This document shows, piece after piece, positions 1 through 64,000 of a stretch of 64,000 bases of DNA (position 1 is its first letter; each line of letters opens with the position of its first letter). The position numbers and the translations under genes are program-made. This DNA comes from Clostridia bacterium (GTDB taxonomy: Bacteria; Bacillota; Clostridia; Christensenellales; CAG-314). Under the pieces are notes generated by a model. The model did not search any database. It worked only from the letters and a program-made list of their open reading frames with translations, and was not told the origin of the DNA. The stretch is from contig JAQVMT010000003.1 of the NCBI GenBank assembly GCA_028703495.1, forward strand, positions 62,001 to 126,000, read 5' to 3'.

Positions 1-78
1 GTTTGTGAAACATTGAACATATCTTTAGGCGAATTTTTCTCTTCTTCGCTTTTTGATCCGAATACCGTAACAACATAA
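1..78 (+). CDS. XRE-family regulator, C-terminal fragment (gene starts outside the window)
   Basis: Frame 1 is open from the first base to a TAA at 76-78 and encodes about 25 residues. They contain the pattern C-E-T-L-N-I-S-L-G-E-F-F, which is how the last helix of many Clostridial XRE/Cro helix-turn-helix domains ends. A hairpin terminator follows at 100-134, consistent with a gene end. The DNA-binding part is not in the window, so family assignment rests on this short tail only. Confidence 0.5.
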   Translation, partial: VCETLNISLGEFFSSSLFDPNTVTT

Positions 79-99
79 TAAATAAGCTAATATTCACGC

Positions 100-134
100 A
101 GCCGAGTTCCGTTTTTGGGATTCGGCTCTTTTTT
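100..134 (+). terminator. Intrinsic terminator after the partial XRE gene
   Basis: AGCCGA (100-105) pairs with TCGGCT (122-127), with additional inner pairs, followed by a T-rich run CTTTTTTT. It lies directly downstream of the partial regulator gene and upstream of the recombinase gene set. Confidence 0.75.
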
Positions 135-203
135 TATACTTTTTTTCAATTTTGACTGTCCAAAACCACCTTGAAATCTCCGTATAGTGAAGGAGGTAGT
201 TTT

Positions 204-578
204 ATGACATCTGATGAAAAGAAAGAAATAATTAAATTAAGTAATCAAGGCTTGGGTTATACGAAAATTGCCGGAATATTAAACTTGCCGTGCAATACTG
301 TCAAAACTCATTTGCGTAGAGAAAAGGGAAAAGAACAGCATATCTGTTTGCATTGCGGAAAAACTATAAATACAACGGCGGCAAAGAAAATAAAAAAATT
401 CTGCTCTGACAAATGCAGAATGGCTTGGTGGAACGAACACAGAAACGAAGGTAATAAAAAAGCATTTTATACGGTTACCTGCAAGTATTGTGGTAAGGAA
501 TTCAGAGCATATTCTACAAGCAAACGGCTTTATTGTTCAAGGAGGTGTTATGCAGATGCGAGACGGAAAGATAACTGA
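204..578 (+). CDS. Sigma-region-4-like HTH protein with zinc-binding cysteine motifs
   Basis: The start is ATG 204, preceded by GAAGGAGG; an upstream in-frame start at 171 lacks a ribosome site. The roughly 124-residue product has an N-terminal helix-turn-helix (LSNQGLGYTKIAGILNLPCNTVKTHL), of the kind seen in sigma-70 region 4 and resolvase-type HTHs. Two CxxC-x(n)-CxxxC zinc knuckles follow (CLHCGK...CSDKC and CKYCGK...CSRRC). Proteins of this build are known immediately upstream of serine recombinase genes in Clostridial integrative elements, as here. The role is inferred to be DNA binding or regulation of the recombinase operon. Its 3' end overlaps the next gene by 29 bases, suggesting translational coupling. 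Confidence 0.7.
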   Translation: MTSDEKKEIIKLSNQGLGYTKIAGILNLPCNTVKTHLRREKGKEQHICLHCGKTINTTAAKKIKKFCSDKCRMAWWNEHRNEGNKKAFYTVTCKYCGKEFRAYSTSKRLYCSRRCYADARRKDN

Positions 579-741
579 GGGAAAAGAAGATTTGCTTTCT
601 TATAAATTGGCTATGAGTATGGCAGAGAATATGCTTAGTCAGGGAATTATTACGGCTGACGAATTCAACAAAATCGAGCAGAAATTCTGTGTAAAATATT
701 GTATCAATTTCTCATCAGTATTCCGCCATTTTGCTGGATAA
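550..741 (+). CDS. SHOCT-domain small protein
   Basis: ATG 550 has AGGAGG just upstream, inside the end of the preceding gene. The 63-residue product carries the short amphipathic SHOCT-type motif (SQGIITADEFNKIEQKF). Stand-alone SHOCT proteins of this size are commonly found between the sigma-like protein and the recombinases of Clostridial elements. The function is unknown; SHOCT domains are thought to mediate oligomerisation. The stop at 741 lies 46 bases before the first recombinase. Confidence 0.7.
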   Translation: MQMRDGKITEGKEDLLSYKLAMSMAENMLSQGIITADEFNKIEQKFCVKYCINFSSVFRHFAG

Positions 742-787
742 ATACTTCTTTTAGAGGTAATATAGCGATACAAAAAAGGAGGTTGCT

Positions 788-2089
788 ATGGCAAGAGATA
801 TTCAAATTGTAAAAACCACAAAGGACTATAATGTGGGGTTTAAAAATGTTTGTGCTTATGCGAGAGTATCCAGTGGCAAGGAAGCAATGCTTCATTCTCT
901 TTCTGCACAGGTAAGCTATTATCAAAACCTTATTAAAAAGAATAGGGAATGGAAATTTTGCGGTGTTTATGCTGATGAAGCCTTAACGGGAACGAAAGAA
1001 ACTCGTGAGAAGTTTCAACTAATGCTCCAAGAATGCAAAAACGGAAATATCGACCTAATAATAACAAAATCGATTTCTCGTTTTGCCAGGAACACTGTAA
1101 CGCTACTTGAAACGGTGCGAGAACTTAAAGATTTAGGTGTAGACATCTATTTCGAGGAACAAAACATTAACACAATGTCAACCGATGGGGAATTGATGCT
1201 GACTATACTCGCATCGTATGCGCAAGAGGAGAGTTTATCGGCAAGCGAGAATATGAAATGGAGGATAAAAAAATTATTTGAGCAGGGATTGATTCCTTCG
1301 GGACGATTGATTGGATATAAATATAAAGAGGGCGCTTTTGAGCTTATTCCGCACGAAGCAGAGATTGTAAAAAGGATTTATAAGATGTATCTTGGCGGTA
1401 TGGGGAAAACTAAAATAGCCAAACAGCTAAATAAAGAAGGGGTATTGACAAGAAACGGACGAACTTGGAGTCCTATGACCTTGCATTGGGTTTTAACAAA
1501 TTATACTTACACGGGAAATCTGCTGTTGCAACGAACATATACGGAAAACCATTTAACAAAAAAGACAAAGCAGAACAAAGGTGAATACCCGATGTACCAT
1601 GTCGAAAATACGCACGAAGCTATCGTTAGCGTGTATGATTTTGAGGCTGTGCAGAAGGAGATGGCAAAACGAGCAGAATTGGTTAAACAAACAGATTCCT
1701 CGCCCAGGAAATGTTATCCATTTACTGGAAAATTACGGTGTGCCGTCTGCGGTAATTATTGTATTCGCAGAACCACGGTTACAAGAAAGATGTGGATTTG
1801 TCACAATTACACTGTCTATGGTAAAGAAAAATGTGCATCAAAACAAATACCTGAGGAAACGCTCGAAAAAGTAACGATTGAGGTTATAGGCAGCTTGGAT
1901 AATTTGAGCGAAATTGATTATATTGATGTTGATAACGGCAATAAGCTGACATATGTGTTTCTGGACGGAAGAAAAGAAGAACGGATATGGAAAGACCGTT
2001 CACGCTCCGAATCCTGGACGGAAGAAAAAAGGCTTGCTTTCGGAGAAATGAGAAAAAGGAGGAATGCAGAATGCCGCAAGTTACAATAA
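788..2089 (+). CDS. Large serine recombinase 1
   Basis: Start ATG 788 follows AAAAAGGAGG. The 433-residue product has the resolvase catalytic domain at about 20-165, with the nucleophile context YARVS (Ser28) and the arginine motif SRFARN. A Recombinase domain follows at about 180-290 (PSGRLIGYKYK...IYKMYLGGMGKTKIAKQLN), then a zinc ribbon near 310-360 (CAVCGNYCIR...C). Such enzymes cut and exchange DNA through a covalent phosphoserine and integrate or excise mobile elements. Its end overlaps the next recombinase by 19 bases, so the two are translationally coupled and probably work together. All catalytic signatures are intact. It is shorter at the C-terminus than recombinase 2 and lacks that protein's long coiled coil. 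Confidence 0.9.
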   Translation: MARDIQIVKTTKDYNVGFKNVCAYARVSSGKEAMLHSLSAQVSYYQNLIKKNREWKFCGVYADEALTGTKETREKFQLMLQECKNGNIDLIITKSISRFARNTVTLLETVRELKDLGVDIYFEEQNINTMSTDGELMLTILASYAQEESLSASENMKWRIKKLFEQGLIPSGRLIGYKYKEGAFELIPHEAEIVKRIYKMYLGGMGKTKIAKQLNKEGVLTRNGRTWSPMTLHWVLTNYTYTGNLLLQRTYTENHLTKKTKQNKGEYPMYHVENTHEAIVSVYDFEAVQKEMAKRAELVKQTDSSPRKCYPFTGKLRCAVCGNYCIRRTTVTRKMWICHNYTVYGKEKCASKQIPEETLEKVTIEVIGSLDNLSEIDYIDVDNGNKLTYVFLDGRKEERIWKDRSRSESWTEEKRLAFGEMRKRRNAECRKLQ

Positions 2090-3657
2090 TACCAGCAACA
2101 AGGGATTTGCACACGGGCATAGCGAAGAACGGATTCTATAAGAAAAAGGTGGCTGGTTATGCCAGGGTATCAACCAATAACGAAGAGCAGTTGACTTCCT
2201 ATGAAGCTCAGGTTGATTATTATACGAAATATATTCAAAGCCGAGCCGATTGGCAATTCGTTAAGGTATATACAGACGAAGGGATATCTGCAACCAATAC
2301 AAAACACCGTGATGGCTTCAACGAAATGATAAGCGCCGCTCTTGAAGGGAAAATTGATTTGATTGTCACAAAGTCGGTAAGCCGTTTTGCAAGAAACACT
2401 GTCGATAGTTTAACAACTGTGCGGAAACTGAAAGATAAGGGGGTTGAGGTTTATTTTGAAAAGGAAAACATCTACACTCTTGACAGCAAGGGCGAATTGC
2501 TGATTACAATTATGAGTTCGCTTGCACAGGAAGAAAGCCGCAGTATTTCCGAAAATGTAACATGGGGTAAAAGAAAAGCTTTTGCAGACGGTAAAGTATA
2601 CCTTCCGTATAAAAACTTCCTTGGGTACAGAAAAGGCGAAGACGGATTGCCTGAAATAGTACCGGAGGAAGCGGAAGTTATACGGCTGATTTACAGATTG
2701 TTTTTCGAGGGGAAAACCACTTATTTGATAGCGGAAGAATTAACTTCCCGTGGTGTACCAACACCTACGAAGAGGCAGTCCGAGTGGCAGAGCAGTACAG
2801 TGGAGAGTATTCTTTCCAATGAAAAATATAAAGGTTCGGCTCTTCTGCAAAAGAAATTCACAACAAGTTTTTTGGAAAAGAAAATGAAGGTGAACGAGGG
2901 TGAAGTTCCTCAATACTACATAGAAAACAGTCACCCTGCAATCATAACACCCGGCGAATACGAGATGGCAAGGGCAGAGTTGCAACGCAGAAAAGGGATA
3001 GGGCATAAGTATAGCGGAAAAAACATTTTTGCTTCCAAAATCGTATGCGGTGATTGCGGAAGCTATTATGGTCCGAAAGCGTGGCATTCAAATAGTATAT
3101 ATTATAAAATTATCTATCGCTGCAATTCCAAATATAAAACCGATAAACACAAATGTGGGACTCCCACTTTGACGGAAGATACGATTAAAGACGCATTTAT
3201 CGAAGCAATAAATAAATTGCTTATTGGCAAAACACAATTAATTGATGATTGTCGAATTATGCAGACAATGCTGTCGGACACATCGGAACAAGAGATAAAA
3301 TTGGGCGAGAAGAATGATGAACTTGACATTGTTCGAGGATTGCTTGCAAAATGCATTGAAAGCAATTCAAAGGATGAACAGGACCAAGAAGCATTTTGGC
3401 AGAAATACAATTGCTTGGAGGAGCGCTATAACACTATAAAAGTAAAAATCGAAAAGTTGTATGACGAAATTAAAATTAGAAGACAAAAGGCAGAAAACAT
3501 TGGAGCTTTTATGTTTGAGCTAAACGAGCGTGATGGAATAATTGATACTTTTGACGAGCGGCTTTGGTTTGTTACAGTCGACCGAGTGGTTGTAAACAAG
3601 GGAAAAGGACTGGTATTTGAATTCAAAAATGGTATAAAAATAGAAGTCGCACTATGA
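2071..3657 (+). CDS. Large serine recombinase 2
   Basis: The best start is ATG 2071, preceded by AAAAAGGAGG; the frame is open further upstream but without a ribosome site. The roughly 528-residue protein has the resolvase domain (YARVST, catalytic Ser34; SRFARN), the Recombinase domain (about 180-290), a zinc ribbon (CGDCGSYYG...C...C), a coiled-coil segment (about 390-470) and a C-terminal tail. This is the full architecture of phage and ICE-type large serine integrases. It forms an overlapping pair with recombinase 1. The next gene on the right is convergent, so this ends the + strand set. Confidence 0.92.
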   Translation: MPQVTIIPATRDLHTGIAKNGFYKKKVAGYARVSTNNEEQLTSYEAQVDYYTKYIQSRADWQFVKVYTDEGISATNTKHRDGFNEMISAALEGKIDLIVTKSVSRFARNTVDSLTTVRKLKDKGVEVYFEKENIYTLDSKGELLITIMSSLAQEESRSISENVTWGKRKAFADGKVYLPYKNFLGYRKGEDGLPEIVPEEAEVIRLIYRLFFEGKTTYLIAEELTSRGVPTPTKRQSEWQSSTVESILSNEKYKGSALLQKKFTTSFLEKKMKVNEGEVPQYYIENSHPAIITPGEYEMARAELQRRKGIGHKYSGKNIFASKIVCGDCGSYYGPKAWHSNSIYYKIIYRCNSKYKTDKHKCGTPTLTEDTIKDAFIEAINKLLIGKTQLIDDCRIMQTMLSDTSEQEIKLGEKNDELDIVRGLLAKCIESNSKDEQDQEAFWQKYNCLEERYNTIKVKIEKLYDEIKIRRQKAENIGAFMFELNERDGIIDTFDERLWFVTVDRVVVNKGKGLVFEFKNGIKIEVAL

Positions 3658-3707
3658 AAAGAGGTTAATACTTTAATGCAGTACAAACCTCAGTGCATAG
3701 AGCAGAG

Positions 3708-3731
3708 AGCCTCGCTTACCACGGGGCTTTA
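3708..3731. terminator. Possible hairpin between convergent genes
   Basis: AGCCTCG (3708-3714) can pair with CGGGGCT (3722-3728), followed by a short T run on the + strand. It sits between the convergent recombinase 2 and ParB-like genes. The T tract is only three bases, so this is a weak call. Confidence 0.35.
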
Positions 3732-4616
3732 TTCAATTTCCGAGTCAATATTCTCACCGATATTTAAAGAATCGTCACTTACGTCATCGTCTTCGTCATC
3801 AAGAGCAGAGAATAATGAATTGTCTTTTGCGTATAGCTTGTTGATTGTAAGTCGACTTGCTAAATTTTTCTTTTTACCGTTGTATTCCAAAATCATTGCT
3901 TCGGCAAAACCCATATAACCAGAACGGCGGTCTTTAGCATTGCGAGTCAGTTGTTTTATTGATATTGCACCGAGTTTTTCTTTAAAAATGTCATCATTGA
4001 GTAGGTCTTTATATACAACGATTATTTTCGCTATTGCTTTCATCATGTTGGCAGAGAATGAATTTACATCACCTTCCCACGTCCCGACAGTAAGCCGTAA
4101 AACGTGGCTGAGAACATGGTAACCATACCTATTATAGATAGATTCGATTGTGGATACAGCACAAATAATACAAGGTCCGGTTGTTGAGCCTATGGAAAGA
4201 CCATATGATTCCACCAAATCCCGTATGACAAGTTGGTCATCGTTTCCTGCCTCTAAATTAGCCATAAAAATTTCATACGGCTGAAGCGGTTTTACATATT
4301 TCATTTGGTTTGCAAAAATGTCTGCTTCGTGTTCATAGCAGAGGTCGTCATAAATCATACACCAGACGGGGGTGTCTCTTGAACCTGAAACGAGAGCCAC
4401 AATTTCAATAGTATGCTGTCCGTTAAATACATAGTTTATGCCGTTGCGTCTGCTTACTTTTACCGGATTTATTTGATATAAGTCAAAGTGTGTAGCCGCT
4501 CGTGTTATATGCGATTGCGACAAATTCCGTTGATACTCTTGGTTAGATACAAGATTTTTTATGGGTATCTGTTCAAAATGTACATTTGGGACAAATTGAT
4601 TGATTGCGTTTTCCAT
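3729..4616 (-). CDS. ParB-N-like protein (DUF6551-like)
   Basis: The product is 295 residues. ATG 4614-4616 overlaps the stop of the upstream gene (TAATG) and is preceded by GGAGGAGG. The N-terminal third resembles the ParB/sulfiredoxin fold (IPIKNLVSNQEYQRNL, then a ...NGQHT motif where ParB has DGxHR). The rest is helical and ends in an acidic tail rich in D and E. Such proteins are found on mobile elements and plasmids beside ParB-like proteins. A role in partition, transcription or element maintenance is inferred. It is the last gene of the - strand operon. Confidence 0.6.
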   Translation of the reverse strand: MENAINQFVPNVHFEQIPIKNLVSNQEYQRNLSQSHITRAATHFDLYQINPVKVSRRNGINYVFNGQHTIEIVALVSGSRDTPVWCMIYDDLCYEHEADIFANQMKYVKPLQPYEIFMANLEAGNDDQLVIRDLVESYGLSIGSTTGPCIICAVSTIESIYNRYGYHVLSHVLRLTVGTWEGDVNSFSANMMKAIAKIIVVYKDLLNDDIFKEKLGAISIKQLTRNAKDRRSGYMGFAEAMILEYNGKKKNLASRLTINKLYAKDNSLFSALDDEDDDVSDDSLNIGENIDSEIE

Positions 4617-5575
4617 TAATAATCCTCCTCCGATAGGATACTGTTTAGTTCAGAGATGTTATTTTGAAGGTCATTCAATACTTGTTCGAGTTTTGTTTTT
4701 GCCTTAATAGAAGGCTCTGAAGTATTAAGACTATTAACGGTCCGTTTTATAGACGAAATCCAAGACGGAATGGTTAGAGTTAGCTCAGTTAACGGAGCAT
4801 CGGGGTCAAATTTTGGCATATCCTTTACAGAAGGACGCATCATAGCTTCACTTTGTTGCTTTTCGACCGCATTCAGTATTACATTTCGGCTGTTGCAATA
4901 CTGAACAAAAGGTTTTTTTGTTATTTCCATTCGGTTATTAACTTTTTTTAACTCAGCAGTGCTGAGTTTGGCAAGTTCTGTTATATTCTTATGCGATATC
5001 TTATATCTCCCGGAAAGAATTTTAGTAACCATTTCAGGCAGTTTTTGTCCGATTGTTTCCAATGCCCTGGTGTAAATAGCATATTTTTGAACCGTTGCGT
5101 GTGTAACATTATTTTCATCTGCTATTTTATGCGCCGTTTTTGTTTTGGTTGGGACTTCTATTTCTTCGTCAGGAATATAGTCTTCTCCTTCTTTTGAGTA
5201 GAATTGATTAATGCCAAATGGATTTTTGTTTTGGTTGGCGGTTTTCTCGGATTCGTATTGCATACCAATCAGAAATTTTCTTGTTTCTTCGGTAATATTT
5301 CTCCGACCAAGTTGATTTTTGCATATCCAGGCTATTACAGCGGCGCGACAATCAAAAGACAACTCCCGAACCTGAAATGGTATTTGATGCCTATTGCAGA
5401 TTTCATAACGATTATGACCGTCTATGATATAGCCGTTCCAAGTAATAATAGGGTCGCGACAGCCATCGGCAAGTAAGTTTTCTTCCAATTGCAAGTATTC
5501 CTTACGGCGAAGTGGTCTAATAAGATTTTTAAACTCATTATCGATTTTTAGCAGTATTTTAGGCATATTATCCAT
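4616..5575 (-). CDS. ParB-like nuclease-domain protein
   Basis: 319 residues, ATG 5573-5575 with GGAGC upstream. Residues 20-110 form a ParB-N-type domain with the diagnostic IIDGHNRYEICN motif, and a helix-turn-helix-like segment follows (about 145-165, HKIADENNVTHATVQKY). The C-terminus is predicted helical or coiled (TKLEQVLNDLQNNISEL). ParB-family proteins use CTP and bind DNA; on mobile elements they serve partition or gene regulation. It lies in an operon with a recombinase and a second ParB-like gene, so a role in element maintenance or recombination control is likely. Confidence 0.75.
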   Translation of the reverse strand: MDNMPKILLKIDNEFKNLIRPLRRKEYLQLEENLLADGCRDPIITWNGYIIDGHNRYEICNRHQIPFQVRELSFDCRAAVIAWICKNQLGRRNITEETRKFLIGMQYESEKTANQNKNPFGINQFYSKEGEDYIPDEEIEVPTKTKTAHKIADENNVTHATVQKYAIYTRALETIGQKLPEMVTKILSGRYKISHKNITELAKLSTAELKKVNNRMEITKKPFVQYCNSRNVILNAVEKQQSEAMMRPSVKDMPKFDPDAPLTELTLTIPSWISSIKRTVNSLNTSEPSIKAKTKLEQVLNDLQNNISELNSILSEEDY

Positions 5576-5585
5576 AGTGAAGCTC

Positions 5586-5963
5586 CTATAATTCTATTAT
5601 CTTTATTGATTTAAGGGAGAAAACGGCTATTTTTTCTGTAGGGATAACCTTACCCGTGAGTTTATATGTGCAGTTATGGTCGATACAGTCGGTGATTTCG
5701 CATAGTTTTGTAATAAACGAACCGCTGTAAATTTCATAAGAGTCGTCAGGAGAAATGTTTTTTATATCTACCCGATGAGCTTGCAAAAGCGGAGTATCTG
5801 TTTCGACAACCCTTAATGCAAGCATTTGAGTTTTAGGGTTAACAAGGAGTTGAATATACTTTGGATCTCCTAAGTAGTGCAGTGTAGATTTATAAATGCG
5901 TATACGCATTTTCTTTAAGTCGATTGAGATATTTGTTACGATGTTATCTTCCGGTTTTTTCAT
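5586..5963 (-). CDS. Small protein with the recombinase-associated domain (copy 3)
   Basis: 125 residues; ATG 5961-5963 overlaps the TGA of the preceding gene (ATGA) and follows AGGAGATG. I know no named family. By eye its core (YIQLLVNPKTQMLALR...TYKLTGKVI...) matches the region of the upstream 257-residue protein (FAQILVNRSHKILALL...YRYKLLGKLI) and the C-terminal domain of recombinase 3 (YIELLINPLRRMFAIR...CKYRIIGTLF). It is therefore a stand-alone, shortened copy of one domain. The function is unknown; context suggests a partner of the recombinase. Confidence 0.6.
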   Translation of the reverse strand: MKKPEDNIVTNISIDLKKMRIRIYKSTLHYLGDPKYIQLLVNPKTQMLALRVVETDTPLLQAHRVDIKNISPDDSYEIYSGSFITKLCEITDCIDHNCTYKLTGKVIPTEKIAVFSLKSIKIIEL

Positions 5964-6733
5964 TGTTCATCTCCTGTACACGCAACAGCCGACAATTTCG
6001 ATTCCGGCTCTGTCGCAGTGTCGTGATTGTTCTCCGTTTGAGTTATGTCTTTTATGGAATATATCGCATACCCATCGAAAATATTGATTTGCATTGACTG
6101 CTTATGTTCGTTAAAGGGCAGTCCAAATTGATTCTGCCACTCTGCTGGAAATACAGGAGTTCTTGAAATCTTCGGTTTTTCGCCATCCACAAATGATTTT
6201 TGATATACTTCGGTGGCATTCAAGTCAAAAGCTATCATGTATTTGCCTTTTGAATGAATCAATTTACCGAGGAGCTTATACCTGTATTTGGGATTCCAGT
6301 CCATCAAAGAAAAAATCTTTGCGAAAAAAAGTTTGCAAGTGATAGGACGTGGTTTCTTTTTACCATTTGCTGTATTGCACCACATAAATGAATCCCGTGC
6401 GTTTTCTTCACAAGGGAGGAGAGCAAGTATTTTGTGACTTCGATTAACCAGGATCTGAGCGAAGTCAGATTTTTGAAATTTTGACAAACACGCTGCATTG
6501 ACATAAAACTTGCAGTCATTGAATGTTACGGACGGCTCTCGTAAATGAGCAAAGAATTCTTTTCTTACGACTTGAAAGTCATTAATATCAAATTCATCGT
6601 TCATATCCAGCATTTCATCGCCTTTAGATATAGTTGGAGCCATACTGTCCACTTCAATATTCAGTGTTGGCTCGAATTGTTGATTTGCAGAATCGTCTGC
6701 GATTTTTATAGCCGTCTTGTTTTCAAATTCCAT
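5960..6733 (-). CDS. Stand-alone recombinase-associated domain protein (copy 2)
   Basis: 257 residues; ATG 6731-6733 overlaps the stop of the recombinase gene (TAATG) with AAGGAG upstream. Residues about 50-190 match the C-terminal domain of recombinase 3 closely (V-R-K/S-E-FF, S-V-T-F / A-I-S-F, SLMDWNP, YR/YK-LLGKLI / RIIGTLF, then F-D-x-N). The C-terminal PAEWQNQFGLPFNEH also parallels PEEWTTSFGKEYYLHE in the recombinase. No catalytic motif is visible. The gene probably arose by duplication of the recombinase tail. Function unknown. Confidence 0.65.
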   Translation of the reverse strand: MEFENKTAIKIADDSANQQFEPTLNIEVDSMAPTISKGDEMLDMNDEFDINDFQVVRKEFFAHLREPSVTFNDCKFYVNAACLSKFQKSDFAQILVNRSHKILALLPCEENARDSFMWCNTANGKKKPRPITCKLFFAKIFSLMDWNPKYRYKLLGKLIHSKGKYMIAFDLNATEVYQKSFVDGEKPKISRTPVFPAEWQNQFGLPFNEHKQSMQINIFDGYAIYSIKDITQTENNHDTATEPESKLSAVACTGDEQ

Positions 6734-8628
6734 TATTCATTTACTCCTTGTGTAATACCTTTTAATTCGGTTTGTATGTAATCTTTTAGTTTGTCAAAAC
6801 TTGTAATTTGTAGTTTTTTATCCGTTTCGAAGAATTGACCTTCTACTCGCAATCTCCAGTCGGACTCGCTTTGCGTACTTAATGTCATAAGCGTTTGTTC
6901 ATGGAGGTAGTATTCTTTTCCAAAGCTCGTTGTCCATTCTTCCGGGATTGCGCGTATTCGTTTGCCAGAGGGGGTGAGGGGTTGAAGAGTTGCGCCACCA
7001 CCTGAGTTATCTTGTTTCGGTATAACATACGATTTGAAAAACGCTTCAGAGTTCTGGCTGTCAAAAAGGTATACAATCTCACTTTTGTTTTCAAAAAGTG
7101 TTCCGATAATTCGGTACTTACAGTCTGGGTTCCAATCCATTAGGGAGTAGATAATATCTATGAAAGCTGCCGCTGATATTTCCTTTGGTTGATATTCGCC
7201 GTTTTCCAACTTGGAGCAATAGATGCCTTGTCGATTGTCTTTGCTTGTGGAACGTATGGCAAACATCCTTCGTAAAGGGTTTATCAGTAATTCAATATAA
7301 TTTTTCTCCTTGAATTTTTTTACGCAAACACTGCTTAATTTTATCTTCTTATTGCTGAATGAGATTGCTGGGTTACGTTTTGAATCAAAGAACTCTGAGC
7401 GTGTGATTTCAAAGCCACGCATATCAAAATCGCCTTCGTTAACCTCAATTTGAATATCTTTTGTTTCGTCTGATTGTTGTGTTTGACCGTCATTAACGAT
7501 AGAGCATACACTTTGCGCTGCTTGATAATAATCGGGTTCTTTGAAGCCTGCCCAACGTGGGTTGACAGTAACAAAACCTTTTAGAATCCCGCTGTCAATT
7601 ACTTTTAATGATGGTAAATATGATTTATTGCCGTATTTGGCATTATCGAGCATTCTTTGCACTGCAATAAAATCATCTCGTGAGATTATTGCTTCGTGAT
7701 GATTTTTGTAATGGCTTTGTGGTCTGTCGCCATTGTTTCTGCGTGAAAGGTGAGTGTGATAGTTTGGAGTAAAGGTTTTTCGGGTTACGACATCACCGCA
7801 GTGCCGCTCATTTCGGAGAATCTGTATAATACCTCCTGGTGTCCATTTTATGTTTCCAAGATAGGAACGTCGGCCAAGAGAGATGAGTGCATCTGCTATC
7901 TGCTGAGTGGAATAACCATAGAGATACATATAGAAGGCAAGTTTCACTGTCGGGGCTTCATCTTGGTTAATAATTAAATTTCCGTCGGTATCGTGAGAAT
8001 ATCCTAACAATTTAGGAGTGAGCGGGATACCGTTGTCTAAACGCATACGAAGCGAAGTTTCCATACTACGGCTTCGAGTGTGTGATTCTTCTTCTGCCAT
8101 TGTTGCTTGAAAAGAAAGGGCCATTTGCGAATCATCATTCAGCGAAAAAATACACTCAGATTCGAAAAAAACTCCGACGGGTGGCTTTAACTCTGCTAAA
8201 TCACGAACCATGCCTATGCAAATTAATACGTTACGGGCAAAACGGGATACGCTTTTGGTAATTATTAAATCTATTTTGCTTGCTTTACAGTCAGCTATCA
8301 TTTGATTAAATTCATTACGGTGGGCGAGAGATGTACCACTTATGCCTTCGTCCGCATATATTTTGACAAGAGTCCAGTTTGGATGGCGGACTACAAAGTC
8401 TTCATAATACTTTTTTTGTAATTCAAAAGAAGTGGTTTGCCTGACATCATCGGTAGACACACGCACATATATGGCAACCCTTTGATTTACGTCGTCATCA
8501 TAATAGTCCGCTTGTTTTTTTGAAGCTGGAGTATACTCGTAGTTTTCAGGATCGATTTCCACCCGCATTCTTCTACGAGTTTTTTCTTTTTCTTTTTGTT
8601 TAATTTCTCGTTTTTCGGTATCTATCAT
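6733..8628 (-). CDS. Serine recombinase 3 with an extra C-terminal domain replacing the zinc ribbon
   Basis: 631 residues, start ATG 8626-8628 with GAGGC upstream. After a lysine-rich N-tail come a resolvase domain (VAIYVRVST, catalytic Ser58; SRFARN present) and a Recombinase domain (about 205-310, LLGYSHDTDGN...GYSTQQIADAL). The zinc ribbon and coiled coil of typical large serine integrases are missing. In their place are a linker (GFVTVNPRWAGFKEPDY) and the roughly 170-residue domain that also occurs alone in the next two genes. I recall this architecture in other Clostridial recombinases, so it is a recurrent, poorly characterised class. The gene lies 15 bases after a degenerate paralogue, which suggests a heteromeric pair. 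Confidence 0.85.
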   Translation of the reverse strand: MIDTEKREIKQKEKEKTRRRMRVEIDPENYEYTPASKKQADYYDDDVNQRVAIYVRVSTDDVRQTTSFELQKKYYEDFVVRHPNWTLVKIYADEGISGTSLAHRNEFNQMIADCKASKIDLIITKSVSRFARNVLICIGMVRDLAELKPPVGVFFESECIFSLNDDSQMALSFQATMAEEESHTRSRSMETSLRMRLDNGIPLTPKLLGYSHDTDGNLIINQDEAPTVKLAFYMYLYGYSTQQIADALISLGRRSYLGNIKWTPGGIIQILRNERHCGDVVTRKTFTPNYHTHLSRRNNGDRPQSHYKNHHEAIISRDDFIAVQRMLDNAKYGNKSYLPSLKVIDSGILKGFVTVNPRWAGFKEPDYYQAAQSVCSIVNDGQTQQSDETKDIQIEVNEGDFDMRGFEITRSEFFDSKRNPAISFSNKKIKLSSVCVKKFKEKNYIELLINPLRRMFAIRSTSKDNRQGIYCSKLENGEYQPKEISAAAFIDIIYSLMDWNPDCKYRIIGTLFENKSEIVYLFDSQNSEAFFKSYVIPKQDNSGGGATLQPLTPSGKRIRAIPEEWTTSFGKEYYLHEQTLMTLSTQSESDWRLRVEGQFFETDKKLQITSFDKLKDYIQTELKGITQGVNE

Positions 8629-8643
8629 CGCATAAGCCTCTTG

Positions 8644-9228
8644 TTAATCGTTGTCATCGGGTAGGAGCTTCCAGTCTGGAGTCGGTAAGAAGTATTCGTC
8701 TTTATTGTCTTTTTTGTAGTATGATGCAAGTGTATATATATCTTCGGAAATAAAGTATATACCCACTGGTTTTTTAAGGCTTGCAAGAAGACGTGCGCAT
8801 AGAGTTATCTCATGTATTTTTTTAGAAACATTGGATATTTTTTGAGTAATAATTAAGTCAACTTTTCCTTCGTAGCAATCGTTTAATAAGCGACTCCATT
8901 CCGGTGCTGTTTCCATATTTGGTGCGGTGGCTCCTTCATCAATGTAAAAGTCAAACAAATTCCAATTTAAACACTGTCCGATAGTAACAGTAAATTGCTT
9001 TTTATGATATTCAAGATAATTCTCATATTTTGTTTGATTGAAATACCGTATATATATTGCAACATTTTGGTGCTTAGTGGTATTTGGTCGTTCGTGTCTG
9101 ATTGTTTGTAACCAAGTTTTATGGTTTTCAACTTTATTTGAATGAACAGAGTCTTCAGAAAAAATTAGGGAGAATTGTGGTACCTCAGTAATCTCGTTTA
9201 ATTTTTCAAATACTTCAATTTCGTCCAT
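8644..9228 (-). CDS. Catalytically degenerate resolvase-domain protein
   Basis: The start is ATG 9226-9228 with TTGGAGG upstream, giving about 194 residues. The fold signature of a serine resolvase is recognisable (NVAIYIR..., then YIDEGATAPN, KVDLIITQKIS, KKPVGIYFISEDIYTL) and parallels recombinase 3 (KIYADEGISGT, KIDLIITKSVS, KPPVGVFFESECIFSL). However, the nucleophilic serine position (RVS) reads R-Y-F, and the SRFARN arginine motif reads SNVSKK. The protein ends after the catalytic-like domain, with no Recombinase or zinc domain. It therefore cannot cut DNA by the known mechanism and may be a regulatory or structural partner. Confidence 0.7.
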   Translation of the reverse strand: MDEIEVFEKLNEITEVPQFSLIFSEDSVHSNKVENHKTWLQTIRHERPNTTKHQNVAIYIRYFNQTKYENYLEYHKKQFTVTIGQCLNWNLFDFYIDEGATAPNMETAPEWSRLLNDCYEGKVDLIITQKISNVSKKIHEITLCARLLASLKKPVGIYFISEDIYTLASYYKKDNKDEYFLPTPDWKLLPDDND

Positions 9229-9335
9229 ATAGACCTCCAATTTATAACAGAGACCATTATACATTGATATTTTATAAAAAAGAATAAACCAGCAGTCACA
9301 ATGTTGACCACTGGTTTATGAAATGCAGAAAAAAT

Positions 9336-9362
9336 TAAAAAAAAGAGTGGGGTTACCCACTC
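9336..9362 (-). terminator. Intrinsic terminator after the - strand XRE gene
   Basis: On the - strand GAGTGGG-TAAC-CCCACTC is followed by a run of eight T. It lies just downstream of the XRE gene stop at 9374, so regulator expression may be partly separated from the recombinase operon. A second, imperfect hairpin (TAAACCAG/CTGGTTTA arms at 9285-9318) lies further downstream. Confidence 0.7.
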
Positions 9363-9373
9363 AAATTGCTATT

Positions 9374-9724
9374 TTAGTCTTCATTTTTATGAATTGTGTC
9401 TTTTACCTCTCGAACGATTTTTAGAATAGAATCTATTTCTGTCGGCGTGCAGTCACTTAAAATAGCGTAAAACTCTTTTTGATATAATTGGTTTACTTCC
9501 GGGACATCTGGGCGCAGTATGGAATCGGATGATACTTTTAATACTTCAATGATTTTGACGAAAGTATCAAGTTGCATCATTTTCTTTCCGTTTTCTATAT
9601 CGCTTATATGTGGTAAAGAGATATCTGCCTCAAAAGATAAATCGGCTTGGCTCATTTTTTTAGTAGTACGAGCTGCACGGATACGCTGCCCGACTTGCTT
9701 TATGTCGATATTATACTTGTCCAT
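9374..9724 (-). CDS. XRE-family transcriptional regulator (- strand)
   Basis: ATG 9722-9724 is preceded by AAGGAGGGC, giving 116 residues. The N-terminal half is a Cro/C1-type helix-turn-helix (VGQRIRAARTTKKMSQADLS...HISDIENGKKM). The C-terminal half (about 75-116) is a helical tail similar in size to that of the divergent XRE protein. It heads the recombinase/ParB operon and faces the other regulator across a 140-base promoter region, which suggests a repressor pair controlling element genes. Confidence 0.85.
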   Translation of the reverse strand: MDKYNIDIKQVGQRIRAARTTKKMSQADLSFEADISLPHISDIENGKKMMQLDTFVKIIEVLKVSSDSILRPDVPEVNQLYQKEFYAILSDCTPTEIDSILKIVREVKDTIHKNED

Positions 9725-9864
9725 ATTGCCCTCCTTTACACCATAGACTATATATTTTAATAATTTTATCACCCATAGCATAAAAAGAAAATCGTCCACC
9801 GTTTAACATATAGTCCACAGACTAATATTATGGTAAAATTATTTGTCTATAGGAGGATACACAA
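9725..9864. promoter_or_regulatory. Divergent promoter/operator region between two XRE genes
   Basis: This AT-rich spacer contains an inverted repeat TAGTC-CACA-GACTA (9811-9824) and a related AGACTATAT (9745-9753). The - strand reading of 9810-9817 is TGGACTAT, a motif that recurs in the promoter of the SLOG gene near 14056-14109. These are plausible operator sites for one or both XRE regulators. Exact -35 and -10 boxes could not be fixed with confidence. Confidence 0.5.
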
Positions 9865-10218
9865 ATGACGATTGATTATTATGTTATAGGACAGAGGATT
9901 AAAGAGCTTCGCAAAAACAAGCATATGTCTCAAGCCAAGCTATCGGAGATAATTGATAAATCAACTTCCTACATCAGCTATTTGGAGAGCGGGATTAAGT
10001 TTATGAGCGTAGAAACGCTTACAAATATTGCCAACGCTCTCAATGTGACCACAGATATGATTCTGGGTGAATATTTAATAAATCATATGGGGGTAAGCGT
10101 CAAAACCTTTGAGAGTGTTTTGCAGGATTGTACCCAGTACGAGAGTAGGGTAATAATAGATAATGCAAAAACGCTAAAGGCGGCAATGAGAGAAAATCGC
10201 AGTCTCAGCCATAAATAG
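9865..10218 (+). CDS. XRE-family transcriptional regulator (+ strand)
   Basis: 117 residues from ATG 9865, with TATAGGAGG upstream. It has a clear Cro/C1 helix-turn-helix (IGQRIKELRKNKHMSQAKLS...YISYLESGIKFMS) and a helical C-terminal tail. It is similar in length and layout to the divergent - strand regulator, so the two are probably paralogues. It precedes the phosphoesterase/RNA-ligase operon but is separated from it by a hairpin at 10255-10290 and about 200 bases. Confidence 0.85.
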   Translation: MTIDYYVIGQRIKELRKNKHMSQAKLSEIIDKSTSYISYLESGIKFMSVETLTNIANALNVTTDMILGEYLINHMGVSVKTFESVLQDCTQYESRVIIDNAKTLKAAMRENRSLSHK

Positions 10219-10254
10219 TCTTAGCAAGTTTACTTTTTTTTACACATAAAAGCA

Positions 10255-10290
10255 ATAAACTACTGGTTAAAAATATAACCGGTAGTTTAT
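10255..10290 (+). terminator. Long hairpin after the + strand XRE gene
   Basis: ATAAACTACTGGTT (10255-10268) pairs with AACCGGTAGTTTAT (10277-10290) around a short AT loop. There is no clear T run after it. The arm resembles the TAAACCAG arm of the hairpin at 9285-9318. It probably ends the regulator transcript or stabilises its 3' end. Confidence 0.5.
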
Positions 10291-10376
10291 GCTACGCAAA
10301 AATACTGCAATCAATTATGTTTTTTATAAAAGCTGTTACATTTTTCAAATCAGAGAAAAATGGTCGAGATTTATGA

Positions 10377-10382
10377 TATAAT
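10377..10382 (+). promoter_or_regulatory. Candidate -10 box of the phosphoesterase/RNA-ligase operon
   Basis: TATAAT lies 32 bases before the ATG of the first operon gene. No good -35 hexamer is visible at the usual distance, so the promoter may be weak or activator-dependent. Confidence 0.4.
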
Positions 10383-10414
10383 TTCATTGATTAATATGGA
10401 GTGGTATATAGGGA

Positions 10415-11188
10415 ATGAGGTATTACGTAGTAGCAGATATTCATAGCTTTTATAACCCGCTGATAAACACACTTAAAGAACAAGGTTTTTTTGATGACAA
10501 AGGGCCGCATACATTGGTTGTTTGCGGAGATTTATTCGATAGGGGTTCTGATTCTTGTGTGATACAAGATTTTATAAGCCATTTGATGGAGAAAAACGAA
10601 ATAATAGTCATTCGCGGTAATCACGAAGACCTAATGCTTGATATGATTAAGACATGGGATGCAAAAAGTTATTTTTTTTCACAGCATATTGCGAACGGTA
10701 CAGTAAAAACGATGATGCAACTGACGAATGCGAGCGAAGAAGATTTGCGTTTACATCCAAAGAGTGTATTCGACAAACTTATTGCTACACCATACATCAA
10801 GACTTTTATTCCAAAAATGCTCGATTATTTTGAAACCGAACATTATATCTTTGTTCACGGATGGATTCCGTGTCGATTGTTTAGGATGAATCATACTTCG
10901 TTTAGATATGAAAAATTGGAAGACTGGAGAAGAGCGGGCCGTTACGATTGGGATATTTCTCGTTGGACAAATGGTATGGATGCGGCTCATAATGGTATTA
11001 TAGAGGATAACAAGACGATAGTTTGTGGCCATTGGCATTGTTCATTCGGACACAGTAGATTTGAAGGTAATGGAAGTGAACTCGGCAGTGATGCGGATTA
11101 CTCGCCGTTTTACTCGAAAGGAATTATTGCAATTGATGCGTGTACGGCAATGTCAAATAAAATTAACTGCGTTGTAATAAACGATTAA
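10415..11188 (+). CDS. PPP-family metallophosphoesterase
   Basis: 257 residues, ATG 10415 with GGAGTGG about ten bases upstream. It carries the full metallophosphoesterase signature: D8-x-H10, GDLFDRG (about 38-44), RGNHED (about 68-73), a later VHG, and GHWH near 209-212. The GDxxDRG plus GNHE form places it with the PPP phosphatase / ApaH-like branch, which removes phosphates from proteins, dinucleotides or RNA ends. The substrate cannot be read from sequence. It is the first of five closely spaced genes ending in an RNA ligase, so an RNA 3'-phosphate or 2',3'-cyclic phosphate substrate is possible. T4-like and bacterial Pnkp systems also combine such a phosphatase with a ligase. Confidence 0.85.
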   Translation: MRYYVVADIHSFYNPLINTLKEQGFFDDKGPHTLVVCGDLFDRGSDSCVIQDFISHLMEKNEIIVIRGNHEDLMLDMIKTWDAKSYFFSQHIANGTVKTMMQLTNASEEDLRLHPKSVFDKLIATPYIKTFIPKMLDYFETEHYIFVHGWIPCRLFRMNHTSFRYEKLEDWRRAGRYDWDISRWTNGMDAAHNGIIEDNKTIVCGHWHCSFGHSRFEGNGSELGSDADYSPFYSKGIIAIDACTAMSNKINCVVIND

Positions 11189-11201
11189 CGGAGAAAGTCA
11201 T

Positions 11202-11801
11202 ATGGCTAAAAAGAGAATAGTTCGGCGCTTGTATTTTCACGAGCGTTATTATCGGATTGAACATGATTTGTACAAGGAAGAGAATGATGACGAAACTCTC
11301 TTCTCAGGCAGATACAAAACTAAAATCCAAGCAGAAGATTTGCCAGATTGGTATGTTTACGGACGGTATTATAAACGGTTCGGATATATTTCGACAAAAG
11401 GGATAACCGATATGGTGTATATTCCTAATCTGTGGATTAACCATTTTCTCAAAGATGATTTTTTGCTTATTGCTTACAGCGGGAAAATTGAGTTGATTGA
11501 TGATAGGCGCGAACTACTTATTTGTGAAAAGTATGTAGGGTATGACGAGACTGTTTGCGGAAATGAAATAATGGATGTTATGAAAGGAGCCCGGCAGTAT
11601 TCTGACTTTGACATAACGTCTCTTATACAACAGATTAAAGATAAAAAAGCAATTCTTCAAAAGAAGCACCCTGAAGAGTTTGGCCCTGATGTGTGGAATT
11701 TTGATGTTGATGCGTATTTTGAGAAACCTTTAGAAAAATATAGGTATACAACACCCGTCTGGTTAAAAAAATTAAGAAAAAAAGAAAATGATGGAGAATA
11801 A
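11202..11801 (+). CDS. Hypothetical protein in the RNA-ligase operon
   Basis: 199 residues, starting 13 bases after the phosphatase gene, with GGAGA upstream. I do not recognise the family. The N-terminus is rich in Tyr, Arg and Lys (HERYYRIEHDLYKEEN, WYVYGRYYKRFGY), the middle is mixed beta-like, and the C-terminus is basic. No Walker A, kinase or membrane segment is visible. Its tight position between two phosphoesterases suggests a subunit or RNA-binding partner, but this is inference only. Confidence 0.65.
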   Translation: MAKKRIVRRLYFHERYYRIEHDLYKEENDDETLFSGRYKTKIQAEDLPDWYVYGRYYKRFGYISTKGITDMVYIPNLWINHFLKDDFLLIAYSGKIELIDDRRELLICEKYVGYDETVCGNEIMDVMKGARQYSDFDITSLIQQIKDKKAILQKKHPEEFGPDVWNFDVDAYFEKPLEKYRYTTPVWLKKLRKKENDGE

Positions 11802-11804
11802 ATT

Positions 11805-12374
11805 ATGCGAGTCTTTTTTACGAGCGATTTGCATTTTGGACACGAAAATGTAATACGCTTTGATAAACGACCATTTGCAACAGTTGATGAAATGGACGAG
11901 GAACTCATAGAAAGATGGAATGCAAAGGTGTCTGAGGGTGATTTGGTTTATGTTCTCGGCGATTTTATTTGGAAAAGTAAAAACAACGATGCCCCGGCAT
12001 TATTGAAAAGACTAAATGGCAGTAAAATATTAATCAAGGGAAACCACGATAGGTTTCTGCATAATTCGGCAGCTAAAAAAGCACTTGCCGGATTGAAAGA
12101 TTATGACGATATTGCCGTAACGCTTTCAGACGGCTCCAAGAGACGATGCATATTGAGTCATTACTTTATTCCGTTTTACAATGGAAGCAGGTATAAGGCA
12201 ATACATCTCCACGGGCATTCGCATGCAACAGCCGAAGCGGCGGAGGAAGTACGCATCGTTAATGAATTGAACAGTAGGGGATACAACCTGAATATTTTCA
12301 ACGTTGGTTGTATGTATTGGAATTACGAACCAGTGACACTTGAAGAAATTCTAAATAGTAAAACGGAGGAATAA
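11805..12374 (+). CDS. Calcineurin-like metallophosphoesterase
   Basis: 189 residues, beginning 3 bases after the previous stop with GGAG upstream. The motifs are D8-L-H10, GDF (D53), KGNHD (N80/H81), SHY (H119) and HGHSH (about 136-140). This small-domain form resembles YfcE-like and phage phosphoesterases, which act as phosphodiesterases, including on 2',3'-cyclic nucleotides in some members. Two different phosphoesterases in one operon with an RNA ligase would fit sequential trimming of RNA ends. The substrate is not determinable from sequence. Confidence 0.85.
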   Translation: MRVFFTSDLHFGHENVIRFDKRPFATVDEMDEELIERWNAKVSEGDLVYVLGDFIWKSKNNDAPALLKRLNGSKILIKGNHDRFLHNSAAKKALAGLKDYDDIAVTLSDGSKRRCILSHYFIPFYNGSRYKAIHLHGHSHATAEAAEEVRIVNELNSRGYNLNIFNVGCMYWNYEPVTLEEILNSKTEE

Positions 12375-12375
12375 T

Positions 12376-12822
12376 ATGTCGGAAATACAATTTAAGGGGC
12401 GGCTGCTAAAAAAAACAAGGGAAATACCAAGAATCTGCAGAGCTGAATTTGCAGAGAATATAGATGGATACCTCGATAGAATAAGCTCGGAAAACATAGC
12501 TTTTATAATAACCGATGAAGGGAAACCAAGTTTAGTTGTTTGTCCTGCTTGTTGGTTTAGCTACTGCTTTGACGAAGAATTCGGAAGTACGATAATCTGT
12601 GCCACGAAGTATGCGCTCGGTTGCGATTCGGTAATGCCAGGGACAATTTGTAATTATATTCGTAAAAATTTGCCAGTGATTGACATGAATACCATAAAAG
12701 AGTTAATAGGAATCATTGTTGAAGGGATATCAAGTAGTCCTCAACAAAAAGTTTGGGAGGTAATGCTCAAAGAATTACAAGAGAGAAAAGATTATATTGA
12801 AACTGTCATAGGGGGCAAATAA
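12376..12822 (+). CDS. Phd/YefM-like protein with a longer C-terminal region
   Basis: 148 residues, one base after the preceding stop, with GGAGG upstream. Residues about 17-57 resemble the Phd/YefM antitoxin DNA-binding fold (RICRAEFAENIDGYLDRISS...FIITDEGKPSLVVCPA). The remaining 90 residues do not match a toxin-binding tail that I know. No RelE/Doc toxin gene is adjacent. It may be an operon autoregulator or an antitoxin for a distant toxin. Confidence 0.6.
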   Translation: MSEIQFKGRLLKKTREIPRICRAEFAENIDGYLDRISSENIAFIITDEGKPSLVVCPACWFSYCFDEEFGSTIICATKYALGCDSVMPGTICNYIRKNLPVIDMNTIKELIGIIVEGISSSPQQKVWEVMLKELQERKDYIETVIGGK

Positions 12823-12826
12823 AGCA

Positions 12827-13411
12827 ATGAAGAAAATACCAACATTATTTGAACGACAGTTTGAAAATCACTCTGTAGTAGGGATATCACCTATTCCAAT
12901 AAAAGGTCTTGAATGGGTTTTGATGGGGGAGGGAATCGCCACGCTAAAATATGATGGAGCTTGCTGCGCAATATTTCAAGGATGTTTATATAAGCGATAC
13001 GACGCTAAACAAGGGAAAACAATTCCAGAGGGGGCAATCCTGTGTCAAGACAGTGCCGATCCTATTACGGGACATTTTCCGTGTTGGTTAAGGTGTTATA
13101 GAGATAATCCGAGTGACAAATGGTTTTTTAACGCTTTCGACAATTCTAATGGGCAAACGCTTGCTGATGGCACATATGAGGCAATAGGTGTTCATTTTCA
13201 AACTAATCCATATAATATGGAGAATGATGTGTTGGTTCGCCACGGGCAAACAATACTTGATATTTCTGATAGGAGCTTTGATGGAATTAAGAAATACCTA
13301 ACCGAAAACAATATAGAGGGAATTGTGTTTTGGAAAGACGGAGAGCCAAAATGTAAAATTAAGAGGAAGGATTTTGGACTGCCGTGGAAAACAGAAAAAA
13401 GCAGAAAATAA
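12827..13411 (+). CDS. RNA ligase (RLIG1/DUF5565-like nucleotidyltransferase)
   Basis: 194 residues, start ATG 12827. It contains the covalent nucleotidyltransferase motifs in order: motif I K41-YDG (the lysine that takes AMP), an RYDAK segment, motif III near 117-121 (YEAIG), motif IV EGIVFW (164-169) and motif V KCKIKR (175-180). The K-x-DG-x-CC pattern and small size fit the RNA ligase family that includes human C12orf29/RLIG1. Ligases of this class join RNA 5'-phosphate and 3'-OH ends using ATP. It ends a five-gene operon with two phosphoesterases, which suggests RNA repair. A terminator follows directly. Confidence 0.8.
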   Translation: MKKIPTLFERQFENHSVVGISPIPIKGLEWVLMGEGIATLKYDGACCAIFQGCLYKRYDAKQGKTIPEGAILCQDSADPITGHFPCWLRCYRDNPSDKWFFNAFDNSNGQTLADGTYEAIGVHFQTNPYNMENDVLVRHGQTILDISDRSFDGIKKYLTENNIEGIVFWKDGEPKCKIKRKDFGLPWKTEKSRK

Positions 13412-13414
13412 AAC

Positions 13415-13451
13415 AAGCTGTCAAACAAGAGGGTGTCTTGATTGGCAGCTT
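13415..13451. terminator. Bidirectional terminator between convergent genes
   Basis: AAGCTGTCAAACAAGA (13415-13430) pairs with TCTTGATTGGCAGCTT (13436-13451) with two non-Watson-Crick positions. It separates the RNA ligase gene from the convergent SLOG gene and could serve both. Confidence 0.7.
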
Positions 13452-13466
13452 TCATTTAATTAAAGC

Positions 13467-14006
13467 TTAGTTCTTGAAATCGGCTGAGTCTGGCAAGGAA
13501 TAATCTTTGAGCATAATATAATTAATAGGCTTACCAACCTTTTTAGAGTAGTTGATCGTGTTAAATGTTCCGCCACGCATTTCGCCATTCCAGACGGCAA
13601 TGACCAAATTAGACTGGTCGACCATATATTTATTTCTATCGAGCATACAAGTGGGAGTGTAATTTTCAGACATAACATTGACTGTATTCGCTCTATGAAG
13701 AATTTTCTGATATCGGGTCTTGTCTTCGTCATTCCATTTTAAGTCTTGATTTCTACAAGGAACTGCGACTTCAAGCTTAATGTGCGGATAGTAGTTATCC
13801 CTAAATCCAATTACGATGTCTGCGAAATCCATATCAGCGCCGATAGCACCACCGCTAATAAAATAATCAAAACCTTCCACACGAATTAGTGATTCTATCT
13901 CGCAAGCCAAGGATTCTAAGTATTCCTGGTGTGAGCTGCAGTCTACATCACGATAATTCCACGGAAATCCCTTTGGACGGTGTCCTGTACAACAAACTGT
14001 TTTCAT
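13467..14006 (-). CDS. SLOG-family protein (YpsA/DUF1273-like)
   Basis: The start is ATG 14004-14006 with TTGGAGG upstream, giving 179 residues. The N-terminal CTGHRPKGF and the glycine-rich SGGAIGADMDFADIV are hallmarks of the SLOG Rossmann-like superfamily (YpsA/DprA/LOG). Family members bind nucleotides, and some sense or process nucleotide-derived ligands. The gene faces the RNA-ligase operon, and its promoter shares the TGGACTAT motif with the XRE intergenic region, so it probably belongs to the same accessory island. Its biochemical role here is not known. Confidence 0.8.
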   Translation of the reverse strand: MKTVCCTGHRPKGFPWNYRDVDCSSHQEYLESLACEIESLIRVEGFDYFISGGAIGADMDFADIVIGFRDNYYPHIKLEVAVPCRNQDLKWNDEDKTRYQKILHRANTVNVMSENYTPTCMLDRNKYMVDQSNLVIAVWNGEMRGGTFNTINYSKKVGKPINYIMLKDYSLPDSADFKN

Positions 14007-14055
14007 TGGTTGTCCTCCAATTTTTATGTTTTTAATTTTAACATAAAAAAATAAA

Positions 14056-14109
14056 ATAGTCCATTGCATTGACCGCCATGTGTTAAAAAATAGTCCATCA
14101 GAATGGACT
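14056..14109 (-). promoter_or_regulatory. TGGACTAT operator-like repeats upstream of the SLOG gene
   Basis: Read on the - strand, TGGACTAT occurs at 14056-14063 and 14090-14097, and a perfect inverted repeat AGTCCAT-CAGA-ATGGACT covers 14092-14109. The same octamer occurs at 9810-9817 between the two XRE genes. The sites lie 50-100 bases before the start codon, where a repressor could act. Confidence 0.5.
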
Positions 14110-14174
14110 TTATCGATTTCTCGTGGAATGAAAAAGTAAGTTGTTGCATTTTTTACAATAACTTAACATCGAAC

Positions 14175-14302
14175 TGTGGGGGAATGAAACTGGGAAAATT
14201 AACAAAAAAATAGGTTCAAAAGAAATAGAAATGAACCCATTGATTGAGAAAGTTGAACCCATACAAGAATGAAGTGAACCTATTTCTTGTGGAAAATGAA
14301 CC
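14175..14302. repeat. 128-bp direct repeat, left copy, with TGAACC units
   Basis: This segment matches 21724-21851 with about a dozen differences and a perfectly conserved central stretch. It contains TGAAC-type units at 14232, 14254, 14275 and 14297 (spacing 21-22 bases) plus an inverted GGTTCA near 14213. The two copies bracket the whole pst-pho operon in the same orientation. Confidence 0.85.
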
Positions 14303-14312
14303 TGAACAGACC

Positions 14313-14489
14313 TTCAAATCTGAACCATTAGTGTTCGATTGGAGGCCTGTTTTTATCTGAAAATGCTTATATAAAGCGGCTTTTAGCCGCTTTTTACTTT
14401 GCCAGTTAATAGGACAGAACAGTAAGAAAACTTGTAAAATAGAGTGAGAAAAAACTAACATCTCAAATACGAACCATGAGTGTTCAATT
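14313..14489. repeat. Short direct repeat pair around a hairpin
   Basis: A 27-base pattern with GAACCAT and GTGTTC elements occurs at 14313-14340 and again at 14463-14489. Between them lies a hairpin AAAGCGGC-TTTTA-GCCGCTTT (14373-14393) followed by T residues, which looks like a terminator although no gene precedes it on the + strand. The AAC/GTT units continue the TGAAC pattern of the neighbouring repeat. Confidence 0.55.
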
Positions 14490-14536
14490 AAAGAATACTT
14501 TTATCCTTTGCATTACAAGCAAAACGGCTTTCATAT

Positions 14537-14602
14537 CGTTCACTTATTGGGTGTAATCGTTCATTTTATCCCTTACCGTTCACTTTATGGGCTAATCGTT
14601 CA
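14537..14602. repeat. CGTTCA array with about 20-bp period
   Basis: CGTTCA occurs at 14537, 14558, 14577 and 14597. It is the reverse complement of TGAACG and therefore an inverted form of the TGAAC units at 14213-14325. Regular two-helix-turn spacing suggests binding of one protein to one DNA face. The rest of 14110-14980 has no convincing gene. Confidence 0.6.
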
Positions 14603-14981
14603 ATTATTGATTTTAGCGGATAAAGTTTCTTTTTATTTACCCAAAGATGATATATCCGTAATCATTGACAGCAACGGAATGTTTGAGAAGGTTTGGAAGT
14701 CCAGCTCGTTTCTCGTTCAGAAAGGCTTTTAAATCCTCGAAGTCGGTAGCGACGATAAGTTCACCGACTTCAACATCGAGAAAGCGGAACACGGACGCGA
14801 TAGAATAATACGTCTTGCTTGTAGCAAGGTTATGCCGAAACATAACGATAAAGGCACGCCACGATGATAATCAATTCCAACAGTGTGTGACTTTGTTAAA
14901 TATTCATAGGTACTTATAAAAAAACTAAACCAAAATAAAACGGCAAGTTTGAAAAACGACGCAGTGAATGCTTATTATGAT

Positions 14982-15047
14982 TTTACACAAACTTTACAAA
15001 AGCATTACCAAAGTATGGTGGTAGCATATTTGTAAATGCGTTAAAAT
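14982..15047 (+). promoter_or_regulatory. PhoP box and pstS promoter
   Basis: Three direct hexamers, TTTACA (14982-14987), TTTACA (14993-14998) and ATTACC (15004-15009), are spaced exactly 11 bases apart. This is the tandem TT(A/C)ACA arrangement of Gram-positive PhoP boxes. A -10-like TAAAAT lies at 15042-15047, about 34 bases before the pstS ATG. Phosphate-starvation activation by the PhoP encoded in the same operon is expected. Confidence 0.8.
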
Positions 15048-15080
15048 AATGGCATAGAACAAAAGGAGATAAAATAAAAA

Positions 15081-15962
15081 ATGAAAAAGAAATTAATTTC
15101 AATTGTATGTGCAATTATGGCATTAACAATGGGCATTGTAGGATTGACGGCTTGTAACGGAGCTAAGTTTGATGATAGTAAGAACATAAGTGTAGTCGCT
15201 CGTGAGGACGGTAGCGGAACAAAGTCTGCGTTTATGGAAATAATCGGGCTTAAAGGCAAAAGCGACGTATCGGGCGTAATTATCGGTACAGGTACGGCGG
15301 GTATCTTGGCAGAAGTAAAAAGCAACCCTCTTGCCATTGCATACGAAAGTTTGGGATACGTTACAAGCGACGTAAAAATGCTTACTGTTGACGGAGTTGC
15401 CGCAACCATTGAAAATATTAAAAACGGAAGTTATCAAATTGCACGTCCGTTAAACATAGTGTACAAAGCCGCAACCATTCAAAGCGACTTAAACGGTGCG
15501 TTTTACGAGTTTTTGAATAGTTCAAACGCTCAAACGATAATAAGCGATAACGGGTACGTTTCCACGAAAGACGAGGCAACTGCATATACGGTAAAGTCGG
15601 GTATTTCAGGCGAAATATCGGTATCGGGCAGTACGTCGTTGCAACCTTTAATGGTTATTCTTGCGGCAGAATTTGAAAGAATTCAGGCAAACGTTACCGT
15701 AACGGTAGCCGGTGGCGGAAGTGGAACGGGTTATAAAAATGCAAACGACGGAGTAAGTGATTTCGGTATGATTTCAGAAACGTTCAACAGTACAAAAGCC
15801 GAAAACTGCACCTCGTGTGAAGTGGCAAAAGACGGCATAGCAATTATCGTAAACAAGGCTAACATCTATGACAATATCAGTTTGGCAGATTTAAAGAATA
15901 TCTATAACTGTGAAGAATCATCGAACACTAAAATTACTACTTGGGCAGACTTGTCCAAATAA
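15081..15962 (+). CDS. pstS: Phosphate-binding lipoprotein PstS with swapped half-domains
   Basis: 293 residues, RBS AAAGGAG. A signal peptide ends in the lipobox LTAC, so the protein is anchored outside the membrane and delivers phosphate to PstCA. Unusually, the segment that is normally C-terminal (ISVVAREDGSGTKSAF, about 36-51) comes first. The normally N-terminal half (ISVSGSTSLQPLM near 180, GGGSGTGYKNA, DGIAIIVNKAN) comes second and the protein ends at TTWADLSK. The two phosphate-contacting loops (SGSTS and REDGSGT) are both present. I recall a similar order in other Clostridial PstS proteins, so it is probably a functional circular permutation and not a rearranged fragment. First gene of pstSCAB-phoU-phoPR. 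Confidence 0.88.
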   Translation: MKKKLISIVCAIMALTMGIVGLTACNGAKFDDSKNISVVAREDGSGTKSAFMEIIGLKGKSDVSGVIIGTGTAGILAEVKSNPLAIAYESLGYVTSDVKMLTVDGVAATIENIKNGSYQIARPLNIVYKAATIQSDLNGAFYEFLNSSNAQTIISDNGYVSTKDEATAYTVKSGISGEISVSGSTSLQPLMVILAAEFERIQANVTVTVAGGGSGTGYKNANDGVSDFGMISETFNSTKAENCTSCEVAKDGIAIIVNKANIYDNISLADLKNIYNCEESSNTKITTWADLSK

Positions 15963-15970
15963 GGAGCGAC

Positions 15971-16897
15971 ATGAAATCTCTTTACGGATACATTAACGCA
16001 AGAGAAAAGGTTATGAAGGGTGTTTTCATTGGAAGCGCCCTCTTTTCCGTGTTTGCTTTGCTTTCCATAACCGTATTCCTATTTTGGAGCGGAGTTCCGT
16101 TTATTGCAAAAATAGGCGTGGGCGATTTTATATTCGGAACAAAGTGGGCTCCTCTTGCAGACAGTCCGTCATACGGAATACTGTCTATGATAGTAACAAC
16201 CTTATACGTCACGGCATTGTCGGTCATACTTGGCGTCGGAATAGGTTTATTTACTGCGATATGCTTGTATAAATTCTGTCCTAAAAAACTTGTTTCGCCA
16301 ATCAGACAAATGATAAATCTACTTGCGGGAATTCCGTCAGTTATATTCGGATTGTTTGGAATGACGTTGATAGTGCCTTTTATAAGAGATTACGTTTCGC
16401 CGACAGGCGTTGGATACGGCATACTTTCCGCTTCTATTGTGCTTGCAATAATGATTTTGCCGACTATTGTCAGCGTAAGTTTGGATGCAATGGTATCCGT
16501 CCCTAATACTTATTTTGAAGGAGCGTTAGCGTTGGGTGCTACGAAAGAGCAAACAACGTTTAAGGTTATGCTTCCCGCCGCAAAAAGTGGAATATTGGCA
16601 GGCGTCGTATTGGCGATAGGTAGAGCAATAGGCGAAACAATGGCGGTAATTATGGTAATAGGCGGTAGCCCCGAAATGCCGAACTCAATATTTCAAAGCG
16701 TAAGAACAATGACTGCAAACATTGCAATGGGTGCAACAGAACTATCGGGAGACGCACTCTCTGCTCTTATTGCAACAGGAGTTGTATTATTTGTATTTAC
16801 GCTCTTGTTAAACGTCAGCTTTTCCGCGTTAAAAAACAATTCCGTCAAAAAGGATAGAAAGAAAAACAAGGAGAAGCGTTATGCGAAAAATAAATAG
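15971..16897 (+). CDS. pstC: Phosphate ABC transporter permease PstC
   Basis: The start is ATG 15971, eight bases after the pstS stop and preceded by AAGGAG, giving 308 residues. There are six predicted membrane segments (first at about 20-45) and the permease EAA-like loop (EGALALGATKEQTTFKVMLPAA). PstC forms the inner-membrane channel with PstA. It overlaps pstA by 17 bases. The basic C-terminal tail is typical. Confidence 0.93.
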   Translation: MKSLYGYINAREKVMKGVFIGSALFSVFALLSITVFLFWSGVPFIAKIGVGDFIFGTKWAPLADSPSYGILSMIVTTLYVTALSVILGVGIGLFTAICLYKFCPKKLVSPIRQMINLLAGIPSVIFGLFGMTLIVPFIRDYVSPTGVGYGILSASIVLAIMILPTIVSVSLDAMVSVPNTYFEGALALGATKEQTTFKVMLPAAKSGILAGVVLAIGRAIGETMAVIMVIGGSPEMPNSIFQSVRTMTANIAMGATELSGDALSALIATGVVLFVFTLLLNVSFSALKNNSVKKDRKKNKEKRYAKNK

Positions 16898-17732
16898 ACA
16901 CAAATCACAAATTGCGCTTTATTCCTCATTGAAATGGATATCTCGTATTTGCACGGCGGTTTCACTTGTCTCTTTGCTTGCCGTAGTACTATACGTCTTG
17001 ATAAACGGCGTAGACAAATTGAGCATACAGCTACTATTTGGAGAATATGGCAAATATCCGTCCATCTTGCCTGCGTTTGTAGGTACGTTGGAGCTTGTTG
17101 CTGTTGCAACGATTATTGCCGTGCCGATAGGCGTAGCAAGCGCAATTTTTCTTGTGGAATATACAAATAACAAGAGTAAAATCGTGAAGTATATCAGAGT
17201 GGCAACGGAAACGCTTGCGGGTATTCCGAGCATTGTTTACGGGTTATTCGGATATTTGGTATTTGTTGTATTGTTCGGTTGGGGGTACTCGCTTTTAGGC
17301 GGCGGACTTACTCTTGCAATTATGATTTTGCCTGTTATCGTTCGTTCGACGGAAGAAAGTCTGCTTGCCGTTCCCGATGGATTTCGAGAGGGAGCATATG
17401 CTCTTGGTACAAGCAAGGTAAGGACAATATTTAAGGTGGTTTTGCCATCGGCAAGCGGCGGCATTGTTACGGCAATTATTCTTGCCATAGGCAGAGTTGT
17501 TTCTGAAAGTGCGGTATTGATACTTACAATAGGTATGGTAGTAAATAAAATGCCTGTAAGCGTTATGTCGCCGGGTACAAGTCTTGCCCTTGACATTTAT
17601 TATTTTGCAAGTTACGGATATCCTGACGAGGCTGCGGCAACTGCCGTTGTTCTGCTGATTTTTGTTATGATATTGAATTTGCTTGCCACACTCGTTGGCA
17701 AACTATTGAAGAAAGGAACAGGAGAAAAATAA
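16881..17732 (+). CDS. pstA: Phosphate ABC transporter permease PstA
   Basis: 283 residues with AAGGAG upstream of ATG 16881 and a 17-base overlap with pstC. It has six predicted membrane helices and the EAA loop ([22 protein letters not shown]) that contacts the ATPase. It partners PstC in the phosphate channel. The stop overlaps the pstB start (TAATG). Confidence 0.93.
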
Positions 17733-18511
17733 TGACTGATACGGTTAAAACAGAAGAAAGATATAATATATCGGTTAAAAATTGTAATTTGTTTTATGGA
17801 GATTTTCAGGCTCTAAAAAGCATAAATATGGAAATAGCCGAAAATGAAGTTACGGCGCTTATCGGACCATCCGGTTGCGGTAAGTCCACGTTCTTGAAAA
17901 CTCTCAACCGAATGAACGATTTAGTTGATGGTTGCAAGATTACGGGAGAATTCAAGCTTGGGAGCTTAGATATTTACGGCAAGGATACCGATATAAATTT
18001 ACTACGTAAAAACGTAGGTATGGTTTTTCAAAAGCCCAATCCTTTCCCTATGAGTATATTTGACAACATCGCTTTCGCCCCTCGTACGTTTGGAATAAAG
18101 AAAAAAGCTGAACTGGACGAAATTGTCGAGCAAAGCTTAGTAAAAGCAAGCATTTGGGACGAGGTTAAAGATAGACTTAAAAAGAGTGCGTTAGGTATGT
18201 CGGGCGGACAACAACAACGGCTTTGTATTGCACGTTCGCTTGCCGCTTCACCGAAAGTCTTGCTTATGGATGAGCCGACTTCCGCATTGGACCCCATATC
18301 AACGGGTAAAATTGAGGAACTGATGGACGAACTTAAAAAGGAATATACCATAGTAATAGTAACGCACAATATGCAACAGGCAACAAGAGTATCTGACAAA
18401 ACAGCATTCTTTTTGCTTGGAGAAGTTATTGAATTTGGTAAGACGGAAGATATATTTGTCAACCCTATAGACAAACGCACAGAAAACTATATTACGGGTA
18501 GATTCGGTTAA
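17732..18511 (+). CDS. pstB: Phosphate ABC transporter ATP-binding protein PstB
   Basis: 259 residues. Walker [10 protein letters not shown] (about 43-51), the Q-loop, the signature MSGGQQQR and Walker [12 protein letters not shown] are all intact. The N-terminal [15 protein letters not shown] is typical of PstB. It powers PstCA. The start overlaps the pstA stop and a 54-base gap leads to phoU. Confidence 0.96.
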
Positions 18512-18565
18512 TATCCGATTTATACGCATATATCGTTGAAATAAAATAAAAAAAGGAGTATAATT

Positions 18566-19213
18566 ATGTCGATAAGAATAAAATACGAAGCAGAATTAAA
18601 AGAAGTTTACAATAAACTTGTCATAATGTTGCGTGAGGTAGAATTGGCAATTGAAACTTCCGTGAAGGCGCTTGAAACAAGGGATAAAACGCTTGCAGAG
18701 GAAACGTTTGACAAGGAAAAGGAAATTGACCATTTAGAGCGGGATATTGAGCAAGATTGTTTGAAAATATTACTTATGGAACATCCGGTTGCGAGCGATT
18801 TTAGAGAGGTGTCTGCTGCACTCAAAATGATAACCGACCTCGAACGCATTGGCGATCAGGCAAGAGATATTTCAGAGATAGCGTTGCAGTTTGGCGATGA
18901 AGCGTATATAAAAAAGCTGGAACATATTCCAATGATGGCAGAAATTGCCATTTCTATGGTTAAAGACAGCGTCCACGCATATATAAACAGAGATTTAGCT
19001 CTTGCGACCTCGCTTGACAAACGTGACGATGCGGTAGACGCAATGTTTGAAACGGTTAAAAACGACCTTGTAGAACTTATTAAACTTGATTCAGCAAACG
19101 CCGACCAAGCAATACTTTTAATGATGATTGCAAAATATATAGAACGTATTGCTGACCATGCCGTCAACATAGGCGAGTGGGTACAATATGCAATAACAGG
19201 CAGTCATTCGTGA
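18566..19213 (+). CDS. phoU: Phosphate signalling protein PhoU
   Basis: 215 residues, RBS AAAAAAGGAG. Two tandem three-helix PhoU repeats are visible, with the characteristic E-x-x-x-D metal-binding patterns (EKEIDHLERDIEQDCLKIL; DLERIGDQARDI; YIERIADHAVNIGEW). PhoU links the Pst transporter to the PhoR kinase and dampens signalling under phosphate sufficiency. Its position between pstB and phoPR matches this. Confidence 0.95.
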   Translation: MSIRIKYEAELKEVYNKLVIMLREVELAIETSVKALETRDKTLAEETFDKEKEIDHLERDIEQDCLKILLMEHPVASDFREVSAALKMITDLERIGDQARDISEIALQFGDEAYIKKLEHIPMMAEIAISMVKDSVHAYINRDLALATSLDKRDDAVDAMFETVKNDLVELIKLDSANADQAILLMMIAKYIERIADHAVNIGEWVQYAITGSHS

Positions 19214-19220
19214 GGATTAT

Positions 19221-19895
19221 ATGAAACAACTTATTTATGCAGTAGAAGACGATCCATCTATACAAGAACTTTACGTCTATACCATTGAAAGTGCAGGCTT
19301 TGACGTAGAATGTTTCGAGTGCGGAGCGGATATGTTTAAACGCTTATCGGAAAGAATGCCAGACCTTTTTATACTTGATATTATGCTTGACGGTATGAAC
19401 GGCTATGAAATTTTGAGCAAACTTAAAGCGGAGAACAAACTGAAAGACATACCCGTTATTATGGTTTCGGCAAAGGGTGAAGAAATCAGCAAAGTAAAGG
19501 GACTGAATTTGGGTGCAGACGATTATATTTCCAAACCGTTTGGCGTGCTTGAACTTGTGGCAAGAATAAACGCAAATTTGAGGAAACACCCGATTGATAC
19601 GGTTAGAAATGTGTTCAAAGACGTTGTGATTGACGATAATACACATAAAATTCTAATCAGGAACAATGAAGTAAGTTGTACTCTTAAAGAATATAATTTG
19701 TTAAAGATGCTTGTAGAAAATGCTGAAAAGGTGATTTTCCGAGACGTTATTCTCAATAACGTGTGGGGTACCGATTTTTTTGGCGAGACGCGCACTCTTG
19801 ATATGCATATTACGTCGCTAAGAAAAATTCTTAACGAAAACAAAAGTGAAGTTGTAATTGAAACTGTTAGAGGGGTTGGGTATATATTAAAATGA
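19221..19895 (+). CDS. phoP: Phosphate response regulator PhoP/PhoB
   Basis: 224 residues. The OmpR/PhoB-type regulator has receiver residues E9-D10-D11, phospho-acceptor D53 (ILDIMLDGM) and KPFG near residue 104, and a winged-helix effector at about 130-224 (RTLDMHITSLRKIL...VRGVGYIL). It should bind the PhoP box in front of pstS. The stop overlaps the start of the kinase gene by four bases. Confidence 0.9.
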   Translation: MKQLIYAVEDDPSIQELYVYTIESAGFDVECFECGADMFKRLSERMPDLFILDIMLDGMNGYEILSKLKAENKLKDIPVIMVSAKGEEISKVKGLNLGADDYISKPFGVLELVARINANLRKHPIDTVRNVFKDVVIDDNTHKILIRNNEVSCTLKEYNLLKMLVENAEKVIFRDVILNNVWGTDFFGETRTLDMHITSLRKILNENKSEVVIETVRGVGYILK

Positions 19896-21580
19896 AGAAA
19901 AGATTATTATCGTATATTTCAATCGTTGTTACTTTTTCGCTTCTGCTTATGTTCGGCTTGGGATTGCTTGTTACGAGGAGCAACAATAATGAAATTACAA
20001 GCGATAAACTGACTGAAATAACAGACCTTCTTGCTTCCGTTTATGATGGAAATTTTGATAATTTGTGCAGTTATAACGGAAACATTCGTATAACGGTTAT
20101 TGCCTCAAACGGTACGGTTATTGCAGATTCGGACGAAGTAGACGTTTCTACTCTCGATAATCATATTGACCGAGAAGAAGTTGTTGCGGCATTAAAAGGC
20201 GCACCGACAATCATTACCAGATATAGTTCCACTATCGGCAGGGATATGATGTATTATGCCGAAAAAGTAAGTGTTGGAGATGATTACGTCTTTATTCGTA
20301 CGGCAATGCCGACAGAGAGCATTTCAGGTTATTTGGTTAAAACGATACCTTTAATGATTTTTATATTATTTTTCGTATTGGCTATGTCTTCGATTGTTTC
20401 ATTTTTTGTCAGCGACAAACTTATTAAACCGTACACTGCGGTAAAAGAAAACTTGCAAGCTATAAACAACGGCAACTATAAAAAACTTATGCCTACGGAA
20501 AGTTATTCCGAAATAAACGAAACAATAACGGAAATTAACGATATAGCTGAAAAAATCAATTTGAGTATCGCTACCACAAATGAGGAAAAAAACAGACTTG
20601 ATTACGTCGTCAACAATATAAATGACGGGATAATCGCAGTTGACAAAGACGGTAACTTGCAAATGGTCAACAAAAAAGCGGCTGAAATATTCAATGCGGA
20701 AATAAATCTTGTGGGTAAAGGTTACGAAAGTCTTGTTTCTGTCGAAGCCTTAAACCGTGCTATTTCCGACTGCATAACCTCGCATAGGGACAGTATGCTT
20801 GAAATTGAAGTAAATAAGTCGATATATCTTGTTACCGTCAAAGGGTTAGGTTTTTGGAAGATAGGCGAAGAAATTGCCGTTGCTATTTTGTCCGACGTTA
20901 CGGCAAGTAAAAATAATGAAAAAATGCGGAGTGAGTTTTTTGCAAACGCTTCTCACGAATTAAAAACACCGCTTACCGCAATAATGGGTTTTAATGAAAT
21001 CGTAGGAATCAATAATAAAGACGAATCTCTTAAAAAACCCGTTTCTCAGATTGCGAAAGAAGCGGACAGAATGTTGAATCTCATTGACGATATGTTAAAA
21101 CTCAGCAAGTTAGACGTTGGAGAAGCGGTTGAAACAGAAAAGATTTCTTTGCAAGAAGTAAGTGCAGAAGTGGTAGAAAGTCTTTCTACCGTCATTAAGG
21201 AAAAAAACGTTATCGTATCGGTAAACGGTGAAGGTACTGTTGTCGCAGGACAAACTCATATTTACGAACTTGCTAAAAATCTTATCGAAAATGCCGTAAA
21301 ATATAACGTGGACGGCGGACGTGTTGACGTCAATATTGCAACGACGCAAAACGGTGTATTGTTTGAAGTTGCAGATAGCGGTATCGGAATCGACGTAAAG
21401 CATCAATCACGCATATTCGAACGTTTTTATAGAGTAGAAAAATCCCGTAGTCGTGCAACGGGCGGTACGGGCTTAGGGCTTGCAATCGTCAAACACGTTT
21501 GTCTTCTTTACAATGCGGATATAACACTTAAAAGCAAACTTGGCATTGGTACAACTATCACCGTGCTGTTTAAGAAATAA
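19892..21580 (+). CDS. phoR: Phosphate sensor histidine kinase PhoR
   Basis: 562 residues. It has an N-terminal membrane helix (about 7-28), an extracytoplasmic segment, a second helix (about 150-175), a HAMP-like region, a PAS domain (about 230-330), a dimerisation domain with H355 (SHELKTPL) and an ATPase domain with N-box NLIENAVKY, DSGIGID and GGTGLGLAIVKH. It is the partner of the adjacent regulator. The operon ends here; the next 1 kb has no gene. Confidence 0.93.
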   Translation: MKKRLLSYISIVVTFSLLLMFGLGLLVTRSNNNEITSDKLTEITDLLASVYDGNFDNLCSYNGNIRITVIASNGTVIADSDEVDVSTLDNHIDREEVVAALKGAPTIITRYSSTIGRDMMYYAEKVSVGDDYVFIRTAMPTESISGYLVKTIPLMIFILFFVLAMSSIVSFFVSDKLIKPYTAVKENLQAINNGNYKKLMPTESYSEINETITEINDIAEKINLSIATTNEEKNRLDYVVNNINDGIIAVDKDGNLQMVNKKAAEIFNAEINLVGKGYESLVSVEALNRAISDCITSHRDSMLEIEVNKSIYLVTVKGLGFWKIGEEIAVAILSDVTASKNNEKMRSEFFANASHELKTPLTAIMGFNEIVGINNKDESLKKPVSQIAKEADRMLNLIDDMLKLSKLDVGEAVETEKISLQEVSAEVVESLSTVIKEKNVIVSVNGEGTVVAGQTHIYELAKNLIENAVKYNVDGGRVDVNIATTQNGVLFEVADSGIGIDVKHQSRIFERFYRVEKSRSRATGGTGLGLAIVKHVCLLYNADITLKSKLGIGTTITVLFKK

Positions 21581-21723
21581 TAGAAGAATATCAATTGCGT
21601 TTAATGAACCGTTTCGTTATGCCCATTTTTAAATTTCATTATTATTTCGTTGCTAAAATCTTCCGTCTGAACGTCTCTTCCGTGTGAAGTGCATCGCTAT
21701 CATACAATATTTTGTTAACGAAT

Positions 21724-21851
21724 TGTGGGGGAATGAAGTTGGAAAAATCAACAGAAAAACGGGTTCATAAGGAATAGAAATGAACCCATTGATTGAGAAA
21801 GTTGAACCCATACAAGAATGAAGTGAACCCATTTCTTGTGGGAAATGAACC
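21724..21851. repeat. 128-bp direct repeat, right copy, with TGAACCCA iterons
   Basis: Direct copy of 14175-14302. TGAACCCA is found at 21781, 21803, 21824 and 21846, spaced 22, 21 and 22 bases, with an inverted GGGTTCA near 21761. Here the units are better conserved than in the left copy. Confidence 0.85.
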
Positions 21852-21886
21852 CATTTTGATTTTGTATCATTTTCTCTCATCTTTCA

Positions 21887-21979
21887 CAAAGCCAAAACAG
21901 GCGTTATTGCTTGTTTTGGCTTTTCTATTGCTCTTTTTAATGCGCTTTGCGCCCCAAAGAGCAACAGCAAATCCAAAAA
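21887..21979. repeat. 93-bp perfect direct repeat, left copy (MITE-like)
   Basis: Identical to 25604-25696. Inside are two inverted repeats, GCCAAAACA/TGTTTTGGC and TTGCTCTTT/AAAGAGCAA, so each copy can fold into two stems. The repeats bracket the PLAT/beta-helix gene in the same orientation. Confidence 0.85.
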
Positions 21980-22626
21980 CTACGCTTTTAGCCTGTTTTG
22001 TCGATTACTTGTGCAAAGTGTGGACAGCTCGAACTGTATAGCTCCGCGCGTTGATTTGTGTAAACTCAAAACCTACAAGCAACGTCAAGCAAGAATCAAT
22101 AACGCGCTCCGCTACTCCGCTCGGGTTGCGTCGCCTTCAGAATCGGTTATGAGATTGTTGCTCAAGCGCAAGAAGGGAATATCGGTTTTTCACTACGTCT
22201 TTTCGGATAAAATCGTTGGTTTTTCGAGCCCGACAGTGCGGAGCATTAAACCTCCGTCAACGGAATTCATAAGCTATGCATTAAAATGCTTGCTTTGAAG
22301 AAGAAAATGATGTATAATTGGTGTCAGACAAATCGGATTGGTAGGGTCGGTAAATATTCAGGGCGAAGGATGTTTCTATAAGAAGGATTGCTTGGGCTTG
22401 ATTCGAAGTTTTCTTGGCTAAATCCTCTTTGAGCAGTTTGTGTACGACAGAGTTGCGTTCTTTAACCTTGGCTATTGACGGAAGTCAAAGGCTTTTTAGA
22501 GTTTGGCTTTTCGCACTTTACTTCTGTGACAAACGCATATATAAATTTTTTCCATAAAAATTTTTATCTGCTTTTTTTGTCGTGTTTTATGTCACTATTT
22601 TAGTTTAAAAAAAAAGGAGATTACAC
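21980..22626. other. Gene-poor stretch before the surface-protein gene
   Basis: I see no supported gene here. Short open frames lack ribosome sites and recognisable motifs. The last 60 bases are AT-rich and end with a good AGGAGA site at about 22615-22620. Confidence 0.4.
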
Positions 22627-22661
22627 ATGAAAAAAATATTATTCTTTTAATTGTTGCTTTA

Positions 22662-25436
22662 ATGTTGAGCGTCTTGTTTTTTGAAGTGCATTCCTTGTCG
22701 GTGTACGCAGAAGAAGTCGAGGAAACAAGCAAAGAGTACGTTATTTCGATTTGTACGGCTAATTGTGGCGGTGCGGGAACCGATGCAAACGTAACGATTC
22801 AAATCAATGGAAAAAAGGGTAGCACGGACTATCTGCTTTTGGATAAAGCAGACTATGATGATTTTGAGCAGAATACATACGATGTCTACACCGTAAAGGC
22901 TTTAGACGTGGGCGAAATTATTGCTATATGTATAAAGCTTGAAGATTACGGCAAATACGGAGAATGGAGTCCGGAATTTATCGTTGTAAACGGAACTGCG
23001 TTTGATTTAAGTAACACTTGGATTTATGGTGAAAGGAAAGTGTTTTCTCCGAAGTACAAAGGCGACGACACATCGGCTTATCTCTACCTTTGCGATAATT
23101 CGCACTATACCATTTCAGACGGAACGGAGGCGAACGAGGGCAGATTGATGATAAAGAGCGGTGACGCTTCGTTCTCTGTGGCTCAAAACTGTTCGATTGT
23201 GTTTACGCGTTCCCAAAACCACATCGATCACAATACGCAGGCAAATGCGACAATTCATGTGGAAGCGAAAAAAGCTCCATTAGATATTCGTTTTATTTCT
23301 GCGGAAATCTATTCGACCGACGGCAGCGCATTGAGCCTTTCTTCCAATAGCACTGTCAATTTAGATCTGTATTCTACTAACCGCTGTGCTTGTGCGTCAG
23401 ATAAAGAGGCAGGCGTCAACGTGCCGTACGGTGCAAAGCTGACCATCATCGGCGATGGAACACTTAAAGCAGAAGGCGACAAATACGCCGCAGGTATCGG
23501 CGGAAACGATGAACAGGCATATGGTGCTATAATTATAAACGGCGGAACAATAGTTGCCCGCGGCGGAAAATACGGCGCAGGAATAGGTTCCGGAGATAAA
23601 AGCGGAAAAACCAACGGTGATATAATTATTAACGACGGAAAAGTAAGCGCGTACGGAGGTGATTACGGCGCAGGTATCGGCGGAGGAAGCAATTCGACCT
23701 GCGGCGCGATAAGGATAAACGGCGGAACCATTTACGCGGAAGCTCCGGATGAGGGCGCAGGAATAGGCTCCGGCGATGAGGCATCCGATAAATTAGGCTT
23801 GATAATGATAACAGGCGGAACCATTACAGCGCTTTCAAAGGACGAAGGCGCAGGTATCGGATCGGGTTCGGAGAGCGGTGACGTTACTCAAATTGTTATC
23901 ACCGGAGGAAAAATTACTTCTTCGTCTTATTCATACGGCGCAGGTATCGGCGGCGGAAGAGGATCGAACGGCGGAACAATATTAATTTCAGGCGATACCA
24001 CTTACATTGAGAGTAATGGAAATGCAAACGGCGCAGGTATCGGCGGCGGAGATTGCGGAGATTTTGATCTTATATCTATCACCGGCGGAAAGCAGATTGT
24101 TACAAAAGGTGCGTCCGGCATCGGCGGCGGCGATAAAGCAAGCTATGGCAACGGAAAAATCGAAATCAGCGGTGGTACAATTTATGCATCAGGAGCAGGT
24201 GGTGCAGGAATAGGCACAGGCGCAGAAGCTACTGCTCTTTCGCTTATAAAAATCACTGGAGGAACAATTTCCGCTACAGGTGGACATAGCGGTGCAGGTA
24301 TCGGCGGCGGAGAGAAAACAGGCGGCGGAACAATTGATATATCGGGCGACACTACGAACATTAAAGCGCAAGGCGGATTATACGGCGCAGGTATCGGCGG
24401 TGGCAGTAACGCTTCCGTTACGAGTATTACTATAAGCGGCGGTAAGATCTATGCTTGTGGCGGCAGTGAGGGCGCAGGTATAGGCTCCGGTGATGAATCG
24501 AACGATGAAGTCGGAAAAATTCTCATAACAGGCGGATATGTAGAGGCATACGGCGGTGAAGAGGGTGCCGGTATCGGTAGCGGTTCGGAAGCCACACACC
24601 CAAGCCTAATAGAGATTACCGGCGGAACGGTTTATGCAAAAGGCGGTTGCGATGCAACATGGTTCTTAGGTGATATTTTCCAAACGGGCGCAGGTATCGG
24701 TGGCGGTTATAAAACAACCGGCGGAAAACTTAAAATATCAGGTACGGCTGTTGTCTATGCAGTAGGAAATTATAATACTGCCGGTATTGGCGGCGGCATG
24801 GAAGCCGGTGGTGTCGAATTGGAAATGACAGGCGGTTTGGTAAAGACTAACGGTGGAACGGATGCCGCCGGATTGGCTTCAACAACAATGAAGATCAGCG
24901 GTGGTTCCCTGTATGCTATCGGTAATAACAGGGATGGTATTACCTATGACACAAGCAACTACTATGCGGTAACGGTAACCGGCGGCTGTATCTACAGCGC
25001 AAACGGGGGTACGGAAACGCCTTTGAAAAATGTATGGAACGTTGCTAAAGACTCCTTAAAGCTTTTCAGGATAAGAATCGACAACGTTCCTTCCGATACA
25101 ATTATTAGTATCAGTAAAATATTGGACAAAATAGATGAAGAAATTGAATATCAAACATACGGATTACGGACGTTGGTAAATAAAGATAACTCCGCATATA
25201 TTTATGTTTATCTTCAAAGCAATGTAAAGCCCTATACCTTAGAGGATGCGGACGGCGTCAGATATGATGTACACGATTCATTTTCCATTGAACAAACGAC
25301 AGCCTCGGTGTTCTCCGTGAGCGGAAACTGGCTGATAATAATTGCAGCTTTGTTTGTCGCAATCATTGCTGTTTATACAGTTATATTGATAAAGACTAAA
25401 AAGAAAATAGCTGCTATGAACGCAAATAAGCAATAA
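22662..25436 (+). CDS. Surface PLAT/beta-helix repeat protein with an out-of-frame start
   Basis: The open frame from 22662 encodes 924 residues. Residues about 40-130 resemble a PLAT/LH2 domain (VTIQINGKKGSTDYLLL...WSPEFIVVNG). About fifteen GAGIGGG/GIGSG units follow (about 275-720) with ITGGTI strands, a right-handed beta-helix pattern. A C-terminal membrane helix (about 885-905) and a basic tail anchor the protein. The ribosome site AGGAGA and ATG 22627 lie upstream but in another frame: ATG plus seven A. One extra A would give a complete signal peptide (MKKNIILLIVALMLSVLFF) joined to this frame. The present start is therefore either ATG 22662 with a shortened signal, or the gene is switched off. 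Probably an adhesin or carbohydrate-binding surface protein. Confidence 0.75.
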   Translation: MLSVLFFEVHSLSVYAEEVEETSKEYVISICTANCGGAGTDANVTIQINGKKGSTDYLLLDKADYDDFEQNTYDVYTVKALDVGEIIAICIKLEDYGKYGEWSPEFIVVNGTAFDLSNTWIYGERKVFSPKYKGDDTSAYLYLCDNSHYTISDGTEANEGRLMIKSGDASFSVAQNCSIVFTRSQNHIDHNTQANATIHVEAKKAPLDIRFISAEIYSTDGSALSLSSNSTVNLDLYSTNRCACASDKEAGVNVPYGAKLTIIGDGTLKAEGDKYAAGIGGNDEQAYGAIIINGGTIVARGGKYGAGIGSGDKSGKTNGDIIINDGKVSAYGGDYGAGIGGGSNSTCGAIRINGGTIYAEAPDEGAGIGSGDEASDKLGLIMITGGTITALSKDEGAGIGSGSESGDVTQIVITGGKITSSSYSYGAGIGGGRGSNGGTILISGDTTYIESNGNANGAGIGGGDCGDFDLISITGGKQIVTKGASGIGGGDKASYGNGKIEISGGTIYASGAGGAGIGTGAEATALSLIKITGGTISATGGHSGAGIGGGEKTGGGTIDISGDTTNIKAQGGLYGAGIGGGSNASVTSITISGGKIYACGGSEGAGIGSGDESNDEVGKILITGGYVEAYGGEEGAGIGSGSEATHPSLIEITGGTVYAKGGCDATWFLGDIFQTGAGIGGGYKTTGGKLKISGTAVVYAVGNYNTAGIGGGMEAGGVELEMTGGLVKTNGGTDAAGLASTTMKISGGSLYAIGNNRDGITYDTSNYYAVTVTGGCIYSANGGTETPLKNVWNVAKDSLKLFRIRIDNVPSDTIISISKILDKIDEEIEYQTYGLRTLVNKDNSAYIYVYLQSNVKPYTLEDADGVRYDVHDSFSIEQTTASVFSVSGNWLIIIAALFVAIIAVYTVILIKTKKKIAAMNANKQ

Positions 25437-25603
25437 GCACTTTGTGCTTACAGAGCAACGAATGAATTATTGCAATACAAATCGGAGGCAGCTTATTCAT
25501 TGTCACTGCGACATAATAATCGAGCATCAAATTAAACAGCTTCTAAAAGAATATGGTTGATTATCGGAAAAACCGATTTGCATATCAATCATATTGTCAA
25601 TGC

Positions 25604-25696
25604 CAAAGCCAAAACAGGCGTTATTGCTTGTTTTGGCTTTTCTATTGCTCTTTTTAATGCGCTTTGCGCCCCAAAGAGCAACAGCAAATCCAAAAA
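25604..25696. repeat. 93-bp perfect direct repeat, right copy
   Basis: Identical to 21887-21979; see that entry. The similarity continues imperfectly for about a dozen bases to the right. Confidence 0.85.
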
Positions 25697-25796
25697 GTGC
25701 GTTTTTATCTTGCTTTGCTTGATGAATCGCCAAACCGCCAATATCACCGAACTATGCTCGTAATTATTTGTGTCAAGCATTTTGTAGGTTGCAAAA

Positions 25797-25843
25797 GCAC
25801 TATATATTGAGCACAATCGCAACATTGCTCAAATATATAGTGC
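25797..25843. repeat. Long inverted repeat
   Basis: GCACTATATATTGAGCA (25797-25813) pairs with a matching arm ending at 25843 with one bulged base. There is no T run, so it is more like a mobile palindrome than a terminator. It begins a repeat-rich non-coding region. Confidence 0.6.
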
Positions 25844-25897
25844 TTATTTAGATGACGTTTCTGTTTTGTTCCCAATTGAATAATTGTAATCGAAGGA

Positions 25898-26010
25898 ACA
25901 AGAGGAGCAACCATAAACCAGACTGCGTATTTTAATCGAGTAAACAAGAGGGACAACAATAAACCAAACTGCTTATTGTAATCGAGTAAACAAGAGGAGC
26001 AGCTATAGAC
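25898..26010. repeat. 46-bp tandem repeat
   Basis: Units begin with ACAAGAG at 25898, 25944 and 25990, exactly 46 bases apart. Each carries an ATAAACCA-type segment and ends in AATCGAGTAA. The third unit is partial. No coding function is evident. Confidence 0.7.
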
Positions 26011-26078
26011 CGACATCAACAAGCTTTTTTGTCGACATATCGGATAGATGCTTGTTTGCGCACCGATTTAACAATAAG

Positions 26079-26289
26079 TCGCAAGTACAACGGAATATTT
26101 TTCACCGTTTCTGCTTAATCGATTACACGACCGTCGGTGGATACGGTGAGCCGCAAGTACAACGGAATGTTTTTCACCGTTTCTGTTTAATCGATTATTC
26201 GACCGTCGGTGGAGACGGTGAGTCGCAAGTACAACGGAATGTTTTTCACCGTTTCTGTTTAATCAATTATTCGACCGTCGGTGGAGATT
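26079..26289. repeat. 72-bp tandem repeat made from a gene 3' end
   Basis: CGCAAGTACAACGGAAT starts units at 26080, 26152 and 26224, exactly 72 bases apart. The right-most unit contains the last codons and stop of the - strand Fe-S gene (TDGRIID-stop), and the other two repeat those codons outside the gene. The array thus arose by tandem duplication of the gene's 3' end. The open frame across the array is a by-product of the 72-base period. Confidence 0.8.
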
Positions 26290-26945
26290 GTAACGACTCT
26301 CCATGGTATAAATTTGCCGCTGTTTTGTAATGCGGTTTTAACTGCGTTTTCCAAGCCGCCGCAACACGGCACCTCCATGCGCACGATGGTTACGCTCTTT
26401 ATGTTGTTATTGGATATAATTGCGGTTAATTTCTCGCTGTAATCCCCGCTGTCCAGCTTCGGACATCCGATAAGCGTAATTCTGTTTCGAATAAATTCGT
26501 TGTGGAAATTGCCGTAAGCGTATGCCGTGCAATCTGCCGCCACAAGTAAATTTGCGTTGTCAAAGTAGGGAGCATTGACAGGCACAAGCTTGATTTGTAC
26601 AGGCCATTGCAAGAGTTGACTTTCGGAAGCTGTGACACTGCTTGTGCAGCTGTCGTGCTTTATTGCCTTTGACTGCGTTCCCGGACAGCCGCAAGGCAGT
26701 TTGTGCTCTTGCTTTTGCTTTGCTTGCTTGACGGCATTTTCATCGTATGCGGGAGCTTCGCGTTCCTCAAACGATATCGCGTTTGTGGGACAAGCAGGCA
26801 GACAGTCACCGAGTCCGTCACAGTAGTCCTCGCGCGTTAGTTTTGCCTTGCCGTCTACCATGGCAATAGCACCCTCGTGACAGGCGGCGGCACACGCTCC
26901 GCAACCGTTGCATTTTTCCTCGTCGATTTTGATAATTTTTCTTAA
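26259..26945 (-). CDS. 4Fe-4S dicluster protein lacking a standard start codon
   Basis: From the upstream ribosome site (AAGGAGG at 26954-26960) the frame reads L-R-K-I-I-K-I-D, then CNGCGACAAAC and CDGLGDCLPAC. These are two ferredoxin-type cluster motifs followed by a roughly 130-residue domain with CPKLD and PCCGG cysteines. The product of about 228 residues resembles Clostridial Fe-S proteins that accompany Crp/Fnr regulators. The codon where Met is expected (26943-26945) is TTA, with ATA just before it; the first ATG in frame is at 26861 and would delete the first cluster. The gene may be decaying or use a rare start. A Crp/Fnr gene is divergent. Confidence 0.7.
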   Translation of the reverse strand, partial: LRKIIKIDEEKCNGCGACAAACHEGAIAMVDGKAKLTREDYCDGLGDCLPACPTNAISFEEREAPAYDENAVKQAKQKQEHKLPCGCPGTQSKAIKHDSCTSSVTASESQLLQWPVQIKLVPVNAPYFDNANLLVAADCTAYAYGNFHNEFIRNRITLIGCPKLDSGDYSEKLTAIISNNNIKSVTIVRMEVPCCGGLENAVKTALQNSGKFIPWRVVTISTDGRIID

Positions 26946-26948
26946 TAT

Positions 26949-27276
26949 ATTTGCCTCCTTATATAATTAAATTATTAAAAGTCACCGAAAAGCAATTTTT
27001 ACATATCTGCAATCCCGATATTCTTAGACGCTTTCAATCCAACATAAAGCAATTACAAAACACATTTGCAAGCCGTATGACCAATGAAGCTTTCAAGGCA
27101 ACATAAAAGCAATCATAGCAATATCTGCAATCCTTATATTCTCAAAAGCTTTCAAAGGAGCAGACAAACAATATTTATTTTTGCCCTCACACACTTGCTT
27201 TCCGCTTGTGCTTACGATAGAAGTATAGTATAATTACTTAAAGAAGTATGTTGATTTTTCAACAATCGGAGAAAAT
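26949..27276. other. Divergent intergenic region with short repeats
   Basis: Between the Fe-S gene and the Crp/Fnr gene. Segments containing ATATCTGCAATCC and GCTTTCAA recur imperfectly two or three times (about 27000-27160). A TATAGTATAAT stretch near 27222-27233 is a possible -10 region for the regulator. Confidence 0.4.
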
Positions 27277-27939
27277 ATGGAAAAATATATTACGCAATTA
27301 AGCAAGTGCAGGTTGTTTGATGGTATTTGCTCGGATAATATTTCTGCTATGCTCGGATGCTTGGCAGCAAAGACTAGAAAGTATAATAAGGAGCAAGCGA
27401 TTTTTTCAGAGGGCGATCTTGCAAGATATTTGGGGATTGTTCTATCGGGCAAGGCTCAAATCGAAAGGATAGACATTTTCGGGAACAGGACGATACTTGC
27501 TCGCGTTGAGCCCTATCAAATGTTCGGAGAGTCGTTTGTTTGCGCGGACGTCGAGGCAATTCCGGTCAGCGTAGTAGCGGCAACGGATTCGGATATAATG
27601 CTGATTGATGCAAGGCGTATTACCCTATCATGCAGTAACGCCTGCAACTTTCACAGTCGGCTGGTATTCAATCTGTTGAAGGTTGTAGCCGAAAAAAACA
27701 TTATTTTCAATGAAAAGCTTGAGGTGACATCAAAGAGGACGACAAGGGAAAAACTGATGACATATCTGCAAATTCAAGCTCAAAAAGCCGATTGCGATAC
27801 CTTTGTTATACCGTTTAACAGGCAGGAGCTTGCCGACTATCTCGAAGTAGAGCGGTGCGGACTGTCTGCAGAGATAAGCAAAATGAGAAAGGACGGTATA
27901 ATAGAAAACACAAAAAACATATTTAAGCTTTTGCGATAG
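27277..27939 (+). CDS. Crp/Fnr-family transcriptional regulator
   Basis: 220 residues from ATG 27277 with GGAG upstream. Residues about 15-130 form a cyclic-nucleotide-binding-like beta barrel (EGDLARYLGIVLSGKAQIER, YQMFGESF). Residues 150-215 carry an HTH (NRQELADYLEVERCGLSAEISKMRKDGII). It lacks the N-terminal cysteine cluster of oxygen-sensing Fnr. It is divergent from an Fe-S protein gene, a common Clostridial pairing, and may regulate it in response to redox or nitrosative stress. Confidence 0.85.
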   Translation: MEKYITQLSKCRLFDGICSDNISAMLGCLAAKTRKYNKEQAIFSEGDLARYLGIVLSGKAQIERIDIFGNRTILARVEPYQMFGESFVCADVEAIPVSVVAATDSDIMLIDARRITLSCSNACNFHSRLVFNLLKVVAEKNIIFNEKLEVTSKRTTREKLMTYLQIQAQKADCDTFVIPFNRQELADYLEVERCGLSAEISKMRKDGIIENTKNIFKLLR

Positions 27940-27954
27940 GTTTCTTATATTACA

Positions 27955-28146
27955 AAAATCCGCGTATTGTTTTGGGCGTGTTCACACTACCGTTCAAACG
28001 CCGGCTTTCGGCTGATTCGCCTAACTACGTTGCATGTCGGTTAAATGTGGAAGCCGTCCTCCTCGCGCCTTGATATCCGAAAAATCATCACGGAATCTGA
28101 CGATTACAGATACTGTGAACACGCTCTAGTAAATCGACGCGGATTT
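27955..28146. repeat. 192-bp element with nested terminal inverted repeats
   Basis: The outer arms AAATCCGCGT and ACGCGGATTT (27956-27965 / 28137-28146) and the inner arms GCGTGTTCACA and TGTGAACACGC (27976-27986 / 28114-28124) are perfectly complementary. The interior has a smaller GCCG-CTTT-CGGC stem and no gene. The layout suggests a miniature inverted-repeat element or a long structured RNA. Confidence 0.6.
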
Positions 28147-28259
28147 ATTTTGCATATTTTTGGTTAAGCTTGACGAAAGCAAATTATTATTCGATATCTC
28201 ACCGTTTCGAAGCAATTGTATTTTATTTACTTCACGGTATTCGCGGATTTATTCAAGGC

Positions 28260-28973
28260 TTAGGCTTTATCGACTTTTGCGGGGCGATTTATGTGGGCAA
28301 AGGAGAAGAAGTATTTGAACTTCGTCATAAGTACTCCGATTACGCCCGTGCAAAGAATGCCGTTGGTTACCAGGTTGATTCCGATTATCGGAAGTCTGCC
28401 TAAATAGTATAACCAAAACGACTTAGTGCTGCCGTTTTTATACAGATAATAAAACCATAATGAGAAATTGTTTATTGTGGATGCAATCAAGAAACACAAT
28501 ACCATCGAGATCCAAACAGTAATTGCAACCTTTTTCCACTCCAAACGGTGCGTTGCGTTGCGGCTTTCCATATAGGCGAGATTTGCCCCGGTCGCGTTGT
28601 CGTTCTCGTAAGGGGCGGAGCCGTCGGACTTATCTGCGTTTTGCGGTTTGGATTTGGTTTGCACTGTCTTGGAAATGCGGTTAACCGCCATATAGACAAG
28701 ACCGGGAATAAGACCTATCAGTGCGGAGGAAAGAGTAATCAGCGGTTGAAAGTCGCCCTTGGGTGCGATAAAGTGACCGAGAAGGTCGCCCAATCCGCCG
28801 ACGATTAGCCCTGCGATAGGTCCCAAAGCAATACCTGCGGTAAATGCCGGAATATACACAAAAGACAGAGCCTTGTTGGGCGCGAGCATAATTGTGAAGG
28901 TGTTGCAAACAATTGCGAGTGCGGTCAGTACGCCACAATAGGCGATGTACTTGATACTTGATTTAATTGACAT
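28260..28973 (-). CDS. folT: ECF transporter S component for folate (FolT-like)
   Basis: The start is ATG 28971-28973 with GGGAGG upstream, giving 237 residues; a longer frame runs through the riboswitch leader and is not credible. About six membrane helices are visible, with the ECF S-component N-terminus (YIAYCGVLTALAIVCNTFTI) and a glycine-rich loop (AGLIVGGLGDLLGHFIAPKGDF). A hydrophilic insert of about 40 residues interrupts the middle. S components bind the vitamin and join shared EcfA/A'/T modules, which are not in the window. The THF riboswitch upstream supports folate as substrate. Confidence 0.85.
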   Translation of the reverse strand: MSIKSSIKYIAYCGVLTALAIVCNTFTIMLAPNKALSFVYIPAFTAGIALGPIAGLIVGGLGDLLGHFIAPKGDFQPLITLSSALIGLIPGLVYMAVNRISKTVQTKSKPQNADKSDGSAPYENDNATGANLAYMESRNATHRLEWKKVAITVWISMVLCFLIASTINNFSLWFYYLYKNGSTKSFWLYYLGRLPIIGINLVTNGILCTGVIGVLMTKFKYFFSFAHINRPAKVDKA

Positions 28974-29014
28974 AAAAAATGCCTCCCAAAACTTAGTTTT
29001 GCGAAAGCTCCTTT

Positions 29015-29034
29015 GAAAAAACCGATATTCGGTT
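29015..29034 (-). terminator. Riboswitch expression-platform terminator
   Basis: On the - strand AACCGA-ATA-TCGGTT is followed by TTTTTC, directly downstream of the THF aptamer and about 40 bases before the folT start. Ligand binding probably favours this terminator and stops transcription. Confidence 0.7.
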
Positions 29035-29172
29035 GTAGCAACGGACGCAGCCCGATACCGCAGACATTCTCGAGCAAACCCGACAAAATCGAATTTGCGC
29101 CGAGGTAACCATCTTTCGTGTACAGGCAACTTCCCATCCTGCACCACTTAACGCACCGAACCTACTTTGCAC
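29035..29172 (-). promoter_or_regulatory. THF (tetrahydrofolate) riboswitch
   Basis: The - strand contains the conserved THF-I aptamer blocks in order: AGTAGG near the 5' end, GTGCGTTAAGTG (about 29145-29156), GGATGGGAAGTTGCC, ACGAAAG, GGTTACC, and the 3' GCGTCCGTTGC (29038-29048), with GCAA/TTGC able to close P1. A loop insertion lengthens the aptamer relative to the shortest members. It controls the downstream folate transporter. Recognition is by pattern; a covariance-model search would settle it. Confidence 0.8.
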
Positions 29173-29311
29173 TGTTATTCTATGCTTAATCCGCAACAAA
29201 GTAAAGTGTTTTTGGCAAACAATATCGGGGCAGTCGGCTCAATACGCTAAAGGGGTAAAAGAATAAACCGCCACGCCAAGAAGCGTAAAATCGGATATGA
29301 AGCACATATAG

Positions 29312-29342
29312 AAAAAGCACGTAACTTATGTACGTGCTTTTT
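29312..29342. terminator. Strong bidirectional terminator
   Basis: AAAAAGCACGTA (29312-29323) pairs perfectly with TACGTGCTTTTT (29331-29342) around a short loop. It lies downstream of the - strand gltA remnant and upstream of the folT leader. Confidence 0.8.
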
Positions 29343-29382
29343 GCTTCGACCGACGAGAAAGCGGTCGTCCTTGCTTTTCGGT

Positions 29383-29759
29383 TTAGAGGGACTTGAGGTA
29401 TTCGTCGATAGCGTTGGCAATTACCTTGGTATGAGCGACGGCGTCGACGACGGTTTTTGGTCCATAGACGATGTCGCCCGCGGCAAAAACGCCTTCCTTT
29501 GAGGTTTTTCCGGTTTCGTCGACGGCAATAAGCCCTCTTTCGGTGGTGGATATTTCGCCCTTACTTATATAATCGGCTTGAGGACCTTGTCCAAGCGCAA
29601 TTATTGCAGAGTCTATGGGAATATGCACGAGCTTGTCGAAGTTTTCGGTAAAGACAGCCTCATCACCTCGGGAACGGGCGTGTGAACAGGGCAGTTCATC
29701 GAACAACGCGGCACCTTGCATTTCAAACACCTTTCGGCTTCTTTCATCAGTACTGACAT
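29383..29759 (-). pseudogene. gltA remnant: glutamate synthase small-subunit-like, internally deleted
   Basis: ATG 29757-29759 with an intact AAGGAGG opens a frame with SVLMKEAERCLKC, CSMNCPV and PVPEVM, the cysteine-rich start of NADPH-dependent glutamate synthase beta-subunit-like flavoproteins. The sequence then jumps, in another frame, to the extreme C-terminus of the same family (IIALGQGP, GLIAVDE, GVFAAGDIVYGPKTVVDAV). About 125 codons remain of the usual 450 or more, so the FAD and NADPH domains are gone and a frameshift lies near 29660. It cannot be functional. Confidence 0.8.
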
Positions 29760-29785
29760 AGTATCCTCCTTATCGGCTTGCCGAC

Positions 29786-31630
29786 TTATTCCTCTGCAAG
29801 GCAAAAGACGTACAAGCTATCCTTTCTGAGCGTAATTTTCGGGTAAGACAAGGAGAGATTGCCCTCGAACTCGATTTCCTTCAAAACCTTGCCCATATAG
29901 GAAGCAAGTCCGCCTTGCTCGACGATTTCGCTCATATAGCTGTCGGCAAACATCAATTCGATTGATTTGCCGTCGGTCAAGTCCACGCTTGCATCGGTAA
30001 ACAGGCGCACCAGCTGTCTGCGGTTTATAACGTAAAGCCCGTTTTCCATATAATAATCGTACGAGCCGTCCGCAGACGGATAATTGCCCTTTTCCGTGTA
30101 TGGATTGGACGTATTGTGTATTTTTAACGTAGAAATATCGTTTAGCAAAAATCTGCCGTGAGTCAATATGTTTGCACCGCTCGGCGCATAAAGAACGTCC
30201 TTGGTAACGTCCACCAAAAACCACTCCTCACCCAGAAGCACTTTGTTCCAAGCGTGTCCTATCTCCTGAAGGGTTCCGATTGTTTCGGTATGTGTTCCTT
30301 CAACGCGGCGGCAGTCAAAGCCTTCCATAGAGCACAGCAGCAAAAACGCCTTTGCAAAGCCATCGCATACGGCGATTTCGTCGAGTAACGCTCCTTCCAA
30401 GTAGGAGCAGCGGTAAGCGTTTACATCCTCTAATGCTCCTGCCATTGCCTTATCCCTAAACTCCCCGTCGTAGGTTATGGACAATGCCAAATAGTCGTGA
30501 ATGGCGGTTAGCTTCTGCACATCGGTCATCGAATCGTCGACCACCGACCGTAGAATGTCCTTAGCCTTGGCGTAGATGAGCGCGGCTTGGCTGTTGTTAT
30601 CTCTAAATACAGGTTTGAAGCCCGAAAGGACGGCATACATCAGCTGCTCGGAGTTGTCGATCGGGTAGGAGTCGTTGCCCGTTTCCGAGGCAAAGCCGTT
30701 GTAGCTCGCGCTTCTCGGTTGGGTAACCTCGATACTGTCGATAGGCTCGATATACCCCGTCGAGGTTGTAGAGGTCTTATTGACGTATTGCAGTGAGGTC
30801 GTAACGGTAAGCGTTATCGTACCCGTAGAGGTCTTAATAGGCGCACTCAAAACGTCGTAGAGGCTATTTTTCTGCTCGACGATGATATTAATGCTCATAA
30901 TTGTCGAACCGGTCAGCATTTGCACAGAGGGCGCGTCTAAATCGCCTGCAAAATGCACCGTGTTAAGCTGTGAAACGCCTGTGTCGTTGGTAATAAAGCC
31001 TCTTCCCACAGTCCTTACCGAGGCAGGGACATACATATATTCCAGGTTTTCACAGTTGCCAAAGGCGTATGCGCCTATTTTGGTTATGCTTTGAGGAATA
31101 TTGACAAAGGTAAAACCGCAGCCGTAGAAGGCCTTGTCGGCAATCGAGGTTACCGGCAAGCCGTTACAGCTTTCGGGAAGGGATAATATATACGCATCTC
31201 CCGAATAGGCGGATACGGCAAAGCTTTCGCAGTCGGAATTGATAGCCAGCGTGAATTCGCCCGATTTTACGGTAAATGCCTTGATAACCGTAATTGCAAA
31301 GCTGCCCTCTGTATCGAACACGGAAAACGCCACGTTCCAGTTGCCGGCATTCTGAAGCTTATCCAACTCGGCTGCGGCAAAGTGATCTGCACCCAAGGTT
31401 ACGTAATCCACATCGCCGTTTTTGTATTTCACCTCAACCTTCACCGAATTAAGGAAAAACTCCCCCTCGAGAATTTTTGACGGCAAGGTGCTTTGGTCGA
31501 CCTCAACCGAAACCACCCGCCCCCGAAAAAGGTCCTCAAACATCGAATTTAAACCATCGCAGGCGGCAATACCCAAAAGCAACACCGCCAAAGCCAGCAA
31601 AACAGTTATCTTTATTGTAAGCTTTTTCAT
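29786..31630 (-). CDS. Lipoprotein with Ig-like, BspA-LRR and transglutaminase-like domains
   Basis: The start is ATG 31628-31630 (MKKLTIK) with AGGGGTG upstream; a GTG nine bases earlier is also possible. About 614 residues. The signal peptide ends at the lipobox GIAAC. An Ig-like module follows (about 40-120, VEVDQSTLPSKI...), then BspA-type leucine-rich repeats (about 155-215, ADKAFYGCGF, IGAYAFGNCENL). A transglutaminase-like domain has Cys in AVCDGFAKAF, His in GHAWNKV and Asp in LVDVTKD, the papain-like triad. It is exposed on the cell surface and may be a peptidase or crosslinker. Its Ig-like module resembles the one in the small lipoprotein at 39238. Confidence 0.82.
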   Translation of the reverse strand: MKKLTIKITVLLALAVLLLGIAACDGLNSMFEDLFRGRVVSVEVDQSTLPSKILEGEFFLNSVKVEVKYKNGDVDYVTLGADHFAAAELDKLQNAGNWNVAFSVFDTEGSFAITVIKAFTVKSGEFTLAINSDCESFAVSAYSGDAYILSLPESCNGLPVTSIADKAFYGCGFTFVNIPQSITKIGAYAFGNCENLEYMYVPASVRTVGRGFITNDTGVSQLNTVHFAGDLDAPSVQMLTGSTIMSINIIVEQKNSLYDVLSAPIKTSTGTITLTVTTSLQYVNKTSTTSTGYIEPIDSIEVTQPRSASYNGFASETGNDSYPIDNSEQLMYAVLSGFKPVFRDNNSQAALIYAKAKDILRSVVDDSMTDVQKLTAIHDYLALSITYDGEFRDKAMAGALEDVNAYRCSYLEGALLDEIAVCDGFAKAFLLLCSMEGFDCRRVEGTHTETIGTLQEIGHAWNKVLLGEEWFLVDVTKDVLYAPSGANILTHGRFLLNDISTLKIHNTSNPYTEKGNYPSADGSYDYYMENGLYVINRRQLVRLFTDASVDLTDGKSIELMFADSYMSEIVEQGGLASYMGKVLKEIEFEGNLSLSYPKITLRKDSLYVFCLAEE

Positions 31631-31670
31631 AAAATCCACACCCCTGCATGCGTTATTACTATTCTACTAT

Positions 31671-31915
31671 AACAAGCTTTGTCGTTTGTTTCTTACCTCA
31701 AACAAAAGCTCTTGCTTTATCATTTACAGTTTTTCCGATCTTTCACTTCTGCAAACAATATTTTATTTTTAATTTAACAAGTATTGTCGTTTGTTTCATA
31801 TCACAAGAAAAGCACATGTCTTAATCATTTACAGTTTCTCCGATCTATCACTTCTGCAAACAATATTTCTATTTCTAATATAACAAACTTTGTTGTTTGT
31901 TTCATATCCTAATGC
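31671..31915. repeat. About 106-bp tandem repeat, 2.3 copies
   Basis: Units begin AACAA..TTG(T)CGTTTGTTTC at 31671, 31776 and 31882. Each contains ATCATTTACAGTTT and CACTTCTGCAAACAATATT. Roughly 90 percent alike by eye. The block lies in the promoter region between two divergent surface-protein genes. Confidence 0.7.
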
Positions 31916-32141
31916 CCTTGCCCTTCGATTCAACGCGGCAAAATCGCACGGTTGAAAGTGACACGGATTAATATAGTGACTACATTTTAACACACAAGCA
32001 CCATTTTTCGCAACTGTTTTGAGCAAATCCGAATTAACCGCATTAACCGCCGCGCCGACAACCAAGCTGACAGCAAAGCTTACCGAACTAAATGCTTAAA
32101 TTTTGCTAAATGCGCGCTCGAGGCGGCGGGGGAAAGTGAAG

Positions 32142-32702
32142 ATGACTAAGAAAATATTGTTATTGACAATTATTGTTGCAATTGCCGTTTTGTATGCGGG
32201 TTGTGTGGCGATCGGCAGTGTTGCACCCCTTGTCGAGGTTATCGAAAGCGGCAGTGCGGCGACGAATAGCGGCAGTGCGGGAATAGCCGTTTCCTCTGAC
32301 GTGATCAACGGATTCGACGAATTTTGGGCGGCGTACAACGACTCCAATATTTCTGCCGACAGCATTGACTTAAATGTAGAGGTTTGGGCGATTGCCGAGC
32401 TGTATTCGCCCGCCGTTTACGACTCGATTACGTCGGGAATGAATATATCCGACTTTATGGCGACGGCTAAGGGAGCGGCGGTTGTAAAAGTTGTTGAAGA
32501 GGAGATCTTTAACGTCAAGGAGCTTATAAAAGACAAGGGATTGGATTTAGAGTACAAATACGATTACAGCGTGCTGTTTTCTGGCTTTGCGGTAAGAGCG
32601 AGCCTGTCCGAGCTTCTTATTCTCATGGACATGGAGGAGATAAAGGATATTCATGTTACGGCGGAGTATGATATGCAGACTGTGTCGCCGATGTGGAGAT
32701 GA
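32142..32702 (+). CDS. Subtilase propeptide lipoprotein (5' part of a split S8 peptidase gene)
   Basis: The start is ATG 32142 with GGGGGAAAG upstream, giving about 186 residues. A signal peptide ends at the lipobox YAGC. The rest resembles the inhibitor I9/propeptide of subtilases (YKYDYSVLFSGFAVRASLSELLILMDMEEIKDIHVTAEY). It stops at TGA 32700-32702, which overlaps the ATG (32699) of the catalytic frame as ATGA. Either one base has been lost and this is a broken gene, or propeptide and catalytic domain are made as two coupled proteins. Confidence 0.7.
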   Translation: MTKKILLLTIIVAIAVLYAGCVAIGSVAPLVEVIESGSAATNSGSAGIAVSSDVINGFDEFWAAYNDSNISADSIDLNVEVWAIAELYSPAVYDSITSGMNISDFMATAKGAAVVKVVEEEIFNVKELIKDKGLDLEYKYDYSVLFSGFAVRASLSELLILMDMEEIKDIHVTAEYDMQTVSPMWR

Positions 32703-35700
32703 GCGCGATTTGGGGAACCCTGACTAACGCCGATTCCAACGGAATATTGACAAACGGAAGCGGGTATCGGGGCGAGGGAATGTTCGTGGGTGTTGTAGAT
32801 TCGGGAGTGGATTACAGACACGAAGCGTTTTCCGTTATGCCCGAGATGGCATCTGTAAATGCCGAGGACGTTGCCGAGCTTACGAGCTTGCTTTACGGCA
32901 ACAACGTTTCGGACGAGTTGAGCTTTGCGGCGGAGAGCTTTTACTTCAATCAAAAGGTGGCTTTCGGTTTCGATTACGCCGATTTGGATTCGGACATAGT
33001 GCCGAGTTTGACTGCGGCTAACAGCTACGGAATGTCGCACGGCACGCACGTTGCGGGAATTATTGCGAGCGACAGCGATGTAATTACGGGAGTTGTTCCC
33101 AACTGTCAGCTTGCCGTGTTCAAGGTGTTTAGCGACGAGAACGGAAGCTGTGTGGGAACGGACATAATCGCGGCTCTGTCCGATGCCTTGATATTGGGCG
33201 TAGATGCCTTGAATATGAGCGTGGGATCCCCGTGCGGCTTTTCCAAAGCATATTATGATTTTGCGTTTAACGATGAAATATACGAAAGGGTAACCGATTG
33301 CGGAATAGACTTAATTGTGGCGGCCGGCAACAACTTCAACACGGCTTACGTTTCAAACAGAAAGACTACCTATTCGGACACGCCCGACAATGCGGTTATC
33401 GACTCACCGGGATCGTTTACCTCGACAATGGCGGTGGCAAGCATAAATACTTTCACGCAAAACTACATTCTTATCGATGAGGAAAAGGTGCTTTTTTTGG
33501 GCGCGTATACTTCCGAGAAAACCGAACGCGACTTTTTGAGTGAGATTTTGGGCGAAAGCGGTGAGCTTTCCGCCGAATACGTCCACATTGCCGACGGCGG
33601 TTGCCAAGCGGCTTATGAAAATGTCGACGTTTCTGGCAAGGTAGTGATCGTGGAAAGGGGCGGCGGCGTTTCCTTCCAAGACAAACAGAGCATAGCAGCC
33701 GAACACGGCGCGATCGCCTGTTTGATTTACAACAACATCGAAACCACAATTTACATACAGATTCCAGTGCAGGACATTCCCACGGCGATAGTCAGCCGAA
33801 CGGTGGGACTTGCGGCTAAGGAAAAGGGAAGCGGAAGCTTTGCCGCCTCGACCGAATTTTGTGCGGGGCCGTTTATGTCGGATTTTTCGAGTTGGGGACC
33901 GATTTCGGATCTGTCGCTCAAGCCCGACATCACGGCACCCGGCGGTATGGTCTATTCTGCGGTATGCTCGGACGGCAACAATGCTTATGAGGTTTACTCG
34001 GGAACAAGTATGGCTACGCCCAATCTTACGGGCGCGGCAACTGCGGTCAAACAGTATTTAAAGGAGAGATATCCGCAGGCGACCTACAAGCAAATCTCGC
34101 AAATGACGGCGGAGCTGTTGATGAGTACGGCGGATTTGGTAACCGACATCAATGACGCGCCTTATTCTCCGAGAAAGCAAGGCGGCGGCTACGCTAATTT
34201 GAGCCAAGCCATAGGTGCGAACGCACGCCTTTCGGTGAGCGGCTCCAAATACCCCAAACTTTCGCTGGGTGACAACAAGCTCAAAACGGGAAGATACACG
34301 CTTAACTTCGACCTTATGAATATGAGCGACGAGGAATTAACCTATGACGTGAATATGGTCGTAATGACCTGCGGTTTGGGCTCGGATAACTACACGATAA
34401 CGACCGAGGATCATGTTTTCGACGACTATATTTACACGGTTTGCGCCGATTACGTCCCAACAGATGGAAGTGTAACCGTCGGAGCGAATGCAACGTTGAC
34501 GATTACGGTAATTTTGGAGCTGGGCGAAACCGCAAAAGCGTATTTGGACGACTACTTCCAATACGGCTCGTATGTCGAGGGTTATGTAATTCTCGATTGC
34601 GGCGACGAGGAGCAAAAGCTCAATCTGCCCTACCTTGCGTTTTACGGCGATTGGTGTAAGGCTCCTATATTCGACTATACCTGCTTCGACGAGGAAGAAG
34701 AATATGTCTATCCGATTACGCTTTCCGGCATTTACAGCAACAGCTATCTTTTGGCTTTGGGCAACTATCACTACGGACTGCCCGACGGCGAGGAGCCAAT
34801 AGAGCCAAACGCGGACAGAGCGGCAATTTCGGCGTATTCGCTTTCGATTGCCAATTTGTACGGCATTTACTACGGATTGCTACGAAACATCGACTACTAC
34901 TCATTGACAATTATGGACGTCAATACAAAAGAGGAGTACGTTTGGGGAACCATAGACCATGTCAGAAAGGCAAACTATCAGCTGGGTGCGACACTTGTCA
35001 CAATCGGCTTGAGTCCCTTTACAGAAGGTCTTTACAACAATCAAGAGCTGCTCATCACGATGGAAGCGCATATGGATTACTACGGCGGCGAGAGCGAGCG
35101 TAGCAAGGTTGAAATGCCGCTTTATGTCGACTTCGAGGCTCCGACCGTCGTGCAATCGGAGTTTAGAACCGAGAACGGCAGGACGCACATAGACTTCGAG
35201 GTGTTCGACAATCAATATCCGATGAGCTACAGCGTTTTGGATTACAGCGGTGACGAGCCTGTGTCGCTTACCACCTACGCAGTGCCGTTTAGGAATGCAG
35301 TGAAGAATTCGTCGAACTACATTTCTGCGGACGTAACCGACTATATCGACGCGATTAAGGCAGGCACGGTTTACTTCGTGTTTGAAGATTACGCGATGAA
35401 TTCGACCATTTTCAAGATTAACGGAAACGCGGATTCGAACGATTTGCAGAACGAAACGGATTTTGCAAACGGCGATGTTATTAAAAGCACTGTTTCGGAG
35501 CGGGAATACGAGCTGTATTTAAACGAGAATTTGAGTTTCGATAATAAAATCGCGCTCAACACTTTCAGAGAATGCGGTGGACTTGATAAGATAACGCTTC
35601 CTCAAACGGTGACTGCCGTGGAAAGGCGTGCGTTTGAAAGCTGCTACAGCCTTGTCGAGGTCGTCCTCAATCGGAGCGTCGAGAGCATAAGCGAAAGAGC

Positions 35701-37210
35701 CTTTTTCGGCTGCTCCTCGCTCCGCTACATAAATACAGAAGATACCGCATTGAAGTCAATCGGTGCATCGGCTTTCTACAACGGACGGAAGCTGACAGTA
35801 ATGGAACTGCCCGAAACCGTCGAGAATATCGGCGATAACGCCTTTGGCAAGGGGGTTTTGCGGCCGTTGACCATTTACGCGACAACGCCTCCGACGGTCG
35901 GAGCCAATGGTTTTGGAACCGAGGAGCTTTGTATTTACGTCAAAGCCGCCGTTGTTGAAGAATACAAGCTTAGCTTTGGCGTTTATGCCGATAACCTGTC
36001 GAGTTTGGACGACTTTATCCTTCAAGACGGCAAGCTTATTGCCTACAAAGGAACGGGAGCGGTTTCCCTGCCCAAGGGTATTAGGTCGATCGGCGCATAT
36101 GCCTTTTCCCAAAGCGGAGTTACCGCGGTCGAGTCCCTTTGCGACCTGACCGAGGTTTGCGACAACGCATTTGCCGATTGCGACAAGCTGGCGTTTGTGT
36201 CGCTCCCCGACAGCGTGAAAGCTATCGGAAGCCGTGCCTTCGCCTCACAGAACTCGACCGAGGTTGAGCTTAACTCGCTCCTGCCGCCTGCGATTCGGTC
36301 GGACAACTTCGACGGCGTACCCGAAGACTTTGTCGTGAAGGTGCCGATCGACAGCGCGGAATACTACGCAAACGACGCGGATTGGGCGAAGATTGCCGAT
36401 TCTGTGGAGATCATCAATCAATTTACCGTGGTTGACGGCGTTTTGACGGCGTACATGGGCACGGACGAACATGTTATCATACCCGACGAGGTGGTAACTA
36501 TCGCCCAAAGGGTGTTCGAGGACAACGTATTCATTCAAAGCCTAACTTTGGGCGCGAACGTCCAAACGATTGAGCAGTACGCCTTTGCCGATTGTGTCAA
36601 TTTGCAGTCGGTCGAGTTTAACGACGGCTTACAAAGTATCGGTTACGGTGTTTTCAATGGTTGCGAAAAGTTGGAAGCGATAGCCTTGCCCGACAGTCTT
36701 ACAGTTTTGGGCGGTTATTGCTTCAACGGTTGTGTAAGCTTGACCACGCTGGTAATGAGTCCCAACATTGAGATTATCGAATACGGCACGTTCTACAACT
36801 GCTATCTGCTCCAAGACTTCGAATTACCCGACAAGCTGACCGCTATCGACGGATCGGCGTTCTTCAACTGCAAATCGCTCACCGAGATGGATTTGTCCGA
36901 AAACGTTTCCCACATCGGCTTTTTGGCGTTTCTCAATTGCGAATCGATGAGAAAGCTGACTGTAAGAGCCGATCTCGCAGGCACACGCAACGCTTTTGGC
37001 GGAATGACCGCTTTGGAGGAGCTTAATTTGTACGGCGATATCGGTCGTATCGGCTTAATCGAGGGTACCGGTATCGACTTTTCTGCGACCAAACTCAAGG
37101 AGCTTCATTTTTACGGCAACGTCGGCGACATCTACGGAAGCTCTATTTGCTGTAACGACTACCTCCGCAAACGCAGTCGCACTGCTTACATAATATCGAT
37201 ATACACTTGA
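32693..37210 (+). CDS. S8 subtilisin-like peptidase with BspA-type leucine-rich repeats
   Basis: About 1,505 residues from GTG 32693; ATG 32699 is equally possible. The catalytic triad is present: D36 (VGVVDSGVD), H116 (MSHGTHVAG) and S439 (SGTSMATP), with a PA domain inserted between H and S (about 250-390). An Fn3-like region follows (about 510-760), then many BspA LRR units (about 960-1480: KIGAxAF / CxxLxxVxLP patterns). This layout matches C5a-peptidase-like surface proteases. It has no signal peptide of its own; that lies in the preceding frame. The last 20 residues are basic and unlike an LRR end, so the 3' end may be truncated. Confidence 0.85.
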   Translation: MEMSAIWGTLTNADSNGILTNGSGYRGEGMFVGVVDSGVDYRHEAFSVMPEMASVNAEDVAELTSLLYGNNVSDELSFAAESFYFNQKVAFGFDYADLDSDIVPSLTAANSYGMSHGTHVAGIIASDSDVITGVVPNCQLAVFKVFSDENGSCVGTDIIAALSDALILGVDALNMSVGSPCGFSKAYYDFAFNDEIYERVTDCGIDLIVAAGNNFNTAYVSNRKTTYSDTPDNAVIDSPGSFTSTMAVASINTFTQNYILIDEEKVLFLGAYTSEKTERDFLSEILGESGELSAEYVHIADGGCQAAYENVDVSGKVVIVERGGGVSFQDKQSIAAEHGAIACLIYNNIETTIYIQIPVQDIPTAIVSRTVGLAAKEKGSGSFAASTEFCAGPFMSDFSSWGPISDLSLKPDITAPGGMVYSAVCSDGNNAYEVYSGTSMATPNLTGAATAVKQYLKERYPQATYKQISQMTAELLMSTADLVTDINDAPYSPRKQGGGYANLSQAIGANARLSVSGSKYPKLSLGDNKLKTGRYTLNFDLMNMSDEELTYDVNMVVMTCGLGSDNYTITTEDHVFDDYIYTVCADYVPTDGSVTVGANATLTITVILELGETAKAYLDDYFQYGSYVEGYVILDCGDEEQKLNLPYLAFYGDWCKAPIFDYTCFDEEEEYVYPITLSGIYSNSYLLALGNYHYGLPDGEEPIEPNADRAAISAYSLSIANLYGIYYGLLRNIDYYSLTIMDVNTKEEYVWGTIDHVRKANYQLGATLVTIGLSPFTEGLYNNQELLITMEAHMDYYGGESERSKVEMPLYVDFEAPTVVQSEFRTENGRTHIDFEVFDNQYPMSYSVLDYSGDEPVSLTTYAVPFRNAVKNSSNYISADVTDYIDAIKAGTVYFVFEDYAMNSTIFKINGNADSNDLQNETDFANGDVIKSTVSEREYELYLNENLSFDNKIALNTFRECGGLDKITLPQTVTAVERRAFESCYSLVEVVLNRSVESISERAFFGCSSLRYINTEDTALKSIGASAFYNGRKLTVMELPETVENIGDNAFGKGVLRPLTIYATTPPTVGANGFGTEELCIYVKAAVVEEYKLSFGVYADNLSSLDDFILQDGKLIAYKGTGAVSLPKGIRSIGAYAFSQSGVTAVESLCDLTEVCDNAFADCDKLAFVSLPDSVKAIGSRAFASQNSTEVELNSLLPPAIRSDNFDGVPEDFVVKVPIDSAEYYANDADWAKIADSVEIINQFTVVDGVLTAYMGTDEHVIIPDEVVTIAQRVFEDNVFIQSLTLGANVQTIEQYAFADCVNLQSVEFNDGLQSIGYGVFNGCEKLEAIALPDSLTVLGGYCFNGCVSLTTLVMSPNIEIIEYGTFYNCYLLQDFELPDKLTAIDGSAFFNCKSLTEMDLSENVSHIGFLAFLNCESMRKLTVRADLAGTRNAFGGMTALEELNLYGDIGRIGLIEGTGIDFSATKLKELHFYGNVGDIYGSSICCNDYLRKRSRTAYIISIYT

Positions 37211-37295
37211 ACTATTGAGTTTATGGCACGAGATTGCGAGTTCGTGCAACAAGGTTGGCAGTTCGGGTGAAATATAAAAGAACAAGGAGAGAAAA

Positions 37296-38210
37296 ATGAG
37301 AAAAACAAAATTATTGCTACTTGCCGTTTTGGTATTGGCAGTCGCGCTTGCTTTGGCGGCGTGCGTTCCTACGGGAACCAATCCTGTGAAGTACACTGTG
37401 ACCTTCGTCGATTATGACGACACGGTTATCGCGACCTTTGAGGTTGAAGAGGGTTTGGGTGTTCCCACTCCTCCCGCGGATCCCGTTAGAGAGGGTGACG
37501 AGTATGTATCCTACGTTTTCGCCGGTTGGGACGTTGCTTTTGACAACATTACCGCCAGCATTACGGTAAAGGCAACCTACACGACGGTTGACAAGATGTA
37601 CATGCTCAACGTTATCGCCACAGAGGGCGGAACGGTTGACCTTGAAGGCGGCGAGTACAGGTATGAAACCGAAATCACGCTTACCGCAACGGTAGACGAG
37701 GGCTACAACTTCATCAATTGGGTTGAGGTTGACGGAGATAACGAGATGGAGCTCGGAACAGAGACAACACTTACGATCACAATGCCCGCAAAGGAATACA
37801 CCGTTAAGGCAGTGTTCGAGCTTATTCCCGCTCCCACCATTTTGGGTTACTATATCACGCCCAGCATTAAAAACGTAGGAACGGGTATCGAGTTGGTAAC
37901 TATAGAGAATATGGAAGCGATTGAGATGTTTAAGTTTAAGGAGCAGGGACAATATATAGGAAATAAGGCTTCCGTTGCCGCAGGCTTCACCAGTATTATA
38001 TTATACGATAACTCCTATGCAAGTGACGTTATCGGTACCGGTGTTTGCGTGCTTTGGTCGGACGGAACGGCGGAAATGCTGACCGATTCCGATGGAAACA
38101 ATGTCTTTATTCAGGTTCCTATGTTGGCAAAGCGCACAACCGGAAGACGTGCCTATACCCTTGACCTTTCAACCAACACACTGACCGTAGTTATCGTGGA
38201 CCAGTATTAA
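37296..38210 (+). CDS. Lipoprotein with InlB B-repeat-like modules
   Basis: 304 residues, RBS AAGGAG. The signal peptide ends at the lipobox ALAAC. Residues 30-95 (YTVTFVDYDDTVIATFEVEEG..FAGWDV) and 100-175 (GGTVDLEGGEY.., EGYNFINW, ITMPAKEYTVKAVF) are InlB B-repeat/SHIRT-like beta-grasp modules found in Gram-positive surface proteins. The C-terminal 120 residues are beta-rich and unassigned. Probably a surface adhesion or scaffold protein associated with the neighbouring subtilase. Confidence 0.8.
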   Translation: MRKTKLLLLAVLVLAVALALAACVPTGTNPVKYTVTFVDYDDTVIATFEVEEGLGVPTPPADPVREGDEYVSYVFAGWDVAFDNITASITVKATYTTVDKMYMLNVIATEGGTVDLEGGEYRYETEITLTATVDEGYNFINWVEVDGDNEMELGTETTLTITMPAKEYTVKAVFELIPAPTILGYYITPSIKNVGTGIELVTIENMEAIEMFKFKEQGQYIGNKASVAAGFTSIILYDNSYASDVIGTGVCVLWSDGTAEMLTDSDGNNVFIQVPMLAKRTTGRRAYTLDLSTNTLTVVIVDQY

Positions 38211-38235
38211 AACATACTAAACCGCTTCTAATTTC

Positions 38236-38381
38236 TACATTTTACGGCGTTTTTTTCATTTATTGCTAAACCTTCGTCGAATTTGCAGAACTTGAAGCAA
38301 CTAGGATAAGAAACCGATTCCGCCTTCACAAATTGCATCGGCATTTTACAGCATTTAATGCTAAACCTTCGCCGAATTTGC
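38236..38381. repeat. Interspersed direct repeat downstream of the InlB-like gene
   Basis: Two copies of a roughly 40-base block with TGCTAAACCTTCG(T/C)CGAATTTGC lie at about 38236-38284 and 38342-38381. A GGGGCGA/TCGCCCC hairpin follows at 38468-38486. Confidence 0.6.
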
Positions 38382-38535
38382 GATATAAGAAGTGCAGGGG
38401 TATCAATAAACCTAAAACGCGTTTTTGACAAATAAAACGCGTAATGAAACAAAACAACGCAAAAAGAGGGGCGATTATTTCGCCCCTGCGTGAGCGCGAC
38501 TCGATTTCGCTTACGCACACAAAAAGCTTCGGAAG

Positions 38536-39009
38536 ATGAAGATTGAGTTTTACAAAGAAATAGACAGGGCAATGGACACGCTGTTGGTCAATATCAAGAC
38601 GACATTGTCCAGCCCGACACAGGAATATGCAAAGCAAAGAGGCAGTGTGCTTATGCGCCTGAAGCAAACGCAAAGGAAGGTTTTGGGTGCGCTGTACGCA
38701 AAAGGTGACTCCTGCATAAAGGATTTGGCATTTGTTGCGGAAATTACCTGCAAAAACATTGCCGCACCGATAAGAGAATTGGAACAATTGGGCTATGTGG
38801 AGAAATGCTCAAACCCTCAAGATTCAAGATACGTCATCGTGAAGCTGACCGAAATTGGCAGAGAGCTGTGCGAAAAAGAGAGCCAAATCGTACTAGAGGG
38901 TTATATGAGCATTTTTTATAACGAGCACTTCACCGATGAGCAGCAAATGAGAATCTTGGAATTGGCAAACCAACTTAACGCTATGCTCGACAAGGCAAAA
39001 TCCGAGTAA
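38536..39009 (+). CDS. MarR-family transcriptional regulator
   Basis: 157 residues from ATG 38536 with GGAAG close upstream. The winged helix-turn-helix is clear (RKVLGALYAKGDSCIKDLAFVAEITCKNIAAPIRELEQLGYVEKC and the wing DSRYVIVKLTEIG). It is flanked by dimerisation helices. MarR proteins repress nearby genes and respond to small ligands. No obvious target other than the surrounding lipoprotein genes. The 3' end is partly duplicated just downstream (about 39033-39060). Confidence 0.85.
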   Translation: MKIEFYKEIDRAMDTLLVNIKTTLSSPTQEYAKQRGSVLMRLKQTQRKVLGALYAKGDSCIKDLAFVAEITCKNIAAPIRELEQLGYVEKCSNPQDSRYVIVKLTEIGRELCEKESQIVLEGYMSIFYNEHFTDEQQMRILELANQLNAMLDKAKSE

Positions 39010-39237
39010 AAAAACATAAGTCGCTCATAACACAATGCTTAACAAGGCAAAAACCGAGAAGAAGCAAGCTTAAAGTCAGCCTCTTGGGGCAAGGAAACTA
39101 AAATGCTTAACCGCAGTATTGCCTGCGCTCACGCATTTTAGGTATTTCGTCATCAAAAAATCACTCGCAAAATTTCAAGACAAGTTGCAATAGGCGAAAG
39201 AAGCTATGAATCGGAAGATAACTGTAAAGGAAGGTAT

Positions 39238-39732
39238 ATGAAAAAATTAGCGGTAATATTTACTATAATGGTTGCGGCGATAGTGTTTGCCGGTTGTTCG
39301 GGAGGCGGAGTTGACCGCGTGGAAGTCGAGCTTTCGGAGTTTGACGGCGTTTACGCCGTGGGCGAGGAGCTGCAGTCGGACGACCTGACCTTGTTGGTGT
39401 ATTTTACAGACGGCAGTGTTCGCGAGGTTGCGGCTACCGATGTCATGGTAAAAGGTTTTTCCACGGAGAACGCCGGTGCGTATACCTTCACGGTCAAGCT
39501 GTTGGGCTTTGAATTCGAGATTGACTATTTGGTTGTCGCGGATATGGAATACGGAATGGAGTATGCCGAGCTGTTGACGCTACGTTACGGAGAATACGCC
39601 GAGAAAGACTATTTCGCGGAGGACAGGCAGGAGCTTGCCGCCATATACAAGAAGGCTTTAAATGCAATTTTGGATTACACGGGCGGCGTCCGTCACAGTA
39701 CTACATATACCTTCAGGCGGTCGAGAGTATGA
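39238..39732 (+). CDS. Small lipoprotein with bacterial Ig-like domain (probably 5' part of a split gene)
   Basis: 164 residues, RBS AAGGAAGG, with a signal peptide ending at VFAGC. Residues 25-105 form an Ig-like module (VELSEFDGVYAVGEEL.., ENAGAYTFTVKLLG) like that of the transglutaminase-like lipoprotein. The C-terminal 20 residues turn into a low-quality sequence (HSTTYTFRRSRV). The next frame continues with normal coding character upstream of its own ATG, so a one-base shift near 39680 is likely. Confidence 0.65.
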   Translation: MKKLAVIFTIMVAAIVFAGCSGGGVDRVEVELSEFDGVYAVGEELQSDDLTLLVYFTDGSVREVAATDVMVKGFSTENAGAYTFTVKLLGFEFEIDYLVVADMEYGMEYAELLTLRYGEYAEKDYFAEDRQELAAIYKKALNAILDYTGGVRHSTTYTFRRSRV

Positions 39733-39968
39733 CTAACGTCAACGACAAACAAACCGACATTGAAATCGCAAACATGCAAAAAAGCGCGAAAGCTCGTGAA
39801 CTAAGGCACATGGCTGACGAAATACTGCCCATGCTTTCCGAAAAACAGGCAGAGGAGGTCGAAAGCGGACTGCTACAAGCCTTCGATAAAATCCAAAACG
39901 CAGTCGGGACAAGAGAGCTTGCGCGTATCTTCTTGCAAACGTCGGAGTGGTTGAGCAGGTTTGCATAA
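39729..39968 (+). CDS. Helical C-terminal part of the split lipoprotein gene
   Basis: 79 residues from ATG 39729, overlapping the previous stop (ATGA). The frame is open upstream and reads QYYIYLQAVES before the ATG, which suggests it was once continuous with the Ig-like lipoprotein. The product is helical (RHMADEILPMLSEKQAEEVESG) with no recognised family. It could also be a separate coupled gene. Confidence 0.45.
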   Translation: MTNVNDKQTDIEIANMQKSAKARELRHMADEILPMLSEKQAEEVESGLLQAFDKIQNAVGTRELARIFLQTSEWLSRFA

Positions 39969-40236
39969 GCATTGAACAGACTAAGCTTTGCCCGTGAACG
40001 GAGATTGATTTATTGTTCAAGCGGTAATTTGGGCAAGGATTAGCCCTATACTGTAATGGCGAACCCGTGCCACCCGTGTTACGATGCGATTGAGCTTTTA
40101 CAAGCGGTATTTGGGCAAGGTTTACCTCTGCGATGGAACAATCGCGATAGAGTTATTTGACAGAACGGTTTCGATACCAAAAGAGCACAGCTTTCGTCGG
40201 AAGCACGATAAATACGGCGGAAATCGAGGAGATTGT

Positions 40237-40749
40237 ATGAAAAAGATAATAATATTCGCATTAGTGCTTGGCGCGGCGATTTACGCGGCAGTGTTTTGCG
40301 GTTGCGTGAACAAAAACGCCGATATCGATGTTTTGATTGTTGAACAAAACGTGCGCGAGTTAGACTCCGAGGTCGATTTGAATGGACTTTTACTCAATCG
40401 AGAGGGTATCGTTTGCCAAACGCTTGACGAATCGGACGAGGTACGCGCAATCGTGCAAACCTCGGGTTGCGGACTTTACGAGAGGTATGCAAGGTCGGGC
40501 TTTTCGACCTATGCCGAATTTGTCGGTTCAGACGTCGCAATCGAACTCGAGAGCATTCTATTGGAGGAACAGAACCGAGTAAAAGCCGAAATATCTGCGG
40601 TTTGCGAGGCGGTTTTCAAGTACTCGTACACCTCTGTGTTCAGCGGCTTTGTCCGATTGTTTGATACTCAACGTGGATGCCGTCAATATGAGCTTGGGAA
40701 GCCCTGCCGGCTTTACCGAGGAATGGGGCGGCGAATCCAACTACGTTAA
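40237..40749 (+). pseudogene. Propeptide part of a broken second subtilase
   Basis: ATG 40237 follows GAGGAGATT. A signal peptide with the lipobox FCGC and a propeptide-like segment (KYSYTSVFSGFV) mirror the first subtilase (YKYDYSVLFSGFAV). After about residue 130 the frame becomes non-homologous, because it reads the catalytic-domain DNA out of frame. The DNA that should encode the catalytic Asp and His is absent. Confidence 0.75.
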
Positions 40750-42820
40750 TGCGATGTACGCGGCTTTGGAGGATTCGGGGATTGCGCTTTGCATATCCTC
40801 GGACAACAGCAATTCAACGGCTAACGTAAATCAAAGCGGCTATGTTTCGGCGTCAAATCCCGATTCGGGAGTCATAGGCTCGCCCTCGTCCTACGATGCG
40901 GCACTTTCGGTTGCAAGCGTCAACAGCTACTCCGCGGGCAACTTCACGGTCAACGGCGTAAGCTTCATATATAACGACAGTGTCAATTCGAACGGAGTGA
41001 CGCGGGATTTTGCGGCTGCTCTTTTGGACGGAGCGGATTCCTTCCGCGGACAGTACGTTTATGTCGGATCGAGTGTGGGCTATTCAAACTCGCTTGTTTC
41101 GGGGAGAATTGTATTGATAGAAAGAGGAGGCTCCTCATTCGAAAGTAAGCGCGACAATGCTCAAAAGAAGGGCGCGATCGGTATAATTATATTCAATAAC
41201 GTTGTCGGTGATTTGAATATGTCTATTCCCACCGAGGGTATCCCCGCTTGCTCGATAAGTCGCGAGGACGGCTTGTACCTGAAGGATTACTCCGAAGGCT
41301 TGCCGCGTGCGTTAACCATAAGCAAGGACGATTATTATTATGAAATATCCACGTTCTCGTCAATGGGTTGTTTGAGTGATTTGACTTTAAAGCCCGACTT
41401 ATCCGCACCGGGCGGTTCAATTATCTCCTCGGTGCCCACCGTGTTGAACGATATATATGCCGAAATGAGCGGTACAAGTATGGCTTCGCCCAACCTTGCG
41501 GGCATTTGTGCCTGTGTAAAGCAGTATGTGAAGGAGCGCTTCCCCGAGCTGACTCCCACCGAGCAGCGGGATTTGACCTATAAGCTGTTGATGAGTACGG
41601 CAGAGGTCGTTAGAGACAGCGCGGGAAATGTTGCAACGCCTCGAAAGCAGGGTGCGGGAGTTGCCGACATTCAAGCGGCGACTCAAACCGAGGTTTATCT
41701 TTCGGTGTCGGGAACCAATCGTGTGAAAATCGAGCTAGGCGACGACAAGAACAGAGAGGGAATTTATACGCTTCGTTTCGAGGTGGTTAACCTCGGCGAA
41801 TCGGCGCAGGTCTTCGATATAAGCGTGTTGACTCAAACCGAAAGGGTTGTTGACGGGCTGATTATGCAGTTGGCTCACGTCCTCGACGCAAAAACGGAAA
41901 TTAAGTCCGACGCGGAGTTAAACGGCAAAACCTTGACCGTCGAGGGCGGACAAACGGTAAGCGTTACCATAAGAATAACCCTAACTGCGGCGGATGTTGA
42001 GTATATGGAAGACAGCTTCGTCAACGGCGGTTTTGTCGAAGGCCTCGTCTTTTTGACAGCAAAGGGCGGCAATCCCGATTTGTCCCTGCCCTTTATGGGC
42101 TTTTACGGCGCGGCAAGCCTTGTTTCGATTCAATCTGATTCACTTCGCCACGTGGGAAAGTCTACCTTCGAGAATGCTTCAAGCTTAAACGAAGCACCGC
42201 TTGAAGGGTTGGAGTATATGGAGAGCTTCGCCTTCAAAAACACAGCGTTCGAGGTTGTAACCATTGGTGACAGTCTGCGAGTGGTCGGAGGCGATGTTTT
42301 CTGCGGCTGCAAAAAGCTGAAAGAAATCGACATCACGTCAAACGCAAATTTGTTCGATATCAATTTCCTTACCGATGTGGACTTTATCGTGACGCTTGCA
42401 AACGGATGTAGGAGCTATGAATACTCCGAGGGCATACTCTACGGCAAAACAGACGAGGGTGGTCTTGTGATTTTGAAGTCGGTGAGCTATGAAAACAGAG
42501 CACTTTTCGTCAAGGAGGGCGTTGTCAAAATTGCGGCAAATGCGTTTAGGAATAACGAGTATATCGACACAGTCGTTTTTCCCGAATCCCTTGAAGCGAT
42601 AGGCGCAAACGCGTTCTACGGCGTGAAGCTCCAACGTGTGGAGTTCAGAAGCCAAGATGCTCCCAAGCTGTATTCTACATACGACTCCGCGCGCACCATG
42701 CTTTATGCCAATTTTGTGGGCTACGCCTCCGAGCTTACCTACGAGCAAAAGCCCTTCATAATATGCAACGAAAATGCATCGTATAATACCTACGTATACC
42801 ATGCGTTCTTCAAGCGTTGA
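40649..42820 (+). pseudogene. Second subtilase lacking its Asp and His catalytic region
   Basis: About 723 codons. The frame enters S8 homology at NVDAVNMSLGSPAGF, which aligns with GVDALNMSVGSPCGF of the intact neighbour. It continues through a PA domain and MSGTSMASPN (catalytic Ser near 277), an Fn3-like part and a short BspA LRR tail. About 140-160 codons holding the catalytic Asp and His are deleted between the two frames, and the long middle region of the intact copy is also missing. It can have no peptidase activity. Its composition and codon use match the intact copy, so the loss appears recent. Confidence 0.78.
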
Positions 42821-42999
42821 GAGATTCAAAAGTCCTTCACTTTGCGCATACCGCAAAACACTATCGCGTTTTTTGGTCAAAAGCCTAAAAGCGCGATTTT
42901 TTAATGCGTCGCACTTGACACAATTGAGCGAATGATGTATGCTTTGATAAATCAAGGTGCTTAACGAAATCAAATCACAAAGCTGCGAACCGCAAGGCA

Positions 43000-43200
43000 G
43001 GCAAAAGCTGCAAACGGAAATCGTAAACGAAGATGACGTACAAAAGACACAGAAGTTTAATGGCAACGCACTACATATGTTAAACAAGGTTAAGGTTTAG
43101 GTAGGCAAAAGCTGCAAACGGACACCGCGAACGAAGATGACGTACAAAAGACACAGAAGTTTAATGGCAACGCACTACATATGTTAAACAAGGTTAACGA
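43000..43200. repeat. 105-bp tandem duplication
   Basis: The segment 43000-43095 recurs at 43105-43200 with few differences. It contains AAGCTGCAAACGGA, GATGACGTACAAAAGACAC and TATGTTAAACAAGGTTAA. Non-coding; it lies just upstream of the SDR gene. Confidence 0.75.
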
Positions 43201-43287
43201 TGGAATTTTTGCGGTTTATTAAGCGAGCGTTAGCGAAAATCCAATCGAGCGTGTAGTAGTATCAAAGCAGGAAAAGAAAGGAAAAGA

Positions 43288-44343
43288 ATGAAGTATGTAT
43301 TTATTACGGGAGCGCGCGGTGGCTTGGGCAGAGCGTGCGTAAAAGCGTTTACAGATGCCGGCTACACGGTATTTGCCGCAGATATTTCTCCGATTGACGG
43401 TGCTAACTCTCAACCTAATGTCACGAACTCGGGAGTTGGTGTAACGAACTCGGGAGTTGGTGTAACGAACTCGAAGCCAACAAATACAATCTCTCAACCT
43501 AATGTCACGAACTCGGGAGTTGGTGTAACGAACTCGAAGCCAACAAATACAATCTCTCAACCTAATGTCACGAACTTGGCAGTAGGTGTCACGAACTCGG
43601 GAGTCGGCGCCACGAACGAGGTTGGAGTAGCCTGTGCGGATGTCGGTAAAACGAAAGGGTGCGGACGACTGGTCGAGCTGATATGCGACATTACCTCGGA
43701 GGAGTCAGTGGGCGCAGCGGTCGCGCTTGTAGGGGCAACAACCGATCGACTTGACGCGGTGGTAAGCTTGGCAGGGACTGCGGCTATCGGTTCGCTTGTC
43801 GAAAGTGATGCGCAGGTGATGAAGACGGCTATGGACGTTAATCTTTTGGGAATGTATCGGACCTGCCGCGCCTTCTTCCCTCTTGTGAGGAGGGCGAAGG
43901 GTAGGTATATAAACATAAGTAGCGAGTACGGAGTATTGACAGCAGTGCCTTTTCACGGCTTTTATACTGCTTCTAAGCGTGCGGTCGAGGCATATTCGGA
44001 TTCGCTTCGGCGCGAAATGCTGTTTCACGACATCAAGGTCATAATAATCAGACCGGGCGCGTTCAAAACGCCTATGCAAAACGGAATCGGAAACCAATTC
44101 GACAGGCTTATTGGCACGACTGAGTTCTATAAATTGCCACTTTCTAAGATGAAAAGCTTGATGAGCGGCGAGCTAAAACGCGCCGCCGAGCCTCCCGTGC
44201 TTGCAAGGGCGATATTGCGCGCGGCGGAAGCCAAGCGGCCGAAAAGAGTATACCGCGTAAACAACAGCTTTAAAATGAAGCTTCTTACCGTGCTTCCAGA
44301 CGGCATTCAAGATAGAATCTTCAAGCGATTTATGCAAAAATAG
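43288..44343 (+). CDS. SDR-family oxidoreductase with a tandem-repeat insertion
   Basis: 351 residues, RBS GGAAAAG. The NAD(P)-binding TGARGGLG (7-14), the acidic D after strand 2, SLAGTA for the NAG motif, catalytic Ser in ISSEYG and Y226-x3-K230 define a classical short-chain dehydrogenase. Between strand 2 and strand 3 (about residues 42-113) sits a low-complexity insert of GVGVTNS and QPNVTNS heptads that classical enzymes lack; without it the length is about 280. The insert is a 21-bp DNA repeat kept in frame. It would form a surface loop near the cofactor. The substrate is unknown; the C-terminal part resembles SDRs acting on sterols or lipids. Confidence 0.82.
   Translation: MKYVFITGARGGLGRACVKAFTDAGYTVFAADISPIDGANSQPNVTNSGVGVTNSGVGVTNSKPTNTISQPNVTNSGVGVTNSKPTNTISQPNVTNLAVGVTNSGVGATNEVGVACADVGKTKGCGRLVELICDITSEESVGAAVALVGATTDRLDAVVSLAGTAAIGSLVESDAQVMKTAMDVNLLGMYRTCRAFFPLVRRAKGRYINISSEYGVLTAVPFHGFYTASKRAVEAYSDSLRREMLFHDIKVIIIRPGAFKTPMQNGIGNQFDRLIGTTEFYKLPLSKMKSLMSGELKRAAEPPVLARAILRAAEAKRPKRVYRVNNSFKMKLLTVLPDGIQDRIFKRFMQK
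43423..43617. repeat. 21-bp repeat array inside the SDR gene
   Basis: ACGAAC occurs at 43423, 43444, 43465, 43507, 43528, 43570, 43591 and 43612; every interval is 21 or 42 bases. The TCACGAACT core matches the intergenic array before recA (51335-51497). Confidence 0.85.
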
Positions 44344-44460
44344 AGCAAAAACCGCAATACTAATTGCCATAGAGCAATAGAAAGTAGCGCGGTTAGCTTA
44401 ACTTGAAGTTTTAAATAAGGACTTATTGCAAAGAGCAAGGGGAAAGGGGGTTCAAAGGCA

Positions 44461-45099
44461 TTAGCTAGCCTTTTTGGAAGCAAGCTTTCTGTTTCCCGCC
44501 CAAAGCGCAAGAGAAAGCAGCGCGGTTATGGCGAATATGACAACAAACCAAACGACCGACATAAATGCCGACTGCTCATATATGTATAAAAACGGGTAGG
44601 GTCCGTGCATCGTGCGCGTGATATTTAGGATAATTACGATGACGGCGTACATTCCCGACGGTATGAGCGCGACAAAGATTTGACTGCGGCGGCAGCGCGG
44701 TTGCGGTTCAAGCAAAACGAACGAAAGTACGGAAATAATCGGACAAAGCGTGTGCATAAACAGCATGCTGTCGCCAAACAACAGAAAAAGAGCTTGGTCG
44801 AAGCCGAACATCGGGATAAGCACGAATATTACGACAATAAAAGTAACCGCCAGCATACATGTCGCCATATATCTAAGCATAAACACCCACTGCGGAAGGG
44901 GCTTTCCCTTTAGCGTTTGTGCGGCAAAAACCGTGAAGATTGCGCAGGAAAACAGCGCGAGAAGGTTGGAATCCTGTGTATAGTAGGTTAAGGCTTCCCA
45001 ACCGCTCGCTCTAAAGCTCATTATGAATGCGATAATCTCGAATAACACGATAAGCACGTTAGCAGCAATAGCGTAAATTGTCTTTCTTTTGTTAATCAT
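44461..45099 (-). CDS. Six-helix integral membrane protein (Pr6Pr/FAR-17a-like)
   Basis: 212 residues with AAGGAGAAGG upstream. Six hydrophobic helices are visible, with YYTQDSNLLALFS after the first, LRYMATCMLAVTFIVV, and MHTLCPIISVLSFVL. The combination of a conserved QDSN near helix 2 and H in helix 4 recalls the Pr6Pr/androgen-induced-1-like family. Function in bacteria is not established. It ends in a short lysine-rich tail. Confidence 0.65.
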   Translation of the reverse strand: MINKRKTIYAIAANVLIVLFEIIAFIMSFRASGWEALTYYTQDSNLLALFSCAIFTVFAAQTLKGKPLPQWVFMLRYMATCMLAVTFIVVIFVLIPMFGFDQALFLLFGDSMLFMHTLCPIISVLSFVLLEPQPRCRRSQIFVALIPSGMYAVIVIILNITRTMHGPYPFLYIYEQSAFMSVVWFVVIFAITALLSLALWAGNRKLASKKAS

Positions 45100-45779
45100 T
45101 GCACCTTCTCCTTTGCTTTTTTAAGCGAGGCTGATTCGATTCAGTTGTTATGTCGATTTGCGTCTATTTTGAAAATATTTCACAGGCTTTTGTGCTAAGC
45201 TATCTAAAAAAATCGCGCACAAATTACGCAAAGTATTCGGCACTTATACTAATTATCGTTTAATTAGCGGACAAAGAGATTTACCTTGACTCTACCATTT
45301 ATTCGGCAAATTAGCATTAGTCTTATTTTGTAGAACAAACTGATATAGAGCAGAATTATAGCACAAAACCTTATTCGATACAAGCATTATTAACAAAAAC
45401 CTGCAACAAATCATTTAACAATCTACACAACAATTCATTATTTAGTTTATTGCAAAGCAAGTTTCATTGTAACAGATGATATCTACCCAAAAAGTTGCAC
45501 AATATCGCGATCGTCGGGGCTGTGAAGGCAAATTCGATACAAGCCACTTAAAAAACCTTCAAGATTTATTCAACAGTGCTATTTTCGTAATGTCCACGAA
45601 AAGCACTCGTCGGGTTGTGGCTTTTAATTAATTTTGGATCTTGATAATCGGAAGCCGCTAAGTATTTGTGTTTGTATAGATAAACGTACAACGTGAAACG
45701 AAAAAGAAATATAGACGATATGTCTAACGATTGACAATCGGGTGCAAATATGTTATGCTTAAAAACGGAGGTTGGGGCA
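45100..45779. other. Gene-free region upstream of ftsK
   Basis: AT-rich, without a supported gene, RNA or strong repeat. It separates the - strand membrane-protein gene from the + strand ftsK and therefore probably holds both promoters. Confidence 0.4.
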
Positions 45780-48494
45780 GTGAAAAAGAAAGATAAAATT
45801 GAGAAAGTATCGACCGAGCAGAAACCGCAACCGACCGCAGAGGAAGCGGCAAAGACGTCGCTCAAAAGATTGCGCTTGACGGGGTTGATTATGTTTTTGC
45901 TGTCCGCGCTGTTTTTTGCTTGTTGCGCATTCGGCGGCGACAATTTCCTAAGCGTTTTTTTAGAGGGGTTGTTCGGCGTTTTCGGCTATGTTATTTGGCT
46001 CACGCTTATGGCGTTGGGCGTTTTCTTCGCACTTGGAAGGAGAATCAAGCTAAACGTTTGGTATCTGATTAACTACATATTGCTTGTTTACTTCCTTGCG
46101 TGCTTTATTCATACGGTTTTCAGCAGCTCGCAGTTGGGAGGCGGCTACATCGGAAGCTGCTACGACGTATCGCAAAGCACCTCCTTTGGGGGCGTGTTCT
46201 GCGCTTGGTTTGTGTACATTATATATCTGCTATGTGGCAGGCTGGGTGTTTACTTTGTTTTGGGCGCGTTGCTTGTTACCACCGTATTTTTTGCGTGTAT
46301 GCACCTGACAAGGTTCTTTACAACCACCTCTGTCGACGAGGGGGCAAAGCTCACGGGCAGCTCTTGCGCGAACGCCGAGAATGACATTGCCGCCGACGAA
46401 AAGCCGAAAGCCAAAATAAAGGTAGAAGCCGCAAAGCCCAAAAAAGCAAGCGAAATTATCCAAAAGCCTAAAAATCGGCTTCATATCGAGAATATCGAGG
46501 AGGGCGAGGAGGGAGGACTTTCCACGGGCTACTTCGGAAGAAGCAAGAAGGAGCGCGGCGATGAATTGGGAATTTACAACAGCAGAATTTCCAAAAACCG
46601 TGTTATTCCCGACAAGGTCGAGTACGGCAGATCTAAAATAGGAATTGTGCAGAACTACCGCGACCTATCTGCGCGTGAAAAGCAAGAGAAATACAATAAT
46701 CGTAATATCTTCACCGCATCCTCGGGCAGTTACACTACCGAGTATCAAAGCAGTGAGCTTAATCCGCCGACATACGAAAGCAATGTTTTTGCCGACGTTA
46801 ATGCTGCTCAAGGCCATGACGAAGGTGTTGACGAATTGCGCTTTGGCGATGAGGAAAAAGAATCGACCGAGCGTACCGCCAAAAGTGTTGCTTCGGAGGT
46901 TTCGAACGCCAAATCAAAGGAGTACGAGGCTGTCGGCTTTGCCGCAAAGCAGCGCGCGGACGGCAATGCTCAAATGGTGATTGACGATGTTGCCAGTCCT
47001 ATTTTCGTACCGCGAAGGACAAGGCGCGTTCCGTATAATCCTCCCCCTATGAATTTATTGAGCAAGCCAGTTGACGAAGGAGCGGAAAACGACCTTTCCG
47101 CGGTCGGGGAAAAGCTTCAGCGTGCGTTAAACGACTATGGCGTAGGCGCGAGGGTGGTGAACGCAATTGACGGACCGACGGTTGCTCTTTATGAAATCGA
47201 GTTGGACAGAGGCGTTTATTACAGCAAGGTCAATCAATTGAAGACGGACATCGCAAGATATGTGTGCGCCAGTCAGCCGATTGTGCTTGTCCCCAACATA
47301 CCGGGCAAAAACCTCATCGGTATAGAGGTTCCGTTGAGCAAATTCAAAAACGTTTACCTAAGAACGGTTTTGGAGAGCCGCAACTTCCGCGCGGAGGGCG
47401 GACTGCGGTTTGGCTTGGGAGTGGGCGTCGGCGGAACGGTTGTCGTCCCTAACCTTGTGAAGATGCCCCACCTACTTGTCGCGGGAACCACGGGAAAGGG
47501 CAAGAGCGTTTGCCTAAACTCGATAATAACCAGCTTTTTGTACAGATACGGTCCCGAGGAGTTGAGATTGATCTTGGTTGATGCCAAGAAGGTAGAGCTT
47601 AACTTTTACAACGGAATTCCGCATATGCTGATGCCCGAAATCGTGACCAGTGCTGAAAAGGCGGTTAAGACCTTGGCATGGTTGGTCGAGGAAATGCAAC
47701 GGCGTTACAACATTTTCGTGCGTGCCAATGTTGCCAGCATTGACGAATATAACAAGCTTGTTGACAAGGAAAAGTACTATCCGATGTACAGGATCGTGTT
47801 AATCGTCGATGAGCTGAACGACTTGATGAGCGCGTATAAGCAGGAGATCGAAAAGCAGATTGTACGGCTTTGCCAAATGGCAAGAGGTGCAGGCATACAT
47901 TTAATACTTACCACGCAAAGACCGAGCGTTGACGTAATCACGGGAGTAATCAAGGGCAATTTGCCCTCAAGAATTGCTTTGGGTGTTGCCTCCGATGCCG
48001 ACTCTCGTACAATTATCAATACGAGCGGCGCGGAGAAGCTTTGCAGAAGCGGTGATTTAATTCTGCTGGTTGACGGCGTAAAGACAAGATTGCAATGCGC
48101 GTACGTCGACAAGGAGGAGGTCAAGTCGGTTATCGGCTATATCATCGCGCATAACGTTGCAGATGTCGATGCAAGTATCGAGAAACAGATATCTACTACG
48201 GATATAAACGAGGAAAACGGTAAAAATACCAAGAAAGAGAGCGAGTCAGAGGAAAAAGTCGACGATCTGTTTTACGATGCCATAAAATACGCCGTCGATA
48301 AAGGCGAGGTCAGTGCGTCAAAGCTCCTCGGTGCCTTCAGTATAGGCTTTTCCCGCGCAACCAAGCTTATGCAGCTTTTGGAACGGGAGAAAATTACGGG
48401 TGGCAAAATCGCGCCCTCAAGAGGTAACAGTGTTGTCTTAACCAAGGACGAGTACAACGAAAGGTACGCCCAATACGCAGGCAGACTAGATTAG
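45780..48494 (+). CDS. ftsK: FtsK/SpoIIIE-type DNA translocase
   Basis: The start chosen is GTG 45780, which has GGAGG eight bases upstream; an in-frame ATG at 45750 has none. About 904 residues. Four or five membrane helices (about 35-190) are followed by a long charged linker (190-430) and the motor domain, with Walker A AGTTGKGKS (568-576), DAKKVELNFY and LIVDELNDLM. A C-terminal gamma winged helix (LLGAFSIGFSRATKLMQLLE) recognises chromosome polarity. It pumps DNA through the division or sporulation septum. The Walker A has Lys where most homologues have Ser (GSGKS). Confidence 0.92.
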   Translation: MKKKDKIEKVSTEQKPQPTAEEAAKTSLKRLRLTGLIMFLLSALFFACCAFGGDNFLSVFLEGLFGVFGYVIWLTLMALGVFFALGRRIKLNVWYLINYILLVYFLACFIHTVFSSSQLGGGYIGSCYDVSQSTSFGGVFCAWFVYIIYLLCGRLGVYFVLGALLVTTVFFACMHLTRFFTTTSVDEGAKLTGSSCANAENDIAADEKPKAKIKVEAAKPKKASEIIQKPKNRLHIENIEEGEEGGLSTGYFGRSKKERGDELGIYNSRISKNRVIPDKVEYGRSKIGIVQNYRDLSAREKQEKYNNRNIFTASSGSYTTEYQSSELNPPTYESNVFADVNAAQGHDEGVDELRFGDEEKESTERTAKSVASEVSNAKSKEYEAVGFAAKQRADGNAQMVIDDVASPIFVPRRTRRVPYNPPPMNLLSKPVDEGAENDLSAVGEKLQRALNDYGVGARVVNAIDGPTVALYEIELDRGVYYSKVNQLKTDIARYVCASQPIVLVPNIPGKNLIGIEVPLSKFKNVYLRTVLESRNFRAEGGLRFGLGVGVGGTVVVPNLVKMPHLLVAGTTGKGKSVCLNSIITSFLYRYGPEELRLILVDAKKVELNFYNGIPHMLMPEIVTSAEKAVKTLAWLVEEMQRRYNIFVRANVASIDEYNKLVDKEKYYPMYRIVLIVDELNDLMSAYKQEIEKQIVRLCQMARGAGIHLILTTQRPSVDVITGVIKGNLPSRIALGVASDADSRTIINTSGAEKLCRSGDLILLVDGVKTRLQCAYVDKEEVKSVIGYIIAHNVADVDASIEKQISTTDINEENGKNTKKESESEEKVDDLFYDAIKYAVDKGEVSASKLLGAFSIGFSRATKLMQLLEREKITGGKIAPSRGNSVVLTKDEYNERYAQYAGRLD

Positions 48495-48585
48495 CGGCGA
48501 AGCCGTCCATTATGCTGTGCCGAAAATAAATCGGCATTCAACCTGCCCCTTATAAGTAGTTATTGTCACGGAGATATTGTAATAT

Positions 48586-49887
48586 ATGAGAATAAAAGTA
48601 GGAGTCGTATCCTTAGGGTGCGACAAAAACAGGGTGGACAGCGAGGTAATGCTTGGAAATTTGGCGAACGAATACGAGATTGTCAATTTGCCGCAAGCTG
48701 CCGATGTCATTATTGTAAATACCTGTGCGTTTATCGAAAGAGCAAGGAAAGAGTCGGTCGACGTTATTTTCGAGATGAATGCCTACAAAAAAGAAGGCAG
48801 AAAGCTGATAATTACGGGCTGTTTGCCTTCACTATACAAACAAGGGCTTGCAGATGAGCTTGTCGAGGCGGATGCTGTTTTGGGCATAGGCGAATACGAC
48901 GACATTTGCTCTATTGTGCAAAGAGTTGTCGAAGGTGAACGAATTGTGCGTTTTGATTCTCAAAAATTGTGCGTCGGACAAAGGTTGATTACCACACCGC
49001 CCCACTATTGCTATTTGAAGATTGCCGACGGCTGTAACAACTGTTGCGCCTATTGTACGATACCTGCCATTCGCGGAAAATACAGGTCGATCGATATCGA
49101 CACATTGGTAGCCGAGGCGAGGGGGCTTGTTTCCGAGAACGGGACGGAGTTGATTCTTGTTGCCCAGGATGTAACCAAATACGGTGTTGACCTATACGGC
49201 AAAAAGCGGCTTGTCGAGCTAATCCATCGCTTGAGCGCGCTTGAGGGAGTGCAAATCAGGCTTCTTTATTGCTATCCGGAGTTGATCGACGATGCACTGA
49301 TTGCCGAAATGAAGAGCAACCCAAAGCTTTTGAAATACTTGGATATTCCCATGCAGCATGCCTCCGACAGAGTGCTTAAGGCAATGAACAGGCGGTCGAG
49401 CAATACCGAGCTAAAGGCGTTAATCGCACGGTTGCGGCACGAAATTCCCGAAATTGCATTGAGAAGCACGTTTATTGTGGGCTTTCCGGGCGAAACCGAG
49501 GAGGAGTTTAAGGAGCTTTTGGACTTTGTGGACTATGCGGAACTGACGAATGTCGGCTTTTTCGCATACAGCCGCGAGGAGAATACGCCCGCAGGCCGAA
49601 TGGAAGGTCAAATCGCCGATGACGTTAAGCAGGCTCGCTTGGAAAGAGCATATCTTACACAAAAAAACGTTGTGAGAAGATGCAACCACAACATGGTCGG
49701 CAAGATCGTCGAGGTCGTTGTCGAGGACAAAGATAAGGGCGTTTATTCGGGTAGGTGCTATGCGCAGGCTCCCGAAATCGATGGCAAAACCTATTTCACT
49801 TCGGCTAAGAAGCTTTCCGAGGGCGAACGCGTCAACGTGTTGATAGAAAGCTTTTTCGGCTATGATTTAAGGGGAAAAACCGTATAA
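48586..49887 (+). CDS. rimO: Ribosomal protein S12 methylthiotransferase RimO
   Basis: 433 residues from ATG 48586 with GGAG upstream. The N-terminal UPF0004 domain has Cys in SLGCDKNRVD, NTCAFI and TGCLPS. The radical-SAM cluster motif is CNNCCAYC (about 146-153). A C-terminal TRAM domain follows (about 370-430). SLGCDKNxVD is specific to RimO relative to MiaB. It adds a methylthio group to an aspartate of S12. It lies in the common Clostridial order ftsK-rimO-pgsA. Confidence 0.95.
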   Translation: MRIKVGVVSLGCDKNRVDSEVMLGNLANEYEIVNLPQAADVIIVNTCAFIERARKESVDVIFEMNAYKKEGRKLIITGCLPSLYKQGLADELVEADAVLGIGEYDDICSIVQRVVEGERIVRFDSQKLCVGQRLITTPPHYCYLKIADGCNNCCAYCTIPAIRGKYRSIDIDTLVAEARGLVSENGTELILVAQDVTKYGVDLYGKKRLVELIHRLSALEGVQIRLLYCYPELIDDALIAEMKSNPKLLKYLDIPMQHASDRVLKAMNRRSSNTELKALIARLRHEIPEIALRSTFIVGFPGETEEEFKELLDFVDYAELTNVGFFAYSREENTPAGRMEGQIADDVKQARLERAYLTQKNVVRRCNHNMVGKIVEVVVEDKDKGVYSGRCYAQAPEIDGKTYFTSAKKLSEGERVNVLIESFFGYDLRGKTV

Positions 49888-50100
49888 TTATGCTGCTTTG
49901 CCGAAGTTGTGGCGATTGAGCATAAAAAAAGACTGTCGAGAGATAAGTTAATACTAAGTTGCTTAAATCTGCTGTTCAATCAAACATCTCAACTACGCAA
50001 TATGCAATTGTTGAGTTAATACTAAGTTGCATAAGTTTATGTAAATTAGATGTGGTTAGATCTAAGCATTCGATTAAGAAGCTCGGATAGTGAGGTTAAA

Positions 50101-50682
50101 ATGAATTTACCTAATAAATTGAGTTTGATGCGGATAATTCTCGTGCCGATAATGGCGGTGGTTTATCTGCTTCCCGAGTGGGGGCTTTTTGCGCAGAGGC
50201 CTTGGATTTGCGCGGTGGCGGCAGTTGCGTTATTCATAATTGCCGCGTTCACGGACTTTTTGGACGGACATATTGCCAGAAAATACAATTTGGTGACCGA
50301 TCTAGGCAAGCTTTTGGATCCGATTGCGGACAAACTGTTGGTTATGTGCGCACTGCTGTTGGTTATCGAGCAGGGCATTTTACCGATTGGCATAGGCAGT
50401 CTGTGCGGCTTTGTGATTATCGGTAGGGAGTTTGTCATCAGCATTGTAAGACAGGTCGGGGCAAGTAAAAACGTAATAATCGCTGCTAACATGTATGGCA
50501 AGGTCAAAGCAGTTGCACAATACATCGCACTCCCGTTACTTATGCTTATGGTCATCGACTTCGGCGAAACGCTCAACCTTATTGTGAAAATTGCAGCATT
50601 CGTTACATTCGGCGCATCGGTGGTGCTGTCGATCATATCCTTGGTGGTATACCTTGTGCAAAACAGAAAGGTTTTCAAGTAA
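50101..50682 (+). CDS. pgsA: CDP-diacylglycerol--glycerol-3-phosphate 3-phosphatidyltransferase
   Basis: The start is ATG 50101 (MNLPNKLSLMRI) with GAGG upstream; about 193 residues. The CDP-alcohol phosphotransferase motif is complete: D-FLDG-HIAR-KYNLVTDLG-KLLDPIADK. About five membrane helices. It makes phosphatidylglycerol phosphate for membrane phospholipids. The region before it (49888-50100) has two copies of GTTAATACTAAGTTGC and no gene. Confidence 0.93.
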   Translation: MNLPNKLSLMRIILVPIMAVVYLLPEWGLFAQRPWICAVAAVALFIIAAFTDFLDGHIARKYNLVTDLGKLLDPIADKLLVMCALLLVIEQGILPIGIGSLCGFVIIGREFVISIVRQVGASKNVIIAANMYGKVKAVAQYIALPLLMLMVIDFGETLNLIVKIAAFVTFGASVVLSIISLVVYLVQNRKVFK

Positions 50683-50762
50683 CCAAGCTTTTGCGTCACA
50701 AAAGTCGTAGTAGCAGTAAATGGCACGAACTCTCTTGTTCATTGCATGAAGCAGGGGGGTTG

Positions 50763-51254
50763 GTGCAAAAGGATAAAATGGATAAGACATGGAAGGAAAT
50801 CGTCGCATTATTGGCGGCAAAAAACAACACGATTGCAATCGCCGAATCGCTTACGGGTGGTGCGGTGAGTGCGAAGCTTGTTATGGTCGCCGGTGCGAGC
50901 GAGGTTTATAAGTTCGGCTTGGTGACCTATTCAAACGCCGCCAAGCAGAAGTTTCTCGGTGTAAAGGAAAGCACCTTGCGAGACTTCGGAGCGGTAAGCG
51001 CGGAAACGGCGACAGAGATGGCGCAAGGACTGTTGCGGTTGGGTGCGGATTTCGCGTTGTCGACGACGGGTATCGCGGGACCATCTACCGATGAGGAGTT
51101 TCACGTTCCGTTGGGCAGAGTTTTTATCGGAACAGCCGCAAAAGACGGCGAAGCATTCGCCCGTATGTTCGATTTTGTCGGCGACAGAGAGCAGGTAATT
51201 GCACAAGCCGCAGCACAGTCGTTAAAAGAGCTAGCCTTGCTTTTGGGTCATTAA
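50763..51254 (+). CDS. pncC: CinA C-terminal domain / nicotinamide-nucleotide amidohydrolase PncC
   Basis: Start choice is uncertain: GTG 50763 has AGGGGGG upstream and ATG 50778 has AAGGA. About 163 residues. AIAESLTGGAVSAKLV, VTYSNAAKQKFLGV and STTGIAGP are the PncC hallmarks, with the Ser/Lys/Tyr-type catalytic region. It deamidates nicotinamide mononucleotide. The N-terminal MoCF-like half of full CinA is absent. It precedes recA, as in many Firmicutes where cinA and recA are neighbours. Confidence 0.88.
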   Translation: MQKDKMDKTWKEIVALLAAKNNTIAIAESLTGGAVSAKLVMVAGASEVYKFGLVTYSNAAKQKFLGVKESTLRDFGAVSAETATEMAQGLLRLGADFALSTTGIAGPSTDEEFHVPLGRVFIGTAAKDGEAFARMFDFVGDREQVIAQAAAQSLKELALLLGH

Positions 51255-51334
51255 TGACATTTCATACTAGGACGTTGCTACCTATGTTGTTAAAGACTAT
51301 AAATCTAGTTGAAGAAATGAAATTATTACTTAAA

Positions 51335-51497
51335 GTCACGAACTAGCGACTTGGTGGCACGAGCTTCAGAATTGGTGGCACGAACTGACGACTTGGTGGC
51401 ACGAGCTTCAGACTTCACGTCACGAACTGACGACTTGGTGGCACGAGCTTCAGACTTCACGTCACGAACTGACGACTTGGTGGCACGAGCTTGCGAG
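51335..51497. repeat. 21-bp tandem array upstream of recA
   Basis: CACGA occurs at 51337, 51358, 51379, 51400, 51421, 51442, 51463 and 51484, exactly 21 bases apart. Two unit types, (GT)CACGAACTGACGACTTG and (GG)CACGAGCTTCAGACTTCA, mostly alternate. The array lies 180-350 bases before recA. Units are not separated by unique spacers, so this is not a CRISPR. Confidence 0.9.
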
Positions 51498-51680
51498 TAT
51501 GTGAACGATGGTCTAATACAAATAATGACCTTTCGGCGCGAACGCTTGACTTGACTGCACGAAGTTGCTAGCTAAGCTTCTGATGTGCGATTTGCTATGT
51601 AAAACACACTTGATTATTTGGTCAATGTAAATAAAAGCAATATTGAATCCCGATTGTAAAATGAAGGAGTAGGAGAGAAT

Positions 51681-52676
51681 ATGACAGACGATAAGAAAAA
51701 GGCTTTGGATCAAGCGATTTTGCAGATTGAAAAGCAATTCGGAAAGGGTTCCATTATGAAGCTGGGGGAGCAGAATATCAAATACGTCGATGTTATTCCG
51801 ACGGGATGCTTGACCTTGGATATGGCGTTGGGAATCGGTGGCATGCCGCGCGGAAGGATTATCGAAATCTATGGTCCGGAGTCTAGCGGAAAGACTACGG
51901 TCAGCTTGCACGTTATTGCGGAATTGCAAAAGAAGGGCGGAACGGCTGCTTTTATCGATGCGGAGCACGCTTTGGATCCAATATACGCCCGGAAGCTGGG
52001 GGTAAAGGTTGAGGATTTGTACGTTTCGCAACCCGACAACGGCGAACAGGCGTTGGATATTGCCGAATATTTGGTGAGAAGCAATGCGGTCGACCTAATT
52101 GTCGTGGACTCGGTTGCCGCACTTACGCCAAAAGCCGAAATCGAAGGCGATATGGGCGACACTCACGTCGGACTACAGGCGCGGCTTATGTCGCAGGCTC
52201 TTAGAAAGCTTGCGGCAATTATCAACAAGAGTAACACTTGTGTGATATTCATTAACCAATTGCGTGAAAAGGTCGGAGTTATGTTTGGTTCTCCCGAAAC
52301 GACTCCGGGAGGAAAAGCACTGAAGTTTTATGCAAGCGTAAGACTTGACGTAAGAAAAATCGATCAGATTAAGGACGGGCAAGAGATTACGGGCAATCGC
52401 ACCAAGGTTAAGGTTGTCAAAAACAAGCTGGCACCGCCTTTTAAGGTTGCCGAATTCGACATAATGTATGGTGTGGGTATTTCCCAATCGGGTTGTATTC
52501 TGGATCTTGCCGTCGAAAGAAACATAATCGAAAAAAACGGCGCTTGGTTTAGCTATAAGGGAGAAAAAATCGGTCAGGGCAAGGAGAATGCCAAGGCGTA
52601 CATCGAGAAAAACGACGAGTTCCGCCAAGAGGTGGAAACTCTCATTCGTGAGTGGAAGTCCGAAGAGGCTCAATAA
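51681..52676 (+). CDS. recA: Recombinase RecA
   Basis: 331 residues, RBS GGAGTAGGAG. Walker [10 protein letters not shown] (about 67-75), Walker [11 protein letters not shown], loop L1 around MSQALRKL, and [13 protein letters not shown]-type L2 (here [21 protein letters not shown]) are intact. RecA forms filaments on single-stranded DNA for homologous recombination and SOS induction. No LexA-type box is visible in the promoter region. It is the most conserved gene in the window. Confidence 0.98.
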
Positions 52677-52756
52677 ACAATCGTAATTTTTCGTCATTGT
52701 GAAATCTGCAAATACTTATGAGCAATTACCTTTGGCTTTTTGCCTACAAATATCAC

Positions 52757-52788
52757 AAAAGCAACGCGGTTATCTCGCGTTGCTTTTT
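52757..52788 (+). terminator. recA terminator
   Basis: AAAAGCAACGCG (52757-52768) pairs with CGCGTTGCTTTTT (52776-52788), leaving a T run. It lies 80 bases after the recA stop. Confidence 0.85.
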
Positions 52789-52859
52789 GTTGTAATGCGC
52801 AGATTATGCGCATATTCGCTATTACGACTATTACCCTCGTCCAAAGAACTCAAGACGTA

Positions 52860-53086
52860 GTATAACTAACTAAGCACTTCGTATAACAAACTAAGCACTT
52901 CGTGCAACGGACTCAAGACTTTGTGTAACGAACTTGTACCTTCGCGCAATGAACCCAAGACTTCGTGCAACGGACTCAAGACTTTGTGTAACGAACTTGT
53001 ACCTTCGCGCAATGAACCCAAGACTTCGCGCAATGAACCCAAGACTTCGCGCAATGAACCCAAGACTTCGTGCAACGGACTCAAGT
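52860..53086. repeat. 21-bp tandem array downstream of recA
   Basis: Eleven units begin at 52860, 52881, 52902, 52923, 52944, 52965, 52986, 53007, 53028, 53049 and 53070. The consensus is G(T/C)(G/A)(T/C)AA(C/T)G(A/G)AC followed by (T/C)(T/C)(A/G)AGACTTC or a variant. Some units carry AATGAACCCA, the same core as the repeats around the pst operon. Confidence 0.9.
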
Positions 53087-53185
53087 AATAGAGCAACGAT
53101 GCGCTTCTTGCGCAAATGTAAAGCTAACGGAGCGTGGCACTTTACTCGCTACATAAAAGCGACCTGCCACGGACTTTGGAGAAAG

Positions 53186-53947
53186 CTAATTCCGACGTGA
53201 AAACAGTAGCGCAAACAGGCGCAAAAACTGCAGATAAAGCCAAATGAGCGATATCAAAAGACCTAGTGCGCTCACCCACTCGAAACGCTTTGGAAGTCCG
53301 TTGTTTACGGTGTTTGCAATGTTGTCAAAGTCGATTAGGAGCATAAAGCACGCAAGCAGAATCATTAGAGCGCACGCACCCAGCTGTAGCCAAAAGCTGT
53401 TGAAATAGAACGCGAACATAGTGCCGCCGACGCCGAAAAGCGAAAGCAATAACATCAAAAGCTGCGTTATGACAACGCTTATGAGAGCAACGAAAACGAA
53501 ACGGCGAAACTTCGAAGTTACGCGGACGGCTTTACTTAAATAAAGAAAAGCCATAACGCCGAAGGTCACAGCCGTTCCCAACAGCGCACACAGCACAATT
53601 CCGCTATATGCAACCTCAAACAAAGTGGAGGTTAAGCCCAACAAAAAGCCTTCTGCAACGGCGTAGACGATGCCGAAAACGCCTGCGACCGGCGGAATGA
53701 AGCTAGCCAACATCACCGAGAGGATTGCGGCTATCGCGCATACGGCGTAAGCGATTCCATAGGCGGTCGCGCTCGACTCACCGGTTGCCGCGCTGTAAAA
53801 CCAAACATAGCTCAACAACGCCGAAGCAATCACAATAACAACCAAAATTATGGACTTGATGGCAATTCCCTTGAAGGAAGCGGCTTTTTCGTCGCCATCC
53901 AAGCTATAACTGCTCATTCTCCGAACCATAGGGTTACTTCTGAACAT
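53186..53947 (-). CDS. Bax inhibitor-1/YccA-family membrane protein
   Basis: 253 residues with AGGAGG upstream. Seven hydrophobic helices, the tail-end DFDNIANTVNNGLPKRFEW and the final helix ISLIWLYLQFLRLFALL match the YccA/BI-1 family (TMBIM). Family members are cation leak channels or interact with FtsH protease in bacteria. The N-terminal FRSNPMVRRM is typical of the Firmicute subgroup. Confidence 0.85.
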   Translation of the reverse strand: MFRSNPMVRRMSSYSLDGDEKAASFKGIAIKSIILVVIVIASALLSYVWFYSAATGESSATAYGIAYAVCAIAAILSVMLASFIPPVAGVFGIVYAVAEGFLLGLTSTLFEVAYSGIVLCALLGTAVTFGVMAFLYLSKAVRVTSKFRRFVFVALISVVITQLLMLLLSLFGVGGTMFAFYFNSFWLQLGACALMILLACFMLLIDFDNIANTVNNGLPKRFEWVSALGLLISLIWLYLQFLRLFALLFSRRN

Positions 53948-53979
53948 ATTTATTCCTCCTGTTTACTCATAACTATTTT

Positions 53980-54374
53980 TTGCGCTCATGCCGATGCGCA
54001 GAGTCTGCAAAGTAGTCCTTACGTGAAAATCCGTAAGACAGCTTTGCTGTTGGCATTTATATAATGATTTACGTAATGCCGTGGGACGAACGTGGTTAGC
54101 CCCTGTCGGCAAAGACAGCTTTGCTGTTGGCTCCATCATAGATAATATAGATAGGCGCAGCGCATAAAACAGCTTCGCAGTTGATGCAAGGCGCAACGCA
54201 AAGAGAATTATGTCAGTATATTATCCTCAACGACTGTTAAATTCTCTTTAAAATGGCGGCATTTCGTTGACAAATCGGGCAGATACATATAAAATACTGC
54301 TATGACAGAAACAAATCCAATCGCTTAAATACTGAAATTAGGTAATTATTATTCTTCGGAGGAGTGAACATAAA
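53980..54374. other. Intergenic region before glyS with small palindromic repeats
   Basis: AGACAGCTTTGCTGTTGGC occurs twice (about 54038-54057 and 54113-54132), and a related ACAGCTTCGCAGTTGA once (about 54168-54185). Each can form a short stem. I looked for a T-box leader for glyS and did not find its conserved antiterminator sequence. Confidence 0.5.
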
Positions 54375-55751
54375 ATGGCAACTATGGATCAGATTGTAAA
54401 TCTTTGCAAGGGCAGAGGTTTTATTTTCGCGGGAAGCGAGATTTACGGCGGACTCGCCAACACCTGGGACTACGGACCTTTAGGCGTTGAGTTAATCAAC
54501 AACATCAAACGCGCTTGGTGGAAGAAGTTTGTGCAGGAATTGCCTTACAATGTGGGAGTGGATTGCGCGATTTTGATGAATCCGAAGACGTGGGAAGCAT
54601 CCGGACATATCAAAAAAGCTACTGACCCTTTGATGGACTGTCGTGGCTGTAAAAGTCGCCAACGCGCCGATACGCTTATCGAGAAGTACGTTGCGCAGCA
54701 TAATATAGACTTTTCTCCTGCGGGAAAGTCCGACAAGGAGCTTGAGGAGTTTATTGTCGAGCATAAAATCCCCTGTCCCGTGTGTGGAAAACATGATTGG
54801 ACGCCGATCAGACAGTTCAATATTATGTTCAAAACCTTTCAGGGTGTTACAGAGGAGTCGGTCAATACCATCTACCTTCGTCCCGAAACAGCACAGGGCA
54901 TTTTCGTGAATTTTAAGAATATTGCGCGCACTACTCGTCGCAAGCTGCCATTCGGTGTCTGCCAAATCGGAAAAAGCTTCCGAAATGAGATTACCCCGGG
55001 AAATTTCATTTTCCGTACGAGAGAGTTCTCGCAAATGGAGTTGGAATTTTTCTGCGAACCCGATACAGATTTGGAATGGTTTGATTACTGGAAAAACTAT
55101 TGCAAAAAGTGGCTTTTGGATCTAGGTATGAAAGAGGACAACTTGAGGTTGAGAGATCACGACCAAAAGGAGCTTTGCCACTATTCCAAGGCTACGACCG
55201 ATTTCGAGTACAATTTCCCCTTCGGCTGGGGCGAGCTTTGGGGCGTTGCAGACAGAACCGATTATGATCTTAAGTGCCATATGTCGTGCTCGGGAGAGAG
55301 TTTGGAGTATGTCGATCCGATTACCAACAAGAAATTCGTGCCATACTGCATCGAGCCTTCGTTGGGCGCCGACAGAGTAATGCTGGCGTTACTTTGCGAT
55401 GCCTACCACGAGGAGGCTCTCGAGGGCGACAGCCGTGTTGTGCTGAAGCTTCACCCTGCGTTGGCTCCCGTAAAGGTTGCCGTTTTGCCCCTTTCCAAGA
55501 AGCTTTCAGAGAAAGCCTTGGAGGTCTACGCAAGCCTAAGCAAGAGGTTTAACGTCGAATACGACGAAGCCGGCTCAATCGGAAAACGCTACCGCCGCCA
55601 AGACGAAATAGGAACGCCGCTTTGCGTAACCGTGGACTTTGATACGCAGACAGAGAACACCGTAACGGTGAGGAATCGTGATACAATGGAGCAAGTCCGC
55701 TTGAATGTCAACGAACTGGTACCCTTCATTGAACAAACTCTGGAGTTTTAA
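54375..55751 (+). CDS. glyS: Glycyl-tRNA synthetase (dimeric class II type)
   Basis: 458 residues, RBS GGAGGAG. The N-terminus ([29 protein letters not shown]), a zinc-binding insert ([15 protein letters not shown]), [14 protein letters not shown], motif 2 ([21 protein letters not shown]) and motif 3 ([12 protein letters not shown]) define the alpha2-type enzyme of Firmicutes and archaea-like lineages. The C-terminal anticodon-binding domain starts near 360. It charges tRNA-Gly. A strong terminator follows. Confidence 0.97.
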
Positions 55752-55793
55752 GCAAATTCGCCGTGTTTGAACATTTGAGATGTTAAAATTATC

Positions 55794-55821
55794 GGGGCGA
55801 CCATTTTGATCGCCCCTTTTT
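55794..55821 (+). terminator. glyS terminator
   Basis: GGGGCGA (55794-55800) pairs with TCGCCCC (55810-55816), followed by TTTTT. It lies 43 bases after the glyS stop. Confidence 0.9.
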
Positions 55822-56087
55822 AATGCGCAGAATTCGAACAAACGCAAGGTCTTTCAAAGCGTTTCCGTTTTCCCTTATAACGGTAATACTAAGCCAATTA
55901 TTTTTATCCAAAGGAGTAGAGTTTTTTTCGTTTACACAAAAGCAAAGGCGTAGTGCATTCTGTTTTCGCTTGCACAAAAGCAAATAAGCCCATATTTTCG
56001 GGCGTACGAGGTATCGCTACGCGCCGGGACACTGTGAGGCTCTTGCATAATAATTGTTGAAAATTCGATTATTAATCACTTCAACCC

Positions 56088-56116
56088 TTGACAAACGCCC
56101 TGGAATATGGTATTCT
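56088..56116 (+). promoter_or_regulatory. Strong sigma-A-type promoter
   Basis: TTGACA (56088-56093) and TATTCT (56111-56116) are separated by 17 bases, a near-consensus promoter. It sits 340 bases before the rny start, with a terminator-like hairpin in between, and so may drive an independent RNA. Confidence 0.75.
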
Positions 56117-56122
56117 AATCGG

Positions 56123-56332
56123 TAGAGTGGGTGGGTGTATCCATTTGAAATAAATTTTCACAGCTAGATTTCAAAAGAAGCGGTTGCGCGTGTTTGAGCA
56201 AGCTGCCGATTTGATGCCTTTGTCACGAAATTGTGATATAAACGGGGTTTTCGGCGGTTAGCGGGCAGCGATGGACGCTTCGGATAGATTCGGGTTAATA
56301 CGCAATTGCCGCGCATTATGCGCGGGGTTTTG
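56123..56332 (+). ncRNA. Candidate structured small RNA, class unknown
   Basis: From the expected start near 56123 to the hairpin CCGCGCA-TTA-TGCGCGG followed by GGTTTTG (56308-56330) there are about 210 bases without a credible gene. The interior can form several stems (for example GCGGTTGCGC / GCAAGCTGC near 56179-56213). Size and isolation would suit a 6S-like or other regulatory RNA, but I do not recognise conserved blocks. It may instead be a long leader of rny. Confidence 0.4.
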
Positions 56333-56455
56333 TGTGTGTTTGCACACGGATTAATGTTCGGCGGTGAAGTATGTGCGTTGCATATTTTCACCTTTTTTCA
56401 TTAGAGTTGCGACATAACGCCTTGATTTGTTATGGGATTTACGAACGGAGGGTAT

Positions 56456-58051
56456 ATGTTTTGTGGTTTTTACGGTATTATGGCCGTAATGCCTCTTTGG
56501 TTGGGTATACTGCTTGCGGTTGTGGGTTTGGTTGTCGGAGGATTTGCGTGCTATCTTTTTGAGAAGTATGTCAATTCAAAGAAAATCAGTCATGCTAGAA
56601 CGCAAGCCGTGGTAATTGTTGAGGAAGCCAACCTCGAGGCAAAGACAATTAAGAAGGAAGCTATTTTAGAGGCGAAGGAAGAGATACTTAAGTTAAGGAC
56701 GGACTTCGAGAAAGAAAGCAAGGAAAGACGAAGTGATTTGACAAGGCAGGAAACACGACTTTTGCAAAAAGAGGAGTCTATCGACAAGAAAGACAACAAT
56801 TTAACCAAGAAGCAGGAGCAGTTAGAACAGCAGCAGAAGCAAATCCAGAATAAGGAAGACGAGTTAGGCAAGAGAATCGGTGATATAGACAAGCGCGAGG
56901 AGATGATTTCAAAGGAGCTCGAGCGTGTTGCGGGACTGACTGCAGAGCAGGCTAAGGAGCAGTTGGTGGAGACCATCGTTTCGGGAGCAAGGCGCGACGC
57001 CGCCAATATCGTAAAGGCGATTGAGACCGAGGCGAAGGAGAACGGCGACAAAAAGGCGCGTGAGATTATCAGTCAGGCAATCCAACGTTGTGCCGCCGAT
57101 CAGGTGAGCGAGGCGACGATCACTACGATTCCATTGCCCAGTGACGACATCAAGGGCAGACTTATCGGCAGAGAGGGTAGGAACATCAGGGCGTTGGAAA
57201 ATGCGACAGGTGTCGATCTGATTATCGATGACACGCCCGAGGTGGTTATTTTATCGGGCTTCGACCCCGTAAGAAGGCAAATTGCACGTATTACCGTGGA
57301 GAAGCTCATTGCCGACGGCAGAATTCACCCCGCACGTATCGAGGAGATGGCGGAAAAGGTTAAGAAAGAGATGGACGTCACCATCAAGGAAGCAGGCGAA
57401 GCCGCAACCCTTGACGTGGGCGTGTTCGGGCTTCACCCCGAGATTGTGAAGCTGTTGGGAAGGCTGAAGTTCAGAACGAGCTATGGACAAAACGTGCTGA
57501 ATCACTCCATTGAGGTGTCGTATATCGCGGGCGTGATGGCGACCGAGCTGGGTGTTGATGTTGCTCTTGCAAAGAGAGCGGGACTTCTGCACGACATAGG
57601 AAAGGCGATTGACTGCGAGGTCGAGGGAACGCACATTCAAATCGGCGCGGATATCGCAAAGAAATATCGTGAAAGCAAGGACGTTGTGAATGCGATTATG
57701 GCGCACCACGGCGATGTCGAGGCGCGTACGGTCGAAGCCGTATTGGTTGCCGCCGCCGACGCTGTTTCGGGTGCAAGGCCGGGAGCAAGGCGCGAAACGA
57801 TCGAGAATTATGTGAAACGTCTTGAGAAGCTTGAGGAGATTGCTAATTCCTTTGAGGGAATTCAAAAGACCTATGCACTTCAGGCGGGCAGGGAAATCCG
57901 AATCATGGTAAAGCCCGAGGTGGTCAACGATCCGAGTATGGTTGTGTTGGCAAAGGACATTGCAAAGCGAATCGAAACCGAGATGGAGTATCCCGGACAA
58001 ATTAAGGTCAACGTTATCCGCGAAACTCGCGCTTTTGAGTACGCGAAGTAG
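56456..58051 (+). CDS. rny: Ribonuclease Y
   Basis: ATG 56456 has GGAGGG, but only 3-4 bases away; ATG 56432 is an alternative without a site. About 531 residues. An N-terminal membrane helix (about 12-35) is followed by a long coiled coil (45-190), a KH domain ([18 protein letters not shown]) and an HD domain with LLHDIGK and the AHHGD motif. RNase Y is a membrane-anchored endonuclease that starts mRNA decay. Length is typical. Two hairpin terminators follow. Confidence 0.95.
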
Positions 58052-58262
58052 ATTTTGCATAAATCAAAGTGTTTGATAAGAATCGATAATCGAACGATTC
58101 AATCGAAACTAACTCCGTTTTCGTAATAATGCCAAGCGTTTTTGGATGCGAAATCTTGTCGTGTTCGTTTGTTACTATACAGAAATAAGGACGGTATAAA
58201 AGGCAAGCTATATACCAACAAACAATATTGTAATAAAAGACAAGCTTAAAACCAATAAACAA

Positions 58263-58291
58263 GGCTGTAACCGAGTGTTGCAGCCCTTTTT
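58263..58291 (+). terminator. rny terminator
   Basis: GGCTGTAAC and GTTGCAGCC pair around a short loop and are followed by seven T. It lies about 210 bases after the rny stop. Confidence 0.75.
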
Positions 58292-58303
58292 TTGCGAAAA
58301 AAT

Positions 58304-58332
58304 GCGGCTCGGATAAAGCATAACCGAGCCGC
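58304..58332 (-). terminator. Hairpin terminator for the - strand S41 genes
   Basis: GCGGCTCGG (58304-58312) pairs perfectly with CCGAGCCGC (58324-58332). On the - strand it is followed by ATTTTTT. It is about 360 bases beyond the last S41 peptidase stop. Confidence 0.6.
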
Positions 58333-58481
58333 GGAACAGTGCAAGCAGATGATCGCAGATAAGCAATGTGCAGGTATGCCTAGCTGAGAACTAAGGAGTG
58401 CTTGCCTAAACAAAAGAAGAACACAAAAGCAGAAAGGCACAATGCTGCTTTTTTATGGAATTTTGCATTTTTGATTTGCGT

Positions 58482-58620
58482 GCATCGTTTCGTTCGTATT
58501 ACCGAGCTTTGCGCTGCATCGTATCGCACGTTTTACAGAGCATAGTACGATAATCGCTTCGTTCGTATTGCCGAGCTTTGCACGATTTCGTTTCGCTCGT
58601 ATTGCATAGCTTTGCACGAC
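58482..58620. repeat. About 35-bp degenerate tandem repeat, four units
   Basis: Each unit has ATCG(T)TTCG(T/C)(T/A)CG(T/C)ATT followed by (G)AGCTTTGC. Units start near 58482, 58516, 58552 and 58586. Non-coding, between rny and the S41 gene. Confidence 0.6.
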
Positions 58621-58689
58621 ATCGGAGTATTTGCATATGCCGACTTTCGCGTGGGGCACAATGTGGCGCAAAATGTCGTGACGTGTCGG

Positions 58690-60096
58690 CTACCCGAAAA
58701 TATGAGAAACGCGAATCATTTGTTGTTGCATGGTTTCGCAGATGTTGTCGTCCAATGGTATATATCCGCGAAGTGTTTCGTTTTTGTCCAAATAGCCGTT
58801 GCCGTTCATATCGGTTTGGTTGCAGTAATTGGAGTAAACCGCGTTCTTATACGCAGGCGAATAGAAGTATGCGAAGGTGAAGTAGAGCGCGGAATAACTC
58901 GGTTCAATTTTGCCGTCCACAATGATATTATAAGCCTTGAGCGGTAAAACGGTTTGAGAAATGCCCTTGCCGTAGGTTTGTGTGCCGACCTGAATTGCCG
59001 TGCCATACACCCAAAGGCAACCTGTGAGCATTTCGCTCGCGCTCGCGCTACCCTCGTTGGTAAGGACAACAATTTGCTGTTCCTCGGCGGTTTCGTCGAA
59101 GTAGTCGTCATATACCGAAACGACCTTGTTTTCGTCGTCCTCGACAAGGCTCTCGCCGTACTTATTACGCATTTCATAAACGCTAAGCAGCTCGCCCTGC
59201 TCGTCGCCGCGAATGAAAAACTTGCTAACCTGTGTGCAATAGTCAACGCTTCCGCCCGGGTTATAATTTAGATCCAAAACCAATTTGCCCGTGCCGTTAT
59301 ATGCAGCTTTAAACAGCTCCATCGCGGCATTAAACTCATGCGTGATGCGAGTTTCGGCTTCTGCTTCGGTGAAGGTGAATTGATGCAGCTTTATGTAGCC
59401 CACAGCGCCGTTGTCAATCAAACCCAACGAATACGCGGCATAGTGCGGATAGTATGCGGCGAGATCGGATTCCGAGGCGGTTTCGTCGATATCGAAGTTT
59501 GTGACAACCTTTCCGTCGCCGTCAATAAAGAAATACTCGACGTAATGCGCGATAATTTGCTCCTTCTCGAACACGGGGAAGTTTATCTTAACGCCGTTTC
59601 GCACCACGGAGAGGCTTAGAGTATCGCTGTTATAAAGCAAATTGTACAACCTTTCATATGGTGTCGTGAGATAGATCGATTCGTAATTCATTATGCGAAT
59701 AATGTCGCCCGCCAAAACGCCTGCTTTGTCCGCAGGACTTCCCAATGCAACATTTGCGACGTACCAGCCGTCATATGAAAGCCCCAAGCCGATACCATAG
59801 GCAGGTTCCTCCGAATCGGTGGAGTACATCAAAGAGTAATAAGCACCGGGAGACAAATAGAAGGTGTAGTTATCCAGTCCGCTCAATTCACCCGTTGTGA
59901 GGTCAAACTTAACCTCATCGGGATCGTAATCGAATAGGTAATAGTAAGAAAGATATTGTTTTATTAGAGCTTCGATTTCGGCGGACTCATCGGTGCCTTC
60001 GCTCGGGACAAATGGAACGAAACAGCCTGCCAAAACGCAGGTTGCAAGTATAAGTGTCAATATGAATGCGACTTTCGTCCAAAATCTGTTTTTCAT
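58690..60096 (-). CDS. S41 carboxyl-terminal-processing-like peptidase lipoprotein 1
   Basis: The start is ATG 60094-60096 with GGAGGAG upstream; about 468 residues. The signal peptide ends at the lipobox VLAGC. A PDZ domain (about 95-165, YVANVALGSPADKAGVLAGDII) precedes the S41 fold (GYIKLHQF, LVLDLNYNPGG). The catalytic Ser in NEGSASASEML and Lys in YGKGISQT are present. Near the C-terminus, DMNGNGYLDKNE is an EF-hand/dockerin-like calcium loop. It should trim or degrade proteins at the outer membrane face. The neighbour at 60483 is a close paralogue. Confidence 0.88.
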   Translation of the reverse strand: MKNRFWTKVAFILTLILATCVLAGCFVPFVPSEGTDESAEIEALIKQYLSYYYLFDYDPDEVKFDLTTGELSGLDNYTFYLSPGAYYSLMYSTDSEEPAYGIGLGLSYDGWYVANVALGSPADKAGVLAGDIIRIMNYESIYLTTPYERLYNLLYNSDTLSLSVVRNGVKINFPVFEKEQIIAHYVEYFFIDGDGKVVTNFDIDETASESDLAAYYPHYAAYSLGLIDNGAVGYIKLHQFTFTEAEAETRITHEFNAAMELFKAAYNGTGKLVLDLNYNPGGSVDYCTQVSKFFIRGDEQGELLSVYEMRNKYGESLVEDDENKVVSVYDDYFDETAEEQQIVVLTNEGSASASEMLTGCLWVYGTAIQVGTQTYGKGISQTVLPLKAYNIIVDGKIEPSYSALYFTFAYFYSPAYKNAVYSNYCNQTDMNGNGYLDKNETLRGYIPLDDNICETMQQQMIRVSHIFG

Positions 60097-60101
60097 TTGC
60101 T

Positions 60102-60287
60102 CCTCCGTCAAGCATCACTGCTTTTATGCAGAAGCTTCGGATTATGTGATAGCTTTATAACCGAGCGGAAGGTCCTCTCTTTGGTTCCGAATTCCCTCCG
60201 TCAAGCATCACTGCTTTTATGCAGAAGCTTCGGATTATGTGATAGCTTTATAGCCGAGCGGCAAGGGTCTCTCTTTGGCTCCGATTC
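60102..60287. repeat. 93-bp tandem duplication between the S41 genes
   Basis: 60102-60194 and 60195-60287 are nearly identical (offset 93 bases). Each has CTCCGTCAAGCATCACTG and GATTATGTGATAGC. The left copy includes the ribosome-binding site of the S41 gene, so the duplication started at that gene's 5' edge. Confidence 0.85.
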
Positions 60288-60482
60288 TTGCACAATGAAA
60301 TTATTTAGTGGCATATACGCCATTGCGGTTGCGCTTCTACGCGCGACAAAGCAATGACCTAGATAAATTGTCCAATGTGAAATGCGCAACAAAGCAATGA
60401 CCAATTTTATTTGCCTAATGTCACACGATTACTTGATAACACTTTACCACATTTTATTACAAAAATCAAGCGTTTTCAACAT

Positions 60483-61904
60483 TTAATTTTCGGAATTATT
60501 GCCTAATATTTCTTGCGCGCGTTTTATTTGTTCGAAAATGGATGTGCAGGTATTCTCAACTTCGGGAAGGAAGCCACATTCGACCTCGTTTTCGTCCAAA
60601 ACTCCGTTGCCGTTTTTGTCGGTTTGGTTGCAATAGTTGTAATACTTATACTCTATATCTCCGTACGCGGGCGAATAGAAGTACGCGATGGAGAAGTAGA
60701 GTGCCGAACAGCTCAACACCTCCTCGCCGCCGATATCGATATAGCTGAATTTGAGGGGCATGACGGTTTGGGCGATTCCCTTGCCGTAGGTTTGCGTTCC
60801 CACCTGCACGGCAGTTCCGTAAACCAACAAACACCCCGTAAGCATTTCGCTTGCGCTTGCGCTTCCGCCGTTAGTCAAAACCACGATTTGCGGCTCGAGT
60901 GCGTCCTCGTCGAAATAGTCGGCGTATACCGAGGTCACCATATTTTCGTTGTCGGTAATCATGCTAGCGCCGTTTTTATCCCTTAAATCATAGGTTTGAA
61001 ACGAGGTTCCCTCGGGCGATTCGCCCTTGATGAGGTAGGAGCAAATCTGTGTGCAGTAATCCAAATAACCGCCCGGGTTGTTGTTTAAGTCGAGTACGAG
61101 CTTGCCGCTTCCGCCGTAAGCCTCCTTAAAAAGGTTCATAGCGTAGTCGAATTCCTGCGTAATCCGCTGTTGAGCCTCGCTTGACGTGTAGGTAAACTGG
61201 TGCAGCTTGATGTAACCCGTTGTTTTAAGGTCAAGCTCGTTCAGGCAATATTTCTTATAATGCGGATATTTATCCACGCGAGCAGAGCTTGTCACCGAGT
61301 AGTCGATGTCAAAGTTTGTTAAAATGCTGTCCTCCTCGTCGATAAAGAAAAATTCGAGGTAGCGCATAGTCAAATACGCTTTGGTTATAGGGCGCGTTCT
61401 TACCTCCACACCGTCGCGCAAAAGCAATAAGCTTATGGTGTCATTGTAGAGTAACCGCTTTAATCTTTCATACGGAGTGGTCGCGTATATGATATTGCCG
61501 TTGATATAAGAAATAATGTCGTTTTCGCAAACGCCCGCAAGGTCGGCGGGACTTCCCAAAACGACGTTTGCCACGTACCACCCCTCATCGCCAAGTGCAA
61601 AGGAGATGCCGAACATCTTCTCTTCCGAATCGGTGGGGTACATCAAGGCATAGTATTCCTCGGGAGTAAGATAAAAGGAATACCTATCCAAACCGGTAAG
61701 TGTACCGTTTTCGGCATCGAACACTACCTCATCGGGATTGTAATCGAAAAGGTAGTAGTCGGCAAGATATTCATCGATTAGTGCTTCCTCCTCGGCGGTC
61801 AAACGGTTGTAAATGTCGGCAAAGTCCAAACAGCCTGTCAACATCAACGCGGACAATACAATTACCGCAATAAAAGTTAGCTTAAGCCAAAGCTTTTTAT
61901 TCAT
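60483..61904 (-). CDS. S41 carboxyl-terminal-processing-like peptidase lipoprotein 2
   Basis: 473 residues, RBS AGGAGG. Same order as the paralogue: signal peptide with lipobox MLTGC, PDZ (YVANVVLGSPADLAGV), S41 core (LVLDLNNNPGG), catalytic Ser in NGGSASASEML and Lys in YGKGIAQT, and a C-terminal DKNGNGVLDENE calcium loop. The two are clearly duplicates with about half of positions conserved by eye. They are probably transcribed separately, because 370 bases of repeats lie between them. Confidence 0.88.
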   Translation of the reverse strand: MNKKLWLKLTFIAVIVLSALMLTGCLDFADIYNRLTAEEEALIDEYLADYYLFDYNPDEVVFDAENGTLTGLDRYSFYLTPEEYYALMYPTDSEEKMFGISFALGDEGWYVANVVLGSPADLAGVCENDIISYINGNIIYATTPYERLKRLLYNDTISLLLLRDGVEVRTRPITKAYLTMRYLEFFFIDEEDSILTNFDIDYSVTSSARVDKYPHYKKYCLNELDLKTTGYIKLHQFTYTSSEAQQRITQEFDYAMNLFKEAYGGSGKLVLDLNNNPGGYLDYCTQICSYLIKGESPEGTSFQTYDLRDKNGASMITDNENMVTSVYADYFDEDALEPQIVVLTNGGSASASEMLTGCLLVYGTAVQVGTQTYGKGIAQTVMPLKFSYIDIGGEEVLSCSALYFSIAYFYSPAYGDIEYKYYNYCNQTDKNGNGVLDENEVECGFLPEVENTCTSIFEQIKRAQEILGNNSEN

Positions 61905-61950
61905 AATTGCCTCCTAAAAGTATGCAAAATTCGGCAAGACGCGTGTTTCG

Positions 61951-62130
61951 GTTTTGCCGTGGAGAATTGTTGTATTATATATGCAGATATACAAGCGACC
62001 GTTGTCGTTAGGTTTTGCCGAGAAATTACGGTATTAAGCTATGCAAATATACAGGCGAATGTTGTCGTCAGGTTTGCCGTGGATAAATGCTGTATTATAT
62101 ATGCAGATATACAAGCGACCGTTGTCGTTT
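61951..62130. repeat. 60-bp tandem repeat, three copies
   Basis: Units at 61951-62010, 62011-62070 and 62071-62130 align without gaps. They share TTTGCCG, TATGCA(G/A)ATATACA and GTTGTCGT. Units 1 and 3 are more alike than unit 2. It fills the gap between the V-ATPase genes and the S41 genes. Confidence 0.85.
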
Positions 62131-62222
62131 TGTGTTGTGTCGAACTATTTATGAGAAATTATGCCGAATATCGTGTCAAACAGCCGATAAAGACAACGGC
62201 TAAACACCAACGCAAGCAAAAA

Positions 62223-62849
62223 TCAGTGTGCGATAATGTCCTTGACCTTCATAAGGCGCACAAGCGAGGCTCTTTCGTTTTCATCGAGTTTCATCGTAAT
62301 GTATTTAATGGTTTCTTCCATTTGCGGAATCATTATATTTTCCAAGGCGTTGACGCGTCGTTTATTCTTTTCGATTTCGTCTGCCAAAAGGTTACAGCTC
62401 TTTTCGACCTCGGCAAGCTCGATAAGCTTTGCCAAAAGCAGATTAAGCGTCTTTACCGAGTTGTCCAATTCGTCGGTGACCGTCAAAAAGCTGTACGGAT
62501 AAAGCTCTGAGTTGTTGTCATCGCCAAGGCTTATATCGGGGACGGCAACGCCCATCACGGTTTTTTTGCCACATTCGAGAGAAATTTTGCGTGACGGCAT
62601 CATAACTGCCTCATCGATTATTTGCGGAGCGGTCATAGCCCTTGCGCGCATAAAATTTTCCAATGCACCGCCCAACTCCTTCTCGATTTCGCGGCGCAGT
62701 CGTTTATTTTCTCTTGCAATAACGATAAACCGCCGAATCATTTCGTCGGTCTTGTCCTTTAATAGCTTATGTCCTCTTTGAGCTGTTTTAAGACGGTTTT
62801 TTAACCGCTTTAATTCCATTCTCGTAGGATTGACATTTAAAACCGCCAT
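62223..62849 (-). CDS. atpD: V-type ATP synthase subunit D
   Basis: The start is ATG 62847-62849 (MAVLNVNPTRMEL) with AAAAGGAG upstream; about 208 residues. The N-terminal NPTRMELKRLKNRLKTAQRGHKLLKDK is the hallmark of subunit D. The protein forms the central coiled-coil shaft that couples the catalytic head to the membrane ring. It is the last gene of the V-ATPase operon seen here. Other subunits would lie beyond the right edge. Confidence 0.93.
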   Translation of the reverse strand: MAVLNVNPTRMELKRLKNRLKTAQRGHKLLKDKTDEMIRRFIVIARENKRLRREIEKELGGALENFMRARAMTAPQIIDEAVMMPSRKISLECGKKTVMGVAVPDISLGDDNNSELYPYSFLTVTDELDNSVKTLNLLLAKLIELAEVEKSCNLLADEIEKNKRRVNALENIMIPQMEETIKYITMKLDENERASLVRLMKVKDIIAH

Positions 62850-63062
62850 TGTTTCTCCTTTTCTCCGTAAATTCGGATTCGATTTTGCGCCAAAAGCACG
62901 CGCGATTATGGTTGTGTTTCGGATGTCGAAACAAATATACACGCTTTTGGCAGTAGCCCCGAAACGCGTCCGAGTCTGCTTGCAGGAGCTTTGCTTAAAT
63001 ACGCAATTTACGATTATATTGCTTCGTAGCCGGCTTACGGAATTAGATGTAAGCTCGAACAA

Positions 63063-64000
63063 CTAAAACTCCCTTTGCTTGTAGTACTTATCCAACAGCT
63101 TATCGGAGATACGCTTAAGCTCGCTTCTCGGGAGGATTCCCAACAAATTCCACCCCAAATCCAGTGTTTCGTAGATGGTGCGATTTGTGGTATAGCCTTG
63201 GGAGATATAGTATTTTTCAAACTCATACGCGAACTTTGCATAAAGCTTGTCAATATCGGTCAATGCGTTTTCGCCCAAAATGGAGGCAAGCTCCTTGGCA
63301 TCCTTTCCTCTTGCATAGCAGGCGAAAAGCTGATTCATCGTGTTCGCGTGGTCCTCACGCGTTTTGCCCTCGCCGATACCCTTGTCCTTAAGACGGGAAA
63401 GGCTGGGAAGCACGTCGATCGGAGGATTATAGCCCTTTTTGTACAAATCGCGCGACAAAATGATTTGTCCCTCTGTGATGTAGCCCGTAAGGTCGGGAAT
63501 CGGGTGCGTTTTGTCGTCCTCGGGCATAGTCAGTATCGGAATCTGCGTAATACTACCGTTTTTGCCTTTGATTCTTCCCGCACGTTCGTAAAGCGATGCA
63601 AGGTCTGTATACAAATATCCCGGGTAGCCGCGCCTTCCAGGCACTTCCTTTCGCGCAGCGCTGGACTCTCTCAAAGCCTCGGCGTAGTTGGTAATGTCGG
63701 TCATTATGACAAGCACCTGCATATCCTTTTCGTATGCAAGATACTCCGCAGCGGTCAACGCCATTCTCGGCGTGCTGATTCTTTCGATAGCGGGATCGTT
63801 TGCCAAATTCATAAACAAAACGGCTCTCTCGATAGCACCCGTCCGCTTAAAGTCGCTGATAAAGTAGTCGGCTTCCTCATAGGTGATTCCGATTGCGGCA
63901 AACACTACGGCGAAGGCAGTATCGTTTTTAAGCACTCTCGCATGGCGGGCGATTTGCGCGGCAAGCTGTGCGTGCGGAAGTCCGCTAGCCGAAAACACGG
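63063..64000 (-). CDS. atpB: V-type ATP synthase subunit B (5' end outside the window)
   Basis: About 312 codons of the C-terminal part are present; the reading frame runs off the right edge. [60 protein letters not shown] and [30 protein letters not shown] are characteristic of the non-catalytic B subunit. It forms the hexameric head with subunit A. An unusual 213-base non-coding gap separates it from subunit D. Confidence 0.93.

Follow-up and report, generated by a model that had tools for sequence, protein, structure and literature searches.

Genome engineering makes use of serine integrases, and a central question about these enzymes is how their zinc ribbon and coiled coil determine the direction of recombination. 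As a rule, the zinc-ribbon half recognizes the outer half-site and controls synapsis. The locus described here raises the question of how a serine recombinase might be controlled when another domain takes the place of this half and is also encoded twice as separate small proteins in the same operon. All coordinates refer to the window, i.e. the whole stretch of 64,000 nucleotides of a Clostridia bacterium that was analysed.

One domain in a recombinase tail and in two small proteins

The minus-strand operon codes for the 631-residue serine recombinase Rec3 (6733..8628), recognized by its Pfam domains and active-site residues, and for proteins B (5960..6733; 257 residues) and C (5586..5963; 125 residues). 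The initial annotation had claimed that one unnamed domain occurs three times in these products. This was confirmed, and all three open reading frames are present at these positions. BLASTP aligned the Rec3 tail with B at an E-value of 2e-32 (26% over 222 columns) and Rec3 with C at 5e-6, and B with C at 0.034 only. Alignments of orthologue profiles with hhalign gave 4e-34 for Rec3-B and 7e-13 for both Rec3-C and B-C; with larger alignments, the values were 6e-39, 3e-15 and ~1e-13, respectively. As controls, the same three profiles were compared with those of the Rec3 N-terminal domain and of the gp0, ParB1, ParB2, IntA and IntB proteins described below, all of which gave E-values of 0.05 or worse. 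Within its own genome, a profile built from C orthologues alone retrieved the Rec3 tail at 2.9e-10 and B at 1.1e-7; the B profile retrieved C at 7.5e-6 and the Rec3 tail at 2.9e-35. The shared motifs proposed initially stood in part: LLVN/LLINP and Y-R/K-x-x-G are present in all three proteins, whereas R-x-E-FF and SLMDWNP are clear in Rec3 and B only. Judging from these alignments, the Rec3 tail, B and C have one homologous domain in common, which we call domain X. In Rec3, the part homologous to B spans residues 394-595 (6844..7449), and the stretch common to C residues 420-534 (~7027-7371), both delimited with hhalign. B and C are stand-alone copies, C being the minimal one, and the well-modelled core of B comprises residues ~68-180.

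Upstream of domain X, Rec3 has a catalytic domain (PF00239, E 4e-22; residues 51-192, ~8053-8478) and a recombinase DNA-binding domain (PF07508, E 1.5e-20; residues 223-328, ~7645-7962). Its best family matches are the phage integrase family phrog_95 and CcrB, and every one of 96 homologues retains the active-site residues (Ser, Arg). The earlier proposal that the zinc ribbon has been replaced also held, as Rec3 has no Pfam match to PF13408, whereas IntA and IntB do, and CxxC beyond residue 330 is lacking in 95 of the 96 Rec3 homologues. By sequence, domain X thus sits in Rec3 where large serine recombinases have the zinc ribbon.

Immediately upstream of Rec3, gp0 (8644..9264, minus strand, with a probable start near 9228 by alignment) is, by sequence, an inactive copy of the Rec3 catalytic domain. 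The catalytic serine is lost in all 51 gp0 proteins, and the gene is absent from 40 of 89 loci. Downstream of C, ParB1 (4616..5575, minus strand), a name coined here, has ParB-like motifs by eye; it matches the ParB-like family phrog_2159 at E 0.076 only, its best library match being the unnamed phage family phrog_21315 (E 6e-10), which has no assigned function. ParB2 (3729..4616, minus strand), which has diverged least among the operon genes, matches PF20188 (DUF6551; E 5.6e-32) and phrog_1033 (E 1.1e-13).

Predicted fold of domain X

Unrelated folds would have argued against a common domain. Untemplated models of B and C instead contain the same beta-alpha-beta-beta repeats, two per protein, and MraZ, a DNA-binding fold, ranked first for both. 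The folds compared are those of B and C; the Rec3 tail is tied to B by sequence. The Z-scores are modest, below 8 in both cases (C: Z 5.1, rmsd 3.5, 90 residues aligned; B: Z 4.5, rmsd 3.2, 85 aligned), and the next unrelated proteins scored 2.8 for C and 3.1 for B. Against the MraZ profile, hhalign gave E-values of 0.009 for C (probability 4.5%), 0.41 for B and 0.05 for the Rec3 tail, and in a Pfam scan with a cut-off of E 0.1, none of 67 C proteins matched MraZ. Foldseek searches of the PDB with both models returned nothing at E 0.001; sliding clamps, its top rows, were discarded with TM-scores of ~0.1-0.2. In BFVD, most structure matches were phage proteins without a name, the best at E 8e-4, and a sequence search of the PDB gave nothing for B and one chance-level row for C. 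With moderate confidence in the assignment, domain X probably has an MraZ/AbrB-like fold and would bind DNA and self-associate.

A conserved block in prophages

We surveyed 113 loci, leaving out L001, L002 and L009 and the duplicates L015, L016, L027 and L029. Among the 108 that bear Rec3, 96 have the full B-C-ParB1-ParB2 series after it; as B was the main query used to collect these loci, Rec3-B adjacency was selected for. Some variants, such as L039 and L187, lack the ParB genes. C was not detected in the Deltaproteobacterium Smac51 locus (L099), where the block is flanked by host-like genes and neither IntA/IntB nor tyrosine-integrase matches were found within ~150 kb; this block could be a remnant or else a minimal element. 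Records labelled Ca. Heliusvirales keep Rec3-B-C and both ParB-like genes together as a fixed block, and genes for terminase, portal, head and tail are present in the prophage of the window. On the basis of the common module and these phage core genes, we tentatively place the carrier of the block among siphovirus-type prophages of the Ca. Heliusvirales type.

Relationship with the neighbouring integrases

IntA (788..2089) and IntB (1987..3657), two large serine recombinases with zinc ribbons coded on the plus strand, are convergent neighbours of the operon and are not included in the module as defined here. B and C had been proposed to act as directionality factors, which are expected to match their own integrase. 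Over 43 loci, the module genes correlate with each other at r 0.73-0.85 and with the nearest integrase at r 0.49-0.60, below the within-module values. Similarly, 27 locus pairs combine similar Rec3 proteins with dissimilar integrases, and a single pair shows the reverse. The genes of the block therefore co-diverge, while IntA/IntB are often swapped beneath them and are more loosely coupled. Since directionality factors should match the integrase, the proposal is unsupported in its original form. B and C might instead set the direction of the reaction of Rec3 itself, or compete for a partner common to the X copies.

A related explanation casts B and C, or even the module as a whole, as excision factors that serve IntA/IntB and are expressed on induction. 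Their early-operon position suits such a role, integrase genes are convergent just 3' of the block in 48 of the 96 full blocks, and IntA-IntB are directly upstream of Rec3 in L187. However, integrases are swapped under similar modules, tyrosine integrases, possibly of neighbouring elements, occur near the block in place of IntA/IntB in L054, L076 and L114, and excision factors would have no need for an active third recombinase. We consider this explanation possible, with a rather low probability, and do not favour it. In Anaerocolumna (L100/L127), a comparison of both presumed prophage ends for an attachment site revealed no convincing common core, and a repeat search of the first 14.8 kb of the window gave nothing convincing.

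A palindrome between the operon and two XRE-type regulators

Immediately 5' of the operon lies a conserved, imperfect 40-bp palindrome (site 1; 9282..9321, minus strand), near a -10-like box, TATAAT (~9256-9261). It is followed by the genes of two XRE-type regulators, HTH1 (9374..9799, minus strand, in the same direction as the operon) and HTH2 (9865..10218, plus strand, divergent), and beyond both of them by a second palindrome copy (site 2; 10253..10292, with no strand assigned), 971 nt from site 1. XRE genes are present at most 1.5 kb upstream in 79 loci. From 74 palindrome picks, 13 were dropped, mostly terminator hairpins or unclear cases (L014, L019 and L044 among them do contain the palindrome by eye), leaving 61 loci with 53 distinct sites. 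In 51 of these 53, a -10-like box with a match of at least 5/6 occurs at a distance of 21 or 22 nt; ties for the best offset were broken towards 22, and the per-offset means and counts are independent of this rule. The palindrome is even-centred in most loci. By eye, ACC-N3-GGT is seen in each arm. On the minus strand, a terminator scan picked up site 1 as a terminator-like sequence. Both the conserved -10 box that lies beyond the palindrome and a separate terminator just before it argue against this function, but site 1 may have a role as an RNA hairpin.

A second copy of the palindrome is present in 11 of 25 gp0-clade loci. Paired palindromes could be recombination sites of a switch that deletes or inverts immunity genes. 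Because of the fixed -10 spacing at site 1 and the differing central dinucleotides of the copies, compared by eye in the window, L045 and L061, this idea was put aside, and an operator fits better. The fixed -10 spacing was not found on the outward side of the second copy, and a regulator binding two adjacent subsites, such as the ACC-N3-GGT of each arm, would be a simple alternative. The palindrome is probably the operator of a regulator, the XRE repressors being the simplest candidate binders.

The palindrome might also be the site of a monomerising system, in which Rec3 would resolve phage genome multimers in a res/resolvase-like manner, and the synapse, assembled by B, C and the ParB-like proteins, would be topologically selective. 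Its position directly 5' of the recombinase operon, its even centre and the independence of the module from the integrase type are consistent with this, as is the finding that, apart from site 1, no further copy rises above the shuffled level in the three other phages or prophages scanned. In contrast, the fixed spacing to the -10 box suits an operator more, and the second copies in the gp0 clade, as well as the differing centres of the copies compared by eye, also count against such a system, which we deem improbable. Least probable of all is a regulatory function, with X as a transcription-factor domain, B and C as regulators at the palindromes and Rec3 kept mainly as a DNA-binding partner: the MraZ-like fold of the models would agree with it, and the sequence of the site covaries with ParB2, B, C and Rec3 (r 0.48-0.57) nominally a little more than with the XRE proteins (r 0.36-0.38, from fewer loci), but the catalytic residues of Rec3 are invariant and XRE repressors remain simpler binders.

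Proposed function of the module

As the best explanation, which we hold with slightly less than even confidence, Rec3-B-C with gp0, ParB1 and ParB2 would make up a serine-recombinase module of several subunits in a siphovirus-type prophage, placed under the prophage switch, with B and C providing X in trans. Its observed share comprises the homology of the X copies, the active-site states of Rec3 and gp0, the block, the adjacency of the repressors, the promoter site and the looser coupling of IntA/IntB. The fold assignment, DNA binding, co-assembly and the reaction with its timing are what we infer. Rec3 would be the catalytic subunit, with domain X taking the place of the zinc-ribbon half, and B and C would supply X as separate subunits, joining the Rec3 tail in a complex and/or binding adjacent DNA, so that Rec3 might be active only once the full complex is assembled. 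The dead catalytic domain of gp0, present in part of the family, may cap or brake this complex, and NTP control may come from the ParB-like proteins. The operon would be one output of the immunity switch of the prophage, so that the most likely target of the module is phage DNA at the time of a change in this switch, for excision or for resolution or rearrangement.

A more elaborate version is a split, gated recombinase in which Rec3 performs catalysis, the control domain is present in cis and in two trans subunits, gp0 is a poison subunit and a ParB-type nucleotide switch times synapsis. We regard it as unlikely, ranking between the excision factors and the monomerising system. To our knowledge, NTP-gated multi-subunit serine recombination is not among the systems known.

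Comparison with known systems

Domain X in the place of a control domain and two X genes next door point to a recombination machine of several parts that has not been described. In this relative of the serine integrases, selection has preserved an intact catalytic site while the zinc-ribbon half has given way to a domain that also exists as separate, duplicated subunits, and a catalytic subunit that is dead by nature has been kept alongside. The block is spread over prophages of many bacterial groups and belongs to a widespread family of gut-bacterial viruses; it offers a small, concrete gene set for testing the modular control of serine recombination and the prophage switch of abundant gut phages.

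The tandem serine recombinases of the streptococcal prophages Phi1207.3 and Phi m46.1 (AY657002, FM864213; PMC4260502) are the same kind of IntA/IntB pair, located 3' of the lysis genes. Heliusviridae, as described in PMC9226167, include streptococcal phages. Protein searches found no relatives of B or C among streptococcal records, and the Rec3-B-C block was not seen among the annotated genes viewed in AY657002 and FM864213. ParB2 shares DUF6551 with ParB-CTPase fold proteins, of which phage members bound CTP or ATP according to the main text of PMC12704722, where the word recombinase has 0 occurrences and hence no link with recombinases is mentioned. As modelled for B and C, domain X shares its two beta-alpha-beta-beta repeats with the swapped-hairpin transcription factors MraZ/AbrB, MraZ being the top row over 85-90 residues, but differs from them in its low Z-scores, the 0/67 C proteins with Pfam MraZ and a profile match that is not significant. 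Finally, Rec3 shares the resolvase catalytic domain and PF07508 with the large serine recombinases or serine integrases of the A118, phiC31 and Bxb1 type and with CcrA/CcrB. In contrast to these, it has domain X instead of the zinc ribbon, and its operon also encodes two stand-alone X proteins and a dead catalytic copy.

Domain X is shared by Rec3 and two small proteins

In the window, the minus strand codes in order for gp0 (206 aa), the serine recombinase Rec3 (631 aa), the small proteins B (257 aa) and C (125 aa), ParB1 (319 aa) and ParB2 (295 aa). The genes of two other serine recombinases, IntA and IntB, lie on the plus strand and are convergent with this operon. Rec3 (6733-8628) has a resolvase catalytic domain and a recombinase domain but, as the initial annotation stated, lacks a zinc ribbon; all three domains are present in IntA and IntB. 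The IntA and IntB ORFs share ~100 nt (1987-2089), read in different frames, and the true IntB start is probably further downstream than the ORF start. Phage polymerase, primase/helicase, exonuclease, terminase, portal, major head and tail genes are found upstream of the window on the same contig, and an apparent host cluster for phosphate uptake starts within the window at a solute-binding protein gene (15081).

Neither B (5960-6733) nor C (5586-5963) matches a Pfam or NCBIfam family significantly. The proposal that the Rec3 tail, B and C are three copies of a single domain, called domain X, is borne out by profile comparisons. Pairwise BLAST gave a strong match between Rec3 and B (E = 2e-32), a weak but real one between Rec3 and C (5e-6) and a poor one between B and C (0.034); the corresponding profile-profile E-values are 4e-34, 7e-13 and 7e-13. 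When larger alignments were used, the three X profiles matched one another at 1e-13 to 1e-39 and gave 0.05 or worse against the catalytic part of Rec3, gp0, ParB1, ParB2, IntA and IntB.

Among 391 genomes sampled from the window's class, the C profile matched 10 and the B profile 8. The window's own genome and three others (G124, G200, G279) have three adjacent C-profile matches, in ORFs of the sizes of Rec3, B and C. Small proteins of 124-130 aa at three loci (L182, L184, L185) contain domain X with no neighbouring Rec3; thus, X is a wider family.

B and C were modelled with AlphaFold2, templates off. The C model (mean pLDDT 90.5) consists of two beta-alpha-beta-beta units; that of B has a mean pLDDT of 75.1, and most of its core (about 68-180) exceeds 90. 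In the VIA ranking, MraZ came first for C, with a low Z of 5.1 (rmsd 3.5, 90 residues aligned), along with three further MraZ entries, the next unrelated one being at 2.8. MraZ was also first for B, again with a low Z (4.5; rmsd 3.2, 85 aligned; next 3.1). Foldseek searches with both models returned no significant match, nor did the MraZ profile match the X profiles significantly. From these models, domain X likely has an MraZ/AbrB-like fold.

A predicted inactive recombinase relative and a putative operator precede Rec3

The first domain of Rec3 is homologous to gp0 (8644-9264; E = 2e-19). In 51/51 gp0 sequences, F, Y or L stands in place of the serine and the SRFxR motif has lost its first arginine; Rec3 retains the corresponding residues in 96/96. 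Judged by its sequence, gp0 is a conserved stand-alone serine-recombinase catalytic domain, predicted to be catalytically dead. Where 800 nt or more of upstream sequence is available (89 loci), it precedes Rec3 in 49 and is absent from 40.

In 79 loci, the 1.5 kb before the operon contains an XRE-type regulator gene; the common arrangement, also that of the window, is a same-direction gene at 60-170 nt and a divergent gene near 600 nt. Between them and the operon is an imperfect palindrome of 40 bp (9282-9321 in the window), with TAAACC...GTCA-type arms; its pattern had no match in any of 100 shuffles of the window. Both arms vary together across loci. Among 53 distinct sites, the -10 sequence fits best 21 nt beyond the arm in 14 and 22 nt beyond it in 39, with at least five of six bases matching in 51; the mean match is 4.4 at offset 22 and 1.5-2.8 at the other tested offsets. 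There is no clear -35 box.

A second copy of the palindrome, above the shuffled maximum, lies beyond the XRE genes in 11 of 25 loci of the gp0 clade; in the window (10253-10292) it is ~0.97 kb from the first, and the two flank the XRE pair. Site distance correlates with ParB2 at r 0.57 and with B, C and Rec3 at 0.48-0.49, nominally higher than for the XRE proteins (0.36-0.38); the number of loci differs between these values. We read the palindrome as a putative operator of the operon promoter, which would make the module an output of the prophage switch.

The block is conserved, and the integrases near it are exchanged

Relatives of B were found in 20 phage records (those viewed are labelled Ca. 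Heliusvirales), in 30 IMG/VR contigs and, within GTDB genomes, at 168 positions, 80 of which were kept. Record titles include Oscillospiraceae, Lachnospiraceae, Selenomonadales, Melainabacteria and a deltaproteobacterium. Rec3 is present in 108 of 113 non-redundant loci and is followed by B in 108/108, partly through selection, as B served to retrieve most loci. C, ParB1 and ParB2 complete the block in 96 of these; the other 12 comprise contig ends, broken or inserted genes, and variants.

In one variant (L099, Deltaproteobacterium Smac51), Rec3-B-ParB1-ParB2 lies amid host-like genes, with no C detected and no integrase found nearby; it may be a relic or a minimal element. Another (L039) has a C relative and no ParB genes. 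A further variant, L187 (4520-11073), reads IntA-IntB-Rec3-B-C followed by a Fic-domain protein, also without ParB genes. L187 and L183, both devoid of ParB genes, code for an 808-822-aa protein after C, with a Fic domain in L187.

Convergent integrase genes lie downstream of 48 of the 96 full blocks, and another 23 lack them over 5 kb or more; the remaining 25 have too little sequence to judge. In Anaerocolumna, the block adjoins the host comEC gene, and IntA/IntB are ~54 kb off, near the other presumed end; at L056, they lie across the immunity genes from the block. Tyrosine integrases near the block at L054, L076 and L114 could be part of other elements. Three convergent recombinase genes (about 550, 300 and 515 aa) replace IntA/IntB in L028, L042, L057, L061, L065, L069, L087 and others. 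A HipA-like gene, named by eye, lies between ParB2 and the integrases in L058, L061, L065, L069-L071, L073 and L074.

Across 43 loci, pairwise distances of the module genes correlate at r 0.73-0.85 among themselves and 0.49-0.60 with the nearest integrase, which in a few loci (e.g. L102) is on the opposite side of the block. In 27 of 903 locus pairs, Rec3 differs by <35% and the integrase by >50%; the reverse holds in one pair.

Possible function of the module

The initial annotation cast B and C as possible directionality factors or inhibitors competing for the same partner. Since the block genes co-diverge, the Rec3 active site is intact and integrases are swapped, a self-contained machine seems likelier to us than a directionality factor that serves IntA/IntB. 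With two extra X proteins made from one operon, B and C would most simply share oligomers or DNA sites with Rec3, whose activity would depend on both. Such a machine may act in excision or in multimer resolution, or it may have a regulatory role. DUF6551 proteins, the family that ParB2 matches, have been described to bind CTP or ATP (PMC12704722).

The literature covered, outside which most subscription journals and preprints lie, yielded no description of the Rec3-B-C module. In it, Ca. Heliusvirales is named once in passing and Heliusviridae in six papers; the words recombinase and integrase do not occur in the main text of the Heliusviridae founding paper (PMC9226167). Phage Phi1207.3 was described as carrying three serine recombinases, a tandem pair of which was proposed to serve excision and integration (PMC4260502). 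Large serine recombinases read the att half-site jointly through the recombinase and zinc-ribbon domains, and direction is set through subunit contacts made by a coiled coil inserted into the zinc ribbon (PMC3783163). Compared with these enzymes, Rec3 retains the catalytic domain and the domain that reads the inner half-site, and domain X replaces the remainder.

Follow-up and report, generated by a model that had tools for sequence, protein, structure and literature searches.

A 21-bp palindromic tandem repeat lies in frame within a short-chain dehydrogenase gene and a dusB gene of a clostridial genome

Results

The window, by which we mean the whole 64,000-nucleotide stretch of clostridial DNA analysed here, carries on its forward strand a short-chain dehydrogenase/reductase (SDR) gene (43288..44343) whose 351-aa product matches PF00106 (5e-34) and retains an intact glycine motif (TGARGGLG) and YxxxK motif (YTASK), in keeping with the earlier note's description of an SDR that is otherwise normal. 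Within this gene, on the same strand and in frame, a 21-bp tandem array occupies 43401..43631 and comprises ten clear units (43401-43610) followed by a degenerate eleventh, confirming the in-frame DNA repeat that the note had reported. The extent of the heptads, which the note gave as residues of about 42-113, is better set at about 39-114, and the two heptads quoted (GVGVTNS and QPNVTNS) belong to a series in which three unit types alternate: VTNSGVG, VTNSKPT, and NTISQPN. All eight ACGAAC starts in the open reading frame (43423, 43444, 43465, 43507, 43528, 43570, 43591, and 43612) agree with the claimed spacing of 21 or 42 bases, with successive steps of 21, 21, 42, 21, 42, 21, and 21 and no phase error. 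Tandem Repeats Finder (TRF) detected period-21 and period-63 arrays over 43419-43617, and a 63-bp higher-order repeat (43444..43569, forward strand) consists of two copies, 43444-43506 and 43507-43569, that are identical at 63 of 63 positions. Because these blocks do not differ at all, at least one expansion was recent relative to the divergence of the units. The two-unit pattern ACGAACT-N14-ACGAACT, with up to two mismatches, was matched 29 times in the window, compared with a mean of 0.55 and a maximum of 3 in shuffled sequences.

We compared the SDR with 12 homologues at 28–51% identity, six from the same family (L007-L012; the best, L007, is 50% identical across the part that matches) and six from other clostridial or related genomes in genome_contigs (L057-L062, 43–51%). 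The link between β2 and β3, measured from the aspartate ending β2 to the aspartate after β3, is 16–21 residues long in the 12 homologues and 102 in the array-bearing SDR, and none of the 12 contains the heptads. The earlier note would have taken the same heptad loop in distant orthologues, with diverged DNA, as a sign of an old protein feature, and none of these homologues carried such a loop. Relative to the best-matched homologues, the four with an 18-residue link (L007, L057, L059, and L060), the excess is 84 residues, or 252 bp, which is exactly 12 × 21. From this sequence comparison we infer, as the earlier note did, that the repeat invaded the gene; the nearest empty site, in a comparison that included one draft genome of the genus, is seen at about 50% protein identity. 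An AlphaFold2 model built on only six sequences (mean pLDDT 64) gives an otherwise recognisable SDR fold in which β2 (residues 26–32) and β3 (127–132) are in place with the extra segment between them, and residues 38–124 have a pLDDT of 25–30, below 50, and no secondary structure.

A search for the unit inside other genes, also suggested previously, identified dusB on contig C14 (C14:24828-26123), which encodes a 432-aa TIGR00737 protein. About nine units lie, in frame, after the barrel and ahead of the C-terminal helical domain. Here the array runs in the opposite orientation to that of the SDR and is read in a different codon phase, such that one and the same DNA unit yields HEVPSSC-like heptads in DusB and VTNSGVG in the SDR. 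Two unrelated proteins read a single DNA unit in two frames; the repeat is therefore one of DNA and not of a protein family, and an explanation at the protein level is excluded. The corresponding region spans 151 residues, as against 44–47 in 15 relatives from the family (+107), with about 23 of the 107 extra residues not recognisable as repeat, and in every other genome of the family with a dusB hit the match stops just before the insert. The AlphaFold2 model of DusB has low overall confidence (mean pLDDT 53); in it, residues 247–375, between the barrel and the C-terminal helices, are predicted with low confidence and 251–311 are all coil. The SDR and DusB inserts (about 84 and 107 aa) thus appear, from the predicted structures, to be disordered. 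A possible third in-gene site, C40:10810-10878, amounts to no more than a weak unit or two, within an open reading frame with no Pfam match, and was put down to chance; the sequence of a weak match in rsmG (C7:18115-18169) looks like normal coding DNA.

Most arrays lie between genes. The intergenic array that the earlier note had described before recA is real (51337..51504, forward strand; eight units with a 42-bp higher-order repeat) and sits between the end of cinA at 51254 and the start of recA at 51681. A second one, absent from that note, follows recA (52843..53086, forward strand) and contains about 12 units, including a 63-bp higher-order repeat in two identical copies. Two or three degenerate units form a short array on the reverse strand (37206..37267) between a serine peptidase open reading frame and the next one, and on contig C7 arrays occur between lepA and hemW (C7:15144-15245) and beside parA-parB (C7:26150-26270). 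Periods of 21, 42, and 63 bp characterise the SDR, dusB, lepA-hemW, and recA arrays, with both in-gene arrays at 21/63, while a period of 43 bp was found in two intergenic arrays (C7:26153-26264 and C44:137073-137221). Hence the step of 21 bp stems from the DNA unit itself and is not adhered to strictly between genes. The best unit-to-unit identity with the SDR array is 19/21 for lepA-hemW and 16–17/21 for the arrays 5′ and 3′ of recA and for dusB; on average, units from different arrays are identical at about 11–13 of 21 positions, a divergence suggesting that dispersal is old or in part convergent.

For the census we used a sequence-only three-unit model (R1), which gave E values down to 1e-14 in its own genome and, having been built from five arrays (SDR, recA 5′, recA 3′, lepA-hemW, and dusB), favours similar arrays and may miss diverged ones. 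The genome is a 93% complete draft in 54 contigs, of which the analysis covered, beyond the window, the stretches surrounding hits. All eight multi-unit arrays found sit on C7, C14, and C44 (345 kb, 16% of the genome); a clustering on these contigs is possible, but the search model was itself drawn from arrays on them.

The 21-bp unit combines an imperfect palindrome of 20 bp, CACSAACTNNNNAGTTSGTG, with one further base, and units follow one another head to tail. The repeat core given in the earlier note is corrected here to CACGAACT with the mirror arm AGTTSGTG. From 49 units we derived the consensus CACSAACTCGCGAGTTSGTG plus one base, with a 20-bp dyad; across these units, conservation is higher in the outer arms CACSAA/TTSGTG than in the centre, which differs between arrays. 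Most units have lost part of the dyad symmetry, and matches between paired columns of the 49 units were no commoner than after shuffling (smallest fraction 0.17), which gives no indication that an RNA hairpin is under selection. When repeated, the consensus unit is free of stop codons in all six frames, while the real SDR array is open in the coding frame and one antisense frame and has stops in the other four. The argument made previously that a 21-base unit equals seven codons and can expand without breaking the frame holds for both in-gene arrays, which are multiples of 21.

Another genus of the family (G001) also has short intergenic arrays of near-perfect palindromes, such as CATCAACTTGCAAGTTGGTG. 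They include arrays in the mnmE-mnmG spacer and ahead of parA, several fall in the mnmE-mnmG-rsmG-parA region, and some copies directly follow terminator-like hairpins. A family-wide palindrome pattern was in clear excess over its control only in the array-bearing genome (31 versus 5) and in moderate excess in G001 (10 versus 3), G003 (7 versus 1), and G004 (7 versus 0). Model matches in G022 (L064, G022:C26:10507-10745) were weak and proved to be a tandemly duplicated segment some 200 bp long, next to a tRNA-like sequence, and no 21-bp array. Concerning a phage or plasmid origin, there was no pattern match in viral_contigs and no blastn match in phages or plasmids.

Discussion

Taken together, we consider it probable, at roughly 82%, that the repeat is a dispersed palindromic minisatellite family whose arrays are mainly intergenic and have grown in frame within the SDR and dusB genes by local tandem duplication. 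One, two, or three units would be duplicated at a time, through slipped replication or unequal recombination, a mechanism that fits a genome with numerous further tandem duplications whose periods vary. Array lengths that break the frame would be purged by selection in genes and tolerated between them; that both in-gene arrays are multiples of 21 (n = 2) is suggestive of such selection on frame. Since the 21-bp unit length is a multiple of three and the consensus has no stop, an array growing in a gene does no more than extend a loop; the encoded peptide, which has a loop or linker position and a prediction of disorder, would be a by-product. We further infer that the repeat moved from intergenic DNA into genes and that its presence there is neutral; neither a mobilising enzyme nor an insertion footprint was found. 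Occurrence at two loci in two frames makes the DNA origin testable without ambiguity, and such growth would offer a simple route from DNA repeats to new protein segments.

A bolder form of this proposal, which we regard as unlikely though worth stating, holds that the repeat is a selfish tandem palindrome made compatible with genes by selection, its 21-bp length equalling both two helical turns and seven codons and its sequence being stop-free in six frames, so that it colonises coding and non-coding DNA alike and supplies conserved enzymes of the lineage with new disordered loops.

The units might instead be sites for a dimeric DNA-binding protein, with arrays maintained for regulation or chromosome organisation and the copies in genes either incidental or functional. 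The conservation of the arms above the centre, the dyad of the consensus, and the equivalence of 21 bp to two helical turns are consistent with this, as are the arrays that flank recA or lie near parA-parB and mnmE-mnmG in two genera. However, the dyad is degraded in most units and its partners do not covary, the 43-bp steps lose helical phasing, and no cognate protein was identified, all of which leads us to consider binding sites distinctly improbable. Two specific versions were rejected: the unit differs from the parS site TGTTNCACGTGNAACA, canonical copies of which were found separately at C7:23395 and 23625, and an origin-binding array is at odds with the location of dnaA on a different contig, C40.

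We give very little chance to a reading of the units as mobile REP/REPIN-type palindromes that depend for their movement on a REP-associated tyrosine transposase (RAYT). REP, BIME, and REPIN sequences are likewise short, mostly extragenic palindromes that at times cluster in tandem (PMC3116915, PMC3733652), but the repeat described here has a fixed 21-bp period in strictly head-to-tail arrays, lacks a GTAG or CGTC tag at the palindrome end in the 49-unit consensus, and is accompanied by no RAYT, the Y1 transposase family (PF01797) giving no match at E ≤ 0.01 in the 93% complete genome while control genomes were positive. Equally hard to credit is an RNA hairpin acting as terminator, attenuator, or mRNA stabiliser: the consensus dyad does have a 4-base centre, and the position of some G001 copies behind terminator-like hairpins would suit it, but the 49 units show no compensatory changes and long arrays inside genes would hinder translation. 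Finally, an old coiled or low-complexity domain of an SDR subfamily, with the DNA regularity following the peptide, would account for an array exactly in frame beside intact catalytic motifs, but is scarcely conceivable given 12 homologues devoid of heptads, identical 63-bp DNA copies, and the recurrence of the unit in intergenic DNA and, read in a different phase, in dusB.

Rickettsia and Wolbachia provide the best-known cases of palindromic repeats sitting in frame in conserved bacterial genes, there as single long elements. Rickettsia palindromic elements (RPEs) and Wolbachia palindromic elements occur in intergenic DNA as well as within the reading frames of conserved genes, whose proteins look functional (PMC10969869, PMC2229807, PMC3767692); an enzyme with an RPE can stay active (reviewed in PMC10969869, PMC2229807). 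The repeat is similar in being a DNA element that is present at several loci, in frame in unrelated genes, and absent from homologues. RPEs, however, are single insertions of about 100–150 bp with long stems in Rickettsiales, whereas the present repeat has a 21-bp unit, forms head-to-tail arrays, expands locally, and resides in a clostridial genome. By analogy, we describe it as working like an RPE without being a member of that group, from which element architecture and host lineage set it apart.

Bacterial minisatellites (VNTRs) share the in-gene tandem units divisible by three and the higher-order duplications, as in the intragenic repeats of Legionella (PMC2639597). The head-to-tail units, the periods of 21, 42, and 63 bp, and the identical 63-bp copies observed here conform to this type. 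Intragenic repeats are generally described as particular to one gene or protein family, whereas the present unit is common to unrelated genes and intergenic spacers. PARCELs are also tandem coding repeats with dyad symmetry in their DNA (PMC2996958), but they encode a conserved 25-residue amphipathic motif, unlike the 7-residue period found here, whose peptide changes with frame and is predicted to be disordered. Literature searches on 21-bp or heptad repeats yielded no precedent in this lineage; what is new is a 21-bp minisatellite form of in-frame palindromic repeats, in a clostridial lineage and in two unrelated enzymes.

Other features of the window

Directly upstream of the SDR gene, 42995-43197 is a 104-bp direct tandem duplication whose copies are 94% alike, and TRF returned about 20 rows of many periods in the window, indicating a genome generally rich in tandem duplications. 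The open reading frames at 32693-37210 and 40649-42820 show partial matches to SGO_0316-family serine peptidases and are possibly duplicated surface proteases. At the left end, several serine-recombinase-like open reading frames, recognised by eye from RVST/SVSRFARN-type motifs, lie within 788-3657 and 6733-8628, suggesting an integrated element. A THF riboswitch (RF01831, 60.9 bits) occupies 29037-29171 on the reverse strand, upstream of and overlapping the start of a membrane-protein-like open reading frame (28260-29147).
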